Shown here piece by piece: positions 1-64,000 of a DNA stretch of 64,000 nt. Both the position numbers and the translations under genes were made by a program. Position 1 is the first letter of the stretch, and each line of letters begins with the position of its first letter. The DNA comes from Gemmatimonadota bacterium (lineage in GTDB: Bacteria; Gemmatimonadota; Gemmatimonadetes; Longimicrobiales; Gaopeijiaceae), in the NCBI GenBank assembly GCA_009692105.1, contig SHZS01000001.1, positions 1-64,000 of the forward strand. Direction: 5' to 3'. Under the pieces are notes generated by a model. The model did not search any database. It was not told where the DNA came from and was given only the letters and a program-made list of their open reading frames with translations.

Positions 1-344
1 CTACGAGATCGCCCCAACCTCGGGCCGGTATTGGCGCAACGGTTCGCCGACCCGCCTCCTGTGGGATCCCAGGTGCCCGCACGATCTCGTTGCCCTCTCT
101 ATTCACCCCACCTCCTCGCGGAACCCTGCTCGTGCCGGGTGCCCGGCACGAGCCTCCGGTAACACCCCGTAGGCGCACGAGTCAGAAGGTGCGGGCCGAC
201 CTTCCCCGCAGGAACCGAACCCGGGACCACGCTACGCTTGCCTCGGCCTCGACCCCGGCCTAACATGCCCGTTTCCGTGCTTTGTTCCGATTCCGGCGAG
301 TGGCACCCATCGTCGGCATCTTGTTTGCTCGTTGGAGGCCATGC
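1..344. other. Left-end intergenic stretch
   Basis: No convincing coding sequence was found on either strand in this leading stretch. It may hold the 3' end of a gene lying to the left, but no recognisable protein tail could be read. The one clear structure is the palindrome at 128-153. A GGAGG ribosome-binding site at about 334-338 serves the TonB-like gene. Confidence 0.5.
128..153. terminator. Perfect 12-bp inverted repeat (hairpin)
   Basis: The 12-base arm GCTCGTGCCGGG is followed after two bases by its exact reverse complement. The RNA would form a strong GC hairpin. There is no T-tract on either side, so it is either a factor-assisted terminator for a gene to the left or an intergenic palindrome. 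Confidence 0.45.
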
Positions 345-1145
345 GTGAGCGTGTCGTCACGAGCAGGGGAGCCACCCCACGAGCGGTTCCACAAGAAGTG
401 GGGGTTCCCGCTGTGGTACGGCACAATCGCCTCGCTCATGGGACATGCGGCTGTCATCGTTCTGGTCCTCTCGGTGGATTGGACGGCGACGATGAGGGCG
501 GTAATGGCGGGGCCGGAGCCGCTGTTAGTGGAGTGGCTCTCCCTTCTCGAGAGCCGGGAGGTGTCCGCCGGAATACCTGAGCCGGCCACCCCCGGGGTGA
601 CTGAGCCGGAGCCCGACCCCCCCGCGCAGGGGTCGAAGATGGGGGTCGCCGACCTCCTCGACGTCCTCCGCGACCAGATGCCCGTGAGCTACAGCCCCGT
701 CGTTGCCCGGACCGCTGAGCGGGCGACCGAGGACGAAACGACCGCCGCCAACGGGGAGGCGGCGGCGGCGGACTTGGCGTCGATCCTGGGGTCCATTCCC
801 CTCGACCTCGACCTTCTCTCCACGGTCTCGCCCGAGCTCGCTCTGTCGATCGGCGGCGCGGACTGGCCCCTCATCCGGAACCCGAATCAGGTCGAGAACT
901 TCATCAAGTCGGGATACGACAGCATCTATGGAGCCGACACGGCAAAAGGGCTCGTGACGGTGGCGATGTGGATCGACCGGGACGGCTCGGTCGAGTGGAC
1001 CGAGGTATACGAATCCAGCGGGTATACGGGCTTGGACGAGCTCGCGGTCGAAGTGATGAGCCAGGTAGCCAGATTCCGACCCGTCCGGAGGCAGGGGGTC
1101 TCTGGAACCCTGGCCGTGCTCGTCTCGATCCGTTTCCCGTTCTAA
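345..1145 (+). CDS. TonB-family energy-transducer-like protein
   Basis: Predicted 266-aa protein with a short cytoplasmic N-terminus, one membrane helix (about residues 28-46), a Pro/Glu-rich periplasmic linker (about 65-95) and a C-terminal TonB-like domain (about 180-266). The C-terminal domain has the usual pattern: a 'GLVTVAMWIDRDGSV' strand, an 'SSGYTGLDELAVE' helix and a terminal 'SIRFPF' strand. Such proteins pass proton-motive energy from an ExbBD-type motor to outer-membrane receptors. I chose GTG 345 because GGAGG lies six to seven bases upstream. A TTG at 282 would add 21 residues with no ribosome-binding site. No exbB, exbD or receptor gene is adjacent. The TPR lipoprotein follows after 44 bp, probably in the same transcript. 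Confidence 0.8.
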   Translation: MSVSSRAGEPPHERFHKKWGFPLWYGTIASLMGHAAVIVLVLSVDWTATMRAVMAGPEPLLVEWLSLLESREVSAGIPEPATPGVTEPEPDPPAQGSKMGVADLLDVLRDQMPVSYSPVVARTAERATEDETTAANGEAAAADLASILGSIPLDLDLLSTVSPELALSIGGADWPLIRNPNQVENFIKSGYDSIYGADTAKGLVTVAMWIDRDGSVEWTEVYESSGYTGLDELAVEVMSQVARFRPVRRQGVSGTLAVLVSIRFPF

Positions 1146-1189
1146 CGGGGACATCCAGCAGTTCAGTCCGACTTCGGAGTCGTCAGATC

Positions 1190-2554
1190 ATGCCTCGCCT
1201 GAGGACCAGCCTCGTGCTCACCGCCAGCCTGCTCCTCGGCGGCTGCGCTACCGCTCCGGCAGGGCCGGTGGTGTCGCCCACCGGGATCGTCTATGAGCTG
1301 GGCGTCCCTCCCACCGAGACCCGCTTCTCCCAGACCGCAGCGCTCTACCTGCGCCAGCAGCTCTGGGATCGGGCGCTGGAGCAAGCACTTCTGGGCATCG
1401 AGGCCGGCCCGTCGAACCCCGTCCACTACTTCCTCGCCGGGTCCGCACAGGTCGGCCTCGGCGACTTGGAGGCGGCCGACCAGCTGTGGCGAGAGGCCCA
1501 GCGAATCTACCCAGCCTACGAGCTGGAGATCGAGCCGACGCGAGAGACGGTCTGGGCCGAGAGGTTCAACGCGGGGGTCGAGGCCTACCTCGCCGGGCAT
1601 GTCGAAGAAGCCATCGCAGCCTGGGAGGAGGCTGCCGCCGTCTACGACCTCCGTCCAGACGTGCACACAAACCTGGGTGTCATCCTCGCCGAGATCGGCG
1701 ATTACGAGCGGGCCGCCGAGACGTATCGGCGCGGCCTGGCAGGGCTCGATCGGGTCCCAGCAACGCACGTGCTGGATGAGATGGAGACCCAGGAGCGCAT
1801 CGAGGCTCGTAAGAGCATGGAGTCCAACCTCGCGCAGATCCTCCTCGCAACGGAGGAGTACGAGGAGGCCGAGCTCCTCATCCGCGGGAGGCTCGCGGAC
1901 GACCCGACGAGCGTCGATCTACGAGTTAGCCTCGGCGTGACACTGAGCGGGCTCGAGAGGGACGCGGAGGCCTCAGAGATCTATTCGTCGCTCCTGAGTA
2001 ACCCGGACCTGACAACCTACCAGCTCACGCAGATTGGAAGCTCTCTTTTCCGCACCGCCGACTTTCCGGGAGCGATCGCGGCCTTCGGGCGCGTGACGGA
2101 GCAGGAGCCGGACGGACGCGACGGCTGGTTCAACTACGCGAACGCACTCCTCGCCGAGGGCCAGTGGGATGCACTCGTCCCCACGGGAATGAGGCTCGTC
2201 GAGGTGGACCCTCTCACGGAAAGTTCCGCGCTCATCAGCGCGCGCGCCGAGGTCGAGAGGGGGGATGAACAGGCTGCGAGGGCCATGCTGGAGCGCCTGG
2301 AGGGGCTCCCGATCCTCCTAGACGGTCTCCAGCTCTGGCATTCCGGAACGGACACGAGAGTGCGAGGGGCCGTGGTCGGGCATGGCGCCGAGCCCGGCAT
2401 GCAGTTTCAGCTTCGCTTCACCTTCTACACGGGAACGGAGCTCCTCGGCGAGCAGGTGCTCCAGGTTGCAGCCCCCGCCAGGGGAGAGCGCTCGAGCTTC
2501 TCGGTCAGCTTCCCCCGGAGCGCTTCCGCATACCGCTACGCGCTGATCCACTGA
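1190..2554 (+). CDS. TPR-repeat lipoprotein
   Basis: Predicted 454-aa lipoprotein. The N-terminus is a lipoprotein signal peptide with lipobox 'LLGGC' (Cys about 17). About eight tetratricopeptide-like helical pairs follow (about residues 45-370), for example 'NLGVILAEIGDYERAAETYRRGLAGL'-type units. The last 60-70 residues form a beta-rich tail. TPR lipoproteins act as envelope scaffolds; no specific partner can be named. I chose ATG 1190 because it begins the signal peptide. The frame is open upstream to a GTG at 968, but that region overlaps the tonB-like gene and encodes no membrane-targeting sequence. The gene converges with potD across 28 bp. Confidence 0.8.
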   Translation: MPRLRTSLVLTASLLLGGCATAPAGPVVSPTGIVYELGVPPTETRFSQTAALYLRQQLWDRALEQALLGIEAGPSNPVHYFLAGSAQVGLGDLEAADQLWREAQRIYPAYELEIEPTRETVWAERFNAGVEAYLAGHVEEAIAAWEEAAAVYDLRPDVHTNLGVILAEIGDYERAAETYRRGLAGLDRVPATHVLDEMETQERIEARKSMESNLAQILLATEEYEEAELLIRGRLADDPTSVDLRVSLGVTLSGLERDAEASEIYSSLLSNPDLTTYQLTQIGSSLFRTADFPGAIAAFGRVTEQEPDGRDGWFNYANALLAEGQWDALVPTGMRLVEVDPLTESSALISARAEVERGDEQAARAMLERLEGLPILLDGLQLWHSGTDTRVRGAVVGHGAEPGMQFQLRFTFYTGTELLGEQVLQVAAPARGERSSFSVSFPRSASAYRYALIH

Positions 2555-2582
2555 ACGGGAAAGCTCGGAGGACGGAAGGGGT

Positions 2583-3725
2583 CTAGCGCGCGGCTCCCGC
2601 CTTCAGCCGGGTCCAGAGCTCGTCGTACTTTCTCCGCTCCGGACCCAGGTCCCGGATGAACTCGAGACCCGAAAGCATGTCGCTTACGGCCAGTCGCTCG
2701 TGTTCGGCCCGGAGGGTTTCATTCAGGAAGGACCACGACGCCAGGTTGGGCGAGGCGTAGCGAAGCGTCTCCGTGAGGCGCGCGCCATTCTGCGCGTCCA
2801 GAAGGAAATTGATGAGGACGTGCGCCGTGTAGGCCGCCGGGCTCCCGGCCGGAATCACGAGATTGTCCGTCCAGATCACCGCCCCTTGTCGCGGCACCAC
2901 GTATGCGATGGCGGGGATCTCATCGGTCCCCCAGGCGATCTCGCCCGAGTGGTTGTGGGACACGTCGAGCTCACCCGCGACGAGGAGGTCTCTTCCCGTC
3001 GAGGCGGGCGTGAAGGCCACGGCCCGATCCCGCGCCGAGACGAGCACCGCCTCCGCCTCCGTGAGCTCGGCATCGTCCGTGGTGTTCACCGAGTATCCTA
3101 GATAGAGGAGGGCGGCCCCGATCGTCTCTCGCGGATCGTCCAGGAGCGCGAATCGCCCCAGCTGACGCGCCGGATCGAAGATCACTCTCCAGTCCGCCCA
3201 CGTATTCGGCCCGATCGATACCTTGTCCCCCCGGATCCCGAGCCCGGTCGTGCCCCACTGGTAGGGCACCGCGTACAGACCCTCCGGATCGTAAGGCAGC
3301 CCCACAAAGCCCGGATGGAGGTTCGCGCGGTTCGGAAGCAGGCTGAGATCGAGGGGCTGGAGAAAACCGCCTTCCCTGAGAATTTCGACGGCGTAGTCCG
3401 ACGCCACCACGAGATCGAACTGGCCCTCTCCCCCAGCCCTGAGGCGCGCGATCATCGCCTCGTTCGTGTCGAAGAAGTCCTGGACGATCTGAACCCCGTA
3501 GAGCTCCTGAAACTCACGAGCAAGGTCCTCGTCCAGGTACTCCGGAAAGTTGAAGAGGTGGAGGGTACTCGAGAGGCGGGCCGTTTCAACGGTGAGCCCG
3601 TATCCCTCGATCTGTGGGGGAAGGTCGCCCCCGCCTCCTCCTCCGCACCCGGGGAAGAGCGCGAGACTCGAAAGGGCAGCCCAGAGGAGCGGCGAGCGCC
3701 GCCCGACAACGCTGAGGATCCTCAC
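2583..3725 (-). CDS. potD: Spermidine/putrescine-type ABC transporter substrate-binding lipoprotein
   Basis: Predicted 380-aa solute-binding protein of the PotD/PotF family (extracellular solute-binding family 1). It has a signal peptide ending in the lipobox 'LFPGC', a poly-Gly linker, then the typical opening 'LHLFNFPEYLDEDLAREFQELYG'-like fold and the motif 'YQWGTTGLGIRGDKV'. It would capture polyamines, or a similar cation, outside the membrane and deliver them to PotBC. Start GTG 3725 overlaps the potC stop in a GTGA tetranucleotide, implying translational coupling. An open frame continues far upstream antisense-free, but those residues merely read potC out of frame. It is the last gene of potABCD. 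The substrate is inferred from the family. Confidence 0.88.
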   Translation of the reverse strand: MRILSVVGRRSPLLWAALSSLALFPGCGGGGGGDLPPQIEGYGLTVETARLSSTLHLFNFPEYLDEDLAREFQELYGVQIVQDFFDTNEAMIARLRAGGEGQFDLVVASDYAVEILREGGFLQPLDLSLLPNRANLHPGFVGLPYDPEGLYAVPYQWGTTGLGIRGDKVSIGPNTWADWRVIFDPARQLGRFALLDDPRETIGAALLYLGYSVNTTDDAELTEAEAVLVSARDRAVAFTPASTGRDLLVAGELDVSHNHSGEIAWGTDEIPAIAYVVPRQGAVIWTDNLVIPAGSPAAYTAHVLINFLLDAQNGARLTETLRYASPNLASWSFLNETLRAEHERLAVSDMLSGLEFIRDLGPERRKYDELWTRLKAGAAR

Positions 3726-4495
3726 CGCGCCTTCACCCCCTCCTCGGGGGATCTCGTCAGCAGGACGGAGGCGCTGATCGTGGCGAGTGAGAACACGAGC
3801 AGGAGCGTGGCCAACGCATTCACCTCCGGAGTCACGCCGCGGCGGATCATCGAATAGATGCGAATGGGAAGGGTCGAGGCGCCCGGCCCCGCGGTAAAGT
3901 ACGCGATGAGGAAGTCGTCTACCGACAATGTGAACGCCATGAGAGCACCGGCCACGATCCCGGGAGCGGCCAGGGGAAGCACGATCTTCGCGAGCGCCTG
4001 CAGGGGTCCAGCTCCCAGATCGCGCGCGGCCTCCACCAGGCTTCGCGGGAAGGCATCGAGACGTGCCCGCACGAGGAGCGCCACGAAAGAGATCTGGAAG
4101 GAGACGTGGGCCAGGATGATGGAGCCGAGGCCGAGCGGGAAGCCGACGAGCGCGAAGAACGAGAGGAGCCCGACGCCCTGGATGACGTCCGGGACCAGGA
4201 TCGGAAGGTAGACTCCGCCATCCAGAAGGGCCTTCCCGCGGAATCGGCCGAAATGGAAACCGATCGCGAGAGCGGTTCCGAGGACCACGGATATGACGGT
4301 GGAGAGGGACGACACGACGAGCGTGTTGCGGAGCGCTCGACCGATCTGAGGGTCCCTGAAGACCCCGAGGTACCAGTCGAGCGTGAACCCTTCCCAGGCC
4401 AGCGCGAATCGCGAATCGTTGAAGGAGTACGCAACCAGCACCAGAACTGGGATGTAGAGAAAGGCGAGGACCCCGAGCAGGTAGGCGCGTCTCAT
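3722..4495 (-). CDS. potC: Polyamine ABC transporter permease PotC
   Basis: Predicted 257-aa inner-membrane permease with about six transmembrane segments. The cytoplasmic EAA loop reads 'SLVEAARDLGAGPLQALAKIVLP' and contacts the PotA ATPase. The opening 'RRAYLLGVLAFLYIPVLVLVAYSFNDS' is typical of PotC/YdcV. Start ATG 4495 overlaps the potB stop (ATGA), and the stop overlaps the potD start. With PotB it forms the heteromeric channel of a polyamine importer. Length matches the family (about 255-265 aa). No defects seen. Confidence 0.9.
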   Translation of the reverse strand: MRRAYLLGVLAFLYIPVLVLVAYSFNDSRFALAWEGFTLDWYLGVFRDPQIGRALRNTLVVSSLSTVISVVLGTALAIGFHFGRFRGKALLDGGVYLPILVPDVIQGVGLLSFFALVGFPLGLGSIILAHVSFQISFVALLVRARLDAFPRSLVEAARDLGAGPLQALAKIVLPLAAPGIVAGALMAFTLSVDDFLIAYFTAGPGASTLPIRIYSMIRRGVTPEVNALATLLLVFSLATISASVLLTRSPEEGVKAR

Positions 4496-5382
4496 AGGAG
4501 CTCCACCCTCTCCCCACGCCGCCCCGGCCCAAGCGCCAGAATGATCACCACCAGGGAAGCAATCGTGAGCGCCACGGCCAGAGCGGAGCCGAACGGCCAA
4601 TCCTGCGTGAGGAGCATCTGGTTCTGGATCAGGTTCCCGATCATCATCCCGCGCGCCCCCCCGAGTAGGTCCGGAGTCACGACGGCGCCGAGTGCGGGCA
4701 CGAAGACCAGTGTCACGCCGGCCCCGATCCCAGGAGCCGACAACGGGACGATCACCCGGCGGAAGCGCTCCCAGCCGCCTGCTCCGAGGTCGCGGGCCGC
4801 CTCGAGGAGGGCCGGATCCAGCTTCTCGAACGAGGCGTACAGCGGGAGCACCATGAACGGCAGGAAGGTATGGACGAGCCCCGCCAGGACGGCCCCCTCG
4901 TTGAAGAGGAGCGGGAGGGGCTCGGACACGAGTCCCAGTCGGACCAGCAGCGAGTTCACGACCCCCTCCTGACGAAGAAGAACGATCCAGGCGTAGTTCT
5001 TAACGAGGAGGTTCGTCCACGAGGGAAGGATCACGGCGAGGAGCGCCAGGCTCCGCGCTCGTCCCCGCATTCCCCGGAGGATCCAGGCCAGCGGAAGGCC
5101 CAGGAGGAGGCAGATGGCGGTGGTCTCGAGCGAGAGGCGAAGCGAGCGCGCCAGGATGCCGAGGTAGAGCGGGTCGAGGGCCCGGGTGAGACTCACGAGC
5201 GTGAACGGGAGGATCGGCTCGCCCTGCTCCCCGGTGGTAAGCACGGCATAGCCGGCCAGGATAGCAAGGGGGAGGAGGAAGAGGAAAACGAGAGCGACCG
5301 CCGCGGGTCCCACCGTCCACGCGACGAACCCCCCTCCGCCGAGGACCCCGCTCCGGCCCGTCCCTCGGCCAGCGCCCGTCAC
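4492..5382 (-). CDS. potB: Polyamine ABC transporter permease PotB
   Basis: Predicted 296-aa inner-membrane permease with about six transmembrane segments and the EAA loop 'PALLEAARDLGAGGWERFRRVIVP'. The conserved 'PSWTNLLVKNYAWIVLL' segment is characteristic of PotB/PotH. I chose GTG 5382 because GAGGAG lies about five bases upstream and because it starts 10 bp after the potA stop. Upstream in-frame codons lie inside potA and do not look like a leader. It is coupled to potC by an ATGA overlap. It pairs with PotC to form the channel. Confidence 0.88.
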   Translation of the reverse strand: MTGAGRGTGRSGVLGGGGFVAWTVGPAAVALVFLFLLPLAILAGYAVLTTGEQGEPILPFTLVSLTRALDPLYLGILARSLRLSLETTAICLLLGLPLAWILRGMRGRARSLALLAVILPSWTNLLVKNYAWIVLLRQEGVVNSLLVRLGLVSEPLPLLFNEGAVLAGLVHTFLPFMVLPLYASFEKLDPALLEAARDLGAGGWERFRRVIVPLSAPGIGAGVTLVFVPALGAVVTPDLLGGARGMMIGNLIQNQMLLTQDWPFGSALAVALTIASLVVIILALGPGRRGERVELL

Positions 5383-5392
5383 GACCCTCTCC

Positions 5393-6514
5393 TCATCGCT
5401 CCAACTCCGCAGGATCGACCGGATCTTCCGGGACGAGGGGAGCGAGGTCGGTCGGGTGGAGCAGGAGGATAGCCTCCGCACCCACCTCGGGGAGGGGATC
5501 CTCCGGGGCCTCTCGGGAATGCACGGACCAGACCAGAGATCCGACCTTCACCTGCAGCTCGTCCACCGCTCCGACGCGGGCACTCGCGACGATGGTCACG
5601 GGAATCCGGGCCAGGCCCCGATCCGCCGCGGTAGGGTCGCCAGCGGCCGCCACCCGGAGCGCCTCCGGCCGCACCGCGTACTCTCTCTCCTCCCCGATCC
5701 GGAGACGTGAATCCGCGTGATCCAGTGCCATGACCGTACCGCCAGGGAGCTGGATCCGGGGCGGATCCACCCCGACCACTGACGCTCGGAAGAGGTTCGC
5801 TGATCCCAGGAAGTCCGCCACGAACGCCGTCCGCGGGCGACGGTAGACCTCAGCCGGTGGCCCGACTTGCAAGAGGCGGCCGCGGTTCATCACCCCGAGC
5901 CGGTCACCGAGTCGGAGCGCCTCCTCCTGATCGTGGGTGACGTGGATGAACGCAATCCCGGACTCCCTTTGGAGGCGGCTGAGCTCCTCCCGCATCCGCA
6001 CCCTGAGCTTCCGGTCCAGCGCTGCGAGAGGCTCGTCCAGGAGGAGCACCGCCGGCCGGTTCACGAGCCCGCGCGCGAGGGCGACCCTCTGTTGCTCTCC
6101 TCCCGACAGGGACCCGGGCCTTCGCCCCCCGTACGCAGCGAGGCCCACCAGGGCGAGCGCCTCCTCGACGCGGTGCCGGATCTCGTCCCGGGGCACGTGC
6201 GACATCCGTAGCCCGAACGCCACGTTGTCAAAGACCGAGAGGTGAGGGAACAGGGCGTAGCCCTGGAAGACGGTGTTCACGCTGCGGGTCTCGGGAGGCT
6301 CACCATCGACCCGACGGCCTGCGAGGCGAATCTCTCCTTCATCGGGAGTCTCGAGCCCCGCCAGCATGCGAAGCACCGTGGACTTTCCGGAGCCGGAGGG
6401 GCCCACGATACAGAAGTACTCGCCGGGGGCGACGACGAGGTTGACCGCACGCACGGCCGCCGCGCCGGCGAACCGCTTCGTCACCCCGAGGAGCTCGAGA
6501 ACCGGGACGGTCAT
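5393..6514 (-). CDS. potA: Polyamine ABC transporter ATPase PotA
   Basis: Predicted 373-aa ATPase that powers the PotBCD importer at the cytoplasmic face of the membrane. Visible motifs are Walker A 'GPSGSGKST' (38-46), Q-loop 'FQGYALFPHLSV', signature 'LSGGEQQRVALARG', Walker B 'VLLLDEPLAALD' and H-loop 'VTHDQEEAL'. A C-terminal TOBE-like domain (about 250-370) fits the CUT1/PotA group. ATG 6514 is chosen because family similarity begins there ('VPVLELLGVTKRF'). A TTG at 6562 would add 16 unlikely residues. First gene of the operon. The ribosome-binding site is weak, so the start is not certain. Confidence 0.9.
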   Translation of the reverse strand: MTVPVLELLGVTKRFAGAAAVRAVNLVVAPGEYFCIVGPSGSGKSTVLRMLAGLETPDEGEIRLAGRRVDGEPPETRSVNTVFQGYALFPHLSVFDNVAFGLRMSHVPRDEIRHRVEEALALVGLAAYGGRRPGSLSGGEQQRVALARGLVNRPAVLLLDEPLAALDRKLRVRMREELSRLQRESGIAFIHVTHDQEEALRLGDRLGVMNRGRLLQVGPPAEVYRRPRTAFVADFLGSANLFRASVVGVDPPRIQLPGGTVMALDHADSRLRIGEEREYAVRPEALRVAAAGDPTAADRGLARIPVTIVASARVGAVDELQVKVGSLVWSVHSREAPEDPLPEVGAEAILLLHPTDLAPLVPEDPVDPAELER

Positions 6515-6651
6515 CTCATCAGGGGTGCGGGGGGTCCGGTCGCATTCCGGCAAGGAGACCAAGAGCTGGTGCTAGACCCGGAAGGGGCAGGGGGATATAC
6601 CGGCCCCGTCCTTCTCCCGTAAAGAAGGCCACCTATCACGGCGAACCCACC

Positions 6652-7506
6652 CTATCTGGCTATCGAGATCTGTAGGCCCGTCGATAGGGATAATCCGCTG
6701 AGTTGGAGGTCACGGGGCGCGGCCGTTAGCGCAGGGTTATCCTTGATATCCTTGATCGTGGGATCACCCTTCCACGTTATGCTCGGAAAATGCCGCATGA
6801 CGTAGGCGGACTCCAAGAACAAGTTCACACCGCCGAACTCGTGTGAGTATCCGGCCAGCACCCCCGCGAGGAACGATTCGCCGGTGCCCTCGGCGGAGGC
6901 GCCAGATGGTGAATACACGACCTGCAGCCCCTGTACTTTCATAAGGCCGGTACGGACGCCAGCGTATAAGCCGAGCGGATCGTAGCTGATATAGACCGAA
7001 GCGGCGGGCAGGTCACGCTCCGCGCCCCTCAAGAGGACGTTCGGATGCGCAGGGTCAGGCCGAAGCTCGAAGCCGACGATCTGGCCGTAGCCGATGCCCA
7101 TCTCGAACGTCCAGATGCGCTCCCCCCGCCGTGCCGCCGGAGGGGGGGCGGGCTCATACACGAATAGCGAATCAGGCGGCCCGTTCTCCCGTCTCACCTC
7201 GATGCGCCTGAGCAGCATGCGCGGCCCGTCGCCCGGCGGAGCGGGGGGCGCGGGCGGGGGGGGGGCATCGATCCCGCCGATCTCGAACAACATCTCGACG
7301 CCGAAGCTGGCGAGGCGACCCTTGTCGGCGCGGATCTTGTCCGAGGACGGGGTCAGCTGATTGACCCCGCCGTAGAAGCTCAGATCCGTGACGTTTCGCA
7401 GGAACGTTTCGACAGCGGCGAACTGCGCGCTGACGGGAGTAGGGGAAAGGACGAAAGCGGCCACGACTGCTCCGCGAAGCAACTGCAAGGATCGGCTCTT
7501 AGCCAT
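6652..7506 (-). CDS. Secreted, possibly outer-membrane barrel protein of unknown function
   Basis: Predicted 284-aa protein not recognised beyond its general type. It begins with a signal peptide ('VVAAFVLSPTPVSAQ'). It carries a Pro/Ala-rich spacer at about 80-95 and 115-125, and alternating amphipathic strands with Gly/aromatic turns ('FEMGIGYGQIVGFELRP', 'SFLAGVLAGYSHEFGG') that end in a strand-like C-terminus. This pattern fits a small outer-membrane beta-barrel. It is divergent from the TerB-like gene, with 89 bp between starts holding both promoters. It is separated from potA by 137 bp and is not part of that operon. Confidence 0.6.
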   Translation of the reverse strand: MAKSRSLQLLRGAVVAAFVLSPTPVSAQFAAVETFLRNVTDLSFYGGVNQLTPSSDKIRADKGRLASFGVEMLFEIGGIDAPPPPAPPAPPGDGPRMLLRRIEVRRENGPPDSLFVYEPAPPPAARRGERIWTFEMGIGYGQIVGFELRPDPAHPNVLLRGAERDLPAASVYISYDPLGLYAGVRTGLMKVQGLQVVYSPSGASAEGTGESFLAGVLAGYSHEFGGVNLFLESAYVMRHFPSITWKGDPTIKDIKDNPALTAAPRDLQLSGLSLSTGLQISIAR

Positions 7507-7595
7507 CGAACGCTGCCTCCGCGTAGGTGAGGGCGATATGTTACAGCCTGCCAGGTCGCTGCGAAAGCATCATCTCCAGCTGAGCACAGATACAC

Positions 7596-8570
7596 ATGGA
7601 ATTGCTTCGGAGCGTCATTCAGGTCTTGGCGACCGCATCGCTCGGACTGGCGGTGGCCGAGCTCTACCTCGTGACAAACAAGATCTGGAAGCGCAAGCAC
7701 GAGCGCGCGGTGGCGGATAGCATCTCCATGATGGGCGAATTCGTGGGCATCATCCCTCTCTTCTTCCTCGCCCTCAGCCTCATCCTCAGTGGCAACTGGA
7801 CAGCGGCGATCAACCCTATCCTATGGATGTCCGGCGGCTGCATCACGATCGCGATCGGAGCCGGCGTCTGGGTCGAGGGAAAGCGCGGGCGCAATTTCAC
7901 CTCGCTGGTGCGAGATGCCATCCGGATGGAGCGCGGCGAAGTGACGGCACTGGCACGGTCTTTCTTCCGGCCGGCGGCGGCCTCCAAAATCCTCGACATC
8001 CTGGCGCGTCTGGCGCTCATCGACCACGACTTCGACACCCGCGAACGGACCTTTCTCCAGACGTTCGCGGACGCGTGGGGCATCGGCTTCCCCGTGATCG
8101 TGCAAGGCGACGGTCGCGGCTACAGCGCCTTCACCGCGCTTCACGACGACGCTGCCGAATACCTGGCTACATCGCCGCCGCCCTCGCAGGTACGGCAGTT
8201 CGGGGAAGTGGCGAGGGTGCTGGTGCGCATCGACGAGCGCGTCACGGACGAGGAGGCCACCATGCTCGCCGAGCTGGAAGGCATGTGGGACGCGTACCTG
8301 GACGGCACCGATGCGGCGCCGGCCTACGTCGTCGCGCTGGTGCCCCAGAGCAAGGAGCAGGACCACGCGATCGCGTCCGTCTTGCGGAGCGCGAGAAGGA
8401 CGCCAATCCATGGCGGCGAGGCCTACGTAGCCGGCACGTACCACTCCGAGCGCTTTGCGGAGATCGTCGGCAACGACTACCGCGCGCTCAATATCTTCAC
8501 CACCGTCATTCGCCTGACCACCCCGCTTCCCCCGATGCCCTCGACGGAAGAGGGCCCTCTGCTCGTATAG
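7596..8570 (+). CDS. Membrane protein with TerB-like domain
   Basis: Predicted 324-aa protein. Three hydrophobic helices lie near the N-terminus (about 7-25, 49-66, 72-92). A helical cytoplasmic domain follows (about 125-235), in which 'ILARLALIDHDFDTRERTFLQTFADAWG' resembles the TerB/DjlA-type fold: acidic, helix-rich and often metal binding. The last about 80 residues ('APAYVVALVPQSKEQDHA...') form an alpha/beta segment I do not recognise. TerB-like domains are linked to envelope stress and tellurite resistance, but no ter genes are present, so a stress role is only a guess. Ten bases separate it from the first DUF4159 gene, suggesting co-transcription. Confidence 0.6.
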   Translation: MELLRSVIQVLATASLGLAVAELYLVTNKIWKRKHERAVADSISMMGEFVGIIPLFFLALSLILSGNWTAAINPILWMSGGCITIAIGAGVWVEGKRGRNFTSLVRDAIRMERGEVTALARSFFRPAAASKILDILARLALIDHDFDTRERTFLQTFADAWGIGFPVIVQGDGRGYSAFTALHDDAAEYLATSPPPSQVRQFGEVARVLVRIDERVTDEEATMLAELEGMWDAYLDGTDAAPAYVVALVPQSKEQDHAIASVLRSARRTPIHGGEAYVAGTYHSERFAEIVGNDYRALNIFTTVIRLTTPLPPMPSTEEGPLLV

Positions 8571-8580
8571 ATCGGGGAGG

Positions 8581-9519
8581 ATGGCCACCTTCGGCGACCC
8601 CGTTGCCACTGGCGCCGGCCGCGGCGTAGCTTCCCGAGGATGCGCGTTCCCGCTCGCAAGCGAGGTACCGACGCGCCGGATCCTCATCGTCCTCGCCCTC
8701 TCTGTCACAGCGCTTCTGTCGTTCACCGCACCGGGCGAGGCCCAGCGGTATCGGGGCAGCGACGAAGGCTACGCCCCGGTCAACAGACGCACCCCGGTCA
8801 ACCTGGGAGACGGACTCCCGGACATTCCTGGCGGGTTTACCCTCTGTCGCCTCGCTTACACGTCCCCCAGGGGGCACGACGGGTCTGGCAACGGCTGGCC
8901 CACGGACTTTCCCAACGCGGACCGCAATCTCATGACTCGCCTGGGTGAGCTGACGCCGACCCCCGTCTCACTCTGGTCACATGGAGAGCCCGGGTACGCG
9001 GTCGTGAGGGTGACGGACGCCGAGGCCTACCAGTGCCCCTTCCTCTACGCCACCGACGTGGGGGAACTCGGGCTGTACCCCGACGAGGTCGCGGCCATGC
9101 GCGACTTCCTCCTGAAAGGGGGCCTCTTATGGGTGGACGACTACTGGGGCTCCGCCGCCTGGAACGACTTCGCCCGTGAGATGGAGAAGGTCGTTCCGGA
9201 GTTTGCGATCGTAGACCTACCGCTGGACCATCCCCTCTTCAGCATCGTTTACAACATTCCGACGGTCCCGCAGGTGCCATCCATCCAGTTCTGGCGCTTC
9301 AGTGCGGGCGGGACCTCCGAGCTAGGGCGCGACAGCGCTACTCCGCACCTGCGGGCGATCATGGACGACGGCGGGCGCATCCTGGTGCTGATCACCCACA
9401 ACACGGACATCTCGGACGGGTGGGAGCGCGAGGGGGAGGACCCCGAGTTCTTTTACCTGTTCTCGCCCGACTCGTACGCCGTGGGGATAGATGTCACCGT
9501 GTGGATGATGACGCATTAG
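8581..9519 (+). CDS. DUF4159-family secreted protein (copy 1)
   Basis: Predicted 312-aa DUF4159 protein with an N-terminal signal segment ('ILIVLALSVTALLSFTAPGEA'). The fold resembles a glutamine-amidotransferase-like Rossmann domain. Family signatures seen are 'FCRLAYTS'-type 'TLCRLAYTSPRGH', 'FPNADRNLMTRL', 'RDFLLKGGLLWVDDYWG', 'PLDHPLFSIVYNI' and 'LITHNTDISDGWER'. No catalytic Cys triad is evident. The biochemical role of DUF4159 is unknown; such genes often accompany MoxR/DUF58/VWA clusters, and one lies 11 kb away here. ATG 8581 directly abuts GGGGAGG, which is unusually close, so a start slightly downstream is possible. A paralogue follows immediately. Confidence 0.75.
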   Translation: MATFGDPVATGAGRGVASRGCAFPLASEVPTRRILIVLALSVTALLSFTAPGEAQRYRGSDEGYAPVNRRTPVNLGDGLPDIPGGFTLCRLAYTSPRGHDGSGNGWPTDFPNADRNLMTRLGELTPTPVSLWSHGEPGYAVVRVTDAEAYQCPFLYATDVGELGLYPDEVAAMRDFLLKGGLLWVDDYWGSAAWNDFAREMEKVVPEFAIVDLPLDHPLFSIVYNIPTVPQVPSIQFWRFSAGGTSELGRDSATPHLRAIMDDGGRILVLITHNTDISDGWEREGEDPEFFYLFSPDSYAVGIDVTVWMMTH

Positions 9520-10392
9520 GTGACGACGATGCTCCGCCGAGATTGCCTGACCCCCAAGCTCCTCTGGCCTTCACTCATCGCGGTGGCAGTGCTTTGCTCC
9601 GCGGCACCGCTTGTTGGGCAGGGGGGCGGCAGCTTCCGTGGAGGCGGGCGTGATCCGAATCCGCGGGATGTGCTCTGGGGGCTTCCCGACACCCCGGCGG
9701 GGTTCTACGTCTGCCGACTCATGTACACGCAGACCGCGTACGATTCGAGCGGATCAGGATGGTCGATCGAGTACCCCCGCGCCGACATCAATTTCATGAA
9801 GCGGATCTCGCAGCTCACGACCACGGAGGTCGCCTACTGGCGCGATGGAAGGAGTGGCGGGATGGGACACACTGTGGTGCGTGCCACCGACCCGGATCTC
9901 TTCCGCTGCCCCTGGCTGGTGATGGCCTCCCCCGGGAGCGCCGGCTTCGATCCCGATGAGGGCGATGCCCTCCGCGCGTACCTGCTGAAGGGCGGCTTCC
10001 TCTGGGCGGACGACTTCTGGGGGGACGGTCCGTGGAATCACTGGGTCGACCAGATCAGTCGCGTGCTTCCGGAGTACTCCATCGTCGAACTCCCGCCGGA
10101 GCACCCGCTTTTCTCCATCCTCTATGACGTACGGGAGATCCCCCAGATACCGTCCCTGAATCGGTGGCGGCGGGGGATGTCCACCGCGGAGCTCCCCGGC
10201 CCAGAGTACGCAACGCCTCACGCCCGCGGGATCTTCGATGAGAAGGGACGCCTTCTCGTCCTGATGACGCACAACACGGATATCAACGACGGCTTCGAGC
10301 GGGAATCCGATCTCGTCTCGTACTTCGAGGAATTCGCGTGGAGGGCGTATGCGCTCGGGATCAATGTGGCCATCTGGGCGATGACGCACTGA
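9520..10392 (+). CDS. DUF4159-family secreted protein (copy 2)
   Basis: Predicted 290-aa paralogue of the preceding gene, with a signal peptide ('LIAVAVLCSAAPLVGQ') and the same ordered motifs: 'YVCRLMYTQTAYD', 'PRADINFMKRI', 'YLLKGGFLWADDFWG', 'PPEHPLFSILYDV', 'LMTHNTDINDGFER' and the shared ending 'AIWAMTH'. GTG 9520 lies directly after the TAG stop of copy 1; ATG 9529 is an alternative three codons in. The two copies are therefore translationally coupled and arose by tandem duplication with substantial divergence. The protein is probably exported or periplasmic. Function unknown. Confidence 0.75.
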   Translation: MTTMLRRDCLTPKLLWPSLIAVAVLCSAAPLVGQGGGSFRGGGRDPNPRDVLWGLPDTPAGFYVCRLMYTQTAYDSSGSGWSIEYPRADINFMKRISQLTTTEVAYWRDGRSGGMGHTVVRATDPDLFRCPWLVMASPGSAGFDPDEGDALRAYLLKGGFLWADDFWGDGPWNHWVDQISRVLPEYSIVELPPEHPLFSILYDVREIPQIPSLNRWRRGMSTAELPGPEYATPHARGIFDEKGRLLVLMTHNTDINDGFERESDLVSYFEEFAWRAYALGINVAIWAMTH

Positions 10393-10421
10393 GGACGTAA
10401 CCGGATCGCGCCCGCCCTCGA

Positions 10422-11789
10422 TTACCCTCGGGCCGGCACGAGCGCTGCTTCCGCTCGCGCGGCCTCCCGCTTCCCCTCCTCCACGTCCACGAAGAGGAGG
10501 AGCCCCCCCCCAACGATGAAGAAGACGACGATGGAGAGGATCGCGCTCCGGCTGGTTCCGGTGGCGCTCAGAACCAGCCCGAAAACCAGCGGTCCAAACA
10601 CCGCGGCAAAGCGGGAAAAGACGCTGTAGAAGCCAAAGAACTCTCCCGACTTGTGGCGCGGGATGATGCTGGCGAAGAGGGAGCGGCTCAGGGCCTGGGT
10701 GCCCCCCTGGACCAGGCCGACGAGCAGGGCCAGGAAGTAGAACTGGGTCGCGGTGCGGAGGAAGTATCCGAATACGCTGATCCCCATGAAGACCAGGAGC
10801 CCCGCGAGGATCGAGCGCTTCGCTCCCATCCGGCCCGCCATCAGCCCGAACAGGAAGGTGAAGGGGATCCCGACGAACTGGACGATCAGAATGGCCGCAA
10901 TCAGGTCACCCTGTCCGATCCCGATCTCGGTTCCGTACGTGGTGGCCATCTTCTGGATCGTGCTGATCCCGTCGTTGTAGATGAGGAACGCGAGAAGCAT
11001 GAGGAACGCCTGGCGGTAGGACATGAGCTCACCGAATGTCTCGACGAGCCGGGCAAAGCCTACCCGCGCGGGGTTCATTCCTCGGCGCTCGTCCGTCTCC
11101 ATCCGGGCCGCAGGCTCTCGGACGCTCCGGAAGAGCGGGATCGAGAAGAGGGCCCACCAAACCGACACGGAAAGGAAGGCGAGCCGCGCAGGGAGCGTGG
11201 CCTCCCCGGGCGACAGCCCTGGGCCGGACGGGAGGCCGAACCAGCTCGGATGCTGGATCCAGGCCAGATTGAGCGCGAGCAGGATCCCTCCCCCGACGTA
11301 ACCGAGCGCGTACCCCGCGGTGGAGACCCGATCCATGTCCGCCTCCCCCGCCAGATGGGGCAGGAGGGCCTCGTAGAACACCCTGGACCCCTGGGCGCCG
11401 AGCCCGGCCAGCATGAAGAGCACCACGGCCAGGAGATGATCCCCGCGTTGGACGAGAAACATGGCCGCGGTCGCCAGGACCCCGCCCATCATAAAGCTCG
11501 CGAGCAGTCGCTTCTTCACGGCGGCGTAGTCCGCCATCGCCCCCAGCACGGGAGAGAGGAGGGCAACGAGCGCGATCTCGGCGCTGTTCGCGTACGCGAT
11601 GGACTGGGCGGCGACGGTCGCCGGAAGGTCGGCGGCGGCCACGGAGAGGAAGTAGATGGGGAAGACCGCGACCGCGATCGTGGTCTCCTGGGCGGAGAGG
11701 GCCCAGTCGTACATCGCCCAGGCCCGCACATCGCGGCGGTCCAGCCCTAGAGCCGTCAGCACTCTCTGGCGGACCCCTCGTTCCCCCAT
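10422..11789 (-). CDS. MFS transporter, UMF1/Atg22-like family
   Basis: Predicted 455-aa inner-membrane protein with about 12 hydrophobic helices. The opening '[26 protein letters not shown]' matches the UMF1 (unknown major facilitator family-1) signature, in which 'YDWANSA'-like motifs precede helix 1. 'GAMADY' after helix 2 and '[33 protein letters not shown]' in the second half are also typical. These are proposed effluxers related to yeast Atg22, with unknown substrates. Start ATG 11789. It is convergent with DUF4159 copy 2 and lies 8 bp downstream of the iorB remnant on the same strand. Confidence 0.82.
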
Positions 11790-11797
11790 TCCCGACC

Positions 11798-12243
11798 TTA
11801 CGCCAGCCTCAGTGGCAATGTGCGGAGCCGCTGGCCCGTAAGTGCAAACACCGCGTTCGCAACGGCCGGCGCGATCGGCGGTACGCCGGGTTCGCCGAGC
11901 CCGCCGGGGGGAGCGTTCGAGTCCATGAACTCCACGTCCACACGAGGGGCGTTGGCGAGCTGAACCATCCGGAAGTCGGGGAAGCTTCGCTGCTCGACAG
12001 CCCCGTTACGCACCGTGATCTCCTGGAAGAGCGCCGCGGACAGGCCGAAGACTATCCCCCCCTGAATCTGTGCCAAGGCCTGGTCCGGGTTCACGACGAG
12101 ACCGCAGTCGACCGCGGCGTGCACCTGGTGCACCCGAACTTCGTTCCGGTGAGCCCCACCTGCTCCCGCAGCACCCAAAGAAGGGGAGTGCCCTTATCCA
12201 CCTCGAGGGCGATCGGCCCACCGTCCAAGGTGAACTCGATCAC
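11798..12243 (-). pseudogene. Collapsed iorA-iorB remnant (molybdenum hydroxylase)
   Basis: Two unrelated gene ends are joined here. The 5' part, from GTG 12243, reads as the N-terminus of a small [2Fe-2S] isoquinoline 1-oxidoreductase subunit ('FTLDGGPIALEVDKGTPLLW', 'GLTGTKFGC'). It breaks off just where the first cluster cysteines begin and stops at 12091. From about 12142, in another frame, the sequence is the C-terminus of the large molybdopterin subunit: 'VDCGLVVNPDQALAQIQGG' and '[19 protein letters not shown]', which includes the catalytic Glu region. About 2.5 kb of coding sequence normally lies between these points. The fusion cannot make an active enzyme. A dihaem peroxidase/cytochrome, a usual electron partner, sits immediately upstream and is intact. 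Confidence 0.8.
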
Positions 12244-12280
12244 GGATCAGCCCCGGCGCCCTGCCACTCGCCCATGCGGC

Positions 12281-13357
12281 TCAGTTGGGAAGCTGCGGCT
12301 GCGCGAGGCTGCCGCAGTCCAGGGACCCGAGGAAGGCCACCACGTCCGCGATCTCAGCATCCGTGAGCGCTCGGTTGGCCAAGAGCGCGGTGAGGCTCTT
12401 GTTCGGGTATCCACCGCTCGCCATGAACCGGACCGCTTCCACCAGGGTGCCCACTGAGCCATCGTGGAAGTAGGGGGCGCTCCGCGCTACGTTCCGCAGG
12501 CTCGGAACCTTGAAGGCGGCCCAGTCCACAGCGTTCTGCGAGACCGTCTGGCGCCCGATGTCGACACTAGCCTCGGCCACACCATCGATCCCGATACCGA
12601 CGTTATAGAAGGCCTCGTCGGGGTTCACGACCTGGGACGAGAAGAAGGGCGCCATATGACACGCGACGCAGCCCCCCTTGCCGTTGAAGACACCCATGCC
12701 GCGACCCTCCTGCTCGTTCAGGGCCGCCGTCTCACCGGCCTGGTAACGGTCGAAGCGCGTGGTCGAACAGACGAGCGTCCGCTCGTAAGCGGCGATTGCC
12801 TCGGACACGGTCTCCCCCGTCGCCCCCCGGGCTCCAAAGACCGCGGCGAACTGGGTCGCGTATCCGGGGATCTGCCCGATCTCCGTCGCCTTCGCGTCGA
12901 GGTTGTCTGCGCCCACCCCCATGTTTCCGCCTCCCCACGCAGCGCGAGCCTGCGCTTCCAGGTCGTTCGTCCGACCGTCCCAGTAGAGACGCGGCATGTA
13001 TCCCACGTTCCAGATGACCGGGGCGTGCCTGGTGAGCTGGCGCTCTTGAGCGCCAATCGCCTTCGGATCGTGCCCACCGTTACCGTCCTCGTTCAGATGG
13101 CAGGAGTAGCACGATCGAGATCCGTCCACCGACATCCGCGGCTCGAAGAAGAGCTGCTGCCCGAGGGCGATCTTCGCCTCCGTCATCGGGTTGGTCGCTG
13201 GAATCGGAACCGCTCCGAGCGCCGTCCCGACGCCAGGGGCCAGGGGATCGACCGCCGGCATGGCCGACCCGGCTCCCGACACGGCCGACTCTGGGGCATC
13301 TCCCCCGCAGGCTGCGAGGAGAAGGACCAGCGCATACGCGGGCAGGGTGAGTTTCAT
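12281..13357 (-). CDS. Dihaem cytochrome c peroxidase / MauG-family lipoprotein
   Basis: Predicted 358-aa c-type cytochrome of the CCP/MauG family. Lipobox 'LLLAAC' (Cys17) follows a short signal peptide. Two haem-binding motifs are present: 'CYSCH' (83-87) and 'CVACH' (230-234). 'ALGQQLFFEPRMS' and 'PSLRNVARSAPYFHDGS' are family signatures; the latter carries a candidate distal haem ligand region. It would reduce peroxide or transfer electrons in the periplasm. It stands directly upstream of the broken iorAB remnant, in the place where those operons keep their electron acceptor, so it has probably lost its original partner. Start ATG 13357. Confidence 0.85.
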   Translation of the reverse strand: MKLTLPAYALVLLLAACGGDAPESAVSGAGSAMPAVDPLAPGVGTALGAVPIPATNPMTEAKIALGQQLFFEPRMSVDGSRSCYSCHLNEDGNGGHDPKAIGAQERQLTRHAPVIWNVGYMPRLYWDGRTNDLEAQARAAWGGGNMGVGADNLDAKATEIGQIPGYATQFAAVFGARGATGETVSEAIAAYERTLVCSTTRFDRYQAGETAALNEQEGRGMGVFNGKGGCVACHMAPFFSSQVVNPDEAFYNVGIGIDGVAEASVDIGRQTVSQNAVDWAAFKVPSLRNVARSAPYFHDGSVGTLVEAVRFMASGGYPNKSLTALLANRALTDAEIADVVAFLGSLDCGSLAQPQLPN

Positions 13358-13541
13358 TTGTCGCCTATCTCAGTGGAGGTCGTCGCGCGGATACGGTGAA
13401 TCGGGCAGACGCTCCACGCGCGCGGTCGCATGTCGCCCGTACCGTTCCATATTTCGCTGCGGCGGCGAGGGAGCGCAACAGCCTGCCGTTGTCCCGCGGA
13501 GTGGGCCGAGCCGACCCCGATCCGGCCAGGCTGCACTCCGC

Positions 13542-13976
13542 TCAGCCTGCCGACTTCTTGGTCGCGATGCCCGTCGCGGTAAACGCCCCTTCCGCGACGC
13601 TCACCAACGCATTCAACTCGTTTCCATTCGGCGTCAGCGTCAGGCTGATCGGCGGGGCCGGTTGCCCCTGAGCGTTCATCGCGTACCGCAGCACGAGATT
13701 GTCGCCGGACCGCGTTATGTCGGTGACCGTCTGGCTGACGCCCATCTCGGGCGACCCCAGGTTGGCCGCGACTTTGCCCCCCTGATCCACGATATCGAGA
13801 TCCAGATTGAACACCCCCTGCTCCGTCTGGATAGCGAGGTTCCAATTCCCCAAGAAGGCCTGGGCCGCCGATGTGCTCAGCTGTGACTGGGCGGAGGCCA
13901 CCAGGGGCGAGAGCATGACCGCCAAGAGCCCTACCAACAGAGTGAACGAATACTTTCTCTTTGGCATGACCTGCAT
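13542..13976 (-). CDS. Small secreted protein of unknown function
   Basis: Predicted 144-aa exported protein. The signal peptide ('FTLLVGLLAVMLSPLVASAQ') is followed by a beta-strand-rich domain ('LGNWNLAIQTEQGVFNLDLDIV', 'LVLRYAMNAQGQ', 'ISLTLTPNGNELNA', 'GAFTATGIATKK') that resembles small lipocalin-like or DUF-type periplasmic sandwich domains. ATG 13976 is chosen because GGAGG lies six bases upstream; ATG 13967 is an alternative. It is transcribed on the same strand as the peroxidase, 184 bp upstream of it. Family not recognised. Confidence 0.65.
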   Translation of the reverse strand: MQVMPKRKYSFTLLVGLLAVMLSPLVASAQSQLSTSAAQAFLGNWNLAIQTEQGVFNLDLDIVDQGGKVAANLGSPEMGVSQTVTDITRSGDNLVLRYAMNAQGQPAPPISLTLTPNGNELNALVSVAEGAFTATGIATKKSAG

Positions 13977-14042
13977 ATGAGTCCTCCATGATGGGGAGCC
14001 GGAACGATCCCGCGCCCCCGATAGCCCGGCCAACAACGGATC

Positions 14043-14825
14043 CTACGCGGTCAGCCGCCTCGACAGCTTGAGCCTTCGCGCCACGGCCCAAAGAAAGATG
14101 ACCAGGACCATCAGCCCCACCAATCCACAAATCTCCCTCTCGTGCCCGGCGTACGACCTGAAGCGGAGCGTCTCGACGATCAGGAGCATGGACGCAGTCA
14201 AACCCCAAGCCGCAATCGTCCCGTACTCCCGGATGACAACGCGCCGCCAGCTGAACGACATTCCCTCCAGCGCCGCGCTCAGCCGACCCAAGTTCGGGAT
14301 CCATCGCGCGACGTCGCGGCAATACTGCTCGTACGTGGCTCCAAACTTCGCGTGGAGGAAGTCCTCCTCTGCTGCAACAATCGAGTGATAGAGGAAAAGG
14401 AAAAACGACCCGGCCACGACGTACATCCATGGGTTGTTCCAGATCACCGCGAGGCCGGCGTAAACGAGGAGGTTGCCGAGGTAGAGAGGATTACGCGAGA
14501 CAGCGAAGAATCCAGCCGTCACCAGATCCTCCGCGTAAACGCGCCGTGCCCTTCCTCCTCGCACGATGTACGCGTATCCGATGACCGCGATGCGCAGCGC
14601 CTCTCCAGCGCAACCCAGAAACAGGCCGACCCCGTCTAGGACACGATCGGCTGCGTCGCTGCCAAAGGGTCTCAGGGGCCGGGTGAGGATCAGTAACGTC
14701 AGGACAACCGCGGGTGAGAGGGCGTCGCGGTATCGGAAGAAGAAATTCCCGCAGCGAAGCACGAACGACGCGGTCGTCCGTCCCGACGAGGGCCCTACGG
14801 GCGCTTGAGGGTCGAGGTCCTTCAT
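14043..14825 (-). CDS. Isoprenylcysteine carboxyl methyltransferase-like membrane protein
   Basis: Predicted 260-aa integral membrane protein of the ICMT/PEMT (phospholipid methyltransferase) superfamily. It has about six hydrophobic helices and the conserved SAM-binding signature 'GFFAVSRNPLYLGNLLVYAGL' followed by 'AAEEDFLHAKFGATYEQYCRDVARWIP'. The RHPxY-type motif appears as 'SRNPLY', and the double-Glu motif 'EEDFL' is intact. Bacterial members methylate lipids or other small hydrophobic acceptors; the substrate here is unknown. ATG 14825 was chosen because homologous-looking sequence starts there. The frame is open upstream to about 15020, but that part overlaps the next gene's tail. Confidence 0.75.
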   Translation of the reverse strand: MKDLDPQAPVGPSSGRTTASFVLRCGNFFFRYRDALSPAVVLTLLILTRPLRPFGSDAADRVLDGVGLFLGCAGEALRIAVIGYAYIVRGGRARRVYAEDLVTAGFFAVSRNPLYLGNLLVYAGLAVIWNNPWMYVVAGSFFLFLYHSIVAAEEDFLHAKFGATYEQYCRDVARWIPNLGRLSAALEGMSFSWRRVVIREYGTIAAWGLTASMLLIVETLRFRSYAGHEREICGLVGLMVLVIFLWAVARRLKLSRRLTA

Positions 14826-14895
14826 CTTGAAGTAATACTCGAGGGGGATCCCCCTGAAAAGCGGTCGTTCCTTCGTCAGCGGTGAACGGCCGCCC

Positions 14896-15501
14896 TCATT
14901 GCCGCCAGCGGATGCCCAGCACCAACGACACGCTCGACACCCGCTCGATGGGCTCATCGTGTCGCATGAGGAGTGCGAGGGCTCGCATCTCTTCACGCTT
15001 GACGAAAACGCGATCGCCACGGCTCCCCAGGTATGCGCTCAACGACGGTGACAGCGCGTAGTCGAGGCTCAGCCCCCCTGCCGACACCGGATATGTGTGC
15101 TGAAACGAGACCCAGGAGTCAGCGACCGCGAAGTGGTCCGCCGCCCAAATCGTGAATCCCCCACCGGCCCAAGCGCTCACCCCCCACCTCCAGGAGGGCG
15201 GGGTCAGGCACAGGTCGGCTCCCGCAGTTACTCCGACCAGACGCATGGCCGACCCCACTGCTGCGCTGCCCGGCCGATCCCCCTGCGAGGCGTCGGCAGG
15301 GAGGAACAGGGCGTCGGCGTCGAATCGAAGGTTCAGCCGGGTCGAAACACGGCGTGCCAGGCCGAGACCCTCCGCCAACCCCTCTTCGCGGATGCGGAGT
15401 TCCGTCAGATCACCCAGTGCGCGGCCACCACCGACCCGGAAATCGAGGAACCAGGGGCTCTCCCCTTGGCCAGCAAGCGGTGCCGCGCTCAGCGCGAAGG
15501 C
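14896..15501 (-). pseudogene. Outer-membrane barrel gene lacking its start
   Basis: The frame from 15501 to 14896 encodes an outer-membrane-like barrel: a partial signal-peptide tail ('LSAAPLAGQGESPWFLDFRVGGG'), then alternating strands ('AGADLCLTPPSWRWGVSAWAGGG') and a terminal strand 'SLVLGIRWRQ'. No start codon or hydrophobic signal core exists at its head. Instead the same frame runs back through one TGA (15502-15504) into the TolC-family stub. The gene has therefore lost its 5' end at a junction with that stub. An internal TTG at 15378 could start a shorter product, but without a signal peptide. Very unlikely to be functional. Confidence 0.65.
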
Positions 15502-15855
15502 TCACGTCGTAGCGGATGCGAGCGCTCCAAGCTCAGCGCTGCCGATCCGCGCACGCCGAACCCACGGGTATTCCAGCGGCTGTTCCAGGTCGATCTGATG
15601 GATGGGTGGTGACTTGGAGTAACCCAACGCGAGCGCCGGATTCGGATACTCCCGGGCTGTTCTCACGCGGGCGGCGGCGGCGGAATCGGCTACTGCGATC
15701 GCGGCTCGCGGACCTTCCTGGATGGCCGCCTGCACCGCCTCTTCGAGGGTAACGGCCTGTTTGCCACGGAGCGGAGAGGTCGTGGCGCCCGCGAGCAGGA
15801 GCCCGAGAACCCAGGGTCGCATCCATCGGGGCCCCCAATCCATTCCCAACGTCAT
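15502..15855 (-). pseudogene. Truncated TolC-family outer-membrane efflux protein (N-terminal stub)
   Basis: About 117 codons resemble the N-terminus of a CusC/CzcC-type outer-membrane factor: signal peptide ('WVLGLLLAGATTSPLRG'), 'TLEEAVQAAIQEGPRAAIA', 'TAREYPNPALALGYSKSPP' and 'DLEQPLEYPWVRRARIGSAELGA'. An intact protein has about 400-450 residues with two coiled-coil halves; here it stops after 'LASATT'. No periplasmic adaptor or RND pump gene is present nearby, although these usually follow. I infer a deletion that removed the rest of the efflux operon and the start of the next gene. Start taken as ATG 15855 after a G-rich ribosome-binding site; ATG 15843 or 15822 are possible. Confidence 0.7.
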
Positions 15856-15964
15856 CTGGCCCCCAGGGCAGGGTGAGCTTCTGTGGATCAGGACACGTAA
15901 TGGGCGAGCAATGTTGGGACGGCCGACGCCGTCCGTCGCAGTCGGGTAGCCGACCCCGGAAACC

Positions 15965-16744
15965 TCACTGCGTCGTGACGCGAAATGCCACCGTGGGAGG
16001 GACCCCGGGGAAGAACGCAACACCCGAGATCGATCCCAGGACGGAGCCAGGCTTCGAAGCGTTCGCCCACCTCACTACGGTCCGGCTGACGAATGTGCCG
16101 ACCGCGGCACCGACCACAACGTCACTGGCCCAGTGGCGATCGTCGTACATGCGGGCGACCCCAACGGCCGTTGCCGCCCCGTAGAGCAAGCGCCCGACTA
16201 CCACCCTTTTTCGAGGCCAGTGAAGGTACATCTCCTCCGACGCCGCGGCCGCGAGCGCGAAGGCAAGCGCGGTGTGGCCCGAGGGGAAGGACTCATGGGT
16301 GGAATCGCTCTTCATGATGGACCCCTCGAAGAACGCTCTGGAGTTGTGGGGCATGACGAACGGGCGACGCCTGCGGATGAGCCCCTTCATGACGGTGACG
16401 ACCACGGCGGTCCCCGCTATCCCCTCCGCCGTGTGCAGACCAGCGCTTGCCAGCTCCTCCTCACCGATCGCCCGACCGATTCCATAGATCACCGTGCTTG
16501 CGAGGAGGGGACCGGCCGATCCCAGTGGTGTGATCCACCGGGCTCCCGTTCGGAGCGTCGAGCTCTCCTGCCGCGCGCCAGCCTGGATCCAATCCCGAAT
16601 CGGCTCGTCGAGGGGGATTAGCGCCACCCCGCCGAACGCGACCGCACCCAAGATCCAGCTTCGTCCGAGCGCCCCTCCCGCCCCTTCTACCGACGAGGAG
16701 CTGTCGGGGGCCTCCTGACACGCAAGCGCCACAGGCATGGCCAA
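15965..16744 (-). CDS. PAP2-family phosphatase (envelope)
   Basis: Predicted PAP2 superfamily acid phosphatase. All three catalytic motifs are present: 'KGLIRRRRP' (about 120-128), 'FPSGH' (153-157) and 'ARMYDDRHWASDV' (197-209). Such enzymes dephosphorylate lipid or undecaprenyl phosphates at the outer face of the membrane. The sequence 'LGLLLTAHLAMPVALAC' just inside and upstream of the annotated start is a good lipoprotein signal. The true start is therefore probably a non-ATG codon near 16792, overlapping or abutting the cmoA stop (16795). Only TTG 16744 and ATG 16738 are conventional choices, and they would cut the signal peptide. Confidence 0.75.
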   Translation of the reverse strand: MAMPVALACQEAPDSSSSVEGAGGALGRSWILGAVAFGGVALIPLDEPIRDWIQAGARQESSTLRTGARWITPLGSAGPLLASTVIYGIGRAIGEEELASAGLHTAEGIAGTAVVVTVMKGLIRRRRPFVMPHNSRAFFEGSIMKSDSTHESFPSGHTALAFALAAAASEEMYLHWPRKRVVVGRLLYGAATAVGVARMYDDRHWASDVVVGAAVGTFVSRTVVRWANASKPGSVLGSISGVAFFPGVPPTVAFRVTTQ

Positions 16745-16794
16745 ATGGGCCGTGAGGAGCAGCCCGAGGGTGAACCGCGACTGTCTTAGCAGGG

Positions 16795-17517
16795 CTACTT
16801 GAGGGCGATGGCCCCGCAGAAGTTATACCATCTGAAGAAGGTCTCGACCTCACGGAATCCGCAGTCATCGAGGAGCTTGGTATTCTCCTCCAGCGTATAG
16901 GGAATCAGCACGTTCTCGAGCGCTTCCCGCTTCTGTGCGATCTCCATCTCGCTGTACTTTCGTCTTCGCTTTAAGTCATAGTAATACCGGATGAAGGACC
17001 GATTCAGGACAGGGTCTGCACACAGCAGTTTCTCAACAAGGATAAGGCACCCGTTTTCGTTCAGCTGCTCGTAGATCGAGCGAACGAGCTTCTCCCGATA
17101 GATGGGTCGGATGAACTGCAGGGTGAGGCACAGAACGACCACCGAGGCGTTCTCGATCGGCACCCGCTCTCCGATGTCCGCCCTCTCCAGTCGGAACGGT
17201 CGACTCACTCCCGCTTCACGGAACTTCGCCTCACACTTTTCGAGCATTTCTGCAGAGTCGTCGACTCCGACAAATCCAACCGTGGGTGCCAGGAACGGGT
17301 CCATCGCCAAGAGGGTGTTCCCCGTGGCACAGCCGAGATCGTAGACGTTCGTTCCGGGTGCGGCCCAGTCCATGACGAGCTCGGCGAGCATCCGCTGGAT
17401 CTCTCCGTAATAGGGGACCGAGCGGCTCACCATGTCATCGAAGACGGCAACTACTTCGCTGCCAAACTCGAAGTCCTGCGGTTCGCGTGGCCGATCGAAA
17501 ACCTTGTCATCCGACAT
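16795..17517 (-). CDS. cmoA: Carboxy-S-adenosyl-L-methionine synthase
   Basis: Predicted 240-aa class I methyltransferase-fold enzyme matching CmoA (about 247 aa in Escherichia coli). CmoA converts SAM and prephenate to carboxy-SAM, which CmoB uses to modify U34 of certain tRNAs to cmo5U. Diagnostic stretches are 'DDMVSRSVPYYGEIQRML', 'VYDLGCATGNTL' (motif I), 'PIENASVVVLCLTLQFI' and 'KYSEMEIAQKREALENVLIP'. ATG 17517 begins the conserved N-terminus. No cmoB is present in this window. The following PAP2 gene is unrelated in function. Confidence 0.88.
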   Translation of the reverse strand: MSDDKVFDRPREPQDFEFGSEVVAVFDDMVSRSVPYYGEIQRMLAELVMDWAAPGTNVYDLGCATGNTLLAMDPFLAPTVGFVGVDDSAEMLEKCEAKFREAGVSRPFRLERADIGERVPIENASVVVLCLTLQFIRPIYREKLVRSIYEQLNENGCLILVEKLLCADPVLNRSFIRYYYDLKRRRKYSEMEIAQKREALENVLIPYTLEENTKLLDDCGFREVETFFRWYNFCGAIALK

Positions 17518-17892
17518 TGAGTGTGTTCCCAGGGGTTAGCGACAAACGAGCACCCGCGTCGGTGCTCGCTTCCTCAACTCTACCGTCGGGTCCACCACAG
17601 CACCACCGCTCTATTCCTCCCACGTGTCGCCCGACGGCATAGGACAACCTTATGGGGCAGGGAGGCTCCATCCCAGGCCGATCACCTCCAATCCGGGGTT
17701 CATCCACCCGAGCCCAACATTGGAGAGGTGATAGAAGAAGACGGAGATGGTGTGGCCATTGGCGAGGCGACGGCTCCAATCGATTCATCGTGGGCAACTT
17801 CCCTGTCATTGTCCCATTTCGGTCCCATCTCGGCCGCCCGGCTCAACGTAACGGGGTCCGACAAGCGCGGAAATCGCGTTAGATTCGCCCCC
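17518..17892. other. Divergent intergenic region cmoA / ABC-F
   Basis: No gene is supported here. The frame of the ABC-F gene stays open backwards through this stretch, but the encoded residues are not like any ABC-F N-terminus and carry no ribosome-binding site. The region should hold the promoters for cmoA (leftward) and the ABC-F gene (rightward). I could not pick convincing -35/-10 pairs by eye. Confidence 0.5.
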
Positions 17893-19896
17893 ATGATCTC
17901 TGTCTCCAACGTCGAGAAGTCCTACGGCGACCGGGTGCTCTTCTCGGGCGCCACCTTCCTGCTGAACGCCGGCGAGCGATACGGCCTGGTGGGCGCGAAC
18001 GGTTCGGGAAAGACCACGCTCCTCAACATCCTTGCGGGGGATCTGGACCCCAGCGGGGGAAGCGTATCGATGCACAAGCGGCTCCGCCTTGGGGTTCTTC
18101 GCCAGGACCAGTTCCTCCATGACGAGGAGTCGGTGATGAGGGTCACCCTCATGGGAAACCCGGAGCTGTGGGAGGCGATGTTGGAAAAGGAGCAGATCCT
18201 CGCCGCGGGGGAGGACGGCTCCCACTTCGACGCGCACCGGTTCTCCGACCTTGAGGAGACGGTCCAGAGGCTCGATGGGTACACTGCGGAGGCCCGAGCC
18301 GGTACCATCCTCGAGGGACTCGGAATCCCGGTTGAAGTGCATCACAAGCCGGTGCACACCCTGTCGGGGGGCTTCAAGCTCCGGGTCCTCCTGGCACAGG
18401 TCTTGGCCAGTAACCCCGACGTCCTCCTCCTGGACGAGCCCACGAACCACCTGGACATCCTCTCGATGCGCTGGCTCGAGACCTTCCTGGCCGGCTTCCC
18501 GGGGCCGGTGGTGGTGATCTCCCACGACATCCGATTCCTCAACAATCTCGTCACTCACATCCTCGATGTGGACTACGGCACCGTCCAGCTCTACCACGGC
18601 GACTACTCGGCGTTCATGGAGGCGAAAGCGTCCCAGCTGGAGCGTCGAGAGAAGGAAACTGCCGGGCGGGAGAGGGACATCGCCGAGCTACAGAAATTCG
18701 TGGACCGCTTCAAGGCCAAGGCATCGAAGGCTCGACAGGCCCAGAGCAAGGCCAAGCAGATCGAGCGAAAAGAAGAGGAGATCGTCGAGGTCCCAGCCTC
18801 GTCCCGTCGCTGGCCCACCTTCCGTTTCGAGCCTCATCGGGACAGCGGGAAGGAGGTCCTCTCGATCAAGGGGATCCGGAAGGCGTTCGCGGGGGAAAAG
18901 GTGCTGGACGGTGTCGACCTTACGGTCGAGCGAGGCGACAGGCTTGCGATCCTCGGGCCCAACGGGATCGGGAAATCCACGCTCCTGAAGATCGCGATGG
19001 GACGGCTTGAGGCCGACGCCGGCGAGGTCAAGTGGGGATACGAGACCCGTCCCGGTTACTTCGCGCAGGATTTCCGGAGCGAGATCGAGACGGAGTCGGG
19101 AACGGTCGAGGAGTGGATCTGGGCCCGATGTCCGGAGAAGGACCGCGGGTACGTGCGCGGAAGGCTTGGGCTCGTCCTATTCTCTGGCGACGATGGTCTG
19201 AAGCGGCTTTCGAGCCTCTCGGGAGGGGAGGCCGCGCGTCTCGTCTTCGCGCGGATCGCCCTCGAGCGACCCAACGTCCTGGTGCTGGACGAGCCCACGA
19301 ACCACCTGGACCTCGAGTCCATCGAGGCGTTGGTGGGGGGGCTGCAGGACTTCGCGGGGACCATCATTCTCGTCTCGCACGATCGGTGGTTCGTCGGAGA
19401 GATCGCGACACGGATCGTCGAAGTCCGCCCAGATCGGATTCGGGACTACCGGGGGACATACGAGGAGTACGTGCACTGGTGTGGCGACGACCACCTCGAT
19501 GCAGATCGCGTCGTGCTCAAGGCGAAGCGAGAGAGCAAGGCGGCGCGACAGGAGGCGCGGAAGGGGGCGGAGGCTGGGTCCCCTCTAAGAGTGGACGGGA
19601 ACGGAGGTCGGAACGGCGGCCGGAACCACGGAAAGACCGGCGCTTCGGGCGGAGGGCAGGCTTCCTCGGACCGCCGGAAGTTGGAGCGCAGCCGTGACGC
19701 CCTCACCGAACAGATCGAGCGCGTGGAAGCCCGCGTCGCCGAGATCGACACCCTCTTCTGCCTGCCCGGCTACTTCGAAGAAACCCCTCCGGACGAAGTC
19801 CGGCGGCTCGAAGGGGAACGGGTACGCCTGGCCGAGGAAGCGGAGGGGCTCATCGCCCGGTGGTCCGCCCTGGAGGAGGAAATGGCGGCACGCTGA
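17893..19896 (+). CDS. ABC-F family ATPase (translation factor type)
   Basis: Predicted 667-aa protein with two ABC ATPase cassettes and no membrane domain. Cassette 1 has Walker A 'GANGSGKTT' (34-42), signature 'LSGGFKLRV' and Walker B 'VLLLDEPTNHLD'. Cassette 2 has Walker A 'GPNGIGKST' (about 355-363), signature 'LSGGEAARL' and Walker B 'VLVLDEPTNHLD'. A Lys/Arg-rich coiled-coil linker with 'QSKAKQIERKEE' joins them. After cassette 2 comes a charged, Gly/Asn-rich region and a C-terminal coiled coil (about 590-667), as in Uup-like members. ABC-F proteins act on ribosomes. ATG 17893 matches the family start 'MISVSNVEKSYG'. Confidence 0.9.
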   Translation: MISVSNVEKSYGDRVLFSGATFLLNAGERYGLVGANGSGKTTLLNILAGDLDPSGGSVSMHKRLRLGVLRQDQFLHDEESVMRVTLMGNPELWEAMLEKEQILAAGEDGSHFDAHRFSDLEETVQRLDGYTAEARAGTILEGLGIPVEVHHKPVHTLSGGFKLRVLLAQVLASNPDVLLLDEPTNHLDILSMRWLETFLAGFPGPVVVISHDIRFLNNLVTHILDVDYGTVQLYHGDYSAFMEAKASQLERREKETAGRERDIAELQKFVDRFKAKASKARQAQSKAKQIERKEEEIVEVPASSRRWPTFRFEPHRDSGKEVLSIKGIRKAFAGEKVLDGVDLTVERGDRLAILGPNGIGKSTLLKIAMGRLEADAGEVKWGYETRPGYFAQDFRSEIETESGTVEEWIWARCPEKDRGYVRGRLGLVLFSGDDGLKRLSSLSGGEAARLVFARIALERPNVLVLDEPTNHLDLESIEALVGGLQDFAGTIILVSHDRWFVGEIATRIVEVRPDRIRDYRGTYEEYVHWCGDDHLDADRVVLKAKRESKAARQEARKGAEAGSPLRVDGNGGRNGGRNHGKTGASGGGQASSDRRKLERSRDALTEQIERVEARVAEIDTLFCLPGYFEETPPDEVRRLEGERVRLAEEAEGLIARWSALEEEMAAR

Positions 19897-19904
19897 GGGA
19901 CGCG

Positions 19905-19932
19905 GTTGGTCACTGATGTGCCAGGTGAGGAG
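19905..19932 (+). repeat. 28-bp direct repeat, copy 1
   Basis: The 28-base unit opens GTTGGTC and ends CCAGGTGAGGAG. It matches copy 2 at 20941-20968 at 26 of 28 positions and in the same orientation. It lies in the gap between the ABC-F stop and the tail of the secreted-protein gene. Confidence 0.75.
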
Positions 19933-19940
19933 GTGCCCGG

Positions 19941-20657
19941 CTATTTCCACGTCACTTCCATCCCGAAGAAGTGGGTGAACACCTGGCGATTCGGGCGGTT
20001 GTTCGCATTCTGAGCTGGGCTACGAATGTAGAAATCGATCTGTTGCGTAGCCGGATTGGTTTCACCCGCGGGCAGCCTCTTATTCGCCATTGGATAGTTG
20101 ACGCGGAGCGTCTCTCTATCTCGTAGCCCCTGCGTCACCATGAAGTGCATCTCGTAGTCCTGGTACAGGGGCTGTCCATTCAGCGTTGCGTGCCCGAAGC
20201 CCCACCCCGCGAGGAATACCAAGGTCTTGGGCCAGTTGCTGTCTCCACAGCCCGAGTCGGTCCCGTGCTCGTGGAGATACGCGGTGATGCCACCGTTCTG
20301 ACACGCGTTGAACTCGTTCCACCGATCCAGTGTGATTACCAGGTCGCCCTCGGGGATCCTCAACCTCGCCTCGAAGGTGCCCGTGTTCTGGATCTCGTTC
20401 ACGTTGATCTCCGCGGTTCCGGTAACCGGTCGGACGTTCCTGGCCTCATTGTCCATGTGATCCCAGCCATCGGGGTCGTCCAGCGTCCCGACCATGTGGA
20501 TGCGGTTCGCCGAGATGACGAAATGACCGTCGTACAGGTCGTGCTGTTCCGGGGCATATATTGAGATCGCTGCACCCGCCGGCTGTCGTGGATTCGGCTG
20601 CTGCGCGCTGACCGGCGCGGCCATAGCGAGAATGAGAACGAATAGGCTCTTACGCAT
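19941..20657 (-). CDS. Secreted protein of unknown function bracketed by direct repeats
   Basis: Predicted 238-aa exported protein. The signal peptide ('SLFVLILAMAAPVSAQ') is followed by a region with few hydrophobic stretches, many strands and polar loops. A probable disulfide pair lies in 'NACQNGGITAYLHEHGTDSGCGD'-type sequence (Cys about 119 and about 137). 'TGTFEARLRIPEGDLVITLDRW' resembles a beta-sandwich strand pair. I do not recognise the family. It faces both neighbours head-on or tail-on, and a 28-bp direct repeat lies just beyond each side, which suggests insertion or rearrangement of this segment. ATG 20657 has a plausible purine-rich site upstream (AAGGAGTCCC). Confidence 0.6.
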   Translation of the reverse strand: MRKSLFVLILAMAAPVSAQQPNPRQPAGAAISIYAPEQHDLYDGHFVISANRIHMVGTLDDPDGWDHMDNEARNVRPVTGTAEINVNEIQNTGTFEARLRIPEGDLVITLDRWNEFNACQNGGITAYLHEHGTDSGCGDSNWPKTLVFLAGWGFGHATLNGQPLYQDYEMHFMVTQGLRDRETLRVNYPMANKRLPAGETNPATQQIDFYIRSPAQNANNRPNRQVFTHFFGMEVTWK

Positions 20658-20977
20658 GCGGGGACTCCTTCAGGAAGGTTTGTAACGAAGCAGTGCTCAT
20701 GCTATTCCTCGCGCGACAGATCCGTGGGCGAGCCGGCGGTGCTGCGGAGTCGATCTCGATGATAGGATGATAGCATGAGGGAACTTTGAACTTCAGTCGG
20801 CTAACGAGCAGGGGGGGGTATCGAGCACTGATCCGCTCGATCGCGGGCGATGCTGCTTGGCCATTATCGTGGTAGTTCCAGTGCTTGCACGTTTCGGGGT
20901 GTCGATCTAGGGGCGGGGTTGGGGGAGTTTACCAGGGACCGTTGGTCGCTGATGTACCAGGTGAGGAGACGCAGTTC
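20658..20977. other. Intergenic region before the MoxR cluster
   Basis: No gene is supported. It should contain the promoter for the secreted protein (leftward) and that of the MoxR/VWA operon (rightward). It includes an 8-G run at about 20811-20818 and the second 28-bp repeat copy. The GAGGAG at the repeat's end is also the ribosome-binding site of the operon's first gene. Confidence 0.5.
20941..20968 (+). repeat. 28-bp direct repeat, copy 2
   Basis: This is the second copy of the unit at 19905-19932, with two purine transitions between the copies. Its terminal GAGGAG lies nine bases ahead of ATG 20978, so the repeat overlaps the translation signal of the next gene. Confidence 0.75.
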
Positions 20978-22333
20978 ATGGACAGTCCATCCGTGTCCGA
21001 GAGCCTCTTGATCCGCTTGAGGGCGAGCCGAGTGCGGCTGGTCCTCCGGCGAAGCCTGGAGGGTCTTGTTTGGGCCGCGCTGGCCTCCTTGAGCGTCTTC
21101 GGGTTCCTCGAGCTGGGCCGCTACTTGAACCCTGTCCTGCCGTGGCTGTCCTTTCTTTCCGCGGAAGGGGCGAGCGCAGTCGCCTTGGGCGTGCTTGCAG
21201 TTGGGCTGATTACTACCTGGATCCGGGTCCGCCGCACCACCCCGGATCTTCTGACAATTGCGCGACGCGCGGACGTCCGGTTCGAATTGGACGAGCGTCT
21301 CAGCACGGCGCTGGAGTTCGGAATGGCCGGACCAGCCCGGGAGGACGTGTCGCCCGTCCTGCTTGCCCTTTTCCAGGACGTCGCGGAGCACGCCGACCAG
21401 GTGCACCCGAGAGTGCTGGTGCCGCTCAGCATGCCCCGTCCGACCTGGTACCTTATGACGGTGGGCGCCGCCGTTCTCGCGTTCGAGCTCACGGCCCCGT
21501 TATCCCGATCGGCCACGGCGGCGGCGCCTTTGAGCATGACACCCGGCATCGAAGCGCCCCAAGGAACCCCCGAGGCGGTCCTCGATGCCGAGGTGCTCAT
21601 TCCCAGTGAAGGTGAGCGGACGGGTGATCCGTCAGTCCGCGACCGCGGGGAGGCAGGTAGTGCTCCAAGTGATCCCTTGGGGGCCACCCTGGCGTTGGAC
21701 GACTTTGAGGCGACCGCAGCCCGGCTGGTGGAAAGACAACCCGAGCAGCGACAACGGCTCCCCACCTCCGAAGAGATCGGCGAAGCGCAGTCGGAGAGGG
21801 TGCGGCGCCTCATCGCTGGCATCCGGGAGAGTGAACGAGAGCGGGAGGCAATGGCGGAGATCATGGTCGTGGATCCCGACGATGGCGCATACAATCCTCC
21901 GGAGCCGAGTTGGACGGAGAGCTTGCTCGCCACGGCCCTGGAGAGAGAGCGAGGGCGGCTGATGATGGATGATGATGTCCTCCGAATTTCCTTGGGATCT
22001 TCCAGCGGTTCCGACAGCGGAGGGGAGGCCCGGCCGGGGGGGGCTTCGCCGCCTCTCACGGGTAGTCAGGTCGATGACCTGCCCTCGGAAGTGTCTCCGT
22101 CCCAGGCTTTCGACCTTGGGTCCGGCCAGGGCTCCCGTCCCGGTGTGCAGGTGGAGGCGCCGCCCGAAGAGCGGTTCACCGTGGTTCGCGCCACACAAAT
22201 CCCCGAAGGCGCCTGGCGGCGATTCCCGGAAGACTCTCGCACTTCGGACTTTCTCGGCCTCTCGTATCGGGGCGTCGCCAGCCGGTACTTCCTCTCTCTG
22301 ACTCAACAACCGAATGAGGTGGAACGCCCGTGA
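20978..22333 (+). CDS. Membrane protein heading the MoxR/VWA operon
   Basis: Predicted 451-aa protein of unknown family. Two close transmembrane helices (about 28-46 and 55-75) come first. A region of about 80 residues with 'ARRADVRFELDERLSTALEFG' follows, resembling the front part of DUF4175-type proteins. A third helix lies at about 160-178, then a long acidic, helical, low-complexity extramembrane tail (about 190-451). ATG 20978 follows GAGGAG by nine bases. The stop overlaps the moxR start (GTGA). Proteins of this shape often precede MoxR ATPases and may anchor or present the substrate to the ATPase/VWA machinery; that role is inferred from position only. Confidence 0.65.
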   Translation: MDSPSVSESLLIRLRASRVRLVLRRSLEGLVWAALASLSVFGFLELGRYLNPVLPWLSFLSAEGASAVALGVLAVGLITTWIRVRRTTPDLLTIARRADVRFELDERLSTALEFGMAGPAREDVSPVLLALFQDVAEHADQVHPRVLVPLSMPRPTWYLMTVGAAVLAFELTAPLSRSATAAAPLSMTPGIEAPQGTPEAVLDAEVLIPSEGERTGDPSVRDRGEAGSAPSDPLGATLALDDFEATAARLVERQPEQRQRLPTSEEIGEAQSERVRRLIAGIRESEREREAMAEIMVVDPDDGAYNPPEPSWTESLLATALERERGRLMMDDDVLRISLGSSSGSDSGGEARPGGASPPLTGSQVDDLPSEVSPSQAFDLGSGQGSRPGVQVEAPPEERFTVVRATQIPEGAWRRFPEDSRTSDFLGLSYRGVASRYFLSLTQQPNEVERP

Positions 22334-23367
22334 CGAACCCCACCTTCGAGGTGACCGCTGCGGATCGCGGCCAGGAGTCACCCGCACGAATCCTCGATCG
22401 AGAGCTTGACCAGCTGCAGCAGGCGCGCACCGCGACCTCCCAGGTCGTCTTCGGCAACGAGCAGGCGGTCGACCACATTCTGATCAGTCTGATGTGCGGC
22501 GGACATGTACTTCTGGAGGGAGCGCCTGGCCTGGGCAAGACGCTCCTGGTCCGAACCATCGGCGCCGTGTGCGGCCTCAGCTTCTCCCGTATCCAGTTCA
22601 CACCGGACCTGATGCCGGCGGACATCACGGGCACGATGGTGTTGCTCCAGGACGAGACTGGGAAGACCCACACGAGTTTCCAACCGGGTCCGATCTTCGC
22701 CCAGATGGTGCTCACCGACGAGATCAACCGCGCGACCCCTAAGACGCAGTCGGCGCTCCTGGAGGCGATGCAGGAGGGGACGGTCACGGCGGCAGGGCGC
22801 GTGCATACGTTGCCGAAGCCGTTCTTCGTGATGGCCACCCAGAACCCAATCGAGATGGAGGGGACGTACCTCCTCCCCGAGGCGCAGATCGACCGCTTCT
22901 TCTTCAAAGTCGACATGCCGTATCCTCCCGAGGGAGTGCTCGACACGATTCTCGAGAAGACCACCGGATCGCAGGAGAACACGCCGTCGCGGATCCTCTC
23001 GGCGGAGGACATCCTTCATCTGCAGACGCTCACACGAGCCGTTCCTCTCGCGACCCATGTTCGTCATGCGGTCGTCCGCTTTGTGCTCGCCACCCAACCG
23101 AGCGGGCGTAACGTCTCCGAGTCAGTGAAGCGCTACATCCGCTTCGGAATCACCCCTCGAGGGGGGCAGGCGCTTGTCCTGGCCGCGAAGGGACACGCCA
23201 TGATGCACGGCAGGTTCAATGTCAGCGTGAAGGACCTACGCGGCGTCCTCCGGCCTGCCTTGAGGCACCGCTTCCGGCTGAACTTCGAGGGCGTGGCCGA
23301 AGGGATCTCTTCGGATGACCTTCTCGAGGAGCTGTTCGACCAGGCCGTCGCAACTCTCGCGGAATGA
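22330..23367 (+). CDS. MoxR-family AAA+ ATPase
   Basis: Predicted 345-aa AAA+ ATPase of the MoxR group, chaperone-like proteins that act with VWA-domain partners to assemble or activate envelope complexes. Walker A is 'GAPGLGKT' (64-71) and Walker B lies in 'VLTDEINR' (127-134). 'ALLEAMQEGTVTAAGRVHTLPKPFFVMATQNPIEMEGTY' contains the sensor-1 Asn, and the C-terminal lid follows ('SVKRYIRFGITPRGGQAL'). Start GTG 22330 overlaps the preceding stop by 4 bp; the stop overlaps the DUF58 gene by 4 bp. All four genes of the cluster are translationally coupled. Cytoplasmic. Confidence 0.9.
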   Translation: MTNPTFEVTAADRGQESPARILDRELDQLQQARTATSQVVFGNEQAVDHILISLMCGGHVLLEGAPGLGKTLLVRTIGAVCGLSFSRIQFTPDLMPADITGTMVLLQDETGKTHTSFQPGPIFAQMVLTDEINRATPKTQSALLEAMQEGTVTAAGRVHTLPKPFFVMATQNPIEMEGTYLLPEAQIDRFFFKVDMPYPPEGVLDTILEKTTGSQENTPSRILSAEDILHLQTLTRAVPLATHVRHAVVRFVLATQPSGRNVSESVKRYIRFGITPRGGQALVLAAKGHAMMHGRFNVSVKDLRGVLRPALRHRFRLNFEGVAEGISSDDLLEELFDQAVATLAE

Positions 23368-24245
23368 GCCTGCTTCCCCCCTCTCTCTTACAGAAGCTGG
23401 GGCGCACTCGTCTGCAGGTGCAGCGGGCGCCCGCCTCGACCGGTGTGGGCGAGCGGCGTTCCAAGGCCCTCGGTAGTGGGATGGAGTTCGCCGACCACCG
23501 ACCATACCAGTTCGGCGACGATATCCGCCACCTGGATCCGCACCTTCACGCCCGGTTGGGTCGGCACTACATCCGGCAATACTCCACCAGCCAGCAGCTG
23601 TCGGTCACCATCCTGCTGGACGCAAGTCGCTCGATGGCCTACGGCGACCCCCCGAAGTTCGACTTTGGCCGAGCGCTTGCCGCCGGGCTGGCCTACGCCG
23701 GCCTCGTCGGCGGCGACCAGGTCTTGGTCGGCGTGTTCGCCGACGGTGGCATCCGGTGGCACGCACGTATTCAGGGCGCGATGAGAACGGCTTCGCTCTG
23801 CTCCTGGCTCGAGGGTCTCCATGCGGATGGGGTCACTGACCTGGAACAGGTGGTCCGCTCCGCCTTACCCCGGATCGCCCGTGTCGAGGGTCTCACGATC
23901 CTCATCAGCGACTGGTTCGTGGAAGGAATCCCTGAGGCGCTCGCCACCCTCGAGTCCGCCGGCCAAGAGGTGGTGGCTGTGCACCTTCTCTCGCCGGAGG
24001 AGATCGAGCCCGAGCGGTTGGGCACGGGCGAAGTGCGGTTCATGGATGCCGAGCTGGGGAACGAGATGGAGATGTTCTTGGGCCGCGGGCTCCATCAGCG
24101 GTATCGGGAAGAGCTGGAAGCCTGGTCGGCGGAGCTCCGGGCCGGAGTTCTCGCACACCGAGGCCGCTACCTTGCGGCACGCTCGGACGATGATCTGGAG
24201 CTCCTCCTCGTGCGTGACTGGCGCCTCGAGGGGCTGCTCGGATGA
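23364..24245 (+). CDS. DUF58 / BatA-linked von Willebrand-like protein
   Basis: Predicted 293-aa DUF58 protein. The hallmark 'GSGMEFADHRPYQFGDDIRHLD' (37-58) precedes a VWA-like domain with a complete MIDAS start 'DASRS' (Asp86, Ser88, Ser90), so metal binding is probable. No transmembrane helix is evident, unlike longer DUF58 proteins, so it is probably cytoplasmic or membrane-associated through its neighbours. DUF58 proteins are regular partners of MoxR ATPases. Coupled by ATGA overlaps at both ends. Confidence 0.88.
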   Translation: MSLLPPSLLQKLGRTRLQVQRAPASTGVGERRSKALGSGMEFADHRPYQFGDDIRHLDPHLHARLGRHYIRQYSTSQQLSVTILLDASRSMAYGDPPKFDFGRALAAGLAYAGLVGGDQVLVGVFADGGIRWHARIQGAMRTASLCSWLEGLHADGVTDLEQVVRSALPRIARVEGLTILISDWFVEGIPEALATLESAGQEVVAVHLLSPEEIEPERLGTGEVRFMDAELGNEMEMFLGRGLHQRYREELEAWSAELRAGVLAHRGRYLAARSDDDLELLLVRDWRLEGLLG

Positions 24246-27200
24246 GCCTCGGCAGCCCTGCCTGGCTTCTTCTGCTGTTCTTGGGCGCGCTGATCGCGCT
24301 CTTCCACACCCGCAGCCGCCGGAACGTGCAGGTCTCGAGCCTCTTCGTGTGGCAGAGGCTGGCAGGCCTAGTGCCTCCCCCGAAGTTCTCATGGAAGCTG
24401 CCGGCCCCAAGCCTCCTGATGGTGTTGCAGCTTCTGGTTGTGCTCTCCATCGCCACGGCGTTGGCTCGGCCGATCTGGAATCGTAGGGTGCCCAGGGCCG
24501 ACCACTGGATCGTGCTCCTCGATGCATCGGGGAGCATGAACGCTGCGACAGAAGGAACAACGAGGTTTGAGGCCGCGAGGGCGCACCTCCGTCGCGAGCT
24601 CGAGCGGTTGGACGGAATGTCGGACCGACTCTCACTCGTCAGAGTCAGCACCCAGCCCTCCGTACTGGCGGCCCGCTTGAAGCGACAGGACGAGCTGCGG
24701 ACCGTATTGGAGACTGCCCGCCCCACGGACTCTCCCTCCGATTGGGATGGGGCGGCGGCTCTGATTGATGGCCTGCTCGTCGACGGTGAGAGCGCACGCG
24801 TAACGATCTTGAGCGACGAGTCGGGCGCGAGGGAAGCGCTCTCGGTGCTATCCCGCACCGTGCCCTACCTTCCTGTGGAAACCCTCGCTTTCGGGGCACC
24901 AACTGAAAACACGGCCCTTCTGGGCCTGTCTATTGCACCGGTCGATCCCGTGCTGGATCGGTGGCGAATCTCCGGAGAGATCGGGGTGTTCGCCGCTGGG
25001 GATGAGGCCTGGCGCGCCCGGTCCGTCCCGCTGCGGTTCCTCTTCGAGCCCACAGGAGCCGCGAGCCTGGTCGAACGGTCATCCTTTGACATCAACCTGG
25101 ATCGACCAGGCACGGTTCCCTTTCAGGTAGAGATCACGCTGCCCGGCGCGGGCGTGGTAGAGGTGCGCCTACCCGACGACGACCTTCCGCGGGACAACAG
25201 CGCGTCCTTCGTGCTCTTGGGAGAAACGCGGAGGGCCCGGGTGCTTTACGTCGGACCCGGCAATCCACCCCTCGAGCGGGCCCTCGAGGCGGTAGAGGGG
25301 GTGGCGATCGTCCGGGCTGAGACGGTCCCCGAAACCGACACTGGATACGACCTCACGGTCTTGGATGGGGTGGCGGGCTCTAGGCGTCCCGAGACCAACA
25401 CCGTTTGGCTTGGCGTGGCTCCGGATGGCGGCGAGGCGCCCCTTCTGGACAACCCATCCCCGAGCGGCTGGAGCAGCGATCACCCACTCGCTCGATCCGT
25501 GGATTGGAGCGGGCTCTCCATCAGGGCAGCGCGGCAGCTCCCGCGCCTCTCCGGCGCGGATGTCTTGCTCGAGGCTTCTGGTCTTCCGTTGATCCAGGCG
25601 CGAACGACAGAACACGGGCGGGAGATCGCGATTGCCTTCAGCCTCCAGGAGACGGACTGGCCCGAGCTCCTGAGCTTTCCTGCCTTTGTTGCCAATCTGG
25701 TGCGTTGGGCAGTGCCCGATGTCGGGATGTCCGTCGCGACCTCTTGCGAGGTGGGTCAGCCGTGTTCGGTCAGCCCCCGCGAGCTGACCGGAGACTGGAG
25801 CGTGATCGACCCTGACGGCGTCGAGGTCCCCCTTCCCTCTCCCTACGCGTTGCGAGCGGATTCCACCGCTGATGCCGAGACGTGGATCCCCCGCAGGTTC
25901 GAGACCGTGTTCAGGCCGGAGCGGTCGGGGCTCTATACGATGGTTTCGGGAGCGGAACGCCGGAGTATCGCCGTGAACGCCCCTTACCCCGCCGAGTCGG
26001 ACCTTTCCACTCCGTCCGGAAACCAAGACTTGGGTATCCGGCGAAGTGAGGTTGGTGGTGCATTAGGTCAGCCTTTGTGGCGTTGGTTGCTCCTAGCGGG
26101 GATCGCAGTCCTCCTAGCCGAGGGGTGGATTGCGGGCAGAGGGACGGAACGGTTCCTCCGCCCCGGTGCCCTCTCCCGCGAGAATTCCCTGGCGCACCGT
26201 CGCCGTGCCATGATCGCGTTCCGGATTCTAGCGCTCCTCTTTCTGCTTCTCGCGATCCTCAGGGTGCCAACCCTGTACCCCGCGAGAGAAGGCCAGGCTG
26301 TGCTGGTGGTGGACGATCTCACGACCTACGGGGACGATGCCCGTGAGTCCGTCGAGACTCTCCTGGCGACGGCGGGCGAGGAAGCGAGCTCCATCCGCCA
26401 GCTTGGGATGGTCCGGATCGGCTCCACGAGCAGAGTCGAGTCTGACATCGGCATGGGCCCCACGGCCGATACCTCCGTTGCACCTGAGCCACCCGGGTCG
26501 GATCTCGCGGGCGCAGTCACTCTGGCGGGAGCCCTGCTCTCCCCGGAGAGCGTGGGTCGCATCGTACTGGTAGCGGACGGCAGTGAGACGCGGGGCTCGG
26601 TGGCTGACGCGCTGCCGGCGCTATTGACCCGCGGCGTGCCCATTGACGTGTATCCTCTGCAGGGACTTCCCTCGGAAGAGATCCTGGTCGAAGGCGTCTC
26701 CGTGCCGGACATCGTGCATCAGGACGAGCCGGTCATGCTGCAGAGCATCATCCACAGTCTGCGCCCCACCGTCGCGACAGTTCGCGTCTTGCGCGAAGGC
26801 GTCCTCATGTCCCAGAGGACGATCGATCTGCTGGCCGGACGCAACCGGGTTGAGACGGCCGTCACGGAGGAAGTGCCGGGGAGCTACCTCTACGAGGTCG
26901 AAGTCGAGGGCGAAGGGGACACCTTCGCCGGAAACAACCGCGGCGGAGTTCTTGTGGAGGTGCGTTCGTCGGCCAGCGTCGCCATCCTCACCCAGCAGCG
27001 GAGCTGGGGCGAGGCGCTGGCACACGCCCTCGCCCTCCAGGGAATCACCGCCGAGGTTCTCGCCCTCGACGGCGACCTTGCCAGCCGACCTCCTTCAGCT
27101 CTGACGCTCCCCCCCTGGTCGGATCTCGACGTCGCAATCCTCATGAACCTGCCGGCCTCCGCACTGCCCGAGGTGCAGCAGGAGGAGCTCGGACGCTGGG

Positions 27201-28765
27201 TGCGGGAGGACGGTGGCGGCCTGATCCTGCTCGGAGGGGAGAATGCCTTCGGGCCGGGAGGGTACTTCGATACCCCACTGGAAGCCGTTTCACCACTTTC
27301 GGCCCAGATCCCCAACGGCATCCCGACCGTGGCAATCAGCTTCGTCCTCGACCGATCCGGAAGCATGGCGCAGCAGGCAGGCGATGAGACCCGCCTCAAC
27401 ATCGCCAAACTGGCGACGCTGGAAGCGATTGAGGGGCTGGACGAGGAAGCCCTGATCGGGGTCGTCGTGTTCGACTCGGAGGCCCAGGTCGTCGTGCCGA
27501 TGCAGCCTGTGGAGGATCGCGAGTCGCTGCGGGCTCAGATCGAACCGATCGAGCCTGGAGGTGGCACGTCTATCTATCCCGGGCTCGCGCTCGCGTATGA
27601 GCAGCTCGCGCAGATCGACGAGGGTTACACGCGTCACATCGTGGTGATGACCGATGGCCAATCGCAACCGGACGATTTCGAGACCCTCCTTGCGCAGATC
27701 GTCGACGCGGGGATCACGGTAAGTGCCATTGCGATTGGTGCTGAGGCAGACGTCCAGCTGGTGGAAGCCATCGCCCTCTTGGGCGGAGGCACCGCCAACG
27801 CTACCCCAGATTTTGAAGCGCTTCCTCGCATCCTTAACGATGAGACTAGACGCCTCGCGAGGGGGGCGGTTAGAGAAGAGGCTGTTGTCCCTGTCTGGCG
27901 GACACGGGATGCCCCCTTTCTCGAGAGGATCCCGGACGATCCGCCCGCGCTTCATGGGTACGTGCTGACCACGGCGAAGGAAGGAGCAGACGTCCATCTC
28001 GAGCTTTCGGAGAGTGTGCCGCTGCTCGCATCCTGGCGTTACGGGCTGGGCCGGGTAGTAGCATTCGCTTCGCAGGGCGCGGGCCCCTGGGCCGCCGATT
28101 GGACGGCGGCTCCCGAGTATCCACTCTGGTGGGCCCAGATCGTTCGGTGGACGCTCCCCGGAACGTCCAGGCCGGGACTGCATGTGGAGGTGCGGCGGAA
28201 CGGGGACTACGCGGAGATCGTGGCCGAGGCCTCAGGGCCGGACGGGCGGGAGCGCCGAGGGCTCGATGTCGAGGCGAGCGTCGGCGGCCCAAACGAGCGG
28301 GCCGTGGGCGTGGGCGCCCTGGGAGAGCCGGGGACCGATCACCTGCGTCTTCGCGAGACGGAGCCGGGTGTCTACGAGGGACGACTCATCGCCGATCAGC
28401 CCGGCACCTACACGATCGGGGTGGAGATCCGCGAGGAAGCGAGCGACACGCTAATGGAGCGGGCAGAAACGCGCACGCACGTAGCCTACCCGGCCCGTCA
28501 CGAATTCAGCGGTCCCCACGACGACCTCCTCCGCGCCCTGGCTTACCAGACGGGAGGCCGCGTCCTCCTCCAGGGGGAGCCAGTCTTTCTTGGCGGCGTG
28601 CCCCTCCGATGGATCTCCCGATCGGGCTGGCCGATCTGGACGCTCATCGCGCTGGCCCTCTTCATCGCCGATCTAGGCGTACGGTACGTCGGCGGAGCCG
28701 CAGGCTCTCGGGTTGGGCAGGCAGGCTCATTGACGTCACGCATACTCTCTGGTTCGAGGAACTGA
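24242..28765 (+). CDS. Giant membrane protein with two VWA domains (BatA-type plus amidotransferase/VWA-type fusion)
   Basis: Predicted 1507-aa protein. The first half resembles BatA: two N-terminal helices (about 5-22, 56-76), VWA domain 1 with MIDAS 'DASGS' (94-98), a beta-rich region, then helices at about 613-632 and 652-672. The second half resembles the large membrane proteins with a class I amidotransferase-like domain ('EDGGGLILLGGENAFGPGGY', about 985-1008) followed by VWA domain 2 with MIDAS 'DRSGS' (1037-1041). A beta domain and a final helix at about 1463-1483 close it. In other bacteria these halves are usually separate adjacent genes, so this looks like a gene fusion. It probably works in the envelope under MoxR control. 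No frameshift seen. Confidence 0.82.
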   Translation: MSLGSPAWLLLLFLGALIALFHTRSRRNVQVSSLFVWQRLAGLVPPPKFSWKLPAPSLLMVLQLLVVLSIATALARPIWNRRVPRADHWIVLLDASGSMNAATEGTTRFEAARAHLRRELERLDGMSDRLSLVRVSTQPSVLAARLKRQDELRTVLETARPTDSPSDWDGAAALIDGLLVDGESARVTILSDESGAREALSVLSRTVPYLPVETLAFGAPTENTALLGLSIAPVDPVLDRWRISGEIGVFAAGDEAWRARSVPLRFLFEPTGAASLVERSSFDINLDRPGTVPFQVEITLPGAGVVEVRLPDDDLPRDNSASFVLLGETRRARVLYVGPGNPPLERALEAVEGVAIVRAETVPETDTGYDLTVLDGVAGSRRPETNTVWLGVAPDGGEAPLLDNPSPSGWSSDHPLARSVDWSGLSIRAARQLPRLSGADVLLEASGLPLIQARTTEHGREIAIAFSLQETDWPELLSFPAFVANLVRWAVPDVGMSVATSCEVGQPCSVSPRELTGDWSVIDPDGVEVPLPSPYALRADSTADAETWIPRRFETVFRPERSGLYTMVSGAERRSIAVNAPYPAESDLSTPSGNQDLGIRRSEVGGALGQPLWRWLLLAGIAVLLAEGWIAGRGTERFLRPGALSRENSLAHRRRAMIAFRILALLFLLLAILRVPTLYPAREGQAVLVVDDLTTYGDDARESVETLLATAGEEASSIRQLGMVRIGSTSRVESDIGMGPTADTSVAPEPPGSDLAGAVTLAGALLSPESVGRIVLVADGSETRGSVADALPALLTRGVPIDVYPLQGLPSEEILVEGVSVPDIVHQDEPVMLQSIIHSLRPTVATVRVLREGVLMSQRTIDLLAGRNRVETAVTEEVPGSYLYEVEVEGEGDTFAGNNRGGVLVEVRSSASVAILTQQRSWGEALAHALALQGITAEVLALDGDLASRPPSALTLPPWSDLDVAILMNLPASALPEVQQEELGRWVREDGGGLILLGGENAFGPGGYFDTPLEAVSPLSAQIPNGIPTVAISFVLDRSGSMAQQAGDETRLNIAKLATLEAIEGLDEEALIGVVVFDSEAQVVVPMQPVEDRESLRAQIEPIEPGGGTSIYPGLALAYEQLAQIDEGYTRHIVVMTDGQSQPDDFETLLAQIVDAGITVSAIAIGAEADVQLVEAIALLGGGTANATPDFEALPRILNDETRRLARGAVREEAVVPVWRTRDAPFLERIPDDPPALHGYVLTTAKEGADVHLELSESVPLLASWRYGLGRVVAFASQGAGPWAADWTAAPEYPLWWAQIVRWTLPGTSRPGLHVEVRRNGDYAEIVAEASGPDGRERRGLDVEASVGGPNERAVGVGALGEPGTDHLRLRETEPGVYEGRLIADQPGTYTIGVEIREEASDTLMERAETRTHVAYPARHEFSGPHDDLLRALAYQTGGRVLLQGEPVFLGGVPLRWISRSGWPIWTLIALALFIADLGVRYVGGAAGSRVGQAGSLTSRILSGSRN

Positions 28766-28857
28766 CGAATCATCCTGAGGTGCCTCTCAACGCAGCTGCC
28801 GACATCGTGGTGTTCGCCATCGGCCACTGGTCCGGCACCGCATGGAACCATACCTGA

Positions 28858-31203
28858 CTACACCGCGGTACTCCGCAAGCGCAGCGCGTTGCCGATGACC
28901 GAGAGCGAGCTGAAGCTCATGGCTGCCGCGGCAACGATTGGACTCAGGAGCAGGCCGAACACCGGATAGAGTACCCCAGCGGCGATGGGCACACCGGCAC
29001 TGTTGTAGACGAACGCGAAGAACAGGTTCTGCTTGATGTTCCGCATCGTGCGCCGCGACAAATTGCGCGCGCGGGCGATACCGCGCAGATCACCTTTGAC
29101 GAGAGTGACACCGGCGCTCTCCATCGCGACATCCGTGCCGGTCCCCATCGCGATTCCCACCTGCGCCTGAGCCAGCGCGGGCGCGTCGTTGATCCCGTCC
29201 CCTGCCATGGCGACGATCCGCCCTTCCGCCTGCAGGCGTTTCACGATTTCGGCCTTCTGATCGGGTAACACCTCGGCCATGACCTCGTCGATGCCGAGCT
29301 TGCTAGCGACCGTCTGCGCCGTGGTCCGGCTGTCACCCGTGAGCATGACGATGCGCACGCCCTCCCGTTGCAGCATCTCGATGGCATCCGGCGTGCTGTC
29401 CTTGATCGGATCGGCTACCCCAACCAGGCCGGCCGCCTTGCCATTCACCGCCACGAACATGACGGTCTGTGCTTCCGCGCGGAGCGCCTCAGCGCGCTCG
29501 GAAAGCCCGCCCGGATCGATGCCGAGCGTCGACAGTAGCGCGAGGTTCCCCAGCGCCACCTCGCGGCCGTCGACGCGGCCCCTGACGCCCTTGCCTGTGA
29601 TGGAAAGAAACCCTTCAACATTCGACAACGTCAGCTTTCTGCCCTCCGCACCCTTCACGATGGCTGCGGCCAACGGATGCTCGCTCCCCCGCTCGAGGCT
29701 CGCCGCCAGACGCAGCAGGTCCGCTTCGTCGACTCCTGTTACCGGTGTAAGGCTTGCGAGCCTAGGCTTCCCCTCGGTGAGCGTGCCGGTCTTGTCGACG
29801 ACGAGGGTGTCGACCTTGCGAAGAATCTCGATGGCTTCGGCGTTCTTGAAGAGCACGCCCATGGTGGCGCCCTTCCCCGTCGCCACCATGATGGACATCG
29901 GCGTGGCGAGGCCGAGGGCGCAGGGACACGCGATGATCAACACCGCCACGGCATTGATGAGCGCATGTGCCAGACGAGGTTCAGGACCGACGCTCGCCCA
30001 GACCAGGAAGGTGATGATGGCGATGAGCACGACAATCGGCACAAAGTACCCGGACACCACGTCGGCCAGCTTCTGAATCGGAGCCCGGCTACGCTGTGCC
30101 TGGGCAACCATGGCTACGATCCGAGACAACAGAGTCTCGGCCCCCACCTTCTCCGCGCGCATGACGAAGCCACCGGTGCCGTTGATCGTGGCGCCAATGA
30201 CCTTGTCGCCCGCCTGCTTTTCGACGGGGATGGGCTCGCCCGTGACCATCGATTCATCGATTGGACTGTGGCCTTCGAGCACGACGCCATCCACCGGTAC
30301 CTTTTCACCAGGGCGTACTCGGAGCCGATCCCCGACCTGCACAGCCTCGAGCGGCACGTCCTCCTCTCCCCCGTCCTTACTGAGTCGCCTGGCAGAGGTA
30401 GCAGCCATTCCGAGGAGCTTCTTGATGGCAGCGCCCGTCTGACTGCGCGCGCGCAGCTCGAGCGCCTGGCCGAGCAAGATGAGCGTTACAATGACCCCGG
30501 CAGCCTCGAAGTACGCCGCCACCTCGCCTCCCTCTCGGAACGCCTCGGGAAAGATCCCAGGTGCGAGTGCAGCGATCACGCTGTAGAGATACGCCACGCT
30601 CACACCCAGCCCGATCAGTGTGAACATGTTCAGGCTGCGGTGGATCACCGACTGAACAGCGCGGACGTAGAAGGGCCACGCCGACCACAGGCACACGGGC
30701 GTCGCCAGCGCCAATTCCCAGAGCGTCCGCGTCCGCATCGACAACAGGGCCGAGATCGGACGGCCCGGGGCCATATCACCCATGGCCAGGACCAAGAGCG
30801 GAAGTGAAAAGGCGGCTGCCAGCCAAAAGCGCCGCGTCATGTCGCGCAGCTCGGAGCTGTCTTCGTCGGCCTCGGCACTGGCCGTGCGCCGCTCGAGCGA
30901 CATCCCGCAGATCGGGCATGTCCCCGGAGCATTCCGCACGACCTCCGGATGCATCGGACAGGTGTACTCGGCACTCACGGACCTGCCAGGCTGTAGCACT
31001 TCGTCGGGCCGTAGTACTGCGTCGGGCCGCGGCATTTCGGCACGTGCCGATTCGCCACCTCGACTGGCCGACAAATAACGGTCGGGATCCTGGCGAAACT
31101 TCGCCAGGCACCCCGCACCACAGAACAGGTACGTCGTACCCGCGTGGTCGAAACGATGAGGACTGCCAGCGGCCACCGTCATGCCGCATACGGGATCAAT
31201 CAT
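28858..31203 (-). CDS. copA: Copper-translocating P-type ATPase
   Basis: Predicted 781-aa P1B-type ATPase that exports copper from the cytoplasm. The N-terminus carries a YHS domain ('DPVCGMTV', '[10 protein letters not shown]') and a heavy-metal-binding domain ('YTCPMHPEV', '[11 protein letters not shown]', about 80-103) instead of the common HMA domain. The core shows 'TGEPIPVEK' (321-329), the ion-binding 'CPC' (426-428), phosphorylation motif 'DKTGT' (470-474), an '[10 protein letters not shown]' nucleotide-binding His motif and '[10 protein letters not shown]'. It has eight transmembrane helices by family. Start ATG 31203. A 43-aa membrane protein lies 124 bp upstream on the same strand. 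No copper regulator gene is adjacent. Confidence 0.92.
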
Positions 31204-31327
31204 CGGTGGTGCCTCAGCGTCCCCATGGGCGGCGTCCCCATGGGTGGGCTGATCGGTCGGATCCGTGTGCGTATTCTGACATCGGCAACGCTCCTCCTGT
31301 GACCTTCCTGGACAGCGCCCGTGAGCC

Positions 31328-31459
31328 TTATGTATCGAACCCAGCGGCCATGGCCATACCGATGGGCCTGCTCAGGGCGTAGAGAATGGTTCCGACAAGC
31401 AGGAGGATGATCGGACCCCACCACCAGCTACCCATGCCTCCTTGCATCATGGAGCCCAT
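31328..31459 (-). CDS. Small Met/Trp-rich membrane protein (43 aa)
   Basis: A short frame with ATG start and TAA stop, read directly from the sequence. It opens '[15 protein letters not shown]', has one hydrophobic helix ('[14 protein letters not shown]', about 16-30) and ends 'AGFDT'. Short Met/Gly/Trp-rich single-span proteins of this form commonly accompany copper and other metal exporters, and copA follows 124 bp downstream on the same strand. An in-frame TGA lies 24 bases upstream of the ATG and rules out a longer product; ATG 31450 or 31447 are alternative starts. A metal-related role is inferred from composition and position. Confidence 0.6.
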
Positions 31460-31494
31460 CCCGACGGGAACGCTGGGAATTCACCCCCCCTGGC

Positions 31495-31939
31495 ATGGTG
31501 GGCCTGTTTCGTGGCACGCCAGCGATCGACGACAGGAACAACGTCTACCTGGGCACGAAGGCGGATACCCTCAGCGTCTTCTACGCGATCCGGGCGGACG
31601 GTTTGGGACTGCTATGGCAGAACGGGATCCACCGGGACCTGTACTCGTCGCCAGCTCTGGGGAACGATAGCACGATCTACTTCGGTTCCGAGGGTGCCAC
31701 CTTTCATGCCCTCGATCTGACTACCGGAGTCGAGAAATGGTCGGTGCCACTTCGCGCTGATGTCACCTGGAGCTCGGTCGCTCTTTTGCCCGGCCGGGAC
31801 CGCGTATATCGCCTCCATCGACGTGCTGGGCACAGGAGCCGGGGTCTACGCATTCCGCACGGACGCGACCGGATTCCTGCCAGGTGCGGGCTCCCCACGA
31901 TTTCACGGTGGCAACGCGAATACGGGGAGGAGACCATAA
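31495..31939 (+). pseudogene. Headless, frameshifted PQQ-type beta-propeller remnant
   Basis: About 148 codons resemble the C-terminal blades of a secreted PQQ/quinoprotein-like propeller: 'TPAIDDRNNVYLGTKAD', 'YSSPALGNDSTIYFGSEG', 'FHALDLTTGVEKWSVPL'. The frame breaks at about 31790-31798. Removing one C there restores 'ALLPGGTAYIASIDVLGTG' and a natural end 'GGNANTGRRP' with stop TAA at 31937-31939. No signal peptide or earlier blades exist on the left; the sequence starts abruptly about 35 bp from the 43-aa gene's start. It therefore has both a 5' truncation and an internal +1 shift. A complete PQQ-type dehydrogenase of another family lies 0.9 kb to the right. Confidence 0.7.
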
Positions 31940-31940
31940 G

Positions 31941-31974
31941 GACTGGGCCCAGGAAGGATCCCCTGGGCCCAGTC
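31941..31974 (-). terminator. Strong hairpin downstream of tRNA-Arg
   Basis: Perfect 13-bp stem (GACTGGGCCCAGG with its complement, 8-base loop) beginning four bases after the tRNA 3' end on the minus strand. The expected U-tract is weak or missing. It is probably the end of the rnpB/tRNA-Arg transcript, and may also block transcription arriving from the left. Confidence 0.6.
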
Positions 31975-31977
31975 TCA

Positions 31978-32051
31978 TGCGCCCGCCGCGATTCGAACGC
32001 GGGACCTTCGGCTCCGGAGGCCGACGCTCTATCCAGCTGAGCTACGAGCGC
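31978..32051 (-). tRNA. tRNA-Arg (CCG)
   Basis: A 74-nt cloverleaf. Acceptor stem GCGCTCG pairs with CGGGCGC (one G-U), the D-arm is AGCTC..GAGC, the anticodon stem TCGGC/GCCGA carries loop CTCCGGA with anticodon CCG (reads CGG, Arg), and the T-arm contains TTCGAAT. The discriminator base is A and CCA is not encoded. It lies 22 nt downstream of the RNase P RNA gene on the same strand. Confidence 0.93.
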
Positions 32052-32058
32052 AACTGCT

Positions 32059-32072
32059 CCCGCCAAAGCGGG
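32059..32072 (-). other. Short hairpin between rnpB and tRNA-Arg
   Basis: Five-pair GC stem (CCCGC/GCGGG) with a 4-base loop directly after the rnpB 3' end. No T-tract follows, so it looks more like a processing or spacer hairpin than a terminator. This supports read-through into tRNA-Arg. Confidence 0.45.
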
Positions 32073-32073
32073 A

Positions 32074-32447
<374 letters not shown>

Positions 32448-32843
32448 CCGCCAAGCCTCACCTAGAGAACGTGTGCGGGGTCTGGAAGTCTAGGCTAAGT
32501 CGGGGAGGTGGGCTAGCCGAGCGCTCGTCGCCGAGCCTCACGCATCGGCTTCACCCACGACCATGCCGGCACCCCCGCGGGCACGCTCCCCGCAGTTGCT
32601 AGGGGAGGGCGACCGATGAGAACAGACGGGACACCGCACATATACCGAAACCTCTCTCACGAGCCGGCCTCGCGAAGCGGATCCCGGCGCTCTCGACGGA
32701 GCACTTTCGGAGACCCACCCTGTCGGGCCCCATGCCGGGCGCCCCCGGACCGCAACTCGACCTGTTCTGACGTGTTAGCTTGCACGGTATTACGGTATCA
32801 GAGTGGAAGGTACCCTAGTGAACACGACGCCCCGAGGATTTCG
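32448..32843. other. Divergent intergenic region rnpB / PQQ dehydrogenase
   Basis: No gene is supported on either strand. It should hold the leftward rnpB promoter and the rightward promoter of the dehydrogenase gene. A GAGG at about 32834 is the ribosome-binding site of the latter. I see no clear riboswitch or repeat. Confidence 0.5.
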
Positions 32844-34289
32844 ATGGCCATGCGCACCTCCCTGCTGATCGCGGCAGTGCTCCTGACCGCCTCTCCCGCG
32901 TTCGCCCAGGCGCCCGCCGCCGCCGCCCCGGGGACGATCAATAACCCCTTCGCCGGGACTCCGATCGAGGCGACCCGCGACATCATCACCGTCGGCTTCG
33001 AGGAGTTCGCCACCCTACCGGACGACAACGGGGTGGCCGCGCGTCCGATGCTCCTCGTAGACGATCCGGGGACGGGCCGGTTGTTCGTCAACAGCATGAC
33101 CGGTCCGCTCTACAGCCTGAGCTATGACGGACGGAGCGTCGTCCTCTACGTGAACATCAACGACCCCCGGTGGAGCGTGAACGTCCAGTCGAGCGCGAGG
33201 GAGCGAGGCTTTCAGAGCTTCGCCTTCCATCCCGACTTCGGGCACCCCGGCACGCCCGGTTTCGGGAAGTTCTATACCTGGACCGACACTCAGAACATGG
33301 CCCCCCCGGATTTCGGTCCGGCTGAGGCAGCCCCGGCGATCGTGCAGGACGAGGTCCTCCTCGAGTGGACGGCCCTGACCCCATCGGCAGCCACCTACGA
33401 CGGAGGCCCGCCTCGCGAGCTGTGGCGACTGGCGGATCCGTTCGCGAACCACAACGGAGGACACGCAACCTTCAATCCACTCGCCCGGCCCGGAAGCCCT
33501 GACTATGGCCTGCTCTATGTGGGGGCAGGCGACTCAGGGAGTGGGGGCGATCCGTTCCACCACGCCCAAAACCTTGGGAGGATGTTCGGGAAGATCCTTC
33601 GGATCGATCCGCTCGGCAGAAACAGCGCCAACGGCAAGTACGGGATTCCTGCGGACAACCCCTATGCCAGTGACAACAACCCTCTGACCCTGGGTGAGAT
33701 ATACGCCGTGGGTGTTCGCAATCCGCAGCGGTTCGCCTGGGACCCGGTGACCGGCGACATGTTCGTGTCCGACATCGGGCAGAACATCGTGGAGGAGATC
33801 TCGCTCGTCACGAAGGGCGCCAACCTCGGTTGGAACAATTGGGAGGGAAGCTACCTGTTCGTTTCCCGTGAGGAGGTTCGCGTGACGGCCCCGCGGAGCG
33901 ATCCGGCGATGACCTATCCGGTGGTCGAGTACTCGCACCACGACCCGCTGTTGCTGAACAACGTGGCCGTCACCGGCGTCGTCGTATATCGCTCGAACGC
34001 GATTCCCCAGCTCCGGAACCGCGTCATCTTCGGAGACTTTCCCAGCGGGGAGATCTTCTACTTCAGTGCCGATCAGCTCCCGAACGGAGGGCAGGACGAG
34101 ATTCGTAGAGTCCTCCTACGGGACGGCAGCCAGACGAAGACCTTCCTGCAGGTGATTCAGACGAAGAACGCCCAACAGCGACGCGACCCGGTGGCACCCC
34201 GTACCGACCTGCGTTTCGGGGAGGGGCCGAATGGCATGGTCTTCCTCCTGAACAAGTGGGATAGCACAATCCGGCGGCTGATCCCTTGA
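32844..34289 (+). CDS. PQQ-dependent sugar dehydrogenase (soluble GDH/Hhip-like)
   Basis: Predicted 481-aa secreted protein with signal peptide ('SLLIAAVLLTASPAFAQ'). The six-bladed propeller is of the soluble glucose/sorbosone dehydrogenase family. Signatures are 'RGFQSFAFHPDF', 'NHNGGHATFNP' (which holds the candidate catalytic His), 'LLYVGAGDSGSGGDP', 'GKILRIDPLG', 'IYAVGVRNPQRFAWDP', 'DIGQNIVEEI' and 'NLGWNNWEGSY'. It would oxidise sugars or related alcohols in the periplasm with pyrroloquinoline quinone; no pqq synthesis gene is present here. ATG 32844 follows GAGG by about seven bases. A hairpin terminator follows. Confidence 0.85.
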   Translation: MAMRTSLLIAAVLLTASPAFAQAPAAAAPGTINNPFAGTPIEATRDIITVGFEEFATLPDDNGVAARPMLLVDDPGTGRLFVNSMTGPLYSLSYDGRSVVLYVNINDPRWSVNVQSSARERGFQSFAFHPDFGHPGTPGFGKFYTWTDTQNMAPPDFGPAEAAPAIVQDEVLLEWTALTPSAATYDGGPPRELWRLADPFANHNGGHATFNPLARPGSPDYGLLYVGAGDSGSGGDPFHHAQNLGRMFGKILRIDPLGRNSANGKYGIPADNPYASDNNPLTLGEIYAVGVRNPQRFAWDPVTGDMFVSDIGQNIVEEISLVTKGANLGWNNWEGSYLFVSREEVRVTAPRSDPAMTYPVVEYSHHDPLLLNNVAVTGVVVYRSNAIPQLRNRVIFGDFPSGEIFYFSADQLPNGGQDEIRRVLLRDGSQTKTFLQVIQTKNAQQRRDPVAPRTDLRFGEGPNGMVFLLNKWDSTIRRLIP

Positions 34290-34326
34290 GCTGACAGGAG
34301 CCGTTGGAACGCGGCGGGAGTGTAGA

Positions 34327-34367
34327 GTGCCGAGCCTCCGACCTTCCGTCGGGGGCTCGGCGCGTTT
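34327..34367 (+). terminator. Rho-independent terminator after the dehydrogenase
   Basis: A 14-base stem (GCCGAGCCTCCGAC against GTCGGGGGCTCGGC) with a short loop CTTCC, followed by CGCGTTTT. It ends the dehydrogenase transcript and, as it lies just 7 bp from the kup stop, may also serve that gene from the other side. Confidence 0.8.
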
Positions 34368-34373
34368 TCGGGG

Positions 34374-36269
34374 TCACATCTCGATCTGAACGCCCACCTC
34401 AAACACCTGGTCGGGAGGAATCCGGAAGAACCCCGTCGCCGCCGAGGCGTTGCGCGACATGAATCCAAACAGGCGTTCGCGCCACGGTGCCATCCCCGGT
34501 CGTTTCGTGGTGAGGAGTGTTTCACGGCCCAGGAAGAAGGTGGTAGCCTCCATCCGCACGTCCAACCCGTATGCCTCGCACTGGCTCAGCGCGGCCGGGA
34601 TGTCCGGACCCTGCATAAAGCCGTAGCGCACGACCACCGAGTAGAAACCCTCCCCCTCCGTTTTGACTTCGACGCGCTCGCTTTCCGGCACGTAGGGTAC
34701 TTCCTGGGTGACCACGGCGACGAAGACGATCTGTTCGTGCAGCACCTTGAAATGAGTGAGGCTGTGGACCAGAGCCGGGGGGGTGGTCTCGGGAGTTCGC
34801 ATCATATAGACGGCCGTGCCTGGCACCCGGTTAGGCGCTTCATCCATGACATCCACGAGCAGGACGGCCAGCGGCACCGAGTGCTCCTGCAATCGCTGAG
34901 CGAGTATTTCACGCCCGCGTTGCCAAGTCATCATCAGGATGTAGGCGATCAGGCCCAGTAGGAGGGTAAGCCATCCGCCGTGCGGGATCTTGAGCGCGTT
35001 GGCGCCCAGAAACGCGAGATCGGTTACGAGAAAGATCCCCGCCACCAACGCGGCTCGGAGAAAGCTCCACATCCACACCTTCCGACTCATCACATAGAAC
35101 ATGAGCGTCGTAATGACCATCAACCCGGAAACGGCGACTCCATACGCGCCTGCGATATCGCTCGAGGTCCGGAAGCCAATGACCAGCGCGCAGGTCGCCA
35201 GCATGAGCGCCCAGTTCACGGCGGGTACGTAGATCTGGCCGATTTCCTGGAGAGAGGTATGCTCGATCTTGAGGCGAGGGCTGTAGCCTAGCTGGACCGC
35301 CTGTCGCGTGACGGAGAAAGCTCCCGTGATAACAGCCTGAGAGGCGATGACGGCCGCCGAGGTCGCCAAGACAATCAACGGATACAAGGCCCACCCCGGT
35401 GCCATGAGATAGAACGGGTTCACCGCCGCCTCGGGCGCTCTGAGCAAGAGCGCCGCCTGCCCGAAGTAGTTGAGGAGCAAGCTGGGAAGCGCCACGGCGA
35501 ACCAGGCGAGCTGGATCGGCCGAGCGCCGAAGTGGCCGAGGTCCGCGTACAGCGCCTCGCCTCCGGTGACCACCAGAAACACCGCGCCCATCACGACGAA
35601 GGTCCGGCCCAGATCCCCGGCTGCGAATTGCACAGCGTATTGCGGGAGCACAGCGGACAGCACGGCGGGAGACTGAACGATCGATCTGGCGCCCAGAACG
35701 GCGAGTACCACGAACCAGAGAAGCATCACCGGGCCGAACACCACACCGATCCGGTGCGTGCCGCGGTGCTGAAGCAGGAATAGGCCGATCAGAATCAGGA
35801 TCGCCGCCGGGATCACTCCCTTCGCCAACGCAGGCGCCGCAACAGCGATACCCTCGACGGCACCCATCACCGAGATGGCGGGTGTGATCACTCCGTCTCC
35901 GTACATGAGGGCCGTTCCGAAAACCGCCATCATTGCGATCACATGCTGGGGCCGGAGGCCACGTCCCAGCCGGCTCCCCTGGATGAGTGCCATCAGGGCT
36001 AAGATGCCGCCCTCGCCCTTGTTGTCGGCCCGAATGACGATGACGACGTACTTGATCGTCACGATCAGAACGAGTGACCAGAAAATGAGGGAGAGGACGC
36101 CGATGATGTTGGCGGGAGAGGGGTCGATACCGAAGGGACCGTAGAACGCCTCTCGGAGGGCGTACAGCGGGCTCGTACCTATGTCACCGTAGACGACGCC
36201 CAGCGCCGTCAGGGAAGCCAGGGCGAGAGGGCGGGCTGCGCGGTGATCAGCGGAAGTCCTCTGGCTCAT
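34374..36269 (-). CDS. kup: Potassium uptake protein Kup
   Basis: Predicted 631-aa K+/H+ symporter of the KUP/HAK/KT family, with about 12 transmembrane helices in the first 430 residues and a C-terminal cytoplasmic domain. Characteristic motifs are 'GVVYGDIGTSPLYALREAF', 'IVIRADNKGEGGILALMALI', 'MYGDGVITPAISVMGAVEG' and 'LNYFGQAALLL'. Length equals the family norm (about 620-630 aa). ATG 36269. It is monocistronic by spacing. Inner membrane; takes up K+ at low external concentrations. Confidence 0.93.
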   Translation of the reverse strand: MSQRTSADHRAARPLALASLTALGVVYGDIGTSPLYALREAFYGPFGIDPSPANIIGVLSLIFWSLVLIVTIKYVVIVIRADNKGEGGILALMALIQGSRLGRGLRPQHVIAMMAVFGTALMYGDGVITPAISVMGAVEGIAVAAPALAKGVIPAAILILIGLFLLQHRGTHRIGVVFGPVMLLWFVVLAVLGARSIVQSPAVLSAVLPQYAVQFAAGDLGRTFVVMGAVFLVVTGGEALYADLGHFGARPIQLAWFAVALPSLLLNYFGQAALLLRAPEAAVNPFYLMAPGWALYPLIVLATSAAVIASQAVITGAFSVTRQAVQLGYSPRLKIEHTSLQEIGQIYVPAVNWALMLATCALVIGFRTSSDIAGAYGVAVSGLMVITTLMFYVMSRKVWMWSFLRAALVAGIFLVTDLAFLGANALKIPHGGWLTLLLGLIAYILMMTWQRGREILAQRLQEHSVPLAVLLVDVMDEAPNRVPGTAVYMMRTPETTPPALVHSLTHFKVLHEQIVFVAVVTQEVPYVPESERVEVKTEGEGFYSVVVRYGFMQGPDIPAALSQCEAYGLDVRMEATTFFLGRETLLTTKRPGMAPWRERLFGFMSRNASAATGFFRIPPDQVFEVGVQIEM

Positions 36270-36423
36270 CAGACCTCAGAGCACGAGACAGCGGCGGGGG
36301 TCATCATCAGGGCGCCGGACACAATCGGGGCGCCGGATAGTCCGTCCGTTGCGCGGCCTTCGCAAGGGGAGCACTCGTCGGATGGCCCCTCGGACCAACC
36401 GGGGCCCTACCCGCCGTAAGAGC

Positions 36424-36759
36424 TCACGACTCGTGGACGCCCTCGCCCTGCGTGTTGGCCCCAAGCCATGCGCAGTATCCCCGGACGACTAGGGACTCGT
36501 CCCCATTCTCCATATTCCCGTGGTGCTTCAGGCGATACTTGTCGGCAATCCGCTTCATGAATCCGTCTACCGACCGCGCCGGCACATGAAGCCGCCTGCC
36601 GATCTCTTCGCTGGTATGGCCGCCGTAGGACAGTTCGGACACGCGGCGGAGGTACAGGCCAAGCTCTCGGAACGTTCCTTCCATATCGACCATATCGAGC
36701 TCGGGCGGCACGATCGGCGGCTCCCCCGGTGTTTCATCCGGTCCCGGTGCGATTTCCAT
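36424..36759 (-). CDS. Small HTH protein (LuxR/sigma-4-like)
   Basis: Predicted 111-aa protein. After an acidic, Pro-rich N-terminus, residues about 40-75 read 'SELSYGGHTSEEIGRRLHVPARSVDGFMKRIADKYRL'. This is a helix-turn-helix of the GerE/LuxR or sigma-70 region-4 type. The C-terminus ends 'YCAWLGANTQGEGVHES'. No receiver or sensor domain is attached. It may be an orphan DNA-binding regulator. It lies 154 bp upstream of kup on the same strand and is divergent from an outer-membrane protein gene, so either could be a target; no operator was identified. Confidence 0.6.
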   Translation of the reverse strand: MEIAPGPDETPGEPPIVPPELDMVDMEGTFRELGLYLRRVSELSYGGHTSEEIGRRLHVPARSVDGFMKRIADKYRLKHHGNMENGDESLVVRGYCAWLGANTQGEGVHES

Positions 36760-36986
36760 TTCGCGCCAACCTCCCCAGCGAGGGAACAGCCGACCCTACC
36801 ACCCGCGACCGGGCGGCCCGGCCTTCCCACATCCAAAGGTAGCGGGAGAGAGGAGTGGCTCCTCCATCCCCGCCCGGCATTCGTTGTAACCGTCTCACTA
36901 CCTTGGCCCTACTGACAGGCAAACCGAATGGCGTACATCGTATCCCCTAGAAACGTGTTTCCACTGTCGAACTAGGAATAGTGATC

Positions 36987-38126
36987 ATGCTCACGCCACC
37001 TGCACCCGGCTCTCTTCTGCGCGGCACACTTAGCAAGCGAGGTCTCGCCTTGCTCGTCCCTCTTCTTGCCGTAATCACCTCGCTTCCCCTATCGGCTCAA
37101 ACGGGGCAGCCCGCTTCGCCCGCGACCCGGGATTCGTCCGCGCAGCAATCGCCTCGACAAGCATTCGCCCTACGCTGGCTCGAGCTGCAGAACGCGACGC
37201 TCAACCTCCGGTTCCGCTTTGTAGACAACAGCGGGGGGGTCGTAACGACCAGGCAGATCCAGCACAGGGAGACGTTGCGGGGACGTGTGAAGCTCGATGT
37301 GAGGGGTTTGTATGCGATCAACTTCGGCGTTTTCACCGGGACCCGATTCATCAGCGGCTGGGACAACACATGGTGGGGACTGGCGGAGGTGCAAAGGGAC
37401 ATCGCTTTCAAGGCCCTGTACGCCTCCGTTGAGCCCATCGACGGCATCGAGGCTCAGCTAGGTGGACTTTACCTTGTGAAGGGGGAGTCCACGGAGTTCA
37501 CTACCTATGACGACGACGGCTATGTGATGGGGGAGCGGATAAGCCTACGCCGCCCAAACGAGCTCCTTTTCGACGAAATCTCAGCGACCGGTGCCTATTT
37601 CACCGGCGACCCCGGGATGATCTCAGTGGGCAGGCGGGTCTCTCATATCGACGAAACCAATTACTGGCACTTCCTCGTGCGCAAGGCGATCGGCGGGCGG
37701 GGAGGCGTGTCTGCGGATTTCTCATCGGAGAATGACCGCCGAACCTGGCGACAGGCGATTAGGATCAACCTTCCGGAGTTGAAGTTCGTGGATTCGGCTG
37801 TCTTCGAGCAGTACGAGCGAACAGGCGAAAGCGGGGCTTACGGCTTCTCGATTACGTTCGCCAAACAGCTCACCGCAAAGCTCAGCCTCAACCAGTTCGG
37901 CTATGCCCGGATCGACCCAGATTATGGCCCCCTCAACGCAGACCGTTTCAACATCGGCAACCGCGCCTTTGTCATGGCTACCTACGTCTTTTCGCCCGAG
38001 TTCACGGCTTCGTTATTCATCACCCGGGCCGTCGGCGACAATGGGGTACTGCCCCAGCGGATCCTTAGCAATGCGGTCCTCGCCTACAATGCGCTGCCCG
38101 CCCTCAGGCGCACGGGATACTTCTGA
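36987..38126 (+). CDS. Outer-membrane porin-like protein of unknown family
   Basis: Predicted 379-aa exported protein. The signal peptide ('ALLVPLLAVITSLPLSAQ') is followed by a mature part with many amphipathic strands and a C-terminal aromatic residue ('RRTGYF'), features of an outer-membrane barrel. 'FGVFTGTRFISGWDNTWWG', 'GIEAQLGGLYLVKGESTEF' and 'SGAYGFSITFAKQLTAKLSLNQFGY' look like transmembrane strand pairs. I cannot name the family. ATG 36987 follows AGGA by nine bases; GTG 36981 is possible. The sulfate-binding gene follows after 140 bp and may be functionally linked. Confidence 0.65.
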   Translation: MLTPPAPGSLLRGTLSKRGLALLVPLLAVITSLPLSAQTGQPASPATRDSSAQQSPRQAFALRWLELQNATLNLRFRFVDNSGGVVTTRQIQHRETLRGRVKLDVRGLYAINFGVFTGTRFISGWDNTWWGLAEVQRDIAFKALYASVEPIDGIEAQLGGLYLVKGESTEFTTYDDDGYVMGERISLRRPNELLFDEISATGAYFTGDPGMISVGRRVSHIDETNYWHFLVRKAIGGRGGVSADFSSENDRRTWRQAIRINLPELKFVDSAVFEQYERTGESGAYGFSITFAKQLTAKLSLNQFGYARIDPDYGPLNADRFNIGNRAFVMATYVFSPEFTASLFITRAVGDNGVLPQRILSNAVLAYNALPALRRTGYF

Positions 38127-38266
38127 TCGCGACCATCCGAAGCCGGTGCCAGCCGCTTCCTGACGGGTCCAGCACTCCCCGACGTGTCCGACCTCGATCG
38201 CGACCTGACTTTCAGATATTCCATGGTTACCGTGGCCTTCTGACGGCCCCGAACGGAGATCGTTCC

Positions 38267-39349
38267 ATGCAGCGATACAGCCGCTTCTACAGACCCGCCG
38301 TTTTCTTGCTCATCCTTCTTCTTGCCATTTCGGGTTGCGGGGCAGGAGACTCCGGCGGTTCGTCCCTCACCCTCCTGAACGTCAGCTACGACCCTACGCG
38401 GGAGTTCTACTCCGAGCTGAACTCTGCCTTCGCTGCCGAGTTGGAAGCGACGACGGGAAGGCCCGTGACGATCGAGATGTCCCACGGAGGTTCAGGGTCC
38501 CAGGCGCGAGCGGTACTGACCGGGCTTCGAGCGGATGTCGTGACCCTCGCCCTGGCCTATGACATCGATGTGTTGGCCGACGCGGGATTTCTCCCTGCCG
38601 ACTGGCAGACGCGCCTGCCAAACAACAGCAGCCCGTACACGTCGACCATTGTATTTCTGGTCCGCGAGGGAAACCCGAAGGGGATCCTGGACTGGTCCGA
38701 CTTGATCCGGCCCGGGGTGGAGGTCATCACCGCGAACCCGAAAACCTCAGGGGGAGCGCGTTGGGGTTACCTGGCAGCCTGGGGCTCCGTGCTCCACCAG
38801 GAGTTGGGAGACTTCGCTCTTCTGCATGACCCGGCGGCGGCGGCGCGGGTGGCGGCTGCGCAGGAGAAGGCTCGGACCTTCCTCGCGGAACTGCTGCAGC
38901 ACGTCCCCGTGCTCGATCCGGCCGCGCGCGGTGCGACAAACACCTTCGTGCAGAACGGGATCGGCGATGTCCTGATCGCCTGGGAGAATGAGGCGCTCCT
39001 CGCACTGACGGAGGTGGGCGAGGGCTCGTTCGACATCGTGGTGCCCCCACTCAGCATCCTGGCCGAACCACCCGTCGCATGGTTGGATCGGAACACGGGG
39101 CGGAACAACACGGGAGAGGTAGCCCGCGCCTACCTCGAGTTCCTCTTCACTGAAGAGGCCCAGGCTCTAGCGGCACAGCATCACTTCCGGCCGCGCTCCA
39201 CGGCGGCGCTGGCGGCCGTTCCACCGGAGAACTTCCCGGAGCTTCAGCTTTTCACGATCGATGAGGCGTTCGGCGGATGGCGTGCCGCTCAGGCCGAACA
39301 CTTCGGTGATGGGGGAACGTTCGACCAGATCTACGGTCAGTCACGCTGA
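38267..39349 (+). CDS. sbp: Sulfate/thiosulfate-binding lipoprotein
   Basis: Predicted 360-aa solute-binding protein closely matching the Sbp/CysP family: 'LLNVSYDPTREFYSELN', 'MSHGGSGSQARAVL', 'DVVTLALAYDID', 'PYTSTIVFLVREGNPKGI', 'TSGGARWGYLAAWG', 'GATNTFVQNGIGDVLIAWENEALLAL' and 'TIDEAFGGW'. These include the loops that contact the sulfate oxyanion. Unlike E. coli Sbp it is a lipoprotein (lipobox 'LAISGC', Cys about 24), fitting surface anchoring at the inner membrane. No cysT, cysW or cysA permease/ATPase genes are nearby, so it must depend on genes elsewhere or be an orphan. ATG 38267. Confidence 0.9.
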   Translation: MQRYSRFYRPAVFLLILLLAISGCGAGDSGGSSLTLLNVSYDPTREFYSELNSAFAAELEATTGRPVTIEMSHGGSGSQARAVLTGLRADVVTLALAYDIDVLADAGFLPADWQTRLPNNSSPYTSTIVFLVREGNPKGILDWSDLIRPGVEVITANPKTSGGARWGYLAAWGSVLHQELGDFALLHDPAAAARVAAAQEKARTFLAELLQHVPVLDPAARGATNTFVQNGIGDVLIAWENEALLALTEVGEGSFDIVVPPLSILAEPPVAWLDRNTGRNNTGEVARAYLEFLFTEEAQALAAQHHFRPRSTAALAAVPPENFPELQLFTIDEAFGGWRAAQAEHFGDGGTFDQIYGQSR

Positions 39350-39474
39350 TCCTACAGATGGAAGCGCCGTGGGCCCTAACCCGCAGACGCTTCAATCTGG
39401 GCCGCACCCGCGCTACCCGCGCGTTACCCTGTAGAAGGCATGCCGTAGCAATCTCCTATTGGATTCGGTAATCC

Positions 39475-39858
39475 ATGGCCCGCATTCTCGTTGTCGATGA
39501 TGACGCACTGGACCTCATGGTTCTGCAGTCTATGCTGGGGAAGGGAGGCCATGATCTCGTCCTTGCGCCCGATGGAGCAGCTGCACTCGCGGTCTATCAG
39601 ACGAGCAAGTTCGACCTGGTCGTAGCTGATTTGGTCATGCCCAGTCTCAACGGCCTCGAGCTCATCCGTGAGATCCTTGCAATGGATCCCAACGCTTCGA
39701 TCATCGCGATCTCCGGCATGAGTCCCGAGTACATTCCATTGGCAGAGGACTACGGAGCCATTCGAGCCTTGACCAAGCCCCTCGACGCCGAGCTCTTTCT
39801 CAGGACTGTACAGGAGGTTCTCGGACGACGTGATCCCGATTCATCCGAACCCGCTTGA
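39475..39858 (+). CDS. Single-domain response regulator (CheY-like receiver)
   Basis: Predicted 127-aa receiver domain without an output domain. The acidic pocket Asp8/Asp9, the phospho-acceptor Asp52 in 'VVADLVMP', Ser80 and Lys101 ('LTKPLDAE') are all present, so it should be phosphorylatable. No histidine kinase or chemotaxis gene is adjacent. ATG 39475; the start is 125 bp after sbp. Confidence 0.85.
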   Translation: MARILVVDDDALDLMVLQSMLGKGGHDLVLAPDGAAALAVYQTSKFDLVVADLVMPSLNGLELIREILAMDPNASIIAISGMSPEYIPLAEDYGAIRALTKPLDAELFLRTVQEVLGRRDPDSSEPA

Positions 39859-39926
39859 AGAACCCGGTACGGCCCGCGCATAACCGGAAAAGTAAAAGTC
39901 CCTTCAACGAGAATGGACTCTGCAGA

Positions 39927-39999
<73 letters not shown>

Positions 40000-40103
40000 A
40001 GATTCGGAGTGAAGGATACTACCCTGAAGGCATAGTCCGTCAACCCCGCCCATTCTCTGCCGAAGGGTATCAACGGCTCGGTCGCGAGACCGGAGCAGTT
40101 CGC

Positions 40104-41135
40104 TCACGACAGGTTCCGAAGCACGGCAGAGGTGAAGGCGTCCGTCCCCGCTGTACCTCCAAGATCTCGCGTGCGGGTTTCCGGAAGCTCGAGCGTCCGG
40201 CGGAGGGCCGTGCGGATCCGCCCGGCGGACTCCAGCTGTCCCAGGTGGTCCAACATCATCGCCGCACCTAGGATCAGCGCCGTGGGGTTCGCGGCTCCCA
40301 GCCCAGCGATGTCAGGCGCCGACCCATGCACGGCCTCGAATACGGCCACGTCCCGTCCGATGTTTCCCGCGGGAGCCATCCCGAGCCCTCCCACGAGCCC
40401 CGCCATGAGGTCGCTCAAGATATCCCCGAACATGTTCTCCATCACGAGCACGTCGAAGGCGTACGGATTTCGGACGAGCTGCATCGCGGTCGCGTCGATG
40501 ATCCGGTCTTCGAACTCCACCCGACCCTCGTATTCCTTTGCAATCTGCCGTCCAACATCCAGGAACAGCCCCTGCGTGTACTTGAGGATGTTCGCCTTGT
40601 GGGCGAGCGTCACCTTTCGTCTTCCATTCTGCACCGCGTAGTCGAACGCGTACCGCACGATCCGCTCCGAGCCGTAGCGGGTGATGATCATCACGGATTC
40701 AGCGGCGGCCCTCGGATCGCCTTGCAGTCCGATATAGTGCTCGACGCCAACGTATAGCCCCTCCGTGTTCTCGCGGACCAGAACCAGATCGATGTCGGCA
40801 TACCGTTGGCCGGGCACCATCGTGATGGCGGGGCGCACGTTCGCGTAGAGATCGAACTCCTTTCGGATCGCGACGTTCACGGAGCGGAAACCCGAACCGG
40901 ACGGGGTCGTGAGCGGTCCCTTCAGGGCGATCCCATTCCGCTGGATGGACTCAATCGTCTCCTTCGGGAGGGGGTCCTTCACCGCCTCGACGGCGGCAAT
41001 CCCCCCTAACTGATACTCGAAGTCCAACTCCGCTCCCGCCTCCTTCAGGACGATGAGCGTAGCCCTCATGACCTCCGGACCGATTCCGTCGCCGGGGATG
41101 ACCGTGACTGTCTTCGCCGTAATTGCCTTCGCCAT
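40104..41135 (-). CDS. Isocitrate dehydrogenase, NAD-type (isocitrate/isopropylmalate dehydrogenase family)
   Basis: Predicted 343-aa enzyme converting isocitrate to 2-oxoglutarate with CO2 release (TCA cycle). It is the short type resembling mitochondrial IDH3. Motifs: 'VIPGDGIGPEVM', substrate loop 'LKGPLTTPSGSGFRSVNVAIRKEFDLYANVRP', 'VLVRENTEGLYVGVEH', the Lys/Tyr regions 'HKANILKYTQGLF', the metal-site Asp motif 'MENMFGDILSDLMAGLVGGLGMAP' and the nucleotide motif 'EAVHGSAPDIAGLGAANPTA'. The Ser in 'SGSGFRS' favours isocitrate over isopropylmalate, but homoisocitrate or isopropylmalate dehydrogenase are close relatives. ATG 41135. Confidence 0.82.
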   Translation of the reverse strand: MAKAITAKTVTVIPGDGIGPEVMRATLIVLKEAGAELDFEYQLGGIAAVEAVKDPLPKETIESIQRNGIALKGPLTTPSGSGFRSVNVAIRKEFDLYANVRPAITMVPGQRYADIDLVLVRENTEGLYVGVEHYIGLQGDPRAAAESVMIITRYGSERIVRYAFDYAVQNGRRKVTLAHKANILKYTQGLFLDVGRQIAKEYEGRVEFEDRIIDATAMQLVRNPYAFDVLVMENMFGDILSDLMAGLVGGLGMAPAGNIGRDVAVFEAVHGSAPDIAGLGAANPTALILGAAMMLDHLGQLESAGRIRTALRRTLELPETRTRDLGGTAGTDAFTSAVLRNLS

Positions 41136-41185
41136 GGAAGCCGGGGGTCCAGGGGACGTGGACTTAGGGGACGCGGAGGAGGAGG

Positions 41186-41816
41186 TCAGGGTCCGACGAT
41201 CCTACGGGCCAGCGCCTCGGCCGCCGTCGCAGCGAGCGAGAGGCTGCCCGGCGGGCCCCACGCCCCCTCCACGATGCCGAGCCAGAGCACCCTCCCGGCT
41301 GCGGAGGTCCACGAGCGCGGCGGAGATCTCCACCGCTTGCATGGCATCGTGTGCGCGAGCTTGGTCCGCCACCGGCAGGAGCGCCATCGTGGCATTCGTG
41401 AGGGCGCCGAGGCGGTATAGGGTGCCAAAAAGGGGGTCTCCGACGCGCTCGACATCCCCTACGAGGAATATGTCCACGGGGAGGTCATCGATCTGGGCAC
41501 CTACTCCGGGGCTCTGGGCCACGGCCTCTCGGAGGTCTTCGGGCATCAGCCACTCCACGGGCCCGCCTACCCGCCCGAGCGCGTACTCGAGCTCATTGCC
41601 CACGTCGGGATACGCTCCGACCCGGATCTGCAGAGGGAGCATGATGACCCGCGCTCCCCTCAGGTCGGGGATCCCGCCCCGCTCAGTACCCGGGACCGGG
41701 AGGAGGGGGGGTCCGGGCAACAAAGCATCCGGCAAGTAACAGGACGCCGAAAAGGGGAAGGGCCGCACGGGGCCCGCGAGGAGCCCTGGCACGGCTCGCT
41801 CGTGGACCCTATCCAT
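41186..41816 (-). pseudogene. Lipoprotein gene with two or more frameshifts
   Basis: Three frames must be joined to read this protein. The N-terminal part is a lipoprotein signal ('ALPLFGVLLLAGC', about 41728-41766). A 7-G run (41705-41711) then shifts the frame; with six G the reading continues into 'ERGGIPDLRGARVIMLPLQIRVG' and 'NELEYALGRVGGPVEWLMPEDL'. A second extra G near 41290-41296 breaks the end; dropping it gives 'VLWLGIVEGAWGPPGSLSLAATAAEALA' and the stop at 41186. No start codon lies in the signal-peptide frame, so another lesion upstream is possible. Family unknown. It sits between icd and msrB. Either a decaying gene or consensus errors. Confidence 0.65.
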
Positions 41817-41839
41817 TGGCTCCTGCGCCATCGGCAACC

Positions 41840-42295
41840 CTACCCATCGGTCTCGTCCGGGCCATCGGATTCATCCGTGGCCGCTGGCAAGTCGGGATCG
41901 AGCCGCAAGGAGGCGGAATTCATGCAGTACCGGAGCCCCGTCGGTTGCGGGCCATCGGGAAAGACGTGCCCCAGGTGCGCGTCACACGCGGCGCAGACGA
42001 CCTCGGTCCTCCTCATGGTGAGGGATCGATCTTCGACCTCCCGCACGTTCGATCCTTCAACCGGCTCCCAGAACGAGGGCCATCCGGTCCCGGAATCGAA
42101 CTTGGTGTCGGAGGAGAATAGGGGCGTGCCACAGCAGACGCAGCGGTACGTCCCGGGCGTCTTCGAGTTCCAGTATTCGCCCGTGAACGCCCGCTCGGTT
42201 CCCTTGGCGCGGGCGACCTGATACTGCTCCGGCGTGAGCCTCTTCTTCCACTCCTCGGGGGAAAGCTCGACCGGCCTCTTCGGCGAATTCGTCAT
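41840..42295 (-). CDS. msrB: Peptide-methionine (R)-S-oxide reductase
   Basis: Predicted 151-aa MsrB, which repairs the R-epimer of methionine sulfoxide in proteins. Zinc-site pairs 'CVCC' (52-55) and 'CAAC' (101-104), '[15 protein letters not shown]', '[24 protein letters not shown]' and catalytic Cys124 are all intact. There is no signal peptide, so it is cytoplasmic. Start ATG 42295 overlaps the cyclophilin stop (ATGA), coupling a repair enzyme with a folding catalyst. Confidence 0.93.
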
Positions 42296-42768
42296 ACGGG
42301 CTCCTTCTCCACTACCACCCTTTCCATCACCGCGGGCTTGAGGGGGCGATCGCTCCGATCCGTGGGCGTCGTGCCGATCTTGCTGACGACCTCCATCCCG
42401 CTCACCACGCGTCCGAACACGGCGTGCTTGTTGTCGAGCCAGTTGGTGGGGGCCAGCGTGATGAAGAACTGGGAGCCTCCCGTGTTCGGGCCCGCGTTCG
42501 CCATGGAGAGAACCCCCGCGCTCCCGTGCCTGAGCTCCGCATCGAACTCGTCAGGAATCGAATAGCCCGGCCCTCCCCGTCCCGTCCCCTCAGGACACCC
42601 GCCCTGGATCATGAAGTCCTTGATGACCCGGTGGAAGACCACCCCATCGTAGAAGCCCCTCTCCACGAGAGTGACGAAGTTGGATGTGGTCTTGGGAGCA
42701 AGGGACTCGAAGAGCTCGGCCCGGAAGGTGCCGCTCGTGGTCTGGAATACGACGTATCGGTTGGCCAT
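42292..42768 (-). CDS. Cyclophilin-type peptidyl-prolyl cis-trans isomerase
   Basis: Predicted 158-aa cytoplasmic cyclophilin. Active-site residues appear in '[33 protein letters not shown]' (Arg/Phe/Met/Gln), '[19 protein letters not shown]' and '[18 protein letters not shown]' (the Trp of some eukaryotic members is not in its usual place, 'WLDNKH' being the typical bacterial form). It speeds proline isomerisation in folding proteins. ATG 42768; first gene of the pair with msrB. Confidence 0.92.
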
Positions 42769-42862
42769 GTAGTAGGCGGTGCTAGTGTGAACGGAGGACG
42801 GATCGAGTTCGAGTTCAGCCTACCCCGTGCCCGAGTGCGATGTTCACCGCCTCAGCGGCACG

Positions 42863-44209
42863 TCAGTGGATCGCACCGTCCGCTCCGGGAAGCGTGAAGC
42901 GTATGGTCGTCCCGCTCCCGAGCTGGCTCTCCGCGCCCACCTCCCCTTTCATGGATTGTACGAGGTGGCGGACGATGGCAAGTCCGAGCCCGGTCCCTCC
43001 CTCCTTGCGATCCCGGCCGGGGTCGGCCCGATAGAATCGCTCGAAGATCCGGGGGAGCGCCGACGAGGGGATACCCGCACCCGTGTCCGTGACCGCGACC
43101 TGGACGTGGGGGCGCCGGTCCGTGATACGGACCCGGATGCGTCCACCATCGGTGGTGTAGCGGAGGGAGTTGTCGAACAGGTTCCTGAAGATCTGGTGGA
43201 GTGCCTGGGGATCGGCCAGCGCCAGGGCCTCGCCCTCCACGTCGAAACCGACTTGGGGATGAGGCCGGTCACCGATAACCTGCTCCCACGCCTCGATCGC
43301 CACCCCCGAGACGTCGACCTCCTCCTCCTGCGCGGTCCATCCACCGGACTCGAGCCGGGAGAGATCGAGGAGGTTGTCCACAAGGTTCTGCAACCTAAGG
43401 GTGTTGTTCCGAATAGAGGCCAGAAACTCTCGCCTCAGTTGCTCGGGAGGGTCGCCCTCGAGGAGGGTCTCGGCGAAGCCCCGGATCGTGGTGAGCGGAG
43501 TCTTCAGTTCGTGCGAGGCGTTGGCGACGAAGTCCCTTCGCACGTGCTCCATGCGGCGGAGCCCAGTCACATCCAGGAAGGTGACGACGGATCCACCGCC
43601 CTCGAGCAAATGGGTCGAGACGAGAAGATTCCGCTCTCCCAAGATGAGCTCACGGGGGGCGAGCTCCGTCAGGACGGAGTCCTCGAGGTAGTCCCGGAGA
43701 TCGGGATGCCTGACAAGCGCCCCCACGGGAGCGAAGAGAGCGGGCAGAGAGAGGTCGAGCAGATCGGCCGCCACCCGGTTCATACGGAGCACCCGCGCGT
43801 CCGGGGTGAGCGCCATCACCCCCTCGGCGATCGCGTCGATCAAGCTCTCGAGTTCGTCCCTCTCTCGCTCGAGCTCGGAGACGCGGGCTCCGACATCGTC
43901 GGCCAGATCCCGGAGAGAGCCCTCGAGATCGGCGAGCTCGGGAGGATATGGGGGAGGAGGTGGGTGGCGAGAGACGTCGCCGCGAGCGAGATCCCGCACG
44001 TGCGCAGCGAGGCGTCGGACATGCCCTCTGAGATCGCGCTCGAGAGCGCCCGCCAGAGCCCAGAGGAGCACCAGGCCACCGGCGCCGAGGAGCACCAGAA
44101 GCGACACGGTCTGCCCGAGGAGCCCGAGGGCCACGAGAGCGGACAGGAGCAGCCCTCCTCCCACCAGGAAGAACTTGCCGCTCAGCGTCACGGGTCCCTC
44201 ACTCTCCAC
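42863..44209 (-). CDS. phoR: PhoR-type sensor histidine kinase
   Basis: Predicted 448-aa kinase. Two membrane helices (about 10-30, 36-54) give almost no periplasmic loop, as in PhoR. A short HAMP-like segment and a coiled coil (about 85-125) lead to a PAS domain ('DAIAEGVMALTPDARVLRMN', about 125-215). The H-box 'FVANASHELKTPLT' has His233. The N-box ('QIFRNLFDNSLRYT'), G1 'DTGAGIP' and G2 'GGTGLGLAIV' complete the kinase. GTG 44209 lies 10 bp after the phoB-like stop. It probably controls phosphate starvation genes, but no pstSCAB or phoU is in the window, so the signal is inferred. Confidence 0.85.
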   Translation of the reverse strand: MESEGPVTLSGKFFLVGGGLLLSALVALGLLGQTVSLLVLLGAGGLVLLWALAGALERDLRGHVRRLAAHVRDLARGDVSRHPPPPPYPPELADLEGSLRDLADDVGARVSELERERDELESLIDAIAEGVMALTPDARVLRMNRVAADLLDLSLPALFAPVGALVRHPDLRDYLEDSVLTELAPRELILGERNLLVSTHLLEGGGSVVTFLDVTGLRRMEHVRRDFVANASHELKTPLTTIRGFAETLLEGDPPEQLRREFLASIRNNTLRLQNLVDNLLDLSRLESGGWTAQEEEVDVSGVAIEAWEQVIGDRPHPQVGFDVEGEALALADPQALHQIFRNLFDNSLRYTTDGGRIRVRITDRRPHVQVAVTDTGAGIPSSALPRIFERFYRADPGRDRKEGGTGLGLAIVRHLVQSMKGEVGAESQLGSGTTIRFTLPGADGAIH

Positions 44210-44219
44210 GTCGGGCGGA

Positions 44220-44960
44220 TCAACTCCTCCCGTCCGGTGCCTTCAGCCGATATCCGAACCCCCGGACTGTTTCCACCCAATCGCCCGCCGCGCCGAGCTT
44301 TGCCCGCAGACGGCGGACGTGCATGTCCACGGTCCTGGTCTGCAGGCGCTCTACCACATCCGACCCGAGCTCCCAGGCCCGCTCGAGCAACCGGCGGCGG
44401 CTCTGGGTGCGTCCGCGTCCTTCCATCAGGGCATGGAGGAGCCGAAACTCCGTAGGGGTGAGGCTCAGCTCCACGCCTTCCATCGACACGCTGTGGGAAT
44501 GCTCGTCCAGGACCAGCTGGCCGACCCGAAGTACCCGGCCCCCCGCCTCGACCCCACCCTGTTCCGCCCTGCGCAGGATGGACCTGACCCTGAGGACCAG
44601 CTCTCGGGGCGAGAACGGCTTCGTGAGGTAGTCGTCCGCCCCGAGCTCGAGACCGTGGATCCGGTCTTCCTGCTCCCGCTTCGCGGTCAGGAGAAGGACC
44701 GGCAGGTGGCGAGTGCTCGCCGTCGCACGGAGCCCCTTCAGGATCTCGTCTCCCGTGATCCCCGGAAGCATCCGGTCGAGAACCAGCAGGTCCGGCACCT
44801 CCCGCCCAATCACCGAAAGGGCCTGATCCCCGTTCGCCGCCGTTTCCACCCGAAACCCTTCCCGCGTGAGCTGATACGCAATCAGGGCCGCGATCTCCGG
44901 CTCGTCCTCGACGACCAGGACCCGCGGAGCAGGGGCGCTCCGCGACGGAGTGGGCTCCAT
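44220..44960 (-). CDS. phoB: PhoB/OmpR-family response regulator
   Basis: Predicted 246-aa regulator with an N-terminal receiver (acidic Glu18/Asp19, phospho-Asp62 in 'LVLDRMLPG', Lys in 'YLTKPFSPREL') and a C-terminal winged-helix DNA-binding domain ('LTPTEFRLLHALMEGRGRTQSRRRLLERAW', 'TVDMHVRRLRAKLG'). ATG 44960 is preceded by GAGGAGG, three to four bases away; earlier in-frame codons lie in the exopolyphosphatase stub. Paired with the kinase downstream. Confidence 0.87.
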   Translation of the reverse strand: MEPTPSRSAPAPRVLVVEDEPEIAALIAYQLTREGFRVETAANGDQALSVIGREVPDLLVLDRMLPGITGDEILKGLRATASTRHLPVLLLTAKREQEDRIHGLELGADDYLTKPFSPRELVLRVRSILRRAEQGGVEAGGRVLRVGQLVLDEHSHSVSMEGVELSLTPTEFRLLHALMEGRGRTQSRRRLLERAWELGSDVVERLQTRTVDMHVRRLRAKLGAAGDWVETVRGFGYRLKAPDGRS

Positions 44961-44968
44961 GATCCTCC

Positions 44969-45097
44969 TCAAGACGGGGAACCGCGCCGGACCTCAGCAT
45001 CACCGTACCGGATCGCGTTCGAGCCCACGTCGATCGCGGCTACCCTGGGCGCAGTGCCTGCAGCTCCTCCGCGGTTCTTCCGACTTCGCTCTTCCAA
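44969..45097 (-). pseudogene. N-terminal stub of an exopolyphosphatase (Ppx/GppA-like)
   Basis: A 42-codon frame from TTG 45097 to a TGA at 44969 contains 'RVAAIDVGSNAIR', the phosphate-1 loop that opens the Ppx/GppA actin-like fold ('AAIDxGSNSxR'). After a few more residues ('YGDAEVRRGSPS') it ends, eight bases before the phoB-like start. A whole enzyme has about 300-500 residues. Ppx genes are common neighbours of phoBR, so this is probably a relic whose remaining about 90% was deleted. The assignment rests on this single motif plus context. Confidence 0.5.
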
Positions 45098-45099
45098 CC

Positions 45100-46125
45100 C
45101 TAGCTCTCCAAGTTCGGGGTCGTTCCATGATCCCCTTGGAGCTCCGAGAACGCGCCCAGGTTCACGCGCCCGGTCACCCCATCCAGGCGGGACTCCTTTC
45201 CCACGATCGAGTCGTGGAGGTGACACCCCCGGACGACCGACCCCTGGCCCACGATCGAGTCCCGGATGGCCGAATCCCGAATGTGGACCCCCCGCTCCAC
45301 GGTCACATTCGGCCCCAGGGCGACGTTCACCAGGCGAGCTCCGGCCTCGACTCTGACGGGCCCCACGATTTCGCACCGCTCCAGAGTGGCTCCAGGATCG
45401 ATTCCACCCCGCGTCGTGAGGAGAAGGTGGTGGTTTGTCTCAAGAAGCGTCTCGACCTTCCCACAGTCGTACCAACCCCCAACCGGCGCAGTCCGGATCT
45501 TCGCGCCGCGGTCGACCATGTACTGGAAGGCGTCCGTGAGGAAGAACTCCCCGGAGGGGCCGGGAGGAACGCTGAGCACGTGGCGGATTCCCTGGAAGAG
45601 GAGGGCGGAGTCCCGGATGTAGTAGAGCCCGATGTTGGCGAGCTTCGAGACCGGCTCGGTGGGCTTCTCCACGATGCGCGTCATCGCTCCGTCTTGGTCG
45701 GTCACGATGACCCCAAAGCGCTGGTAGTCCTCGACCTCTTTGGCCCAAATGATCCCAGACCACCCCGTGGGAAGCGTCCGGATCAGGGACAGGTCCGCCT
45801 CGAAGAGCGTGTCCACGAAGAGGATCAGGAGGTCTTCGTCCGCCCACGGCTCTGCCAGGGCCACCGCTCCGGCCGTCCCGTCCTGAACCTCCTGCACCAC
45901 GTAATGCGACGTGAACCCTGGGTACTCCCGGGAGATGTATGCCTCCACCTCCTCCCTCAGGTATCCCACCACGAACACGACCTCCTCGATCCCCAGCTCC
46001 TTGAGGTCATCGAGGATGTAGCTCATGACGGGCCTGCCACCGATACGGATCAGGGGCTTCGGGATCGTGAGAGTGTGCGGCCGAAGCCGCGTACCCTTTC
46101 CGGCGAGGGGGATGATCGCTCTCAT
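45100..46125 (-). CDS. Sugar-1-phosphate nucleotidyltransferase with left-handed beta-helix tail
   Basis: Predicted 341-aa enzyme of the glucose-1-phosphate thymidylyltransferase/mannose-1-phosphate guanylyltransferase superfamily. 'IIPLAGKGTRLRPHTLTIPKPLIRIGGRP' is the nucleotide-binding start (G-x-G-T-R-L-x-P). 'LFVDTLFEADLS' and 'GEFFLTDAFQYMVDRG' follow. The last about 90 residues are hexapeptide-like repeats ('GPNVTVERGVHIRDSAIRDSIVGQGSVVRG'). It would activate a sugar phosphate for polysaccharide or glycan synthesis; the exact sugar and base cannot be told. ATG 46125; the first in-frame residues upstream lie in the divergent promoter region. Confidence 0.85.
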   Translation of the reverse strand: MRAIIPLAGKGTRLRPHTLTIPKPLIRIGGRPVMSYILDDLKELGIEEVVFVVGYLREEVEAYISREYPGFTSHYVVQEVQDGTAGAVALAEPWADEDLLILFVDTLFEADLSLIRTLPTGWSGIIWAKEVEDYQRFGVIVTDQDGAMTRIVEKPTEPVSKLANIGLYYIRDSALLFQGIRHVLSVPPGPSGEFFLTDAFQYMVDRGAKIRTAPVGGWYDCGKVETLLETNHHLLLTTRGGIDPGATLERCEIVGPVRVEAGARLVNVALGPNVTVERGVHIRDSAIRDSIVGQGSVVRGCHLHDSIVGKESRLDGVTGRVNLGAFSELQGDHGTTPNLES

Positions 46126-46312
46126 GCGGTCCGGGGGAGCGGGACGGGAATGGCGACCCACAGGACGGAACGGGACCGACCGCCATCGAAGGGCATGGGA
46201 AGCATACCCGAGCCCGGGAGGGGGATCAACCGCGCGGAACCCGGGGCCGCCCGGGGCGGCTATATTAGGCCGACGCTCCCGGCGTTCCCACCTTCCCCCA
46301 ACGGAGCCCGAT

Positions 46313-47170
46313 ATGGACTCGGCCAGTCGCGGTAGTCCACGAGCGCGGTCCCTGGGGCTCTCCGCCACCGGAATCGTTGCGGTCCTGTTCACGCCGATGG
46401 GGTGCGCGGCGCAGCCTGCAGGTCAGAGCCTGGGTGTCGCCACTCCCACCCCGGCAACTGCCGGTCCCTTCGTCCGGGAAGTTTGGGAGGACGCGATTCT
46501 CGCCCCCGCCATCCGCCAGGAGCCGGAGTCCATCCTCACCGTAACGGGGGTGGGCGAGGTAGAAGCGGTTCCCGACCGCGCGCAGATCTCCTTCGCCGTC
46601 GAAACCGAGGAGGATACGGCCCGAGAGACGGGCGAGGCCAACGCCGCGCTGATGACCCGCGTGTCTACCGCACTCCGGGCAGCCGGCTCGGCGCTTCCCG
46701 GATTCCGGCTCGAGACCTCAGGGTATTCGCTCAGTCCCCGCTACGGCCCGACCGCGAACGACCGCCCCCGGATCGTCGGGTACACGGCCCGCAACACGAT
46801 CCGAGTCACGGTAGATCAGGTGGAAGGGCTCGGCCCGCTCATCGACGGAGCCCTCGCAGCAGGCGCGAACCGGGTCGCGGGTCTCAGCTTCGCACTCAGG
46901 GACCCTGAACCCTCCCGACACGAGGCGGTCCGACTGGCCGTCGAGAAAGCCCACGCGGAGGCAGAGGTCATCGCGGCGGCCCTCGGCATGCGACTCGGCC
47001 CACCTCTCGAGGCTCAGGGGGGAGCCGACTACATCGCCCCGTTCCCCTACGCCGCGACCATGGATCGGGCCATGGAGTTCGCGCAGGCGGTGCCGACCCC
47101 GGTGGAAGCCGGCCCCCAGCAGGTCACGGCACGAGTCACAATCCGCTACCGGATGGACGCAGCCCCCTAA
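46313..47170 (+). CDS. SIMPL (DUF541) domain protein
   Basis: Predicted 285-aa exported protein. A signal sequence with a possible lipobox ('FTPMGC', about Cys29) precedes one SIMPL domain (about 70-285): 'ILTVTGVGEVEAVPDRAQISFAVETEE', 'RIVGYTARNTIRVTVDQVEGLGPLID', 'ANRVAGLSFALRDPE' and a 'QQVTARVTIRYRM' end. This family (YggE/Bp26 type) is periplasmic and linked to oxidative stress resistance, with no clear enzymatic role. GGAG lies about eight bases before ATG 46313. A TATATT at 46261-46266 could be part of the promoter. Confidence 0.82.
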   Translation: MDSASRGSPRARSLGLSATGIVAVLFTPMGCAAQPAGQSLGVATPTPATAGPFVREVWEDAILAPAIRQEPESILTVTGVGEVEAVPDRAQISFAVETEEDTARETGEANAALMTRVSTALRAAGSALPGFRLETSGYSLSPRYGPTANDRPRIVGYTARNTIRVTVDQVEGLGPLIDGALAAGANRVAGLSFALRDPEPSRHEAVRLAVEKAHAEAEVIAAALGMRLGPPLEAQGGADYIAPFPYAATMDRAMEFAQAVPTPVEAGPQQVTARVTIRYRMDAAP

Positions 47171-47197
47171 GACGACCCGGGCTTCTTCCCAACCTTC

Positions 47198-47611
47198 ATG
47201 CGCAAGACGGAGATGACCCAGCCCGGGCACGCCGATCCCACCCTCCGTGGCCGTCGCTATGCCATTCCCTTCGACACGGTCTGGAAGCGGGCCGTCGCGC
47301 TTATCGCCGAGGGCGGCTCACGCTGGACCCTCCAGGAGGCAGACGACCAGAGGGGCATCATCCGGGCTGAGGTCCGGACCTTCCTCCTCGGGTTCGTGGA
47401 CGATCTGCGGATCCGGGTCTGGCTGGACGTCGACGCCCAGACCAGGGTGGATGTGCTCTCGCGTTGCAGGACGAGTCGTCCAGACTTCGGAGCGAACGCG
47501 AAACGGATCCGCCGTTACCTCAGGAACTTGGACCGGACACTGGATCCACCCCCTGCGGCGATCCTGCCGCCGGAGGGCGGCCTGATGCTCGCGCACGAGC
47601 ACTCGCGCTGA
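47198..47611 (+). CDS. DUF1499-family protein
   Basis: Predicted 137-aa protein without a signal peptide. It matches the DUF1499 pattern: 'VWKRAVALIAEGG', 'GIIRAEVRTFLLGFVDDLRIRV' and the family ending 'RVDVLSRCRTSRPDFGANAKRIRRYLRNL'. The function of DUF1499 is unknown. It lies 27 bp after the SIMPL gene and 13 bp before a lipoprotein gene, making a likely three-gene envelope-related operon. Confidence 0.75.
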   Translation: MRKTEMTQPGHADPTLRGRRYAIPFDTVWKRAVALIAEGGSRWTLQEADDQRGIIRAEVRTFLLGFVDDLRIRVWLDVDAQTRVDVLSRCRTSRPDFGANAKRIRRYLRNLDRTLDPPPAAILPPEGGLMLAHEHSR

Positions 47612-47624
47612 GATCGGACGAGCC

Positions 47625-48587
47625 GTGCATTCCAGGACCGCCGTTGCCGTTGCGCTCGCGTTTGCTCTCGGGGGCTGCGGGGACGAGCCTTCGTTGGAAC
47701 AGACCCTGCCCCCGGGATCGGGGGGTGAAGCCGGTGCCCTAGCCCACGCGCCGGATGCCCGGGAACTCGTGTTCGACCGTGAGTTCCTCTTCATTTCGAT
47801 CGCTTCGGATCCGGTGGTGGCGATCCCCTGGTTCTTCCGGGCGAGATCCCAGGTCGGCGGCGTGCTGCGGGAGCGGTCTGCTTGGATCCAGCGGGGAGGA
47901 ACGTGGGAGGCCCTCGTTCAGGAGTCGGAGCTTGGCCCCACCTCGCGAACCCCATGGCGCATCCTCCCCGGGGAGAACCTCCGCCTGATCATTGGCGAGG
48001 ACGACGACGTGGAGGCACTCTTTCTCAGGGACGGGGCGGTGGAGCTCGAGACCAGGCTCGTCGATTTCCTGGCCGAGTGGATGCGCCAGGTCGGGGACCC
48101 GGTGCGACTCTTCGCCGGCCGATCACTCTCCCCCTCCGGGCCGATCGAGGGGTACGTCCTCGACCTCCCACGTAGCTGGGAGGCACCCGGCGAGGCATCG
48201 GGGGATTGGATCTTTCTCCTGAGCGGAACCGACCTTCAGCTCTTCCTCGAGGAGGTCCCCTCGCCATCGGAATCGCGGATCCCCACCCGGTATCGGGGCT
48301 GGAGCCGATCCCGCCTTGGAGACGGGGAGTGGTCCAGCCTCACCGTCCTGTGGGAGAATATGCGGCCGTTCGAGCGAGCACGCCGGAATATCCCCTCCCG
48401 TTGGGGGATTTCGTCGCCCGGTGGGGAGATCTCGGGAGAACTCGTGTCCGTGAACTCGTATCTGAGCGCTGGTGAGGGAGAGGGCCCGATCCTTCCGGTA
48501 TCAGGGCTCTTCGGAGTGACGGGCACACTGCGGATCCAGGGAAACATGGTTTCCGTGGCGGGAGTCGTCCGGCACGTCCAGCGCTAG
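47625..48587 (+). CDS. Lipoprotein of unknown function
   Basis: Predicted 320-aa lipoprotein (lipobox 'ALGGC', Cys18). The mature part is rich in beta strands and aromatic residues, without recognisable motifs: 'WFFRARSQVGGVLRERSAWIQRGGTW', 'RLIIGEDDDVEALFLRDGAVELETRL', and a final strand pair 'FGVTGTLRIQGNMVSVAGVVRHVQR'. It may resemble hydrolase-free lipocalin-like (AttH/CrtC) sandwiches, a weak guess. GTG 47625; 13 bp after the DUF1499 gene. Confidence 0.6.
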   Translation: MHSRTAVAVALAFALGGCGDEPSLEQTLPPGSGGEAGALAHAPDARELVFDREFLFISIASDPVVAIPWFFRARSQVGGVLRERSAWIQRGGTWEALVQESELGPTSRTPWRILPGENLRLIIGEDDDVEALFLRDGAVELETRLVDFLAEWMRQVGDPVRLFAGRSLSPSGPIEGYVLDLPRSWEAPGEASGDWIFLLSGTDLQLFLEEVPSPSESRIPTRYRGWSRSRLGDGEWSSLTVLWENMRPFERARRNIPSRWGISSPGGEISGELVSVNSYLSAGEGEGPILPVSGLFGVTGTLRIQGNMVSVAGVVRHVQR

Positions 48588-48728
48588 CTAGCCCTTGCGG
48601 AAGGTCTCGAGGAGGAGGATCCCGACCCCCAAGCTAAGGGCAATGGGGAGGAGGTTCGTCGCTACGGCAACCATCGAGAGGATGGTCCAGAAGACCAGAT
48701 TGATGAAGTCGTATCCGCCCGGAAGCAT
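48588..48728 (-). CDS. Small membrane protein (46 aa)
   Basis: Short frame opening 'MLPGGYDFINLVFWTILSM' with a hydrophobic core to about residue 41 and ending 'LLLETFRKG'. One or two membrane passes are possible. The stop directly abuts that of the convergent lipoprotein gene. The ribosome-binding site is weak (GACGAG). No family was recognised; composition rather than homology supports it as a gene. Confidence 0.4.
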   Translation of the reverse strand: MLPGGYDFINLVFWTILSMVAVATNLLPIALSLGVGILLLETFRKG

Positions 48729-48811
48729 GCTCGTCGGCTCGGAATGAGTTAAGCGGGATCGCCCACCCTCACGGCCTGGAGGCCGTGGGGCTCCCAGAAT
48801 ATGGAGGGGGA

Positions 48812-51610
48812 CTACGGGTTCAGCCAATAGGACATCTTCACGACGAAGATGTTGTCCGGCCGAACCCTAAAGAGCTCGCGAGCCTCACGGCCGAACGCGA
48901 AGTCCCCGACCGGGCGTTCCGGATGCTCTGGATCGAAGCTCTCGACGTTACCGGAACGGGTCTGCTGCCAGACGAGAAATAGGGTGGACCCAGCCCGCCA
49001 CTCCCAGCGGAATACCGCGTTACCGCGGAGGGAGCGGAGATTGAAGTCCTTGTCGCTGACCTGGAACGTTCTCGCTGGTCCGGAGCCATCCGGATCGATC
49101 CGGAACTTCCCGGGGTCCCCGGGGGCGATGGTGCCAACGTCCTCGCCGTACTCCAGGAAGTCGGCAGCGCGAGGCGCCCGCAACTCCTTCAACCCGAGGT
49201 AGTCCGCGCTCGAAATGAACGGCTGGACATACAGCTCGAAGCTCATCTCCGGCGTCAGGGTGGCATTGACGCGTCCGGTGAGCGAAAACGTCGTCTGATG
49301 CAGATCGGCGAAGACGTACCGGCTATCGTAAGTCTGGTTCGCGGTGGTATCGGGGACCGTGGTTACATACTGGCCGACGACGTGGCTCTGGTTGAGGCTC
49401 GGCCCGAGGTTTATTTCGACGGACTCCGTGGCCCTCCAAGTCATCGAAAGACCCAGGTCGCGGCTGAACCCGCCCGGACGCTCCCGGTCGTACCGAACGG
49501 ACACCCGCCCGGACAGGGGCCTGCGCCCGTCCGTCGAGTAATTGACCGATCCCCCGTATCCCTCGGGCTCGCGAACGAGCGGGCCGCCACGGGTCGGGCG
49601 ATCGTTGACCTTCGGGGGAACGTACTGGGCCGAAAAGCCCCCGCTGGCAAAGTTCGATAATTGGCCGTTGGCGTTGAGGTTGATCGCTTGCCTAACCCGA
49701 TCCCCACCGTAGTTCAGCGAGACGCCATGGGTGATTCGGATGCCCCAGTTACGGAAGTGCGGGCTGGGCCTCGTCTGCTCGTACCCACCGCCAAGGTCGG
49801 CCAGGAGGCGATCCGTCCCCGTCTGGAAGCCGAGGTCGTTTATCTCGTAGCCCGGGCTGATCGCCGAGCCCGACAGGTTTATCCGCCACCTACCGGCCGT
49901 CTTTTCTATGGCAACCCTGGCCGAGTACCCAGCAAGGGAGGTCGCCGTCGAGTCGACCCCGAGATAGTGACCAGCGTCCGGGCGCTGGTAGTACCGGCTC
50001 GACGAGCGCTGCGTACGGATCAGCGCGGCTTTGCTCCCGGCGACGTAGCTCGGGGAAAAGTGGGCCGTCACTTCCCAGACTCGATTCCCCCACTGGTGTC
50101 TGAGATCGATACCCCCGCTGTAGGCGCCGGCGAAAAGCTGTCCCTCGAGGGGTCCGCCGTCGACTCGGCGGTTTACCGCGGTGAAGAGAACCCCAACCCC
50201 GGTCTGGCCCGCTCTTAGATCCCGCAGCACCCTGGCGACTAGATAGTTGGTCACAGGCTCGACGTCGGTTCGTCCATAGACCTGGCTCGCGTCGAGCCAA
50301 TCCGCTCGTTCACGCTGGGTCACTGCTTCGAGGAAGCCAAGCGACCAGCCCGCGGCCGTCCTGCCGGTCACTTTCGCCGCACCCAGGATGGTTACGGTGG
50401 ACGGGGGGTCACCGTAAACCGCTCCTCCCGGAACCCTCCCCTGTGGCGCTCGTCCGATCCGCCGCGAGTACACCACCTGCGGTGCACCATCTCCGAATTG
50501 GAAGATGTCCGCACCCTCCACGAAGAACGGACGCCGCTCGGCAAACCGCGTCTCGAACGCCGTGAGATTGATGACCGCAGGGTCGACCTCGACCTGGCCG
50601 AAGTCTGGGTTGACCGTGGCATCCAGTGTGACGTTGCTCGTCAGGCGGTACTTCAGGTCTACGCCCCCGGTCCCGAAGTAGTCCGAGCCGCTCCGAAACG
50701 GACTCGCGAAGTCTACCCTGGAGCTCTGGCCGATCCGTACGTACTCGGCGCGCCCCCCGACGTACGGAAGCACCTCGAGACGACGGCCCGGCTGGATCCC
50801 CCGGATCCCGACCAGGTGCCCGAAGCGGGCTATCCCAGCCGCCTCTGTGGTCGGGGTATAGACCCATGCCGTTTCCTCCTGCCCAGGCCGGACCTTTCGC
50901 TCCATCTGCAGTCCCCACACCTGCTCTTCGGCAGGGCTGAAGCGAAGCTGGCTGAAGGCAATCCGGATCTCGGCGAACCACCCCTTGTCCGTCACGGTGG
51001 ACTTACCCTCCCAGACGGGCTCCCAGGACGTGTCGCCACCGCCGAGCCCACCCAGTCCACCCCCACCGCCGCCGCTGATGATCAGGTCGCGTCTCGAACC
51101 GGACGGGTTGATCGTCAACCGGTACGAGGTGCGGTGGTCGTGAAAGCTATCGAAGTGCACGGCGAAGAGGTCCGAGTCAGGAAGAGGGACGTCTCGGCGC
51201 ACCAAGCGCGTGACCATGATCCCATCCGTGTCCCAGAGCCACGCTCCGACGTAGAGGGCGTCGTCGTCGTAGAGGAAGCGGACTTCGGTCGGCTCGGAGA
51301 CCGGCGCCCCCTCATCGGGCTGGAACTGCCAGAAATCCGTGACCGCCGGTGCGGTCATCCAGTCGGCTTCGTCGAGCCTCCCGTTTATGACCAGTGACCC
51401 AGTGGCCCGTACTGCCCGCGCCGTGGGCGCGTCGTCGTGGTTAGGGATGTACGGCGCTCGACGCCCGGCAGCCTCCCCCGCGGGGGGGGGCTGCGACGTG
51501 GATTCTCCCTCGGCGGATGGGACCTGCTGCGCTACAGCCCATGGGGCGGGGAAAAGAAGAACGAGAACAAGCGCGAGGCCGAGAGGCCACCGGAGATGGA
51601 GAGTTGACAC
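48812..51610 (-). CDS. CBM9-like / DUF5916 outer-membrane protein (copy 1)
   Basis: Predicted 932-aa protein. It has a signal peptide ('LGLALVLVLLFPAPWAVAQ'), a Gly/Pro spacer, and an N-terminal carbohydrate-binding family 9-like domain (about 65-240: 'INGRLDEADWMTAPAVTDFWQF', 'VRFLYDDDALYVGAWLWD'). The large DUF5916 barrel region has 'YRLTSNVTLDATVNPDFGQVEVDPAVINLTAFETRF' and 'ERRPFFVEGADIFQFG'. It ends with a typical barrel signal 'VKMSYWLNP'. It is probably anchored in the outer membrane. Substrate unknown; possibly glycan or peptide handling. A near-identical paralogue lies 59 bp upstream on the same strand. Confidence 0.85.
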   Translation of the reverse strand: MSTLHLRWPLGLALVLVLLFPAPWAVAQQVPSAEGESTSQPPPAGEAAGRRAPYIPNHDDAPTARAVRATGSLVINGRLDEADWMTAPAVTDFWQFQPDEGAPVSEPTEVRFLYDDDALYVGAWLWDTDGIMVTRLVRRDVPLPDSDLFAVHFDSFHDHRTSYRLTINPSGSRRDLIISGGGGGGLGGLGGGDTSWEPVWEGKSTVTDKGWFAEIRIAFSQLRFSPAEEQVWGLQMERKVRPGQEETAWVYTPTTEAAGIARFGHLVGIRGIQPGRRLEVLPYVGGRAEYVRIGQSSRVDFASPFRSGSDYFGTGGVDLKYRLTSNVTLDATVNPDFGQVEVDPAVINLTAFETRFAERRPFFVEGADIFQFGDGAPQVVYSRRIGRAPQGRVPGGAVYGDPPSTVTILGAAKVTGRTAAGWSLGFLEAVTQRERADWLDASQVYGRTDVEPVTNYLVARVLRDLRAGQTGVGVLFTAVNRRVDGGPLEGQLFAGAYSGGIDLRHQWGNRVWEVTAHFSPSYVAGSKAALIRTQRSSSRYYQRPDAGHYLGVDSTATSLAGYSARVAIEKTAGRWRINLSGSAISPGYEINDLGFQTGTDRLLADLGGGYEQTRPSPHFRNWGIRITHGVSLNYGGDRVRQAINLNANGQLSNFASGGFSAQYVPPKVNDRPTRGGPLVREPEGYGGSVNYSTDGRRPLSGRVSVRYDRERPGGFSRDLGLSMTWRATESVEINLGPSLNQSHVVGQYVTTVPDTTANQTYDSRYVFADLHQTTFSLTGRVNATLTPEMSFELYVQPFISSADYLGLKELRAPRAADFLEYGEDVGTIAPGDPGKFRIDPDGSGPARTFQVSDKDFNLRSLRGNAVFRWEWRAGSTLFLVWQQTRSGNVESFDPEHPERPVGDFAFGREARELFRVRPDNIFVVKMSYWLNP

Positions 51611-51669
51611 CGGGATAACTTACTCGCACAGATGTGAAGGCCGAACTATTGACTACGGATTCAGGCTGA

Positions 51670-54435
51670 CTACGGGTTCAGCCAGTACGAGACTTTTACG
51701 ACGAAGATGTTGTCCGGCCGGACTCGCAGGAGCTCACGAGCCTCACGACCGAAGTCAAAGTCTCCGCCGCCGCGGTCCGGATGCCCGGGATCGACGCCCT
51801 CGATGCGACCGGAGCGGGACTGCTGCCAGACGAGGAACAGGGTGGATCCGGCGCGCCATTCCCAGCGGAATACCGCGTTACCCCTGAGGGAGCGGACGTT
51901 GAAGTCCCTATCGCTGATCTGGAAGCTCTTCGCCGGTCCGGAGCCGTCTGGATCGATCAGGAACTTTCCCGTGCCGACGGGACCGATGGTGCCGATGTCG
52001 GTGCCGTACTCCAGGAAATCGGACCTTCGCGGCGCCGGCAGCTCCTCGATCGCCCCGTAGTCCGCGCTCGAGATGAACGGCTGCATGTACAGCTCGAAGC
52101 TAATCTCCGGCGTAAGGGTGGCGTTTACGCGAGCCGTGAGCGAAAACGTCGTCTGGTCGAGGCCGGCAAAAACGTATCGACGACCGTAGGTAGGGGTTGC
52201 AAGAGTATCGGTCACCGCGGCGATGTATTGGGCGACGACGTGGCTCTCGTTCAAGCTCGGCCCGAGGGTGACGTCGACCGTCTCGGAGGCCCTCCAAGTG
52301 AGCGAAATGCTCAGGTCGCGGGCGTGTCCGCCAGGACGCTCGCGGTCGTACCCCCCGGACACCCTCCCAGACAGAGCCCTGCGCGTGTCCGTCGTGTAGC
52401 TGACCGATCCCCCGTATCCCTCGGGCTCGCGCACGAGGGGGCCACCCCGCGTCAGACGATCGTTCATCTTCGGGGGCACGTACTGAGCCGTGAGGCCCGC
52501 GCTGGAGAAGCCAGGGAACTGCCCGTTGGCGCTGAAGTTGATCGCTTGCTGAACTTTATTCCCTCCATAGTTAAACGCGATGGGAGAGTTAACTCGGAGG
52601 CTCCAGTTCCGGAAGTAGCGGCCCGGCCTCGTCCGCTCGTACCCGCCGCCAAAGTCGGCCCGCATACGACCCGCGTCTGTCGAGAAGCCCAGGTCGTTGA
52701 TTTCGTAGCCCGGGCTGGTCGCCGCTCCGGCCAAGCTGAGTCGCCACGCCCCGGCTGTCTTTGCCACGGAAACCCTGGTGGAGTAGCCGAAAAGGGAGGT
52801 TGCCGTCGAGTCGACCCCGAGATAGTCGGCGTCAGGGCGCTGATAGTACCGGCTCGCCGCACCCTGCGTGCGGATGATCGCGGCTGAGTCTCCGGTGACG
52901 TAGCTCGGAGAAAAGTAGGCCGTTACTTCCCAGCGCCGGTTGGCCCACTGGTGTCTGAGGTCGATACCCCCGGTGTACGCGCTGGCGTGAAGCCTTGCCT
53001 CGAGGGGTCCACCGTCTACACGGCGATTCACCGCAGTGAGGAGGGCCCCGACCGAGGTCTGGCCCGCACGCAGATCTTTCCGTACTCGCGCAGCCAGGTA
53101 GTTGGTCGCCGGCTCGACCTCGTACCGTCCCTCGGTCCCGCTTGCGTTCAACCAGCTCGCTCTTTCGCGTTGGGTCACGGCCTCAAGGAACCCGAGCGAC
53201 CAGCCGTTCGCTGTCCTGCCCGTCACCTTCGCCGCTCCGAGGATCGTGGTCACGTCCGGTGCATCGTCGTAGACCGACGCGCCGGGGAGCCCGCCCTGCG
53301 GCGGTCGGCCGATCCGCCGCGAGTACACGATCTGAGGTCCGCCCACGCCGAACTGAAAGATGTCCGCTCCCTCCACGAAGAACGGACGGCGCTCCTGAAA
53401 CCGAGTCTCGAAGGCCGTGAGGTTGATGACCGCGGGATCGACCTCGACCTGTCCGAAGTCAGGGTTGACGGTAGCGTCGAGGGTGACATTGCTGGTCAAG
53501 CGGTATTTCAGGTCGACGCCAGTGGCTGGGAAGTAGTCCGAGCCACTCCGGAACGGGTTGGCGAACGACACATTGGCGTTCTGCTCAATCCCAACGTACT
53601 CAGCACGCGCCGCAACGTACGGAAGCACCTCGAGGCGGCGGCCCGGCTCCACCCCCCGGATCCCCACCAAGTGGCCAAAACGGGCTACTCCCCCGGCCTC
53701 GGTGCTGGGGGTGAAGATCCAGGAGCTTTCCTCCTGCTGTGGCTGGATGTTTCGCTCCAGCTGCATTCCCCAGAGCTGCTCCTCAGCGGAGCTGAAGCGC
53801 AGCTGGCTGAAAGGAATCCGGATCTCCGCGAACCACCCCGCATCCGTCACGGTGGTCTTGCCCTCCCAAACGGGATCCCACGACGTGTCACCACCGCTGA
53901 TCCCCCCCGGTCCGTTCCCACCGCCGCCGCTGAGGATCAGATCCCGCTTCGAACCGGAGGGGGTGATGGATAGCCGATAGGAGGTGCGATGGTCGTGGTA
54001 GCTATCGAAGTGCACCCCAAAGAGGTCGGAGTCGGGAAGGGCAACGTCTCGACGCACCAGGCGGGTAGCGAGAACCCCGTCACTGTCCCAGAGCCAAGCG
54101 CCCACGTAGATGGCGTCGTCGTCGTAGAGGAAGCGGACCTCGGTCCTCTCGGACACGGGCGCCCCCTCGTCGGGCGTGAATTGCCAGAAGTCCGTGACCG
54201 CCGGAGCGGTCATCCAGTCCGCTTCGTCGAGCCTCCCGTCGGCCACGATTTGCCCGGTGGTCCGTACCGCCTGCGCCGTGGGCGCGTCGTCGTGGTTTGG
54301 GATGTAGGGCCCTTGGCCCTCGGCGACCGCGTCGCTGTCCCGGACGGAAGGGGCCTCCTGGGCCGCAGCCCATCGGACGGGCAGGAGAAGAACAAGCACG
54401 AACGCGTGAGCGAGGGGCCGCGAGAGAGTCGACAC
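51670..54435 (-). CDS. CBM9-like / DUF5916 outer-membrane protein (copy 2)
   Basis: Predicted 921-aa paralogue of the next gene downstream, with signal peptide ('AFVLVLLLPVRWAAAQ') and the same domain order: CBM9-like (about 60-230), DUF5916 core ('VNPDFGQVEVDPAVINLTAF', 'RRPFFVEGADIFQFGVGGP') and barrel end 'VKVSYWLNP'. Long stretches are identical to copy 1, and divergence is concentrated in the spacer, loops and a few surface segments. The pair probably arose by tandem duplication and may recognise different ligands. The start was taken at the codon 54435 that begins the signal peptide 'STLSRPLAHAF'. Confidence 0.85.
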   Translation of the reverse strand: MSTLSRPLAHAFVLVLLLPVRWAAAQEAPSVRDSDAVAEGQGPYIPNHDDAPTAQAVRTTGQIVADGRLDEADWMTAPAVTDFWQFTPDEGAPVSERTEVRFLYDDDAIYVGAWLWDSDGVLATRLVRRDVALPDSDLFGVHFDSYHDHRTSYRLSITPSGSKRDLILSGGGGNGPGGISGGDTSWDPVWEGKTTVTDAGWFAEIRIPFSQLRFSSAEEQLWGMQLERNIQPQQEESSWIFTPSTEAGGVARFGHLVGIRGVEPGRRLEVLPYVAARAEYVGIEQNANVSFANPFRSGSDYFPATGVDLKYRLTSNVTLDATVNPDFGQVEVDPAVINLTAFETRFQERRPFFVEGADIFQFGVGGPQIVYSRRIGRPPQGGLPGASVYDDAPDVTTILGAAKVTGRTANGWSLGFLEAVTQRERASWLNASGTEGRYEVEPATNYLAARVRKDLRAGQTSVGALLTAVNRRVDGGPLEARLHASAYTGGIDLRHQWANRRWEVTAYFSPSYVTGDSAAIIRTQGAASRYYQRPDADYLGVDSTATSLFGYSTRVSVAKTAGAWRLSLAGAATSPGYEINDLGFSTDAGRMRADFGGGYERTRPGRYFRNWSLRVNSPIAFNYGGNKVQQAINFSANGQFPGFSSAGLTAQYVPPKMNDRLTRGGPLVREPEGYGGSVSYTTDTRRALSGRVSGGYDRERPGGHARDLSISLTWRASETVDVTLGPSLNESHVVAQYIAAVTDTLATPTYGRRYVFAGLDQTTFSLTARVNATLTPEISFELYMQPFISSADYGAIEELPAPRRSDFLEYGTDIGTIGPVGTGKFLIDPDGSGPAKSFQISDRDFNVRSLRGNAVFRWEWRAGSTLFLVWQQSRSGRIEGVDPGHPDRGGGDFDFGREARELLRVRPDNIFVVKVSYWLNP

Positions 54436-54503
54436 GTTGACAAGCTATCAAGGGTATCGGGGACCGAGAAGTAGGGATGGAGGCGCCCGCTGGGATCGCC
54501 ACC

Positions 54504-55007
54504 TCAGGACCGCAACATGGTCCCCATCCGCGGAGCGTTCCGCAGGGTCTGATAGATGACGCAGTACCGTTCCGTGAGCTCGATCAGCTTCGCCCTGGCC
54601 GGCCCGTCCGCATCGGTCTCCAGGTCGAACGACAGCTCGATATCGGTGATTCCCACCGGCGTTTCCCTCGAGACGCCGAGCGTCCCTCGAGCATCCCATT
54701 TGCCCTCCGCCCGTACGACAGCCCGGGTCAGCGTCACCCCCATCGCCGTCGCCACGCTGTTCAGCGTTACCCCGGCGCAGGCCACGAGCGCATCGAGGAG
54801 AATGTCGGCCGAACACGCCTTGCTTCCGTCGCCCCCCACGGCGGGATGGAGACCGGCAATGACCTTCGCGCCCCATATGTCGACCGCGCAGGTGAGTCCG
54901 TCACCCGGGCGCCCTTCGGCAAGCGCGGTCACCATCGCCGCCCGGGGCTCGTCTCGGTACTTCTGCTTGAGGGGAGCCTGCAAGGCTCTGAGCGTCGCGA
55001 CGTCCAT
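54504..55007 (-). CDS. OsmC-family peroxiredoxin-like protein (167 aa)
   Basis: Predicted 167-aa OsmC-like protein. Both redox cysteines are present: Cys77 in 'DALVACAGVTL' and Cys149 in 'LTERYCVIYQTL'. Such proteins reduce organic hydroperoxides; some variants act on other thiol-reactive compounds. ATG 55007 is preceded by GGAGAC and starts the conserved N-terminal helix; open codons upstream encode arginine-rich sequence unlike the family. It is divergent from the glutamine amidotransferase gene with 115 bp between starts. A second, shorter OsmC protein is at 59850-60266. Confidence 0.82.
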   Translation of the reverse strand: MDVATLRALQAPLKQKYRDEPRAAMVTALAEGRPGDGLTCAVDIWGAKVIAGLHPAVGGDGSKACSADILLDALVACAGVTLNSVATAMGVTLTRAVVRAEGKWDARGTLGVSRETPVGITDIELSFDLETDADGPARAKLIELTERYCVIYQTLRNAPRMGTMLRS

Positions 55008-55122
55008 GAAAGTCTCCTTCCGTAATGGGGCAACCCAAGCTACGCTCGGGCTCTGACGTCCGCGAGACCGGAAAGACGCTATCGCAGGGGGTCCACTGAC
55101 CTCTGCGAACTCGAGGAAACTC

Positions 55123-55860
55123 ATGCGCGCGCATTGCCTGCGGCACGTTCCCTTCGAGGGGCTGGGCAGCATCGGGCCGTGGCTCGCGACGGCCGGTTAC
55201 CGGATCACGAGCACGAGGTTCTACGCTTCCGATCGCCTTCCCGACCCGAGAGAGATCGACTTCCTCGTCGCCGTGGGCGGGCCCATGAGCGTGAACGACG
55301 AAGAGACCCTTCCGTGGCTCGTCGAGGAGAAGCGGTTCATCCGAGACTGCATGGAAGCGGGGACCCCAGTCCTCGGGGTCTGCCTGGGGGCGCAGCTGAT
55401 TGCAAGCGCGATGGGCGCCCCGGTGTACCCGAACTCTGAGCGGGAGATCGGCTGGTTTCCGATACGTGCCTCCGAGCCACGCGCCTCCGAACGACGCGCC
55501 CCAGAACGACCCGCCTCAGAGCGGGCGGGGGATTCCCACTTCCGCTTCCCTTCCTCCGTGGAGGTCTTCCACTGGCACGGGGAAACCTTCGATCTGCCCC
55601 CTGGGGCGGTGCACCTCGCGAGGAGCGTAGGGTGCGAAAATCAGGCCTTTCAGCTCGGCGGGTCGGTCATCGGGCTCCAGTTCCATCTGGAGACCACGGC
55701 AGCGACAGCGTGGGAACTCGTGTCCCACAGCCGGGACGAGCTCTCGCCCTCCCGATTCGTCCAGTCCGAGGGGGAGATCCTCGCCGCGTCGCCCGACCGG
55801 TACGAGACGATCAACGCCCTGATGGGGGACGTGCTCACCTTCCTTCACCGAGCGCCCTAG
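55123..55860 (+). CDS. Class I glutamine amidotransferase-like protein
   Basis: Predicted 245-aa enzyme of the GMP-synthase-like class I amidotransferase family. The nucleophile Cys87 lies in 'GVCLGAQL', and His188/Glu190 lie in 'LQFHLETT', completing the triad. 'VAVGGPMSVNDEETLPWLVEEKRFIRD' is the usual family opening. A Pro/Glu/Arg-rich insert at residues 116-135 is made of four 5-residue units and comes from a 15-bp DNA repeat. It is probably a free-standing hydrolase or transferase acting on gamma-glutamyl or similar substrates; the acceptor is unknown. ATG 55123. Confidence 0.82.
   Translation: MRAHCLRHVPFEGLGSIGPWLATAGYRITSTRFYASDRLPDPREIDFLVAVGGPMSVNDEETLPWLVEEKRFIRDCMEAGTPVLGVCLGAQLIASAMGAPVYPNSEREIGWFPIRASEPRASERRAPERPASERAGDSHFRFPSSVEVFHWHGETFDLPPGAVHLARSVGCENQAFQLGGSVIGLQFHLETTAATAWELVSHSRDELSPSRFVQSEGEILAASPDRYETINALMGDVLTFLHRAP
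55468..55527 (+). repeat. 15-bp coding minisatellite, four copies
   Basis: Four imperfect 15-base units encode ASEPR-ASERR-APERP-ASERA inside the amidotransferase, between its catalytic Cys and His. The period is a multiple of three, so copy-number change would keep the frame. Confidence 0.8.
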
Positions 55861-55938
55861 GCCAACCGGATCGTCGGCACCTTGACGGTGCTTAGATGAC
55901 CAGAACTGTCACCCATCAGGGTTACCGCTCAATTGTCA

Positions 55939-56647
55939 CTAGTTGCCGCGCGGGTTCCGGTCCGTTCTGAAGCATGTCGGCTCTCGGTATCCCTTCGAGA
56001 TGGTCACGATCGTCAGGTATTCGTGCTTGAAGGCTTGAAAAATAGGCTCCGTCGGTCTCCAGAGATTGTTGTACGGCGCGTCGATCCACGTCTCGAACGA
56101 ACCCGCCGCCTCCTCCTCGCTCGCCGGCTCCACGGCGTGACCCCGGGCTCCCCGGTCCTCCTCCGGCCTCGGTCCCCGTGCGAGCTCTCCCAAGAACGCT
56201 TCCTCTTCGTATGCGTTCGCGACGGCGATGACGACCTCTTTGGGATACGGGAACCGCTTCGCGTGCTCCCTCAGAATCGAACACATGACCCGGGCGGAAA
56301 CCTCCGCGTCCAGGTTCCCGGCGCCGATCCCGAGCGGCGGAGTGGCAAGGATCTCGACCTGCCATTGCTCGGCCTGTCGGAGACCGTTCCGGAAGGCTCG
56401 GGACACGCTCTCCTCCGAGATCGGCTCCTCCTCGGAGCGGAGGACGATGTGAATCAAGAACTGGCTTCTGAGGAGTCCCGCCGACCGGGACCTCCCCGGA
56501 CCCCCGCACCCGGTCCAGGAGCTCCTCCCCCGCCTCGTCTCCCACATGGGCGCAGATCGGCGTGCACGCCTCCAAGTCCGTGCCGACGGAACGGATCAGG
56601 GCGTCTGCCTCGAGGCTCGCCAAGTCAGAGAGGGTGATCCGGATCAC
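55939..56647 (-). pseudogene. Macro-domain-like protein with frameshift and foreign-looking tail
   Basis: GTG 56647 starts 'RITLSDLASLEADALIRSVGTDLE', a macro-domain opening. Near 56475-56482 the frame breaks. Dropping one G joins 'GSGEVPVGG' to 'LLRSQFLIHIVLRSEEEPISEESVSRAF', then 'LATPPLGIGAGNLD' and 'VVIAVANAYEEEAFLGEL', a typical macro-fold sequence (ADP-ribose-type ligand binding). The last about 55 codons ('FETWIDAPYNNLWRPTEPIFQ' onward, to 'RTDRNPRGN') do not resemble a macro-domain end and could be fused from another gene. The start overlaps the TPR gene's stop (GTGA), making it the last gene of a six-gene operon. Confidence 0.6.
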
Positions 56648-57522
56648 TGGGCCGCGAGCTCCCGGGCCCGGCGATACATGGCGCCCGCCCGCTCCCTGAG
56701 ATGCTGTCGATCATATAGGAGCCCCATGAGGTAGTATATCCGCGCGCTGTTCGGGGAGAGAGCTCGGGCCTTCTCAAGCACATCGAGGGCTTCCTCTACC
56801 CGCCCCAACCGGTTCAGGGCCTCCCCACGGTAGAGGTGCGCCGCCGTGTGCTCAGGATCCTGGGCACACACCCACTCGAGCTCGTGCTCGGCCTGGGGGT
56901 ATAGCCCCCGCCGGAAAAAGAGGATGCCGAGGCTGGCGCGGACGTCCGTGCGAGAGGGATCCATCCGCTGGGCCCTCCGTAGGTGCGTCTCCGCCTCGTC
57001 GAACTGGGCCGCCAGTGTGAGAGCCGCCCCGAGGCGCGCGAAGCCGCCGGGATCGCCAGGATTCACCTCGGCAGCGGCTCGGTAGTGCTCGACCGCGAGG
57101 TCGTGCAAGCCGAGGCTGTCCAGCAGTCCTCCGAACTCCGTCCGAACCTCGGCGTTGCCAGGCTCCACTGCGACGAGTCGCCGATAGAGCCGGACCGAGT
57201 CCTCAGGCCGCCCGGCCGTGGCGGCTTCCCGAGCATGCCGGAGAAGCTCCTCGAGGCCAGTCTCGGTCCTTTCCGGGGGCGCGGCCGACCCCTGCCCCGC
57301 ACGCGGATCCGACGCTGGTTCCTCCCCCGCGCCTCCACCCCTGTCCGATTCCCCTTCCGGGCGCCCCTCATCCGAGGCACGCTCGACAACGAGACCGTCT
57401 GCGGCGAACTCGAAGACGGCGGGTGCACGCGCGTCCTCCTCCAGAGGCAGGTCGTGGCTCCCCAGGTCGAGCGCGAGCTCGGCCTGCCGTTTGATTCTTC
57501 CCCGGCGTCGCCTCTCGGTCAT
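56644..57522 (-). CDS. TPR-repeat protein
   Basis: Predicted 292-aa cytoplasmic protein. The first about 90 residues are basic then acidic and low complexity ('RRRRGRIKRQAELALDLGSHDLPLEEDA'). Residues about 95-290 hold five to six tetratricopeptide units ('SVRLYRRLVAVEPGNAEVRTEFGGLLDSLG', 'LYRGEALNRLGRVEEALDVLEKA'). TPRs mediate protein contacts; the partner is unknown. ATG 57522 overlaps the cutA stop and the stop overlaps the macro-domain gene's start, so translation is coupled on both sides. Confidence 0.8.
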   Translation of the reverse strand: MTERRRRGRIKRQAELALDLGSHDLPLEEDARAPAVFEFAADGLVVERASDEGRPEGESDRGGGAGEEPASDPRAGQGSAAPPERTETGLEELLRHAREAATAGRPEDSVRLYRRLVAVEPGNAEVRTEFGGLLDSLGLHDLAVEHYRAAAEVNPGDPGGFARLGAALTLAAQFDEAETHLRRAQRMDPSRTDVRASLGILFFRRGLYPQAEHELEWVCAQDPEHTAAHLYRGEALNRLGRVEEALDVLEKARALSPNSARIYYLMGLLYDRQHLRERAGAMYRRARELAAQ

Positions 57523-57860
57523 CCGGCACCGCCTACCGGTCGCGAACCGGTCTCTTCCGCGACCCACCTCAGGTACGGCTCGTGCCCGGCCTCCACCGCC
57601 AACACCAGAACCTCGGGAACCTCGTATGGGTGCATCTCCGGAATCCGTCGGACTAGCTCTGGAACTCTCGATCGATGCGTCCTGAAGACGATCAGCGACT
57701 CCTCTTCATCCCGGATCACCCCTCGCCACCGATAGAGCGAGCGGATTCCGGGGATCACGTTCCCACAGGCCACGAGCCCCTCGTCGATGAGGCTCCGACA
57801 GAGCCCGGCGGCGATCTCCTCGTCGGGAGCAGTCACGAGCACGATGCACGCATCGGTCAT
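57519..57860 (-). CDS. cutA: CutA1-like divalent-cation tolerance protein
   Basis: Predicted 113-aa CutA1 protein, a small trimeric ferredoxin-like fold similar to PII. Family features: 'VLVTAPDEEIAAGLCRSLIDEGLVACGNVIPGIRSLYRW', 'EEESLIVFRTHRSRVPELVRRIPEMHPYEVPEVLVLAVEAG' and 'YLRWVAEET'. Originally linked to copper tolerance, but its molecular role is unsettled. Coupled by ATGA overlaps to the acyl-CoA ligase gene upstream and the TPR gene downstream. Confidence 0.92.
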   Translation of the reverse strand: MTDACIVLVTAPDEEIAAGLCRSLIDEGLVACGNVIPGIRSLYRWRGVIRDEEESLIVFRTHRSRVPELVRRIPEMHPYEVPEVLVLAVEAGHEPYLRWVAEETGSRPVGGAG

Positions 57861-59809
57861 TCTGGCTCCCAGGCCGTGAAGACGGACCGGCCACGGTTCG
57901 CGTCCGCATAGACGGCGTCGATGACCTCCCGATACCGCGTTTCGACAGCCTTCCGCCTCACCTTCTGACTGGGCGTGAGCGACCCATTCTCGATCGTAAA
58001 CGGATCGTCGACGAGGACGATCTTCTTCGGGAACTCGACCCGGGAGACGTCGCTGAGCTCCCGCGCGACCTCGCTCTCCAAGAACCTCTGAACCCTTTCG
58101 TGAGACAGAAGTTCGCGCGCGCTCCGCCACGGGACTCCGCTTCCGCGTGCCCACTCCGTGAGGGCTCGGACGTTCGGAACCAGCAAGAGCGAGAGGAACC
58201 TCCGCCGATCCCCAATGAGTACCGCCTGTTCCACGTATCGGTTTGCCTTCAGGCGGTTCTCGAGGGGCTGGGGGGCGACCTTCTTTCCTCCCGCGGTCGC
58301 GATGATATCCTTCTTTCGATCCGTGATCCGGAGGAAGCCCTCGGGGTCCAGCTCTCCGATGTCCCCCGTGTGGAACCAACCGTCCTCAGTGATGGCATCC
58401 CGCGTTGCCTCCAGGTTGTCGAGGTACCCCTTCATCACCTGGCGGCCGCGCACGAGGATCTCGCCATCCTCCGCGATCCCAATCTCCGTCCCCGCGACGG
58501 GCTTTCCAACGGTGCCGATCCTGAAGTTGGTTGGGAAGTCGAGCGGGCTGTTCACGTTCGTGACCGGGCTCGTCTCGGTGAGGCCGTACCCCTCGAGGAT
58601 CAGGATTCCCGCCGAGAAGAAGAAGCGATTGATCTCCGGGGAGAGGGGTGCTCCGCCGCTCACGAAGAATCGGAGGCGACCCCCCAACGCCTTCCGGATC
58701 TTGGCGAAGACAAGCCGGTCCGCGATTCGATATTGGAGCGAGACGACCGCGCTGGGCTCCCCGCCCGAGAGCTTCGCATCCGCCCATCGCCCGCCGACCC
58801 CGCGCGCCCACCGCACGATGGCCTCCTTCGGCCCGGTCGCATCGATCACTCTCGAATACACCTTCTCGTAGACGCGAGGCACCGAGACCACGACGGTAGG
58901 TCGGACATCCCTCAGATCTTCGGAAACGGTCTCGAACGAGCAGGCGTACGAGATCACGCATCCGCGGTTGAACAGGAGGAAGTCCACCATTCGCTGGAGG
59001 ACATGGGAAAGCGGGAGGAACGAGAGCGTCGAGTCCGTGTCACCGATCGGGAACGCAAGCGCTGCCGCGCGCACGTTCGAGCAAAGGTTGTCGTGCGAGA
59101 GCATGACCCCCTTCGGGTCGCCGGTCGTCCCGGATGTGTAGATGATTGTCGCGGTGTCCTGAGGCTGCGCGGAGAGGGCCTCCCGGCGGAACGACTGCTC
59201 GGAGTCGGCTGCCCCATCCCCGTTCCCACTGGCCCCGTTTCCAATGGCCCTGCTTCCACTTGCCCCACTTCCACTGGCCCCGCTCCCGCGCGCGAGAAGC
59301 TCTGTCCAGGAGAGAAGACGGGTACCCCCATCCGGCCTCCGTACGTTCAGATCCTGGGGCGGATCGAAGACAACGACCCACTTGAGCGCAGGGCACTCAC
59401 TCGCGATCTCCTCGATCTCCTGGAGCCGGTCGACATCGGACACGAAGACGAGTTGGGCCCCCGAGTTCCGCAGGATATAGGCGATCTGAGGGGCCGTAAG
59501 CGAAGGGTAGATGGGGATGTCCACCACGCCGGCGGTCAGGCACCCGTAGTCGGCGAGGGCCCACTCCGGCCGGTTTTCAGCGAGGATCGCGGCGCGTGCT
59601 CCCCGCTCAAGGCCCAGGGCCCGGAGAGCGGAGGCAACCCTCCGCACCTGGGCGAGGGTCTCCCGGTACGAGAGCTCTTCCCACCTCGCCCCCTTTCGTA
59701 CGCGGAGCGCAGGCTGATCCCCGAAGCGCTCCACGGCCTCGAGGAAGAGGTCCACGAGCGTCCCCTCGGGAACCTGGGCCGGATTCGACGCGAGCCTTCG
59801 AGTCTGCAT
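57857..59809 (-). CDS. Long-chain acyl-CoA synthetase (AMP-forming ligase)
   Basis: Predicted 650-aa ANL-superfamily ligase that activates fatty acids to acyl-CoA via acyl-AMP. Motifs: P-loop 'IIYTSGTTGDPKGVMLSH', 'GYGLTETSPVTNVN', 'GWFHTGDIGELDPEGFLRITDRKKDIIATAGGKKVAPQPLEN', and a C-terminal catalytic lysine region 'LTPSQKVRRKAVE'. It is of the FAA1/FadD15 long form (about 600-650 aa). A Gly/Ala/Ser-rich insert (about 176-200) is built by a 15-bp DNA repeat. ATG 59809 (GTG 59815 also possible) lies 34 bp after the OsmC gene. Cytoplasmic or membrane-associated. Confidence 0.9.
   Translation of the reverse strand: MQTRRLASNPAQVPEGTLVDLFLEAVERFGDQPALRVRKGARWEELSYRETLAQVRRVASALRALGLERGARAAILAENRPEWALADYGCLTAGVVDIPIYPSLTAPQIAYILRNSGAQLVFVSDVDRLQEIEEIASECPALKWVVVFDPPQDLNVRRPDGGTRLLSWTELLARGSGASGSGASGSRAIGNGASGNGDGAADSEQSFRREALSAQPQDTATIIYTSGTTGDPKGVMLSHDNLCSNVRAAALAFPIGDTDSTLSFLPLSHVLQRMVDFLLFNRGCVISYACSFETVSEDLRDVRPTVVVSVPRVYEKVYSRVIDATGPKEAIVRWARGVGGRWADAKLSGGEPSAVVSLQYRIADRLVFAKIRKALGGRLRFFVSGGAPLSPEINRFFFSAGILILEGYGLTETSPVTNVNSPLDFPTNFRIGTVGKPVAGTEIGIAEDGEILVRGRQVMKGYLDNLEATRDAITEDGWFHTGDIGELDPEGFLRITDRKKDIIATAGGKKVAPQPLENRLKANRYVEQAVLIGDRRRFLSLLLVPNVRALTEWARGSGVPWRSARELLSHERVQRFLESEVARELSDVSRVEFPKKIVLVDDPFTIENGSLTPSQKVRRKAVETRYREVIDAVYADANRGRSVFTAWEPE
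59222..59281 (-). repeat. 15-bp coding minisatellite, four copies
   Basis: Four imperfect 15-base units encode GASGS-GASGS-RAIGN-GASGN within the acyl-CoA ligase. The unit length and copy number equal those of the unrelated repeat at 55468-55527. It lies in a loop before the adenylation P-loop. Confidence 0.8.
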
Positions 59810-59849
59810 CGCCACACTGCCGTTCGAGCGCGAGGGCGCCCGAGCCCGC

Positions 59850-60266
59850 TCAGGCGAGGGAAGCCGAGAACCGCACGTTCAGGTCGGGCCGGAGCGTATG
59901 AAAGATGCTGCAGTACTTGTCATGCGACAGCTGGACCGCCCGCTCGAGCTTGGGCCGGTCGGCCTCGACCGGTCCCTTCACCCTGACCGCGACGCGGATG
60001 GAGGTGAACCGCCGGGGGGGTTCGGGAGCCCGGTCCCCGTCCACCTCGACCTCGAGATCCGAGACCGCCACCCGGCCCTTCTCCAAGATCTCCCGCACGT
60101 CGATCGCTATGCACGCGCCGAGGCTCATGAGGAGCGCTTCGGTGGGGGACGGCCCCTCACCCGAGTCGCCGTCGAGCGTGATCACGGGCGCCTCCTGCGT
60201 CGTGCCCTCGAAGACCCGACTGCGACCCGTCCACTTCACCCGGACCGAGCGTCTGTTGCCTGTCAT
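59850..60266 (-). CDS. OsmC-family protein (138 aa)
   Basis: Predicted 138-aa OsmC-like protein. Cysteines 52 ('SLGACIAIDV') and 119 ('HDKYCSIFHTL') are the expected peroxidatic/resolving pair. The opening 'VRVKWTGRSRVFEG' and 'PVITLDGDSGEGPSPTEALLMSLGAC' are typical of the YhfA-like branch. ATG 60266 overlaps the upstream TPR gene's stop (ATGA). It detoxifies organic peroxides or a related electrophile; placement before the acyl-CoA ligase may link it to lipid peroxide handling, which is a guess. Confidence 0.85.
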   Translation of the reverse strand: MTGNRRSVRVKWTGRSRVFEGTTQEAPVITLDGDSGEGPSPTEALLMSLGACIAIDVREILEKGRVAVSDLEVEVDGDRAPEPPRRFTSIRVAVRVKGPVEADRPKLERAVQLSHDKYCSIFHTLRPDLNVRFSASLA

Positions 60267-60700
60267 CGTTTCGGCGGATAGGGGTCGGCCTCGCCCTGGA
60301 TCTGCAGGAGCGTCGAGCGGGCGTGCCCGATGTGCTCCCCCGCCTCCGGACCCGTCGGAGGGTTCGAGAGGAACGCCTGGAGATGCTCGACCGCTTCACC
60401 CTCCTCGCCCTTGCGGAGGAGCAGGTAAGCCAGTCCGTAGTGGGCGCCCGCCGCGCCGGGGTCCTTCTGCAGCACGTGGCGGTACGTCTTCGTCGCCTCC
60501 ACGGTCATCCCGATGCGGGTGTATGCGATGGCGATCTGCTGCAGCACGACCGTGTCCCCTTGGGATTCCTTCAAGGCCAGACGAAACGAGGTCAGGGCGT
60601 CGTGGAACCGCCCCTCCCTCATTAGGGCGAGCCCCTCGTCGTAGTAGTTGACCCTCTCAGATTCGTATCCCCTTCCGAGGAGCTTCTTCCACCAGGCCAT
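60263..60700 (-). CDS. Short TPR protein
   Basis: Predicted 145-aa protein with a basic N-terminus ('MAWWKKLLGRGYESE') and two to three TPR units ('EGLALMREGRFHDALTSFRLALKE', 'QIAIAYTRIGMTVEATKTYRHVLQKDPGAAGAHYGLAYLLLRKGE'). There is no signal peptide. First gene of the overlapping six-gene run that ends with the macro-domain gene. It has its own upstream gap of 106 bp, which should hold the operon promoter. Role unknown. Confidence 0.75.
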   Translation of the reverse strand: MAWWKKLLGRGYESERVNYYDEGLALMREGRFHDALTSFRLALKESQGDTVVLQQIAIAYTRIGMTVEATKTYRHVLQKDPGAAGAHYGLAYLLLRKGEEGEAVEHLQAFLSNPPTGPEAGEHIGHARSTLLQIQGEADPYPPKR

Positions 60701-60806
60701 GGATTCCCGACAGGAGAAGAGGGTTCGGGCGAGCGTCGTCGAAACTACTAGGACGAAGCCGCGCCACGCAACGTGGCCCGCAGAGGGCGAAGTGACCGCG
60801 ATTTCA

Positions 60807-61430
60807 CTACTTCCTGGCGCCCACGAGGACGGAGTCGGACTCCATCAGGAGCTCGATACCTCCCGCCTCCATCTGCTCGAGGGCATCTCCCGGAGGGTCG
60901 AGGAGTACGAGGCGCGCCCCAGAGGCCAGGATCCGGATCCCCTCCCCGAGCGCGTCCCTGCCCGGAACCCCCTCCAGGACCGCGCCACGGAGGCTTCCGT
61001 TGAAGAAGGGGAGGCGGCCCCCACAGGCAACCCGAGACACTCCCGAGGATTCCGGAGAATCACGGAGACCGTGGTGGGCGGCCACAACCTCGATCCCCTC
61101 GACGAGGCCGGCGAGGATATCTGCGTGGCGCACGGACGATCCCGTCAGGAAGAGGAGCCCCGGTCCATCCCGAATGCCCAGAAGGGCAGCCACCTTCAGG
61201 GCAGCTTCGGGGTCGCTCCGGTGGTCAAGAGCTTCGGCGGGGAGGCTCCCCCGAGGCGCAGGCCGGAGATCCCCGAACCCTCCCTCCACCGGGTATCGGT
61301 CCCTGCAGTTCGAGCACCCGAGGAAGCCACGGAGCACGCGGCGCTCTTCGAGCTCATCCGCTACGAGGACAAGGCCGAAGGCAGGGCCGCATCGCGGGCA
61401 TGCAAGGCGATCCGTGACGAGGAGGTGCAT
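60807..61430 (-). CDS. Trm112-like zinc ribbon / methyltransferase-like protein
   Basis: Predicted 207-aa protein. The N-terminus looks like a Trm112/UPF0434 zinc-ribbon: 'LACPRCG' and later 'GCSNCRDRYPVEGGFGDLRP', with four cysteines as two CxxC pairs. The rest has a shortened class I methyltransferase-like pattern ('GPGLLFLTGSS', 'ACGGRLPFFNGSLRGAVLEGVP'), lacking a clear SAM-binding GxGxG loop, so activity is doubtful. ATG 61430 lies 18 bp after the QueD-like gene; last gene of the pterin operon. Its relation to pterins is unknown. Confidence 0.6.
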   Translation of the reverse strand: MHLLVTDRLACPRCGPAFGLVLVADELEERRVLRGFLGCSNCRDRYPVEGGFGDLRPAPRGSLPAEALDHRSDPEAALKVAALLGIRDGPGLLFLTGSSVRHADILAGLVEGIEVVAAHHGLRDSPESSGVSRVACGGRLPFFNGSLRGAVLEGVPGRDALGEGIRILASGARLVLLDPPGDALEQMEAGGIELLMESDSVLVGARK

Positions 61431-61448
61431 GTCCGGGAGACCATCCCA

Positions 61449-61865
61449 TCAGGAGGGGCGAGCGGGAGCCTGACCGGGAAGCATGGGAACCGGCTCGGGA
61501 TTGTACTGCGCCCACTGCGTGGGCGTCTCCCACACCCGCGTGTACAAGAGCCCTCCCGCGAGATCCGGAGGGAGACGCTCCTTCAGGGCTTCGAAGAAAT
61601 GCCGCGCCTGATTCTCCGCGCTCGTCTCCTGGCCCTGGAATTGGGGGAGGTCGTTCAGATTCTGGTGGTCGAGCTCCTCCGTCAGATCGCGGAGATGCCG
61701 TTTCAGCTCGACGAAGTCGATCGAGATGCCTGCCTCGTTCAGCCGATGCGTCTGGAGAACCGCCTCGACCACGTATCGATGCCCGTGGAGGCGCTCACAC
61801 TTCCCCTTGTAGTTCTTGAGGAAATGGGCCGCGTCATAGTGTGCCTGCACGCTAACTGTGTACAT
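61449..61865 (-). CDS. queD: QueD-type 6-carboxytetrahydropterin synthase homologue
   Basis: Predicted 138-aa member of the PTPS/QueD family. Zinc ligands His14 ('DAAHFL') and His27/His29 ('HGH'), with nucleophile Cys23 in 'GKCERLHGH', match the CxxxHGH pattern of QueD. 'GISIDFVELKRHLRDLTEELDHQNLNDLPQF' and 'TSAENQARHFFEAL' are also conserved. QueD makes 6-carboxytetrahydropterin for queuosine; no queC or queE is nearby. It lies in the same transcript as a distinct PTPS at 63275-63691, so the two homologues probably have different products. Confidence 0.82.
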   Translation of the reverse strand: MYTVSVQAHYDAAHFLKNYKGKCERLHGHRYVVEAVLQTHRLNEAGISIDFVELKRHLRDLTEELDHQNLNDLPQFQGQETSAENQARHFFEALKERLPPDLAGGLLYTRVWETPTQWAQYNPEPVPMLPGQAPARPS

Positions 61866-61883
61866 CCGTCCCCCATCCCCCTT

Positions 61884-62663
61884 TCAGGTCCTCATACTCG
61901 GGGCGACCCCCGGAACCCTCTCGATCGAAAGGTACGGGATCTGGACCCCGTTGGGGCGCTCCGCCGCAAAGAGCACCGCCTCCGCTACGTCCTCGGCCCG
62001 AAGCATATCACTCCGGTTGGGGAGCGCGTGGTCCGCGTCAGGGTCCAGCGGATCCCAGAGGGGAGTGTCCGTGGCCGCGGGCTCGAGGAGCGTCACCCGG
62101 ACCCCACTCCCCCTCAGCTCATCCCTGAGCACCTCGTGGAACCCGCGTAGCCCGTACTTCGAGGCCGCATAGGCCGCGTTTCCCGGAAGGGGCTTTCGCC
62201 CTGCGACGGAACCAACCTGGAGCAAGATCCCGCGCCCTGCCTTCCTCATCCCCGGAAGCACCGCTCGCGCGAGCAGGATGCTCCCCAAGAGGTTCACGGA
62301 GAGCTGGCGCTCGAGCTCCTCGGGATCGAGCTCATTCACCCGTTGGAGGGAGAACGCGCCGGCACAGCTCACGACAAGCTCCAGAGGGCCGCCGGTCTCC
62401 TGCTCGAAGCGCGCGACGGCCGCCACGACCGCATCCGCATCGGTGACGTCACATGGGAGGGAAAACCCTCCGAGCTCCTCGGCGAGCACGCGGAGCGGTC
62501 CCTCCCGCCGCGCGAGGAGACCCACGCGGTAGCCGCGGAGCGCGAGCGCCCGCGCAACCGCACTCCCGATCCCTCCCGTGGCGCCCGTGATGAGGGCTGA
62601 ACGGCCCCCGCCACTCCGGCCCGACCGGCGCTCGGAGGAAGCCTGATCTAACCCTTCAACCAA
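61884..62663 (-). CDS. Short-chain dehydrogenase/reductase (possible pterin reductase)
   Basis: Predicted 259-aa SDR. Cofactor loop 'TGATGGIG' (26-33), 'CDVTDAD', 'SCAG' (usual NNAG), catalytic Ser in 'GSVAG' and 'YAASK' (Tyr/Lys) are present, so it should be an active NAD(P)H-dependent oxidoreductase. Its place directly behind folE and PTPS suggests a sepiapterin reductase-like last step of tetrahydrobiopterin synthesis. Sequence alone does not prove this; FabG-like activity is the alternative. The best start is TTG 62663, overlapping the folE stop by eight bases; the ribosome-binding site is weak. Confidence 0.75.
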
Positions 62664-63288
62664 GGGGGTGGTTCTCGCTCTGACAGAGCCTCAGGAACTC
62701 GTCCCGGGTCCTTGCGTCGTCCAGGAACGCGCCCCGCACGGCGGACGTGATCGTGTACGAGTTCTGCTTTTGAACTCCCCGCATCATCATGCACAGGTGG
62801 TAGGCCTCGATCACCACCCCCACCCCCTGGGGCTCCACCACCTCCCAGAGGCTCTCTGCGATCTGCTCGGTCAGGCGTTCCTGCACCTGGAGCCTCCGGG
62901 CAAAGACCTCGACGAGCCGGGCGATCTTCGAGAGACCCAGGATACGCCCGTCCGGGATGTACGCGACGTGCACCTTACCGAAGAAGGGAAGAAGGTGGTG
63001 CTCGCACAGAGAATACATCTCGATGTTCTTGACGATCACCATGTTGTGATGACGCTCCTCGAAGAGAGCATCCTCCACGATTTCCCGCGGCGACATGGTG
63101 TAGCCCCGTGTCAGGAAGCCCAAGGCTTCCTCCACACGCTCCGGTGTCCTCAGTAGCCCCTCTCGCGACGGATCGTCCCCCAGACGGCGGATGATCTCCC
63201 TCACCAAATCGGGGAAGGGCACCCTGCCGAGCGGCGGTGCTGAGGATGCCGGCACCGTCAACGCCACCGGACGCTCAGGTACCTTCAT
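62656..63288 (-). CDS. folE: GTP cyclohydrolase I
   Basis: Predicted 210-aa FolE, converting GTP to 7,8-dihydroneopterin triphosphate, the entry to folate, tetrahydrobiopterin and preQ0. Conserved: '[20 protein letters not shown]', zinc/active site '[20 protein letters not shown]', '[29 protein letters not shown]' and '[17 protein letters not shown]'. Zinc ligands Cys and His residues are all present. ATG 63288 lies 14 bp inside the PTPS gene, so the two are translated in a coupled way. Confidence 0.95.
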
Positions 63289-63691
63289 ATTCCACCGAGT
63301 TGCTCGAGGTCTCGCGGAGGACCAGCCGCTTCAGCCCCACCTTCCGCGGGAGAACAGGCGCCAGCCGCTCCCAAACTGCCACGACGAGATTCTCCGTCGA
63401 GGGGTTCACACCCTCCATCCACTCAACCTCGAGGTTCAGATTCTTGTGATCCAGGTCCCGGATTACGAAGCGCTCCACCAGCTCCTTCAACTCTTTGAGG
63501 TCGAAGACATACCCCGTTTCCGGATCCACCTCTCCCTCGACGGTGACGTCCAGCTCGTAGTTGTGCCCGTGCCAGTTCGGGTTCGAGCAGTCACCAAAGA
63601 CCTCCCGGTTCCGGACCTCATTCCAGTCCGGGCGGTGAAGCCGATGTGCCGCGGAAAAGGTCAATCGTCGGGTCACTCGCACACGTGGCAT
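63275..63691 (-). CDS. 6-pyruvoyl-tetrahydropterin synthase (animal-like PTPS)
   Basis: Predicted 138-aa PTPS. Zinc ligands His16 ('SAAHRLH'), His41 and His43 ('NWHGHNYEL'), nucleophile Cys35 in '[13 protein letters not shown]', the Asp/His charge relay 'DLDHKNLN' and '[13 protein letters not shown]' are in place. The spacing and wording '[23 protein letters not shown]' is strikingly like animal PTPS rather than QueD. It converts dihydroneopterin triphosphate to 6-pyruvoyl-tetrahydropterin. ATG 63691 begins the conserved strand '[13 protein letters not shown]'. First gene of the pterin operon; a terminator lies just upstream at 63745-63779. Confidence 0.88.
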
Positions 63692-63744
63692 GGCTCTCCG
63701 GATCGAGCGGTCCCCTACCCCCGCCTACGGCGATCGGTCCCGGC

Positions 63745-63779
63745 AAAAAAAGGGCCGGCACCCCGAGGGATGTCGGCCC
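63745..63779 (-). terminator. Rho-independent terminator (leftward)
   Basis: On the minus strand GGGCCGACATCCC pairs with GGGGTGCCGGCCC (12 of 13 pairs, loop TC.. of a few bases) and is followed by seven T. It ends transcription coming from the right, before the PTPS gene, so that upstream transcript has its 3' end here. Confidence 0.88.
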
Positions 63780-64000
63780 CGACGGAACGCACCGAAGGAA
63801 AGAGATTGAAGCCCGGGTTTCAATTCTGTAGCGACTTCCCTGGAACTTCCGAAGTCCCCAGAGGGGCAGGACGTCCGTCCCAGGAGTCAGTCCCGGCTTC
63901 TCTTATGTTGGCTCAATCCTGCAGCCTCCGGCACGACCGGACAGCCAATATAGGAAGACCCGAGCCGCGGATGCAATCGAAATTGCCGCAGCTGGCTTCA
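63780..64000 (-). other. Unassigned sequence upstream of the terminator
   Basis: No protein frame is supported in these 221 bases on either strand, yet a strong leftward terminator closes the region. It could be the 3' untranslated end of a gene beyond the window or a small RNA. I tested it by eye against tmRNA, SRP RNA and 6S RNA hallmarks and found none. Confidence 0.4.
63805..63824. repeat. 20-bp near-perfect palindrome
   Basis: The sequence ATTGAAGCCCGGGTTTCAAT reads the same on both strands apart from one symmetrical pair. Its size and symmetry would suit a dimeric repressor site or a small-RNA hairpin. It lies 113 bp upstream of the PTPS start. Confidence 0.5.

Follow-up and report, generated by a model that had tools for sequence, protein, structure and literature searches.

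Gene content of the locus

The window, a stretch of 64,000 nucleotides from a Gemmatimonadota draft genome (G000), was examined around positions 14896-15855, for which the preliminary description named no strand. A reading of the frames indicates that this stretch is best read on the minus strand, where all of its features lie. Followed along that strand (Table 1), an intact gene of the CmoA family precedes a gene for a PAP2 lipid phosphatase, the beginning of a TolC-type outer-membrane efflux (OEP) gene, the body of a gene for an exported barrel-like protein and, lastly, an intact gene for a membrane methyltransferase which resembles LmtA. The three middle elements make up a block of approximately 1.97 kb which separates the CmoA-family and LmtA-like genes, while the order and orientation of these two are kept.

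Table 1. Features of the locus, with positions in the window
Feature	Position	Strand	Evidence
Intact gene for an LmtA-like membrane methyltransferase (PEMT/ICMT family), forming the downstream half of the cassette	14043..14825	-	PF04191, 1e-9
Exported barrel-like protein without its head; frame open as far as the natural stop, lacking the start codon and the beginning of the signal peptide	14896..15501	-	Homologs in G145 and G036
Junction, including the TGA at 15502-15504	15500..15516	-	TolC homology ends at about residue 109 of 112 searched; signal-peptide tail of the barrel gene lies just after the TGA
TolC/OEP stub, CzcC/CusC-like; signal peptide and first ~90 mature residues	15505..15855	-	About 50% identity with the N-termini of intact OEPs
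Gene for a PAP2 lipid phosphatase with intact catalytic motifs	15965..16792	-	PF01569, 1.8e-24; KX6RP, PSGH, RX5HX3D
Intact gene of the CmoA (carboxy-SAM synthase) family, forming the upstream half of the cassette	16795..17517	-	TIGR00740 match

The TolC stub and the headless barrel-like gene

One frame runs from 16023 to 14896, its translation reading ...MTLGMDWGPRWMRPWVLGLLLAGATTSPLRGKQAVTLEEAVQAA...EYPWVRRARIGSAELGALASATT before the internal TGA and AFALSAAPLAGQGESPWFLDFRVGGG...LVLGIRWRQ between it and the final stop. The distance from the ATG at 15855 to the TGA is 117 codons, of which codons 1 to approximately 113 have TolC homology. The stub aligns with the N-termini of OEPs in G151, G045, G043 and G046, all of other families of the same order (ca. 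50% identity, E 8e-23 to 4e-16); the intact proteins are about 405-409 amino acids long. The alignment extends to residue 108-109 of the 112 searched, and the sequence YRLAVERAAVR, conserved directly after that point in the intact relatives, is absent from the stub, which places the break at about 15500-15516. The earlier identification of a CusC/CzcC-like N-terminus that stops after about 117 codons is borne out by this identity and by the position of the TGA. The stub resembles outer-membrane factors of the CzcC/CusC type, which belong to TolC-adaptor-RND operons, in its signal peptide and N-terminal sequence, but it ends at approximately codon 113 of about 405 and lacks the two OEP repeats as well as the barrel and the periplasmic tunnel. 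When searched alone it gave no Pfam match, its 112-117 codons falling short of the two PF02321 repeats that extend over approximately 400 residues. The stub peptide is non-functional.

Directly after the TGA, without transition sequence, the same frame continues as the tail of a signal peptide followed by an exported protein of approximately 190 residues, ending at 14896. Distant homologs occur in G145 (E=4e-6; 29% over residues 5-198) and, with a weaker match, in G036; these full-length relatives start 12-18 residues earlier and possess a normal signal peptide. The window sequence shares the signal-peptide tail, the length and the C-terminus of these relatives, which are small barrel-like exported proteins from the same order, but is without their first 12-18 residues and a start codon. 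No ATG, GTG or TTG is found in its frame before 15378, which is already past the signal-peptide tail. The preliminary description, in which a TGA was followed in frame by the signal-peptide tail and body of an unrelated, start-less barrel, therefore agrees with the frame reading and with the starts of the homologs. We use the term “barrel-like” because the label was given from the strand pattern, the signal peptide and the length of the homologs rather than from a fold; this half searched alone matched neither a Pfam nor any other named family, and its single-sequence AlphaFold model had a pLDDT of 32.

One frame will be shared across a junction with a chance of one in three, so its continuity here is uninformative. 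The G+C content is alike on the two sides (68% and 67.5%), and the stub and barrel stretch is single-copy in its own genome. An old break is not required, since the G+C of the codon positions is still of the coding type in both halves, although only weakly in the stub, and the back half remains open as far as its natural stop.

Two functional readings were rejected. A fusion protein is contradicted by the stop between the halves, by the lack of an in-frame start in the barrel half, and by the 154 genomes of the order, in which separate searches with each half revealed no intact relative, and hence no family, of fused architecture. The GTGA overlap at the stop of the stub does not provide translational coupling, as its GTG is in a different frame from the barrel half. 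The stretch is a double pseudogene scar in which two unrelated broken genes are joined, an ordinary product of gene decay that has left a fused pseudogene pair in a small draft genome. No in-frame start in the barrel half preserves the export signal, and neither intact product is predicted to be made at the joint. For annotators the scar is a warning, as such a site may be misannotated as encoding a short TolC together with a truncated barrel protein.

The CmoA and LmtA-like gene pair

The CmoA-family protein of the window scores 225.5 bits against TIGR00740, above the family cut-off of 193.3, and is 74% identical to its counterpart in G032, a genome of the same family. Arg199 of E. coli CmoA, which binds the cofactor carboxylate (PMC3663124), corresponds to its Arg197 in the alignment. 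The protein is like the CmoA carboxy-SAM synthases in score and in this residue, but its partner is a membrane methyltransferase and not CmoB, for which a PF08003 search of its own genome was negative. The best curated family for the downstream product is TIGR04571 (LmtA, the lipid A 1-phosphate methyltransferase of Leptospira; E 5.3e-24), but at 85.3 bits it lies well below the cut-off of 325 and is a relative of LmtA rather than an LmtA.

A genome_contigs scan in which the CmoA-like protein alone served as query returned 80 independent loci (L047-L126). In 74 of these an LmtA-like homolog directly follows the CmoA-like gene and shares its strand, the gap being about 50 nt or less in nearly all cases; the loci bearing the pair belong to Pseudomonadota, Omnitrophota, Rokuibacteriota, Verrucomicrobiota and others. 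The CmoA cut-off is exceeded by every member sampled (from Citrobacter, Rokuibacteriota, Alphaproteobacteria and G032), and all LmtA-like partners tested match LmtA best while scoring below its cut-off. The equivalent of Arg199 is invariant in the 82 CmoA-like sequences aligned (G000, G032 and the 80 loci), as is an Arg-Asn-Pro-x-Tyr motif in all 74 aligned partners.

Within the order a close CmoA-like gene is present only in G032 and in the genome of the window. G032 carries the pair with a gap of 18 nt (L035, 8255-9597). The scar block splits a pair which is adjacent in 74 of 80 loci and in G032. In the tree, the LmtA-like gene of the window groups with the copy in G028 (100/99 support; 62.5% protein identity) and not with the cassette copy of G032, so that contiguity of the cassette in this exact lineage is deduced rather than seen. 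G028 is a member of the same family with a genome of 2.0 Mb, and its gene, the closest relative of the window copy, stands alone on contig C9 (L036, 8652-9407) with no CmoA partner and an adjoining MFS transporter gene.

The pair is apparently widely conserved and unstudied, and no description of it was found in the open-access literature. The users of carboxy-SAM which we found there are CmoB and the phage enzyme CmoX, which employs it on DNA (PMC12783734). As a tentative proposal, which we hold to be possible and not yet probable, the pair may form a two-enzyme system in which the CmoA-family enzyme makes carboxy-SAM and the LmtA/ICMT-like enzyme carboxymethylates a lipid or lipid phosphate of the membrane, in place of tRNA modification by CmoB; here the PAP2 gene would lie within that operon together with dead efflux and barrel fragments. 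If the pair does carboxymethylate a lipid, carboxy-SAM chemistry would extend beyond tRNA (CmoB) and phage DNA (CmoX). The cassette is in our opinion a more interesting lead than the scar, and worth the time of a specialist.

Origin of the block and proposed history

The PAP2, stub and barrel sequences have G+C contents of 67-68%, equal to that of nearby genes (67%), whereas the two cassette genes are lower (57% and 62%). This favours a history in which native DNA was inserted into the cassette and a deletion then took place inside the block. That the insertion or rearrangement came first is probable also because the block splits a pair which is adjacent in nearly all of the loci scanned and in G032. 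Neither a transposase nor a clear target-site duplication could be recognised at the edges of the block, and a transposon footprint was rejected, the short repeats there being of the kind expected by chance.

In a scan for the start of the PAP2 gene, no ATG, GTG or TTG was found ahead of the signal peptide, the TTG at 16744 being situated within that peptide. With the CTG at 16792, which follows the CmoA stop by 2 nt, the signal peptide would be complete (region 16731-16800). The gene may be translated from this CTG, or may be clipped as well.

We consider it probable that the locus is a dead scar which arose in two steps, the insertion of a segment into the cassette and a deletion within that segment. 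In the first step a native segment with the PAP2 gene, a TolC-type efflux gene and the gene for a small exported barrel-like protein, and perhaps an adaptor and a pump as well, would have entered between the co-oriented CmoA and LmtA-like genes. In the second, to judge from the anatomy of the junction, a deletion reaching from approximately codon 113 of the TolC gene to the signal-peptide region of the barrel gene would have joined the halves. Translation from the ATG at 15855 would thereafter end at the TGA, with the CmoA, PAP2 and LmtA-like frames left intact. For this lineage the sequence of events is reconstructed by parsimony, from a comparison set without a congener.

An assembly chimera, in which sequence from two unrelated sites, in the genome or in the population, was joined at approximately 15500 while the real genes are intact, is unlikely. 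The draft character of the genome (61 contigs), the abrupt junction and the occurrence of two such scars within 4 kb all speak for it. Against this, the C-terminal TolC half that should then exist as an orphan was not found in the genome (1.62 Mb, 61 contigs, 92% complete), the G+C content does not change at the junction, and the co-oriented cassette genes flank it in conserved order, unlike a random join.

We regard as quite unlikely the reading of the preliminary description, a plain deletion within an efflux operon resident at the site; the cassette genes would then have come to flank it independently. Three observations agree with such a course: the TolC-adaptor-RND order in G045 and G151, the location of a PAP2 gene beyond the RND gene in G045, such that PAP2 and efflux genes do co-occur, and the grouping of the window's LmtA-like gene with the stand-alone copy of G028. 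It nevertheless requires that the CmoA and LmtA-like genes flank the scar in conserved order and orientation by chance, and it was demoted because the flanking genes are a conserved pair. What stands of the earlier deletion reading is that two broken genes have been joined; the interrupted CmoA and LmtA-like pair had been overlooked.

It is very unlikely that fragments already truncated were captured by illegitimate end joining with no deletion at the site: the main point for this is the PAP2 gene, which without a standard start near the CmoA stop would bring the 5'-clipped genes of the block to two out of three, but the PAP2 and barrel fragments reach natural stops, the stub has a natural start, and all are co-oriented, more like one segment shortened later.

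Extent of the loss

Under the two-step history, the sequences suggest a minimum loss of approximately 290 TolC codons together with some 10-18 codons of the barrel gene. The preliminary description envisaged a multi-kilobase deletion that removed an adaptor and an RND pump. A deletion joining the two genes is probable and a size of that order is plausible. Unlike the intact OEP genes of G045 and G151, which are followed by adaptor and RND genes, the stub has no adaptor or RND gene beside it in the window; the loss of these genes from this very site is plausible. Elsewhere in the genome there are three OEP genes, whose matches all begin where the domain begins; the only full-length RND gene (contig C51) lies beside one of them. 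In the operon of G045 (L030, contig C281, 2800-11328) a sensor kinase gene is located upstream and the PAP2 gene downstream, so that PAP2 and efflux genes are found together in another family of the order too.

At 1.62 Mb the genome is small, nearly all of the relatives examined having 1.8-7.5 Mb. Together with a second remnant 3 kb away, this makes general gene loss a likely background to the scar. That remnant (11798-12178, minus strand) encodes only the C-terminal ~126 residues of the large subunit of a molybdopterin oxidoreductase of the xanthine dehydrogenase type, is flanked by genes for a transporter and a cytochrome c peroxidase, and is probably the “first scar” of the preliminary description.
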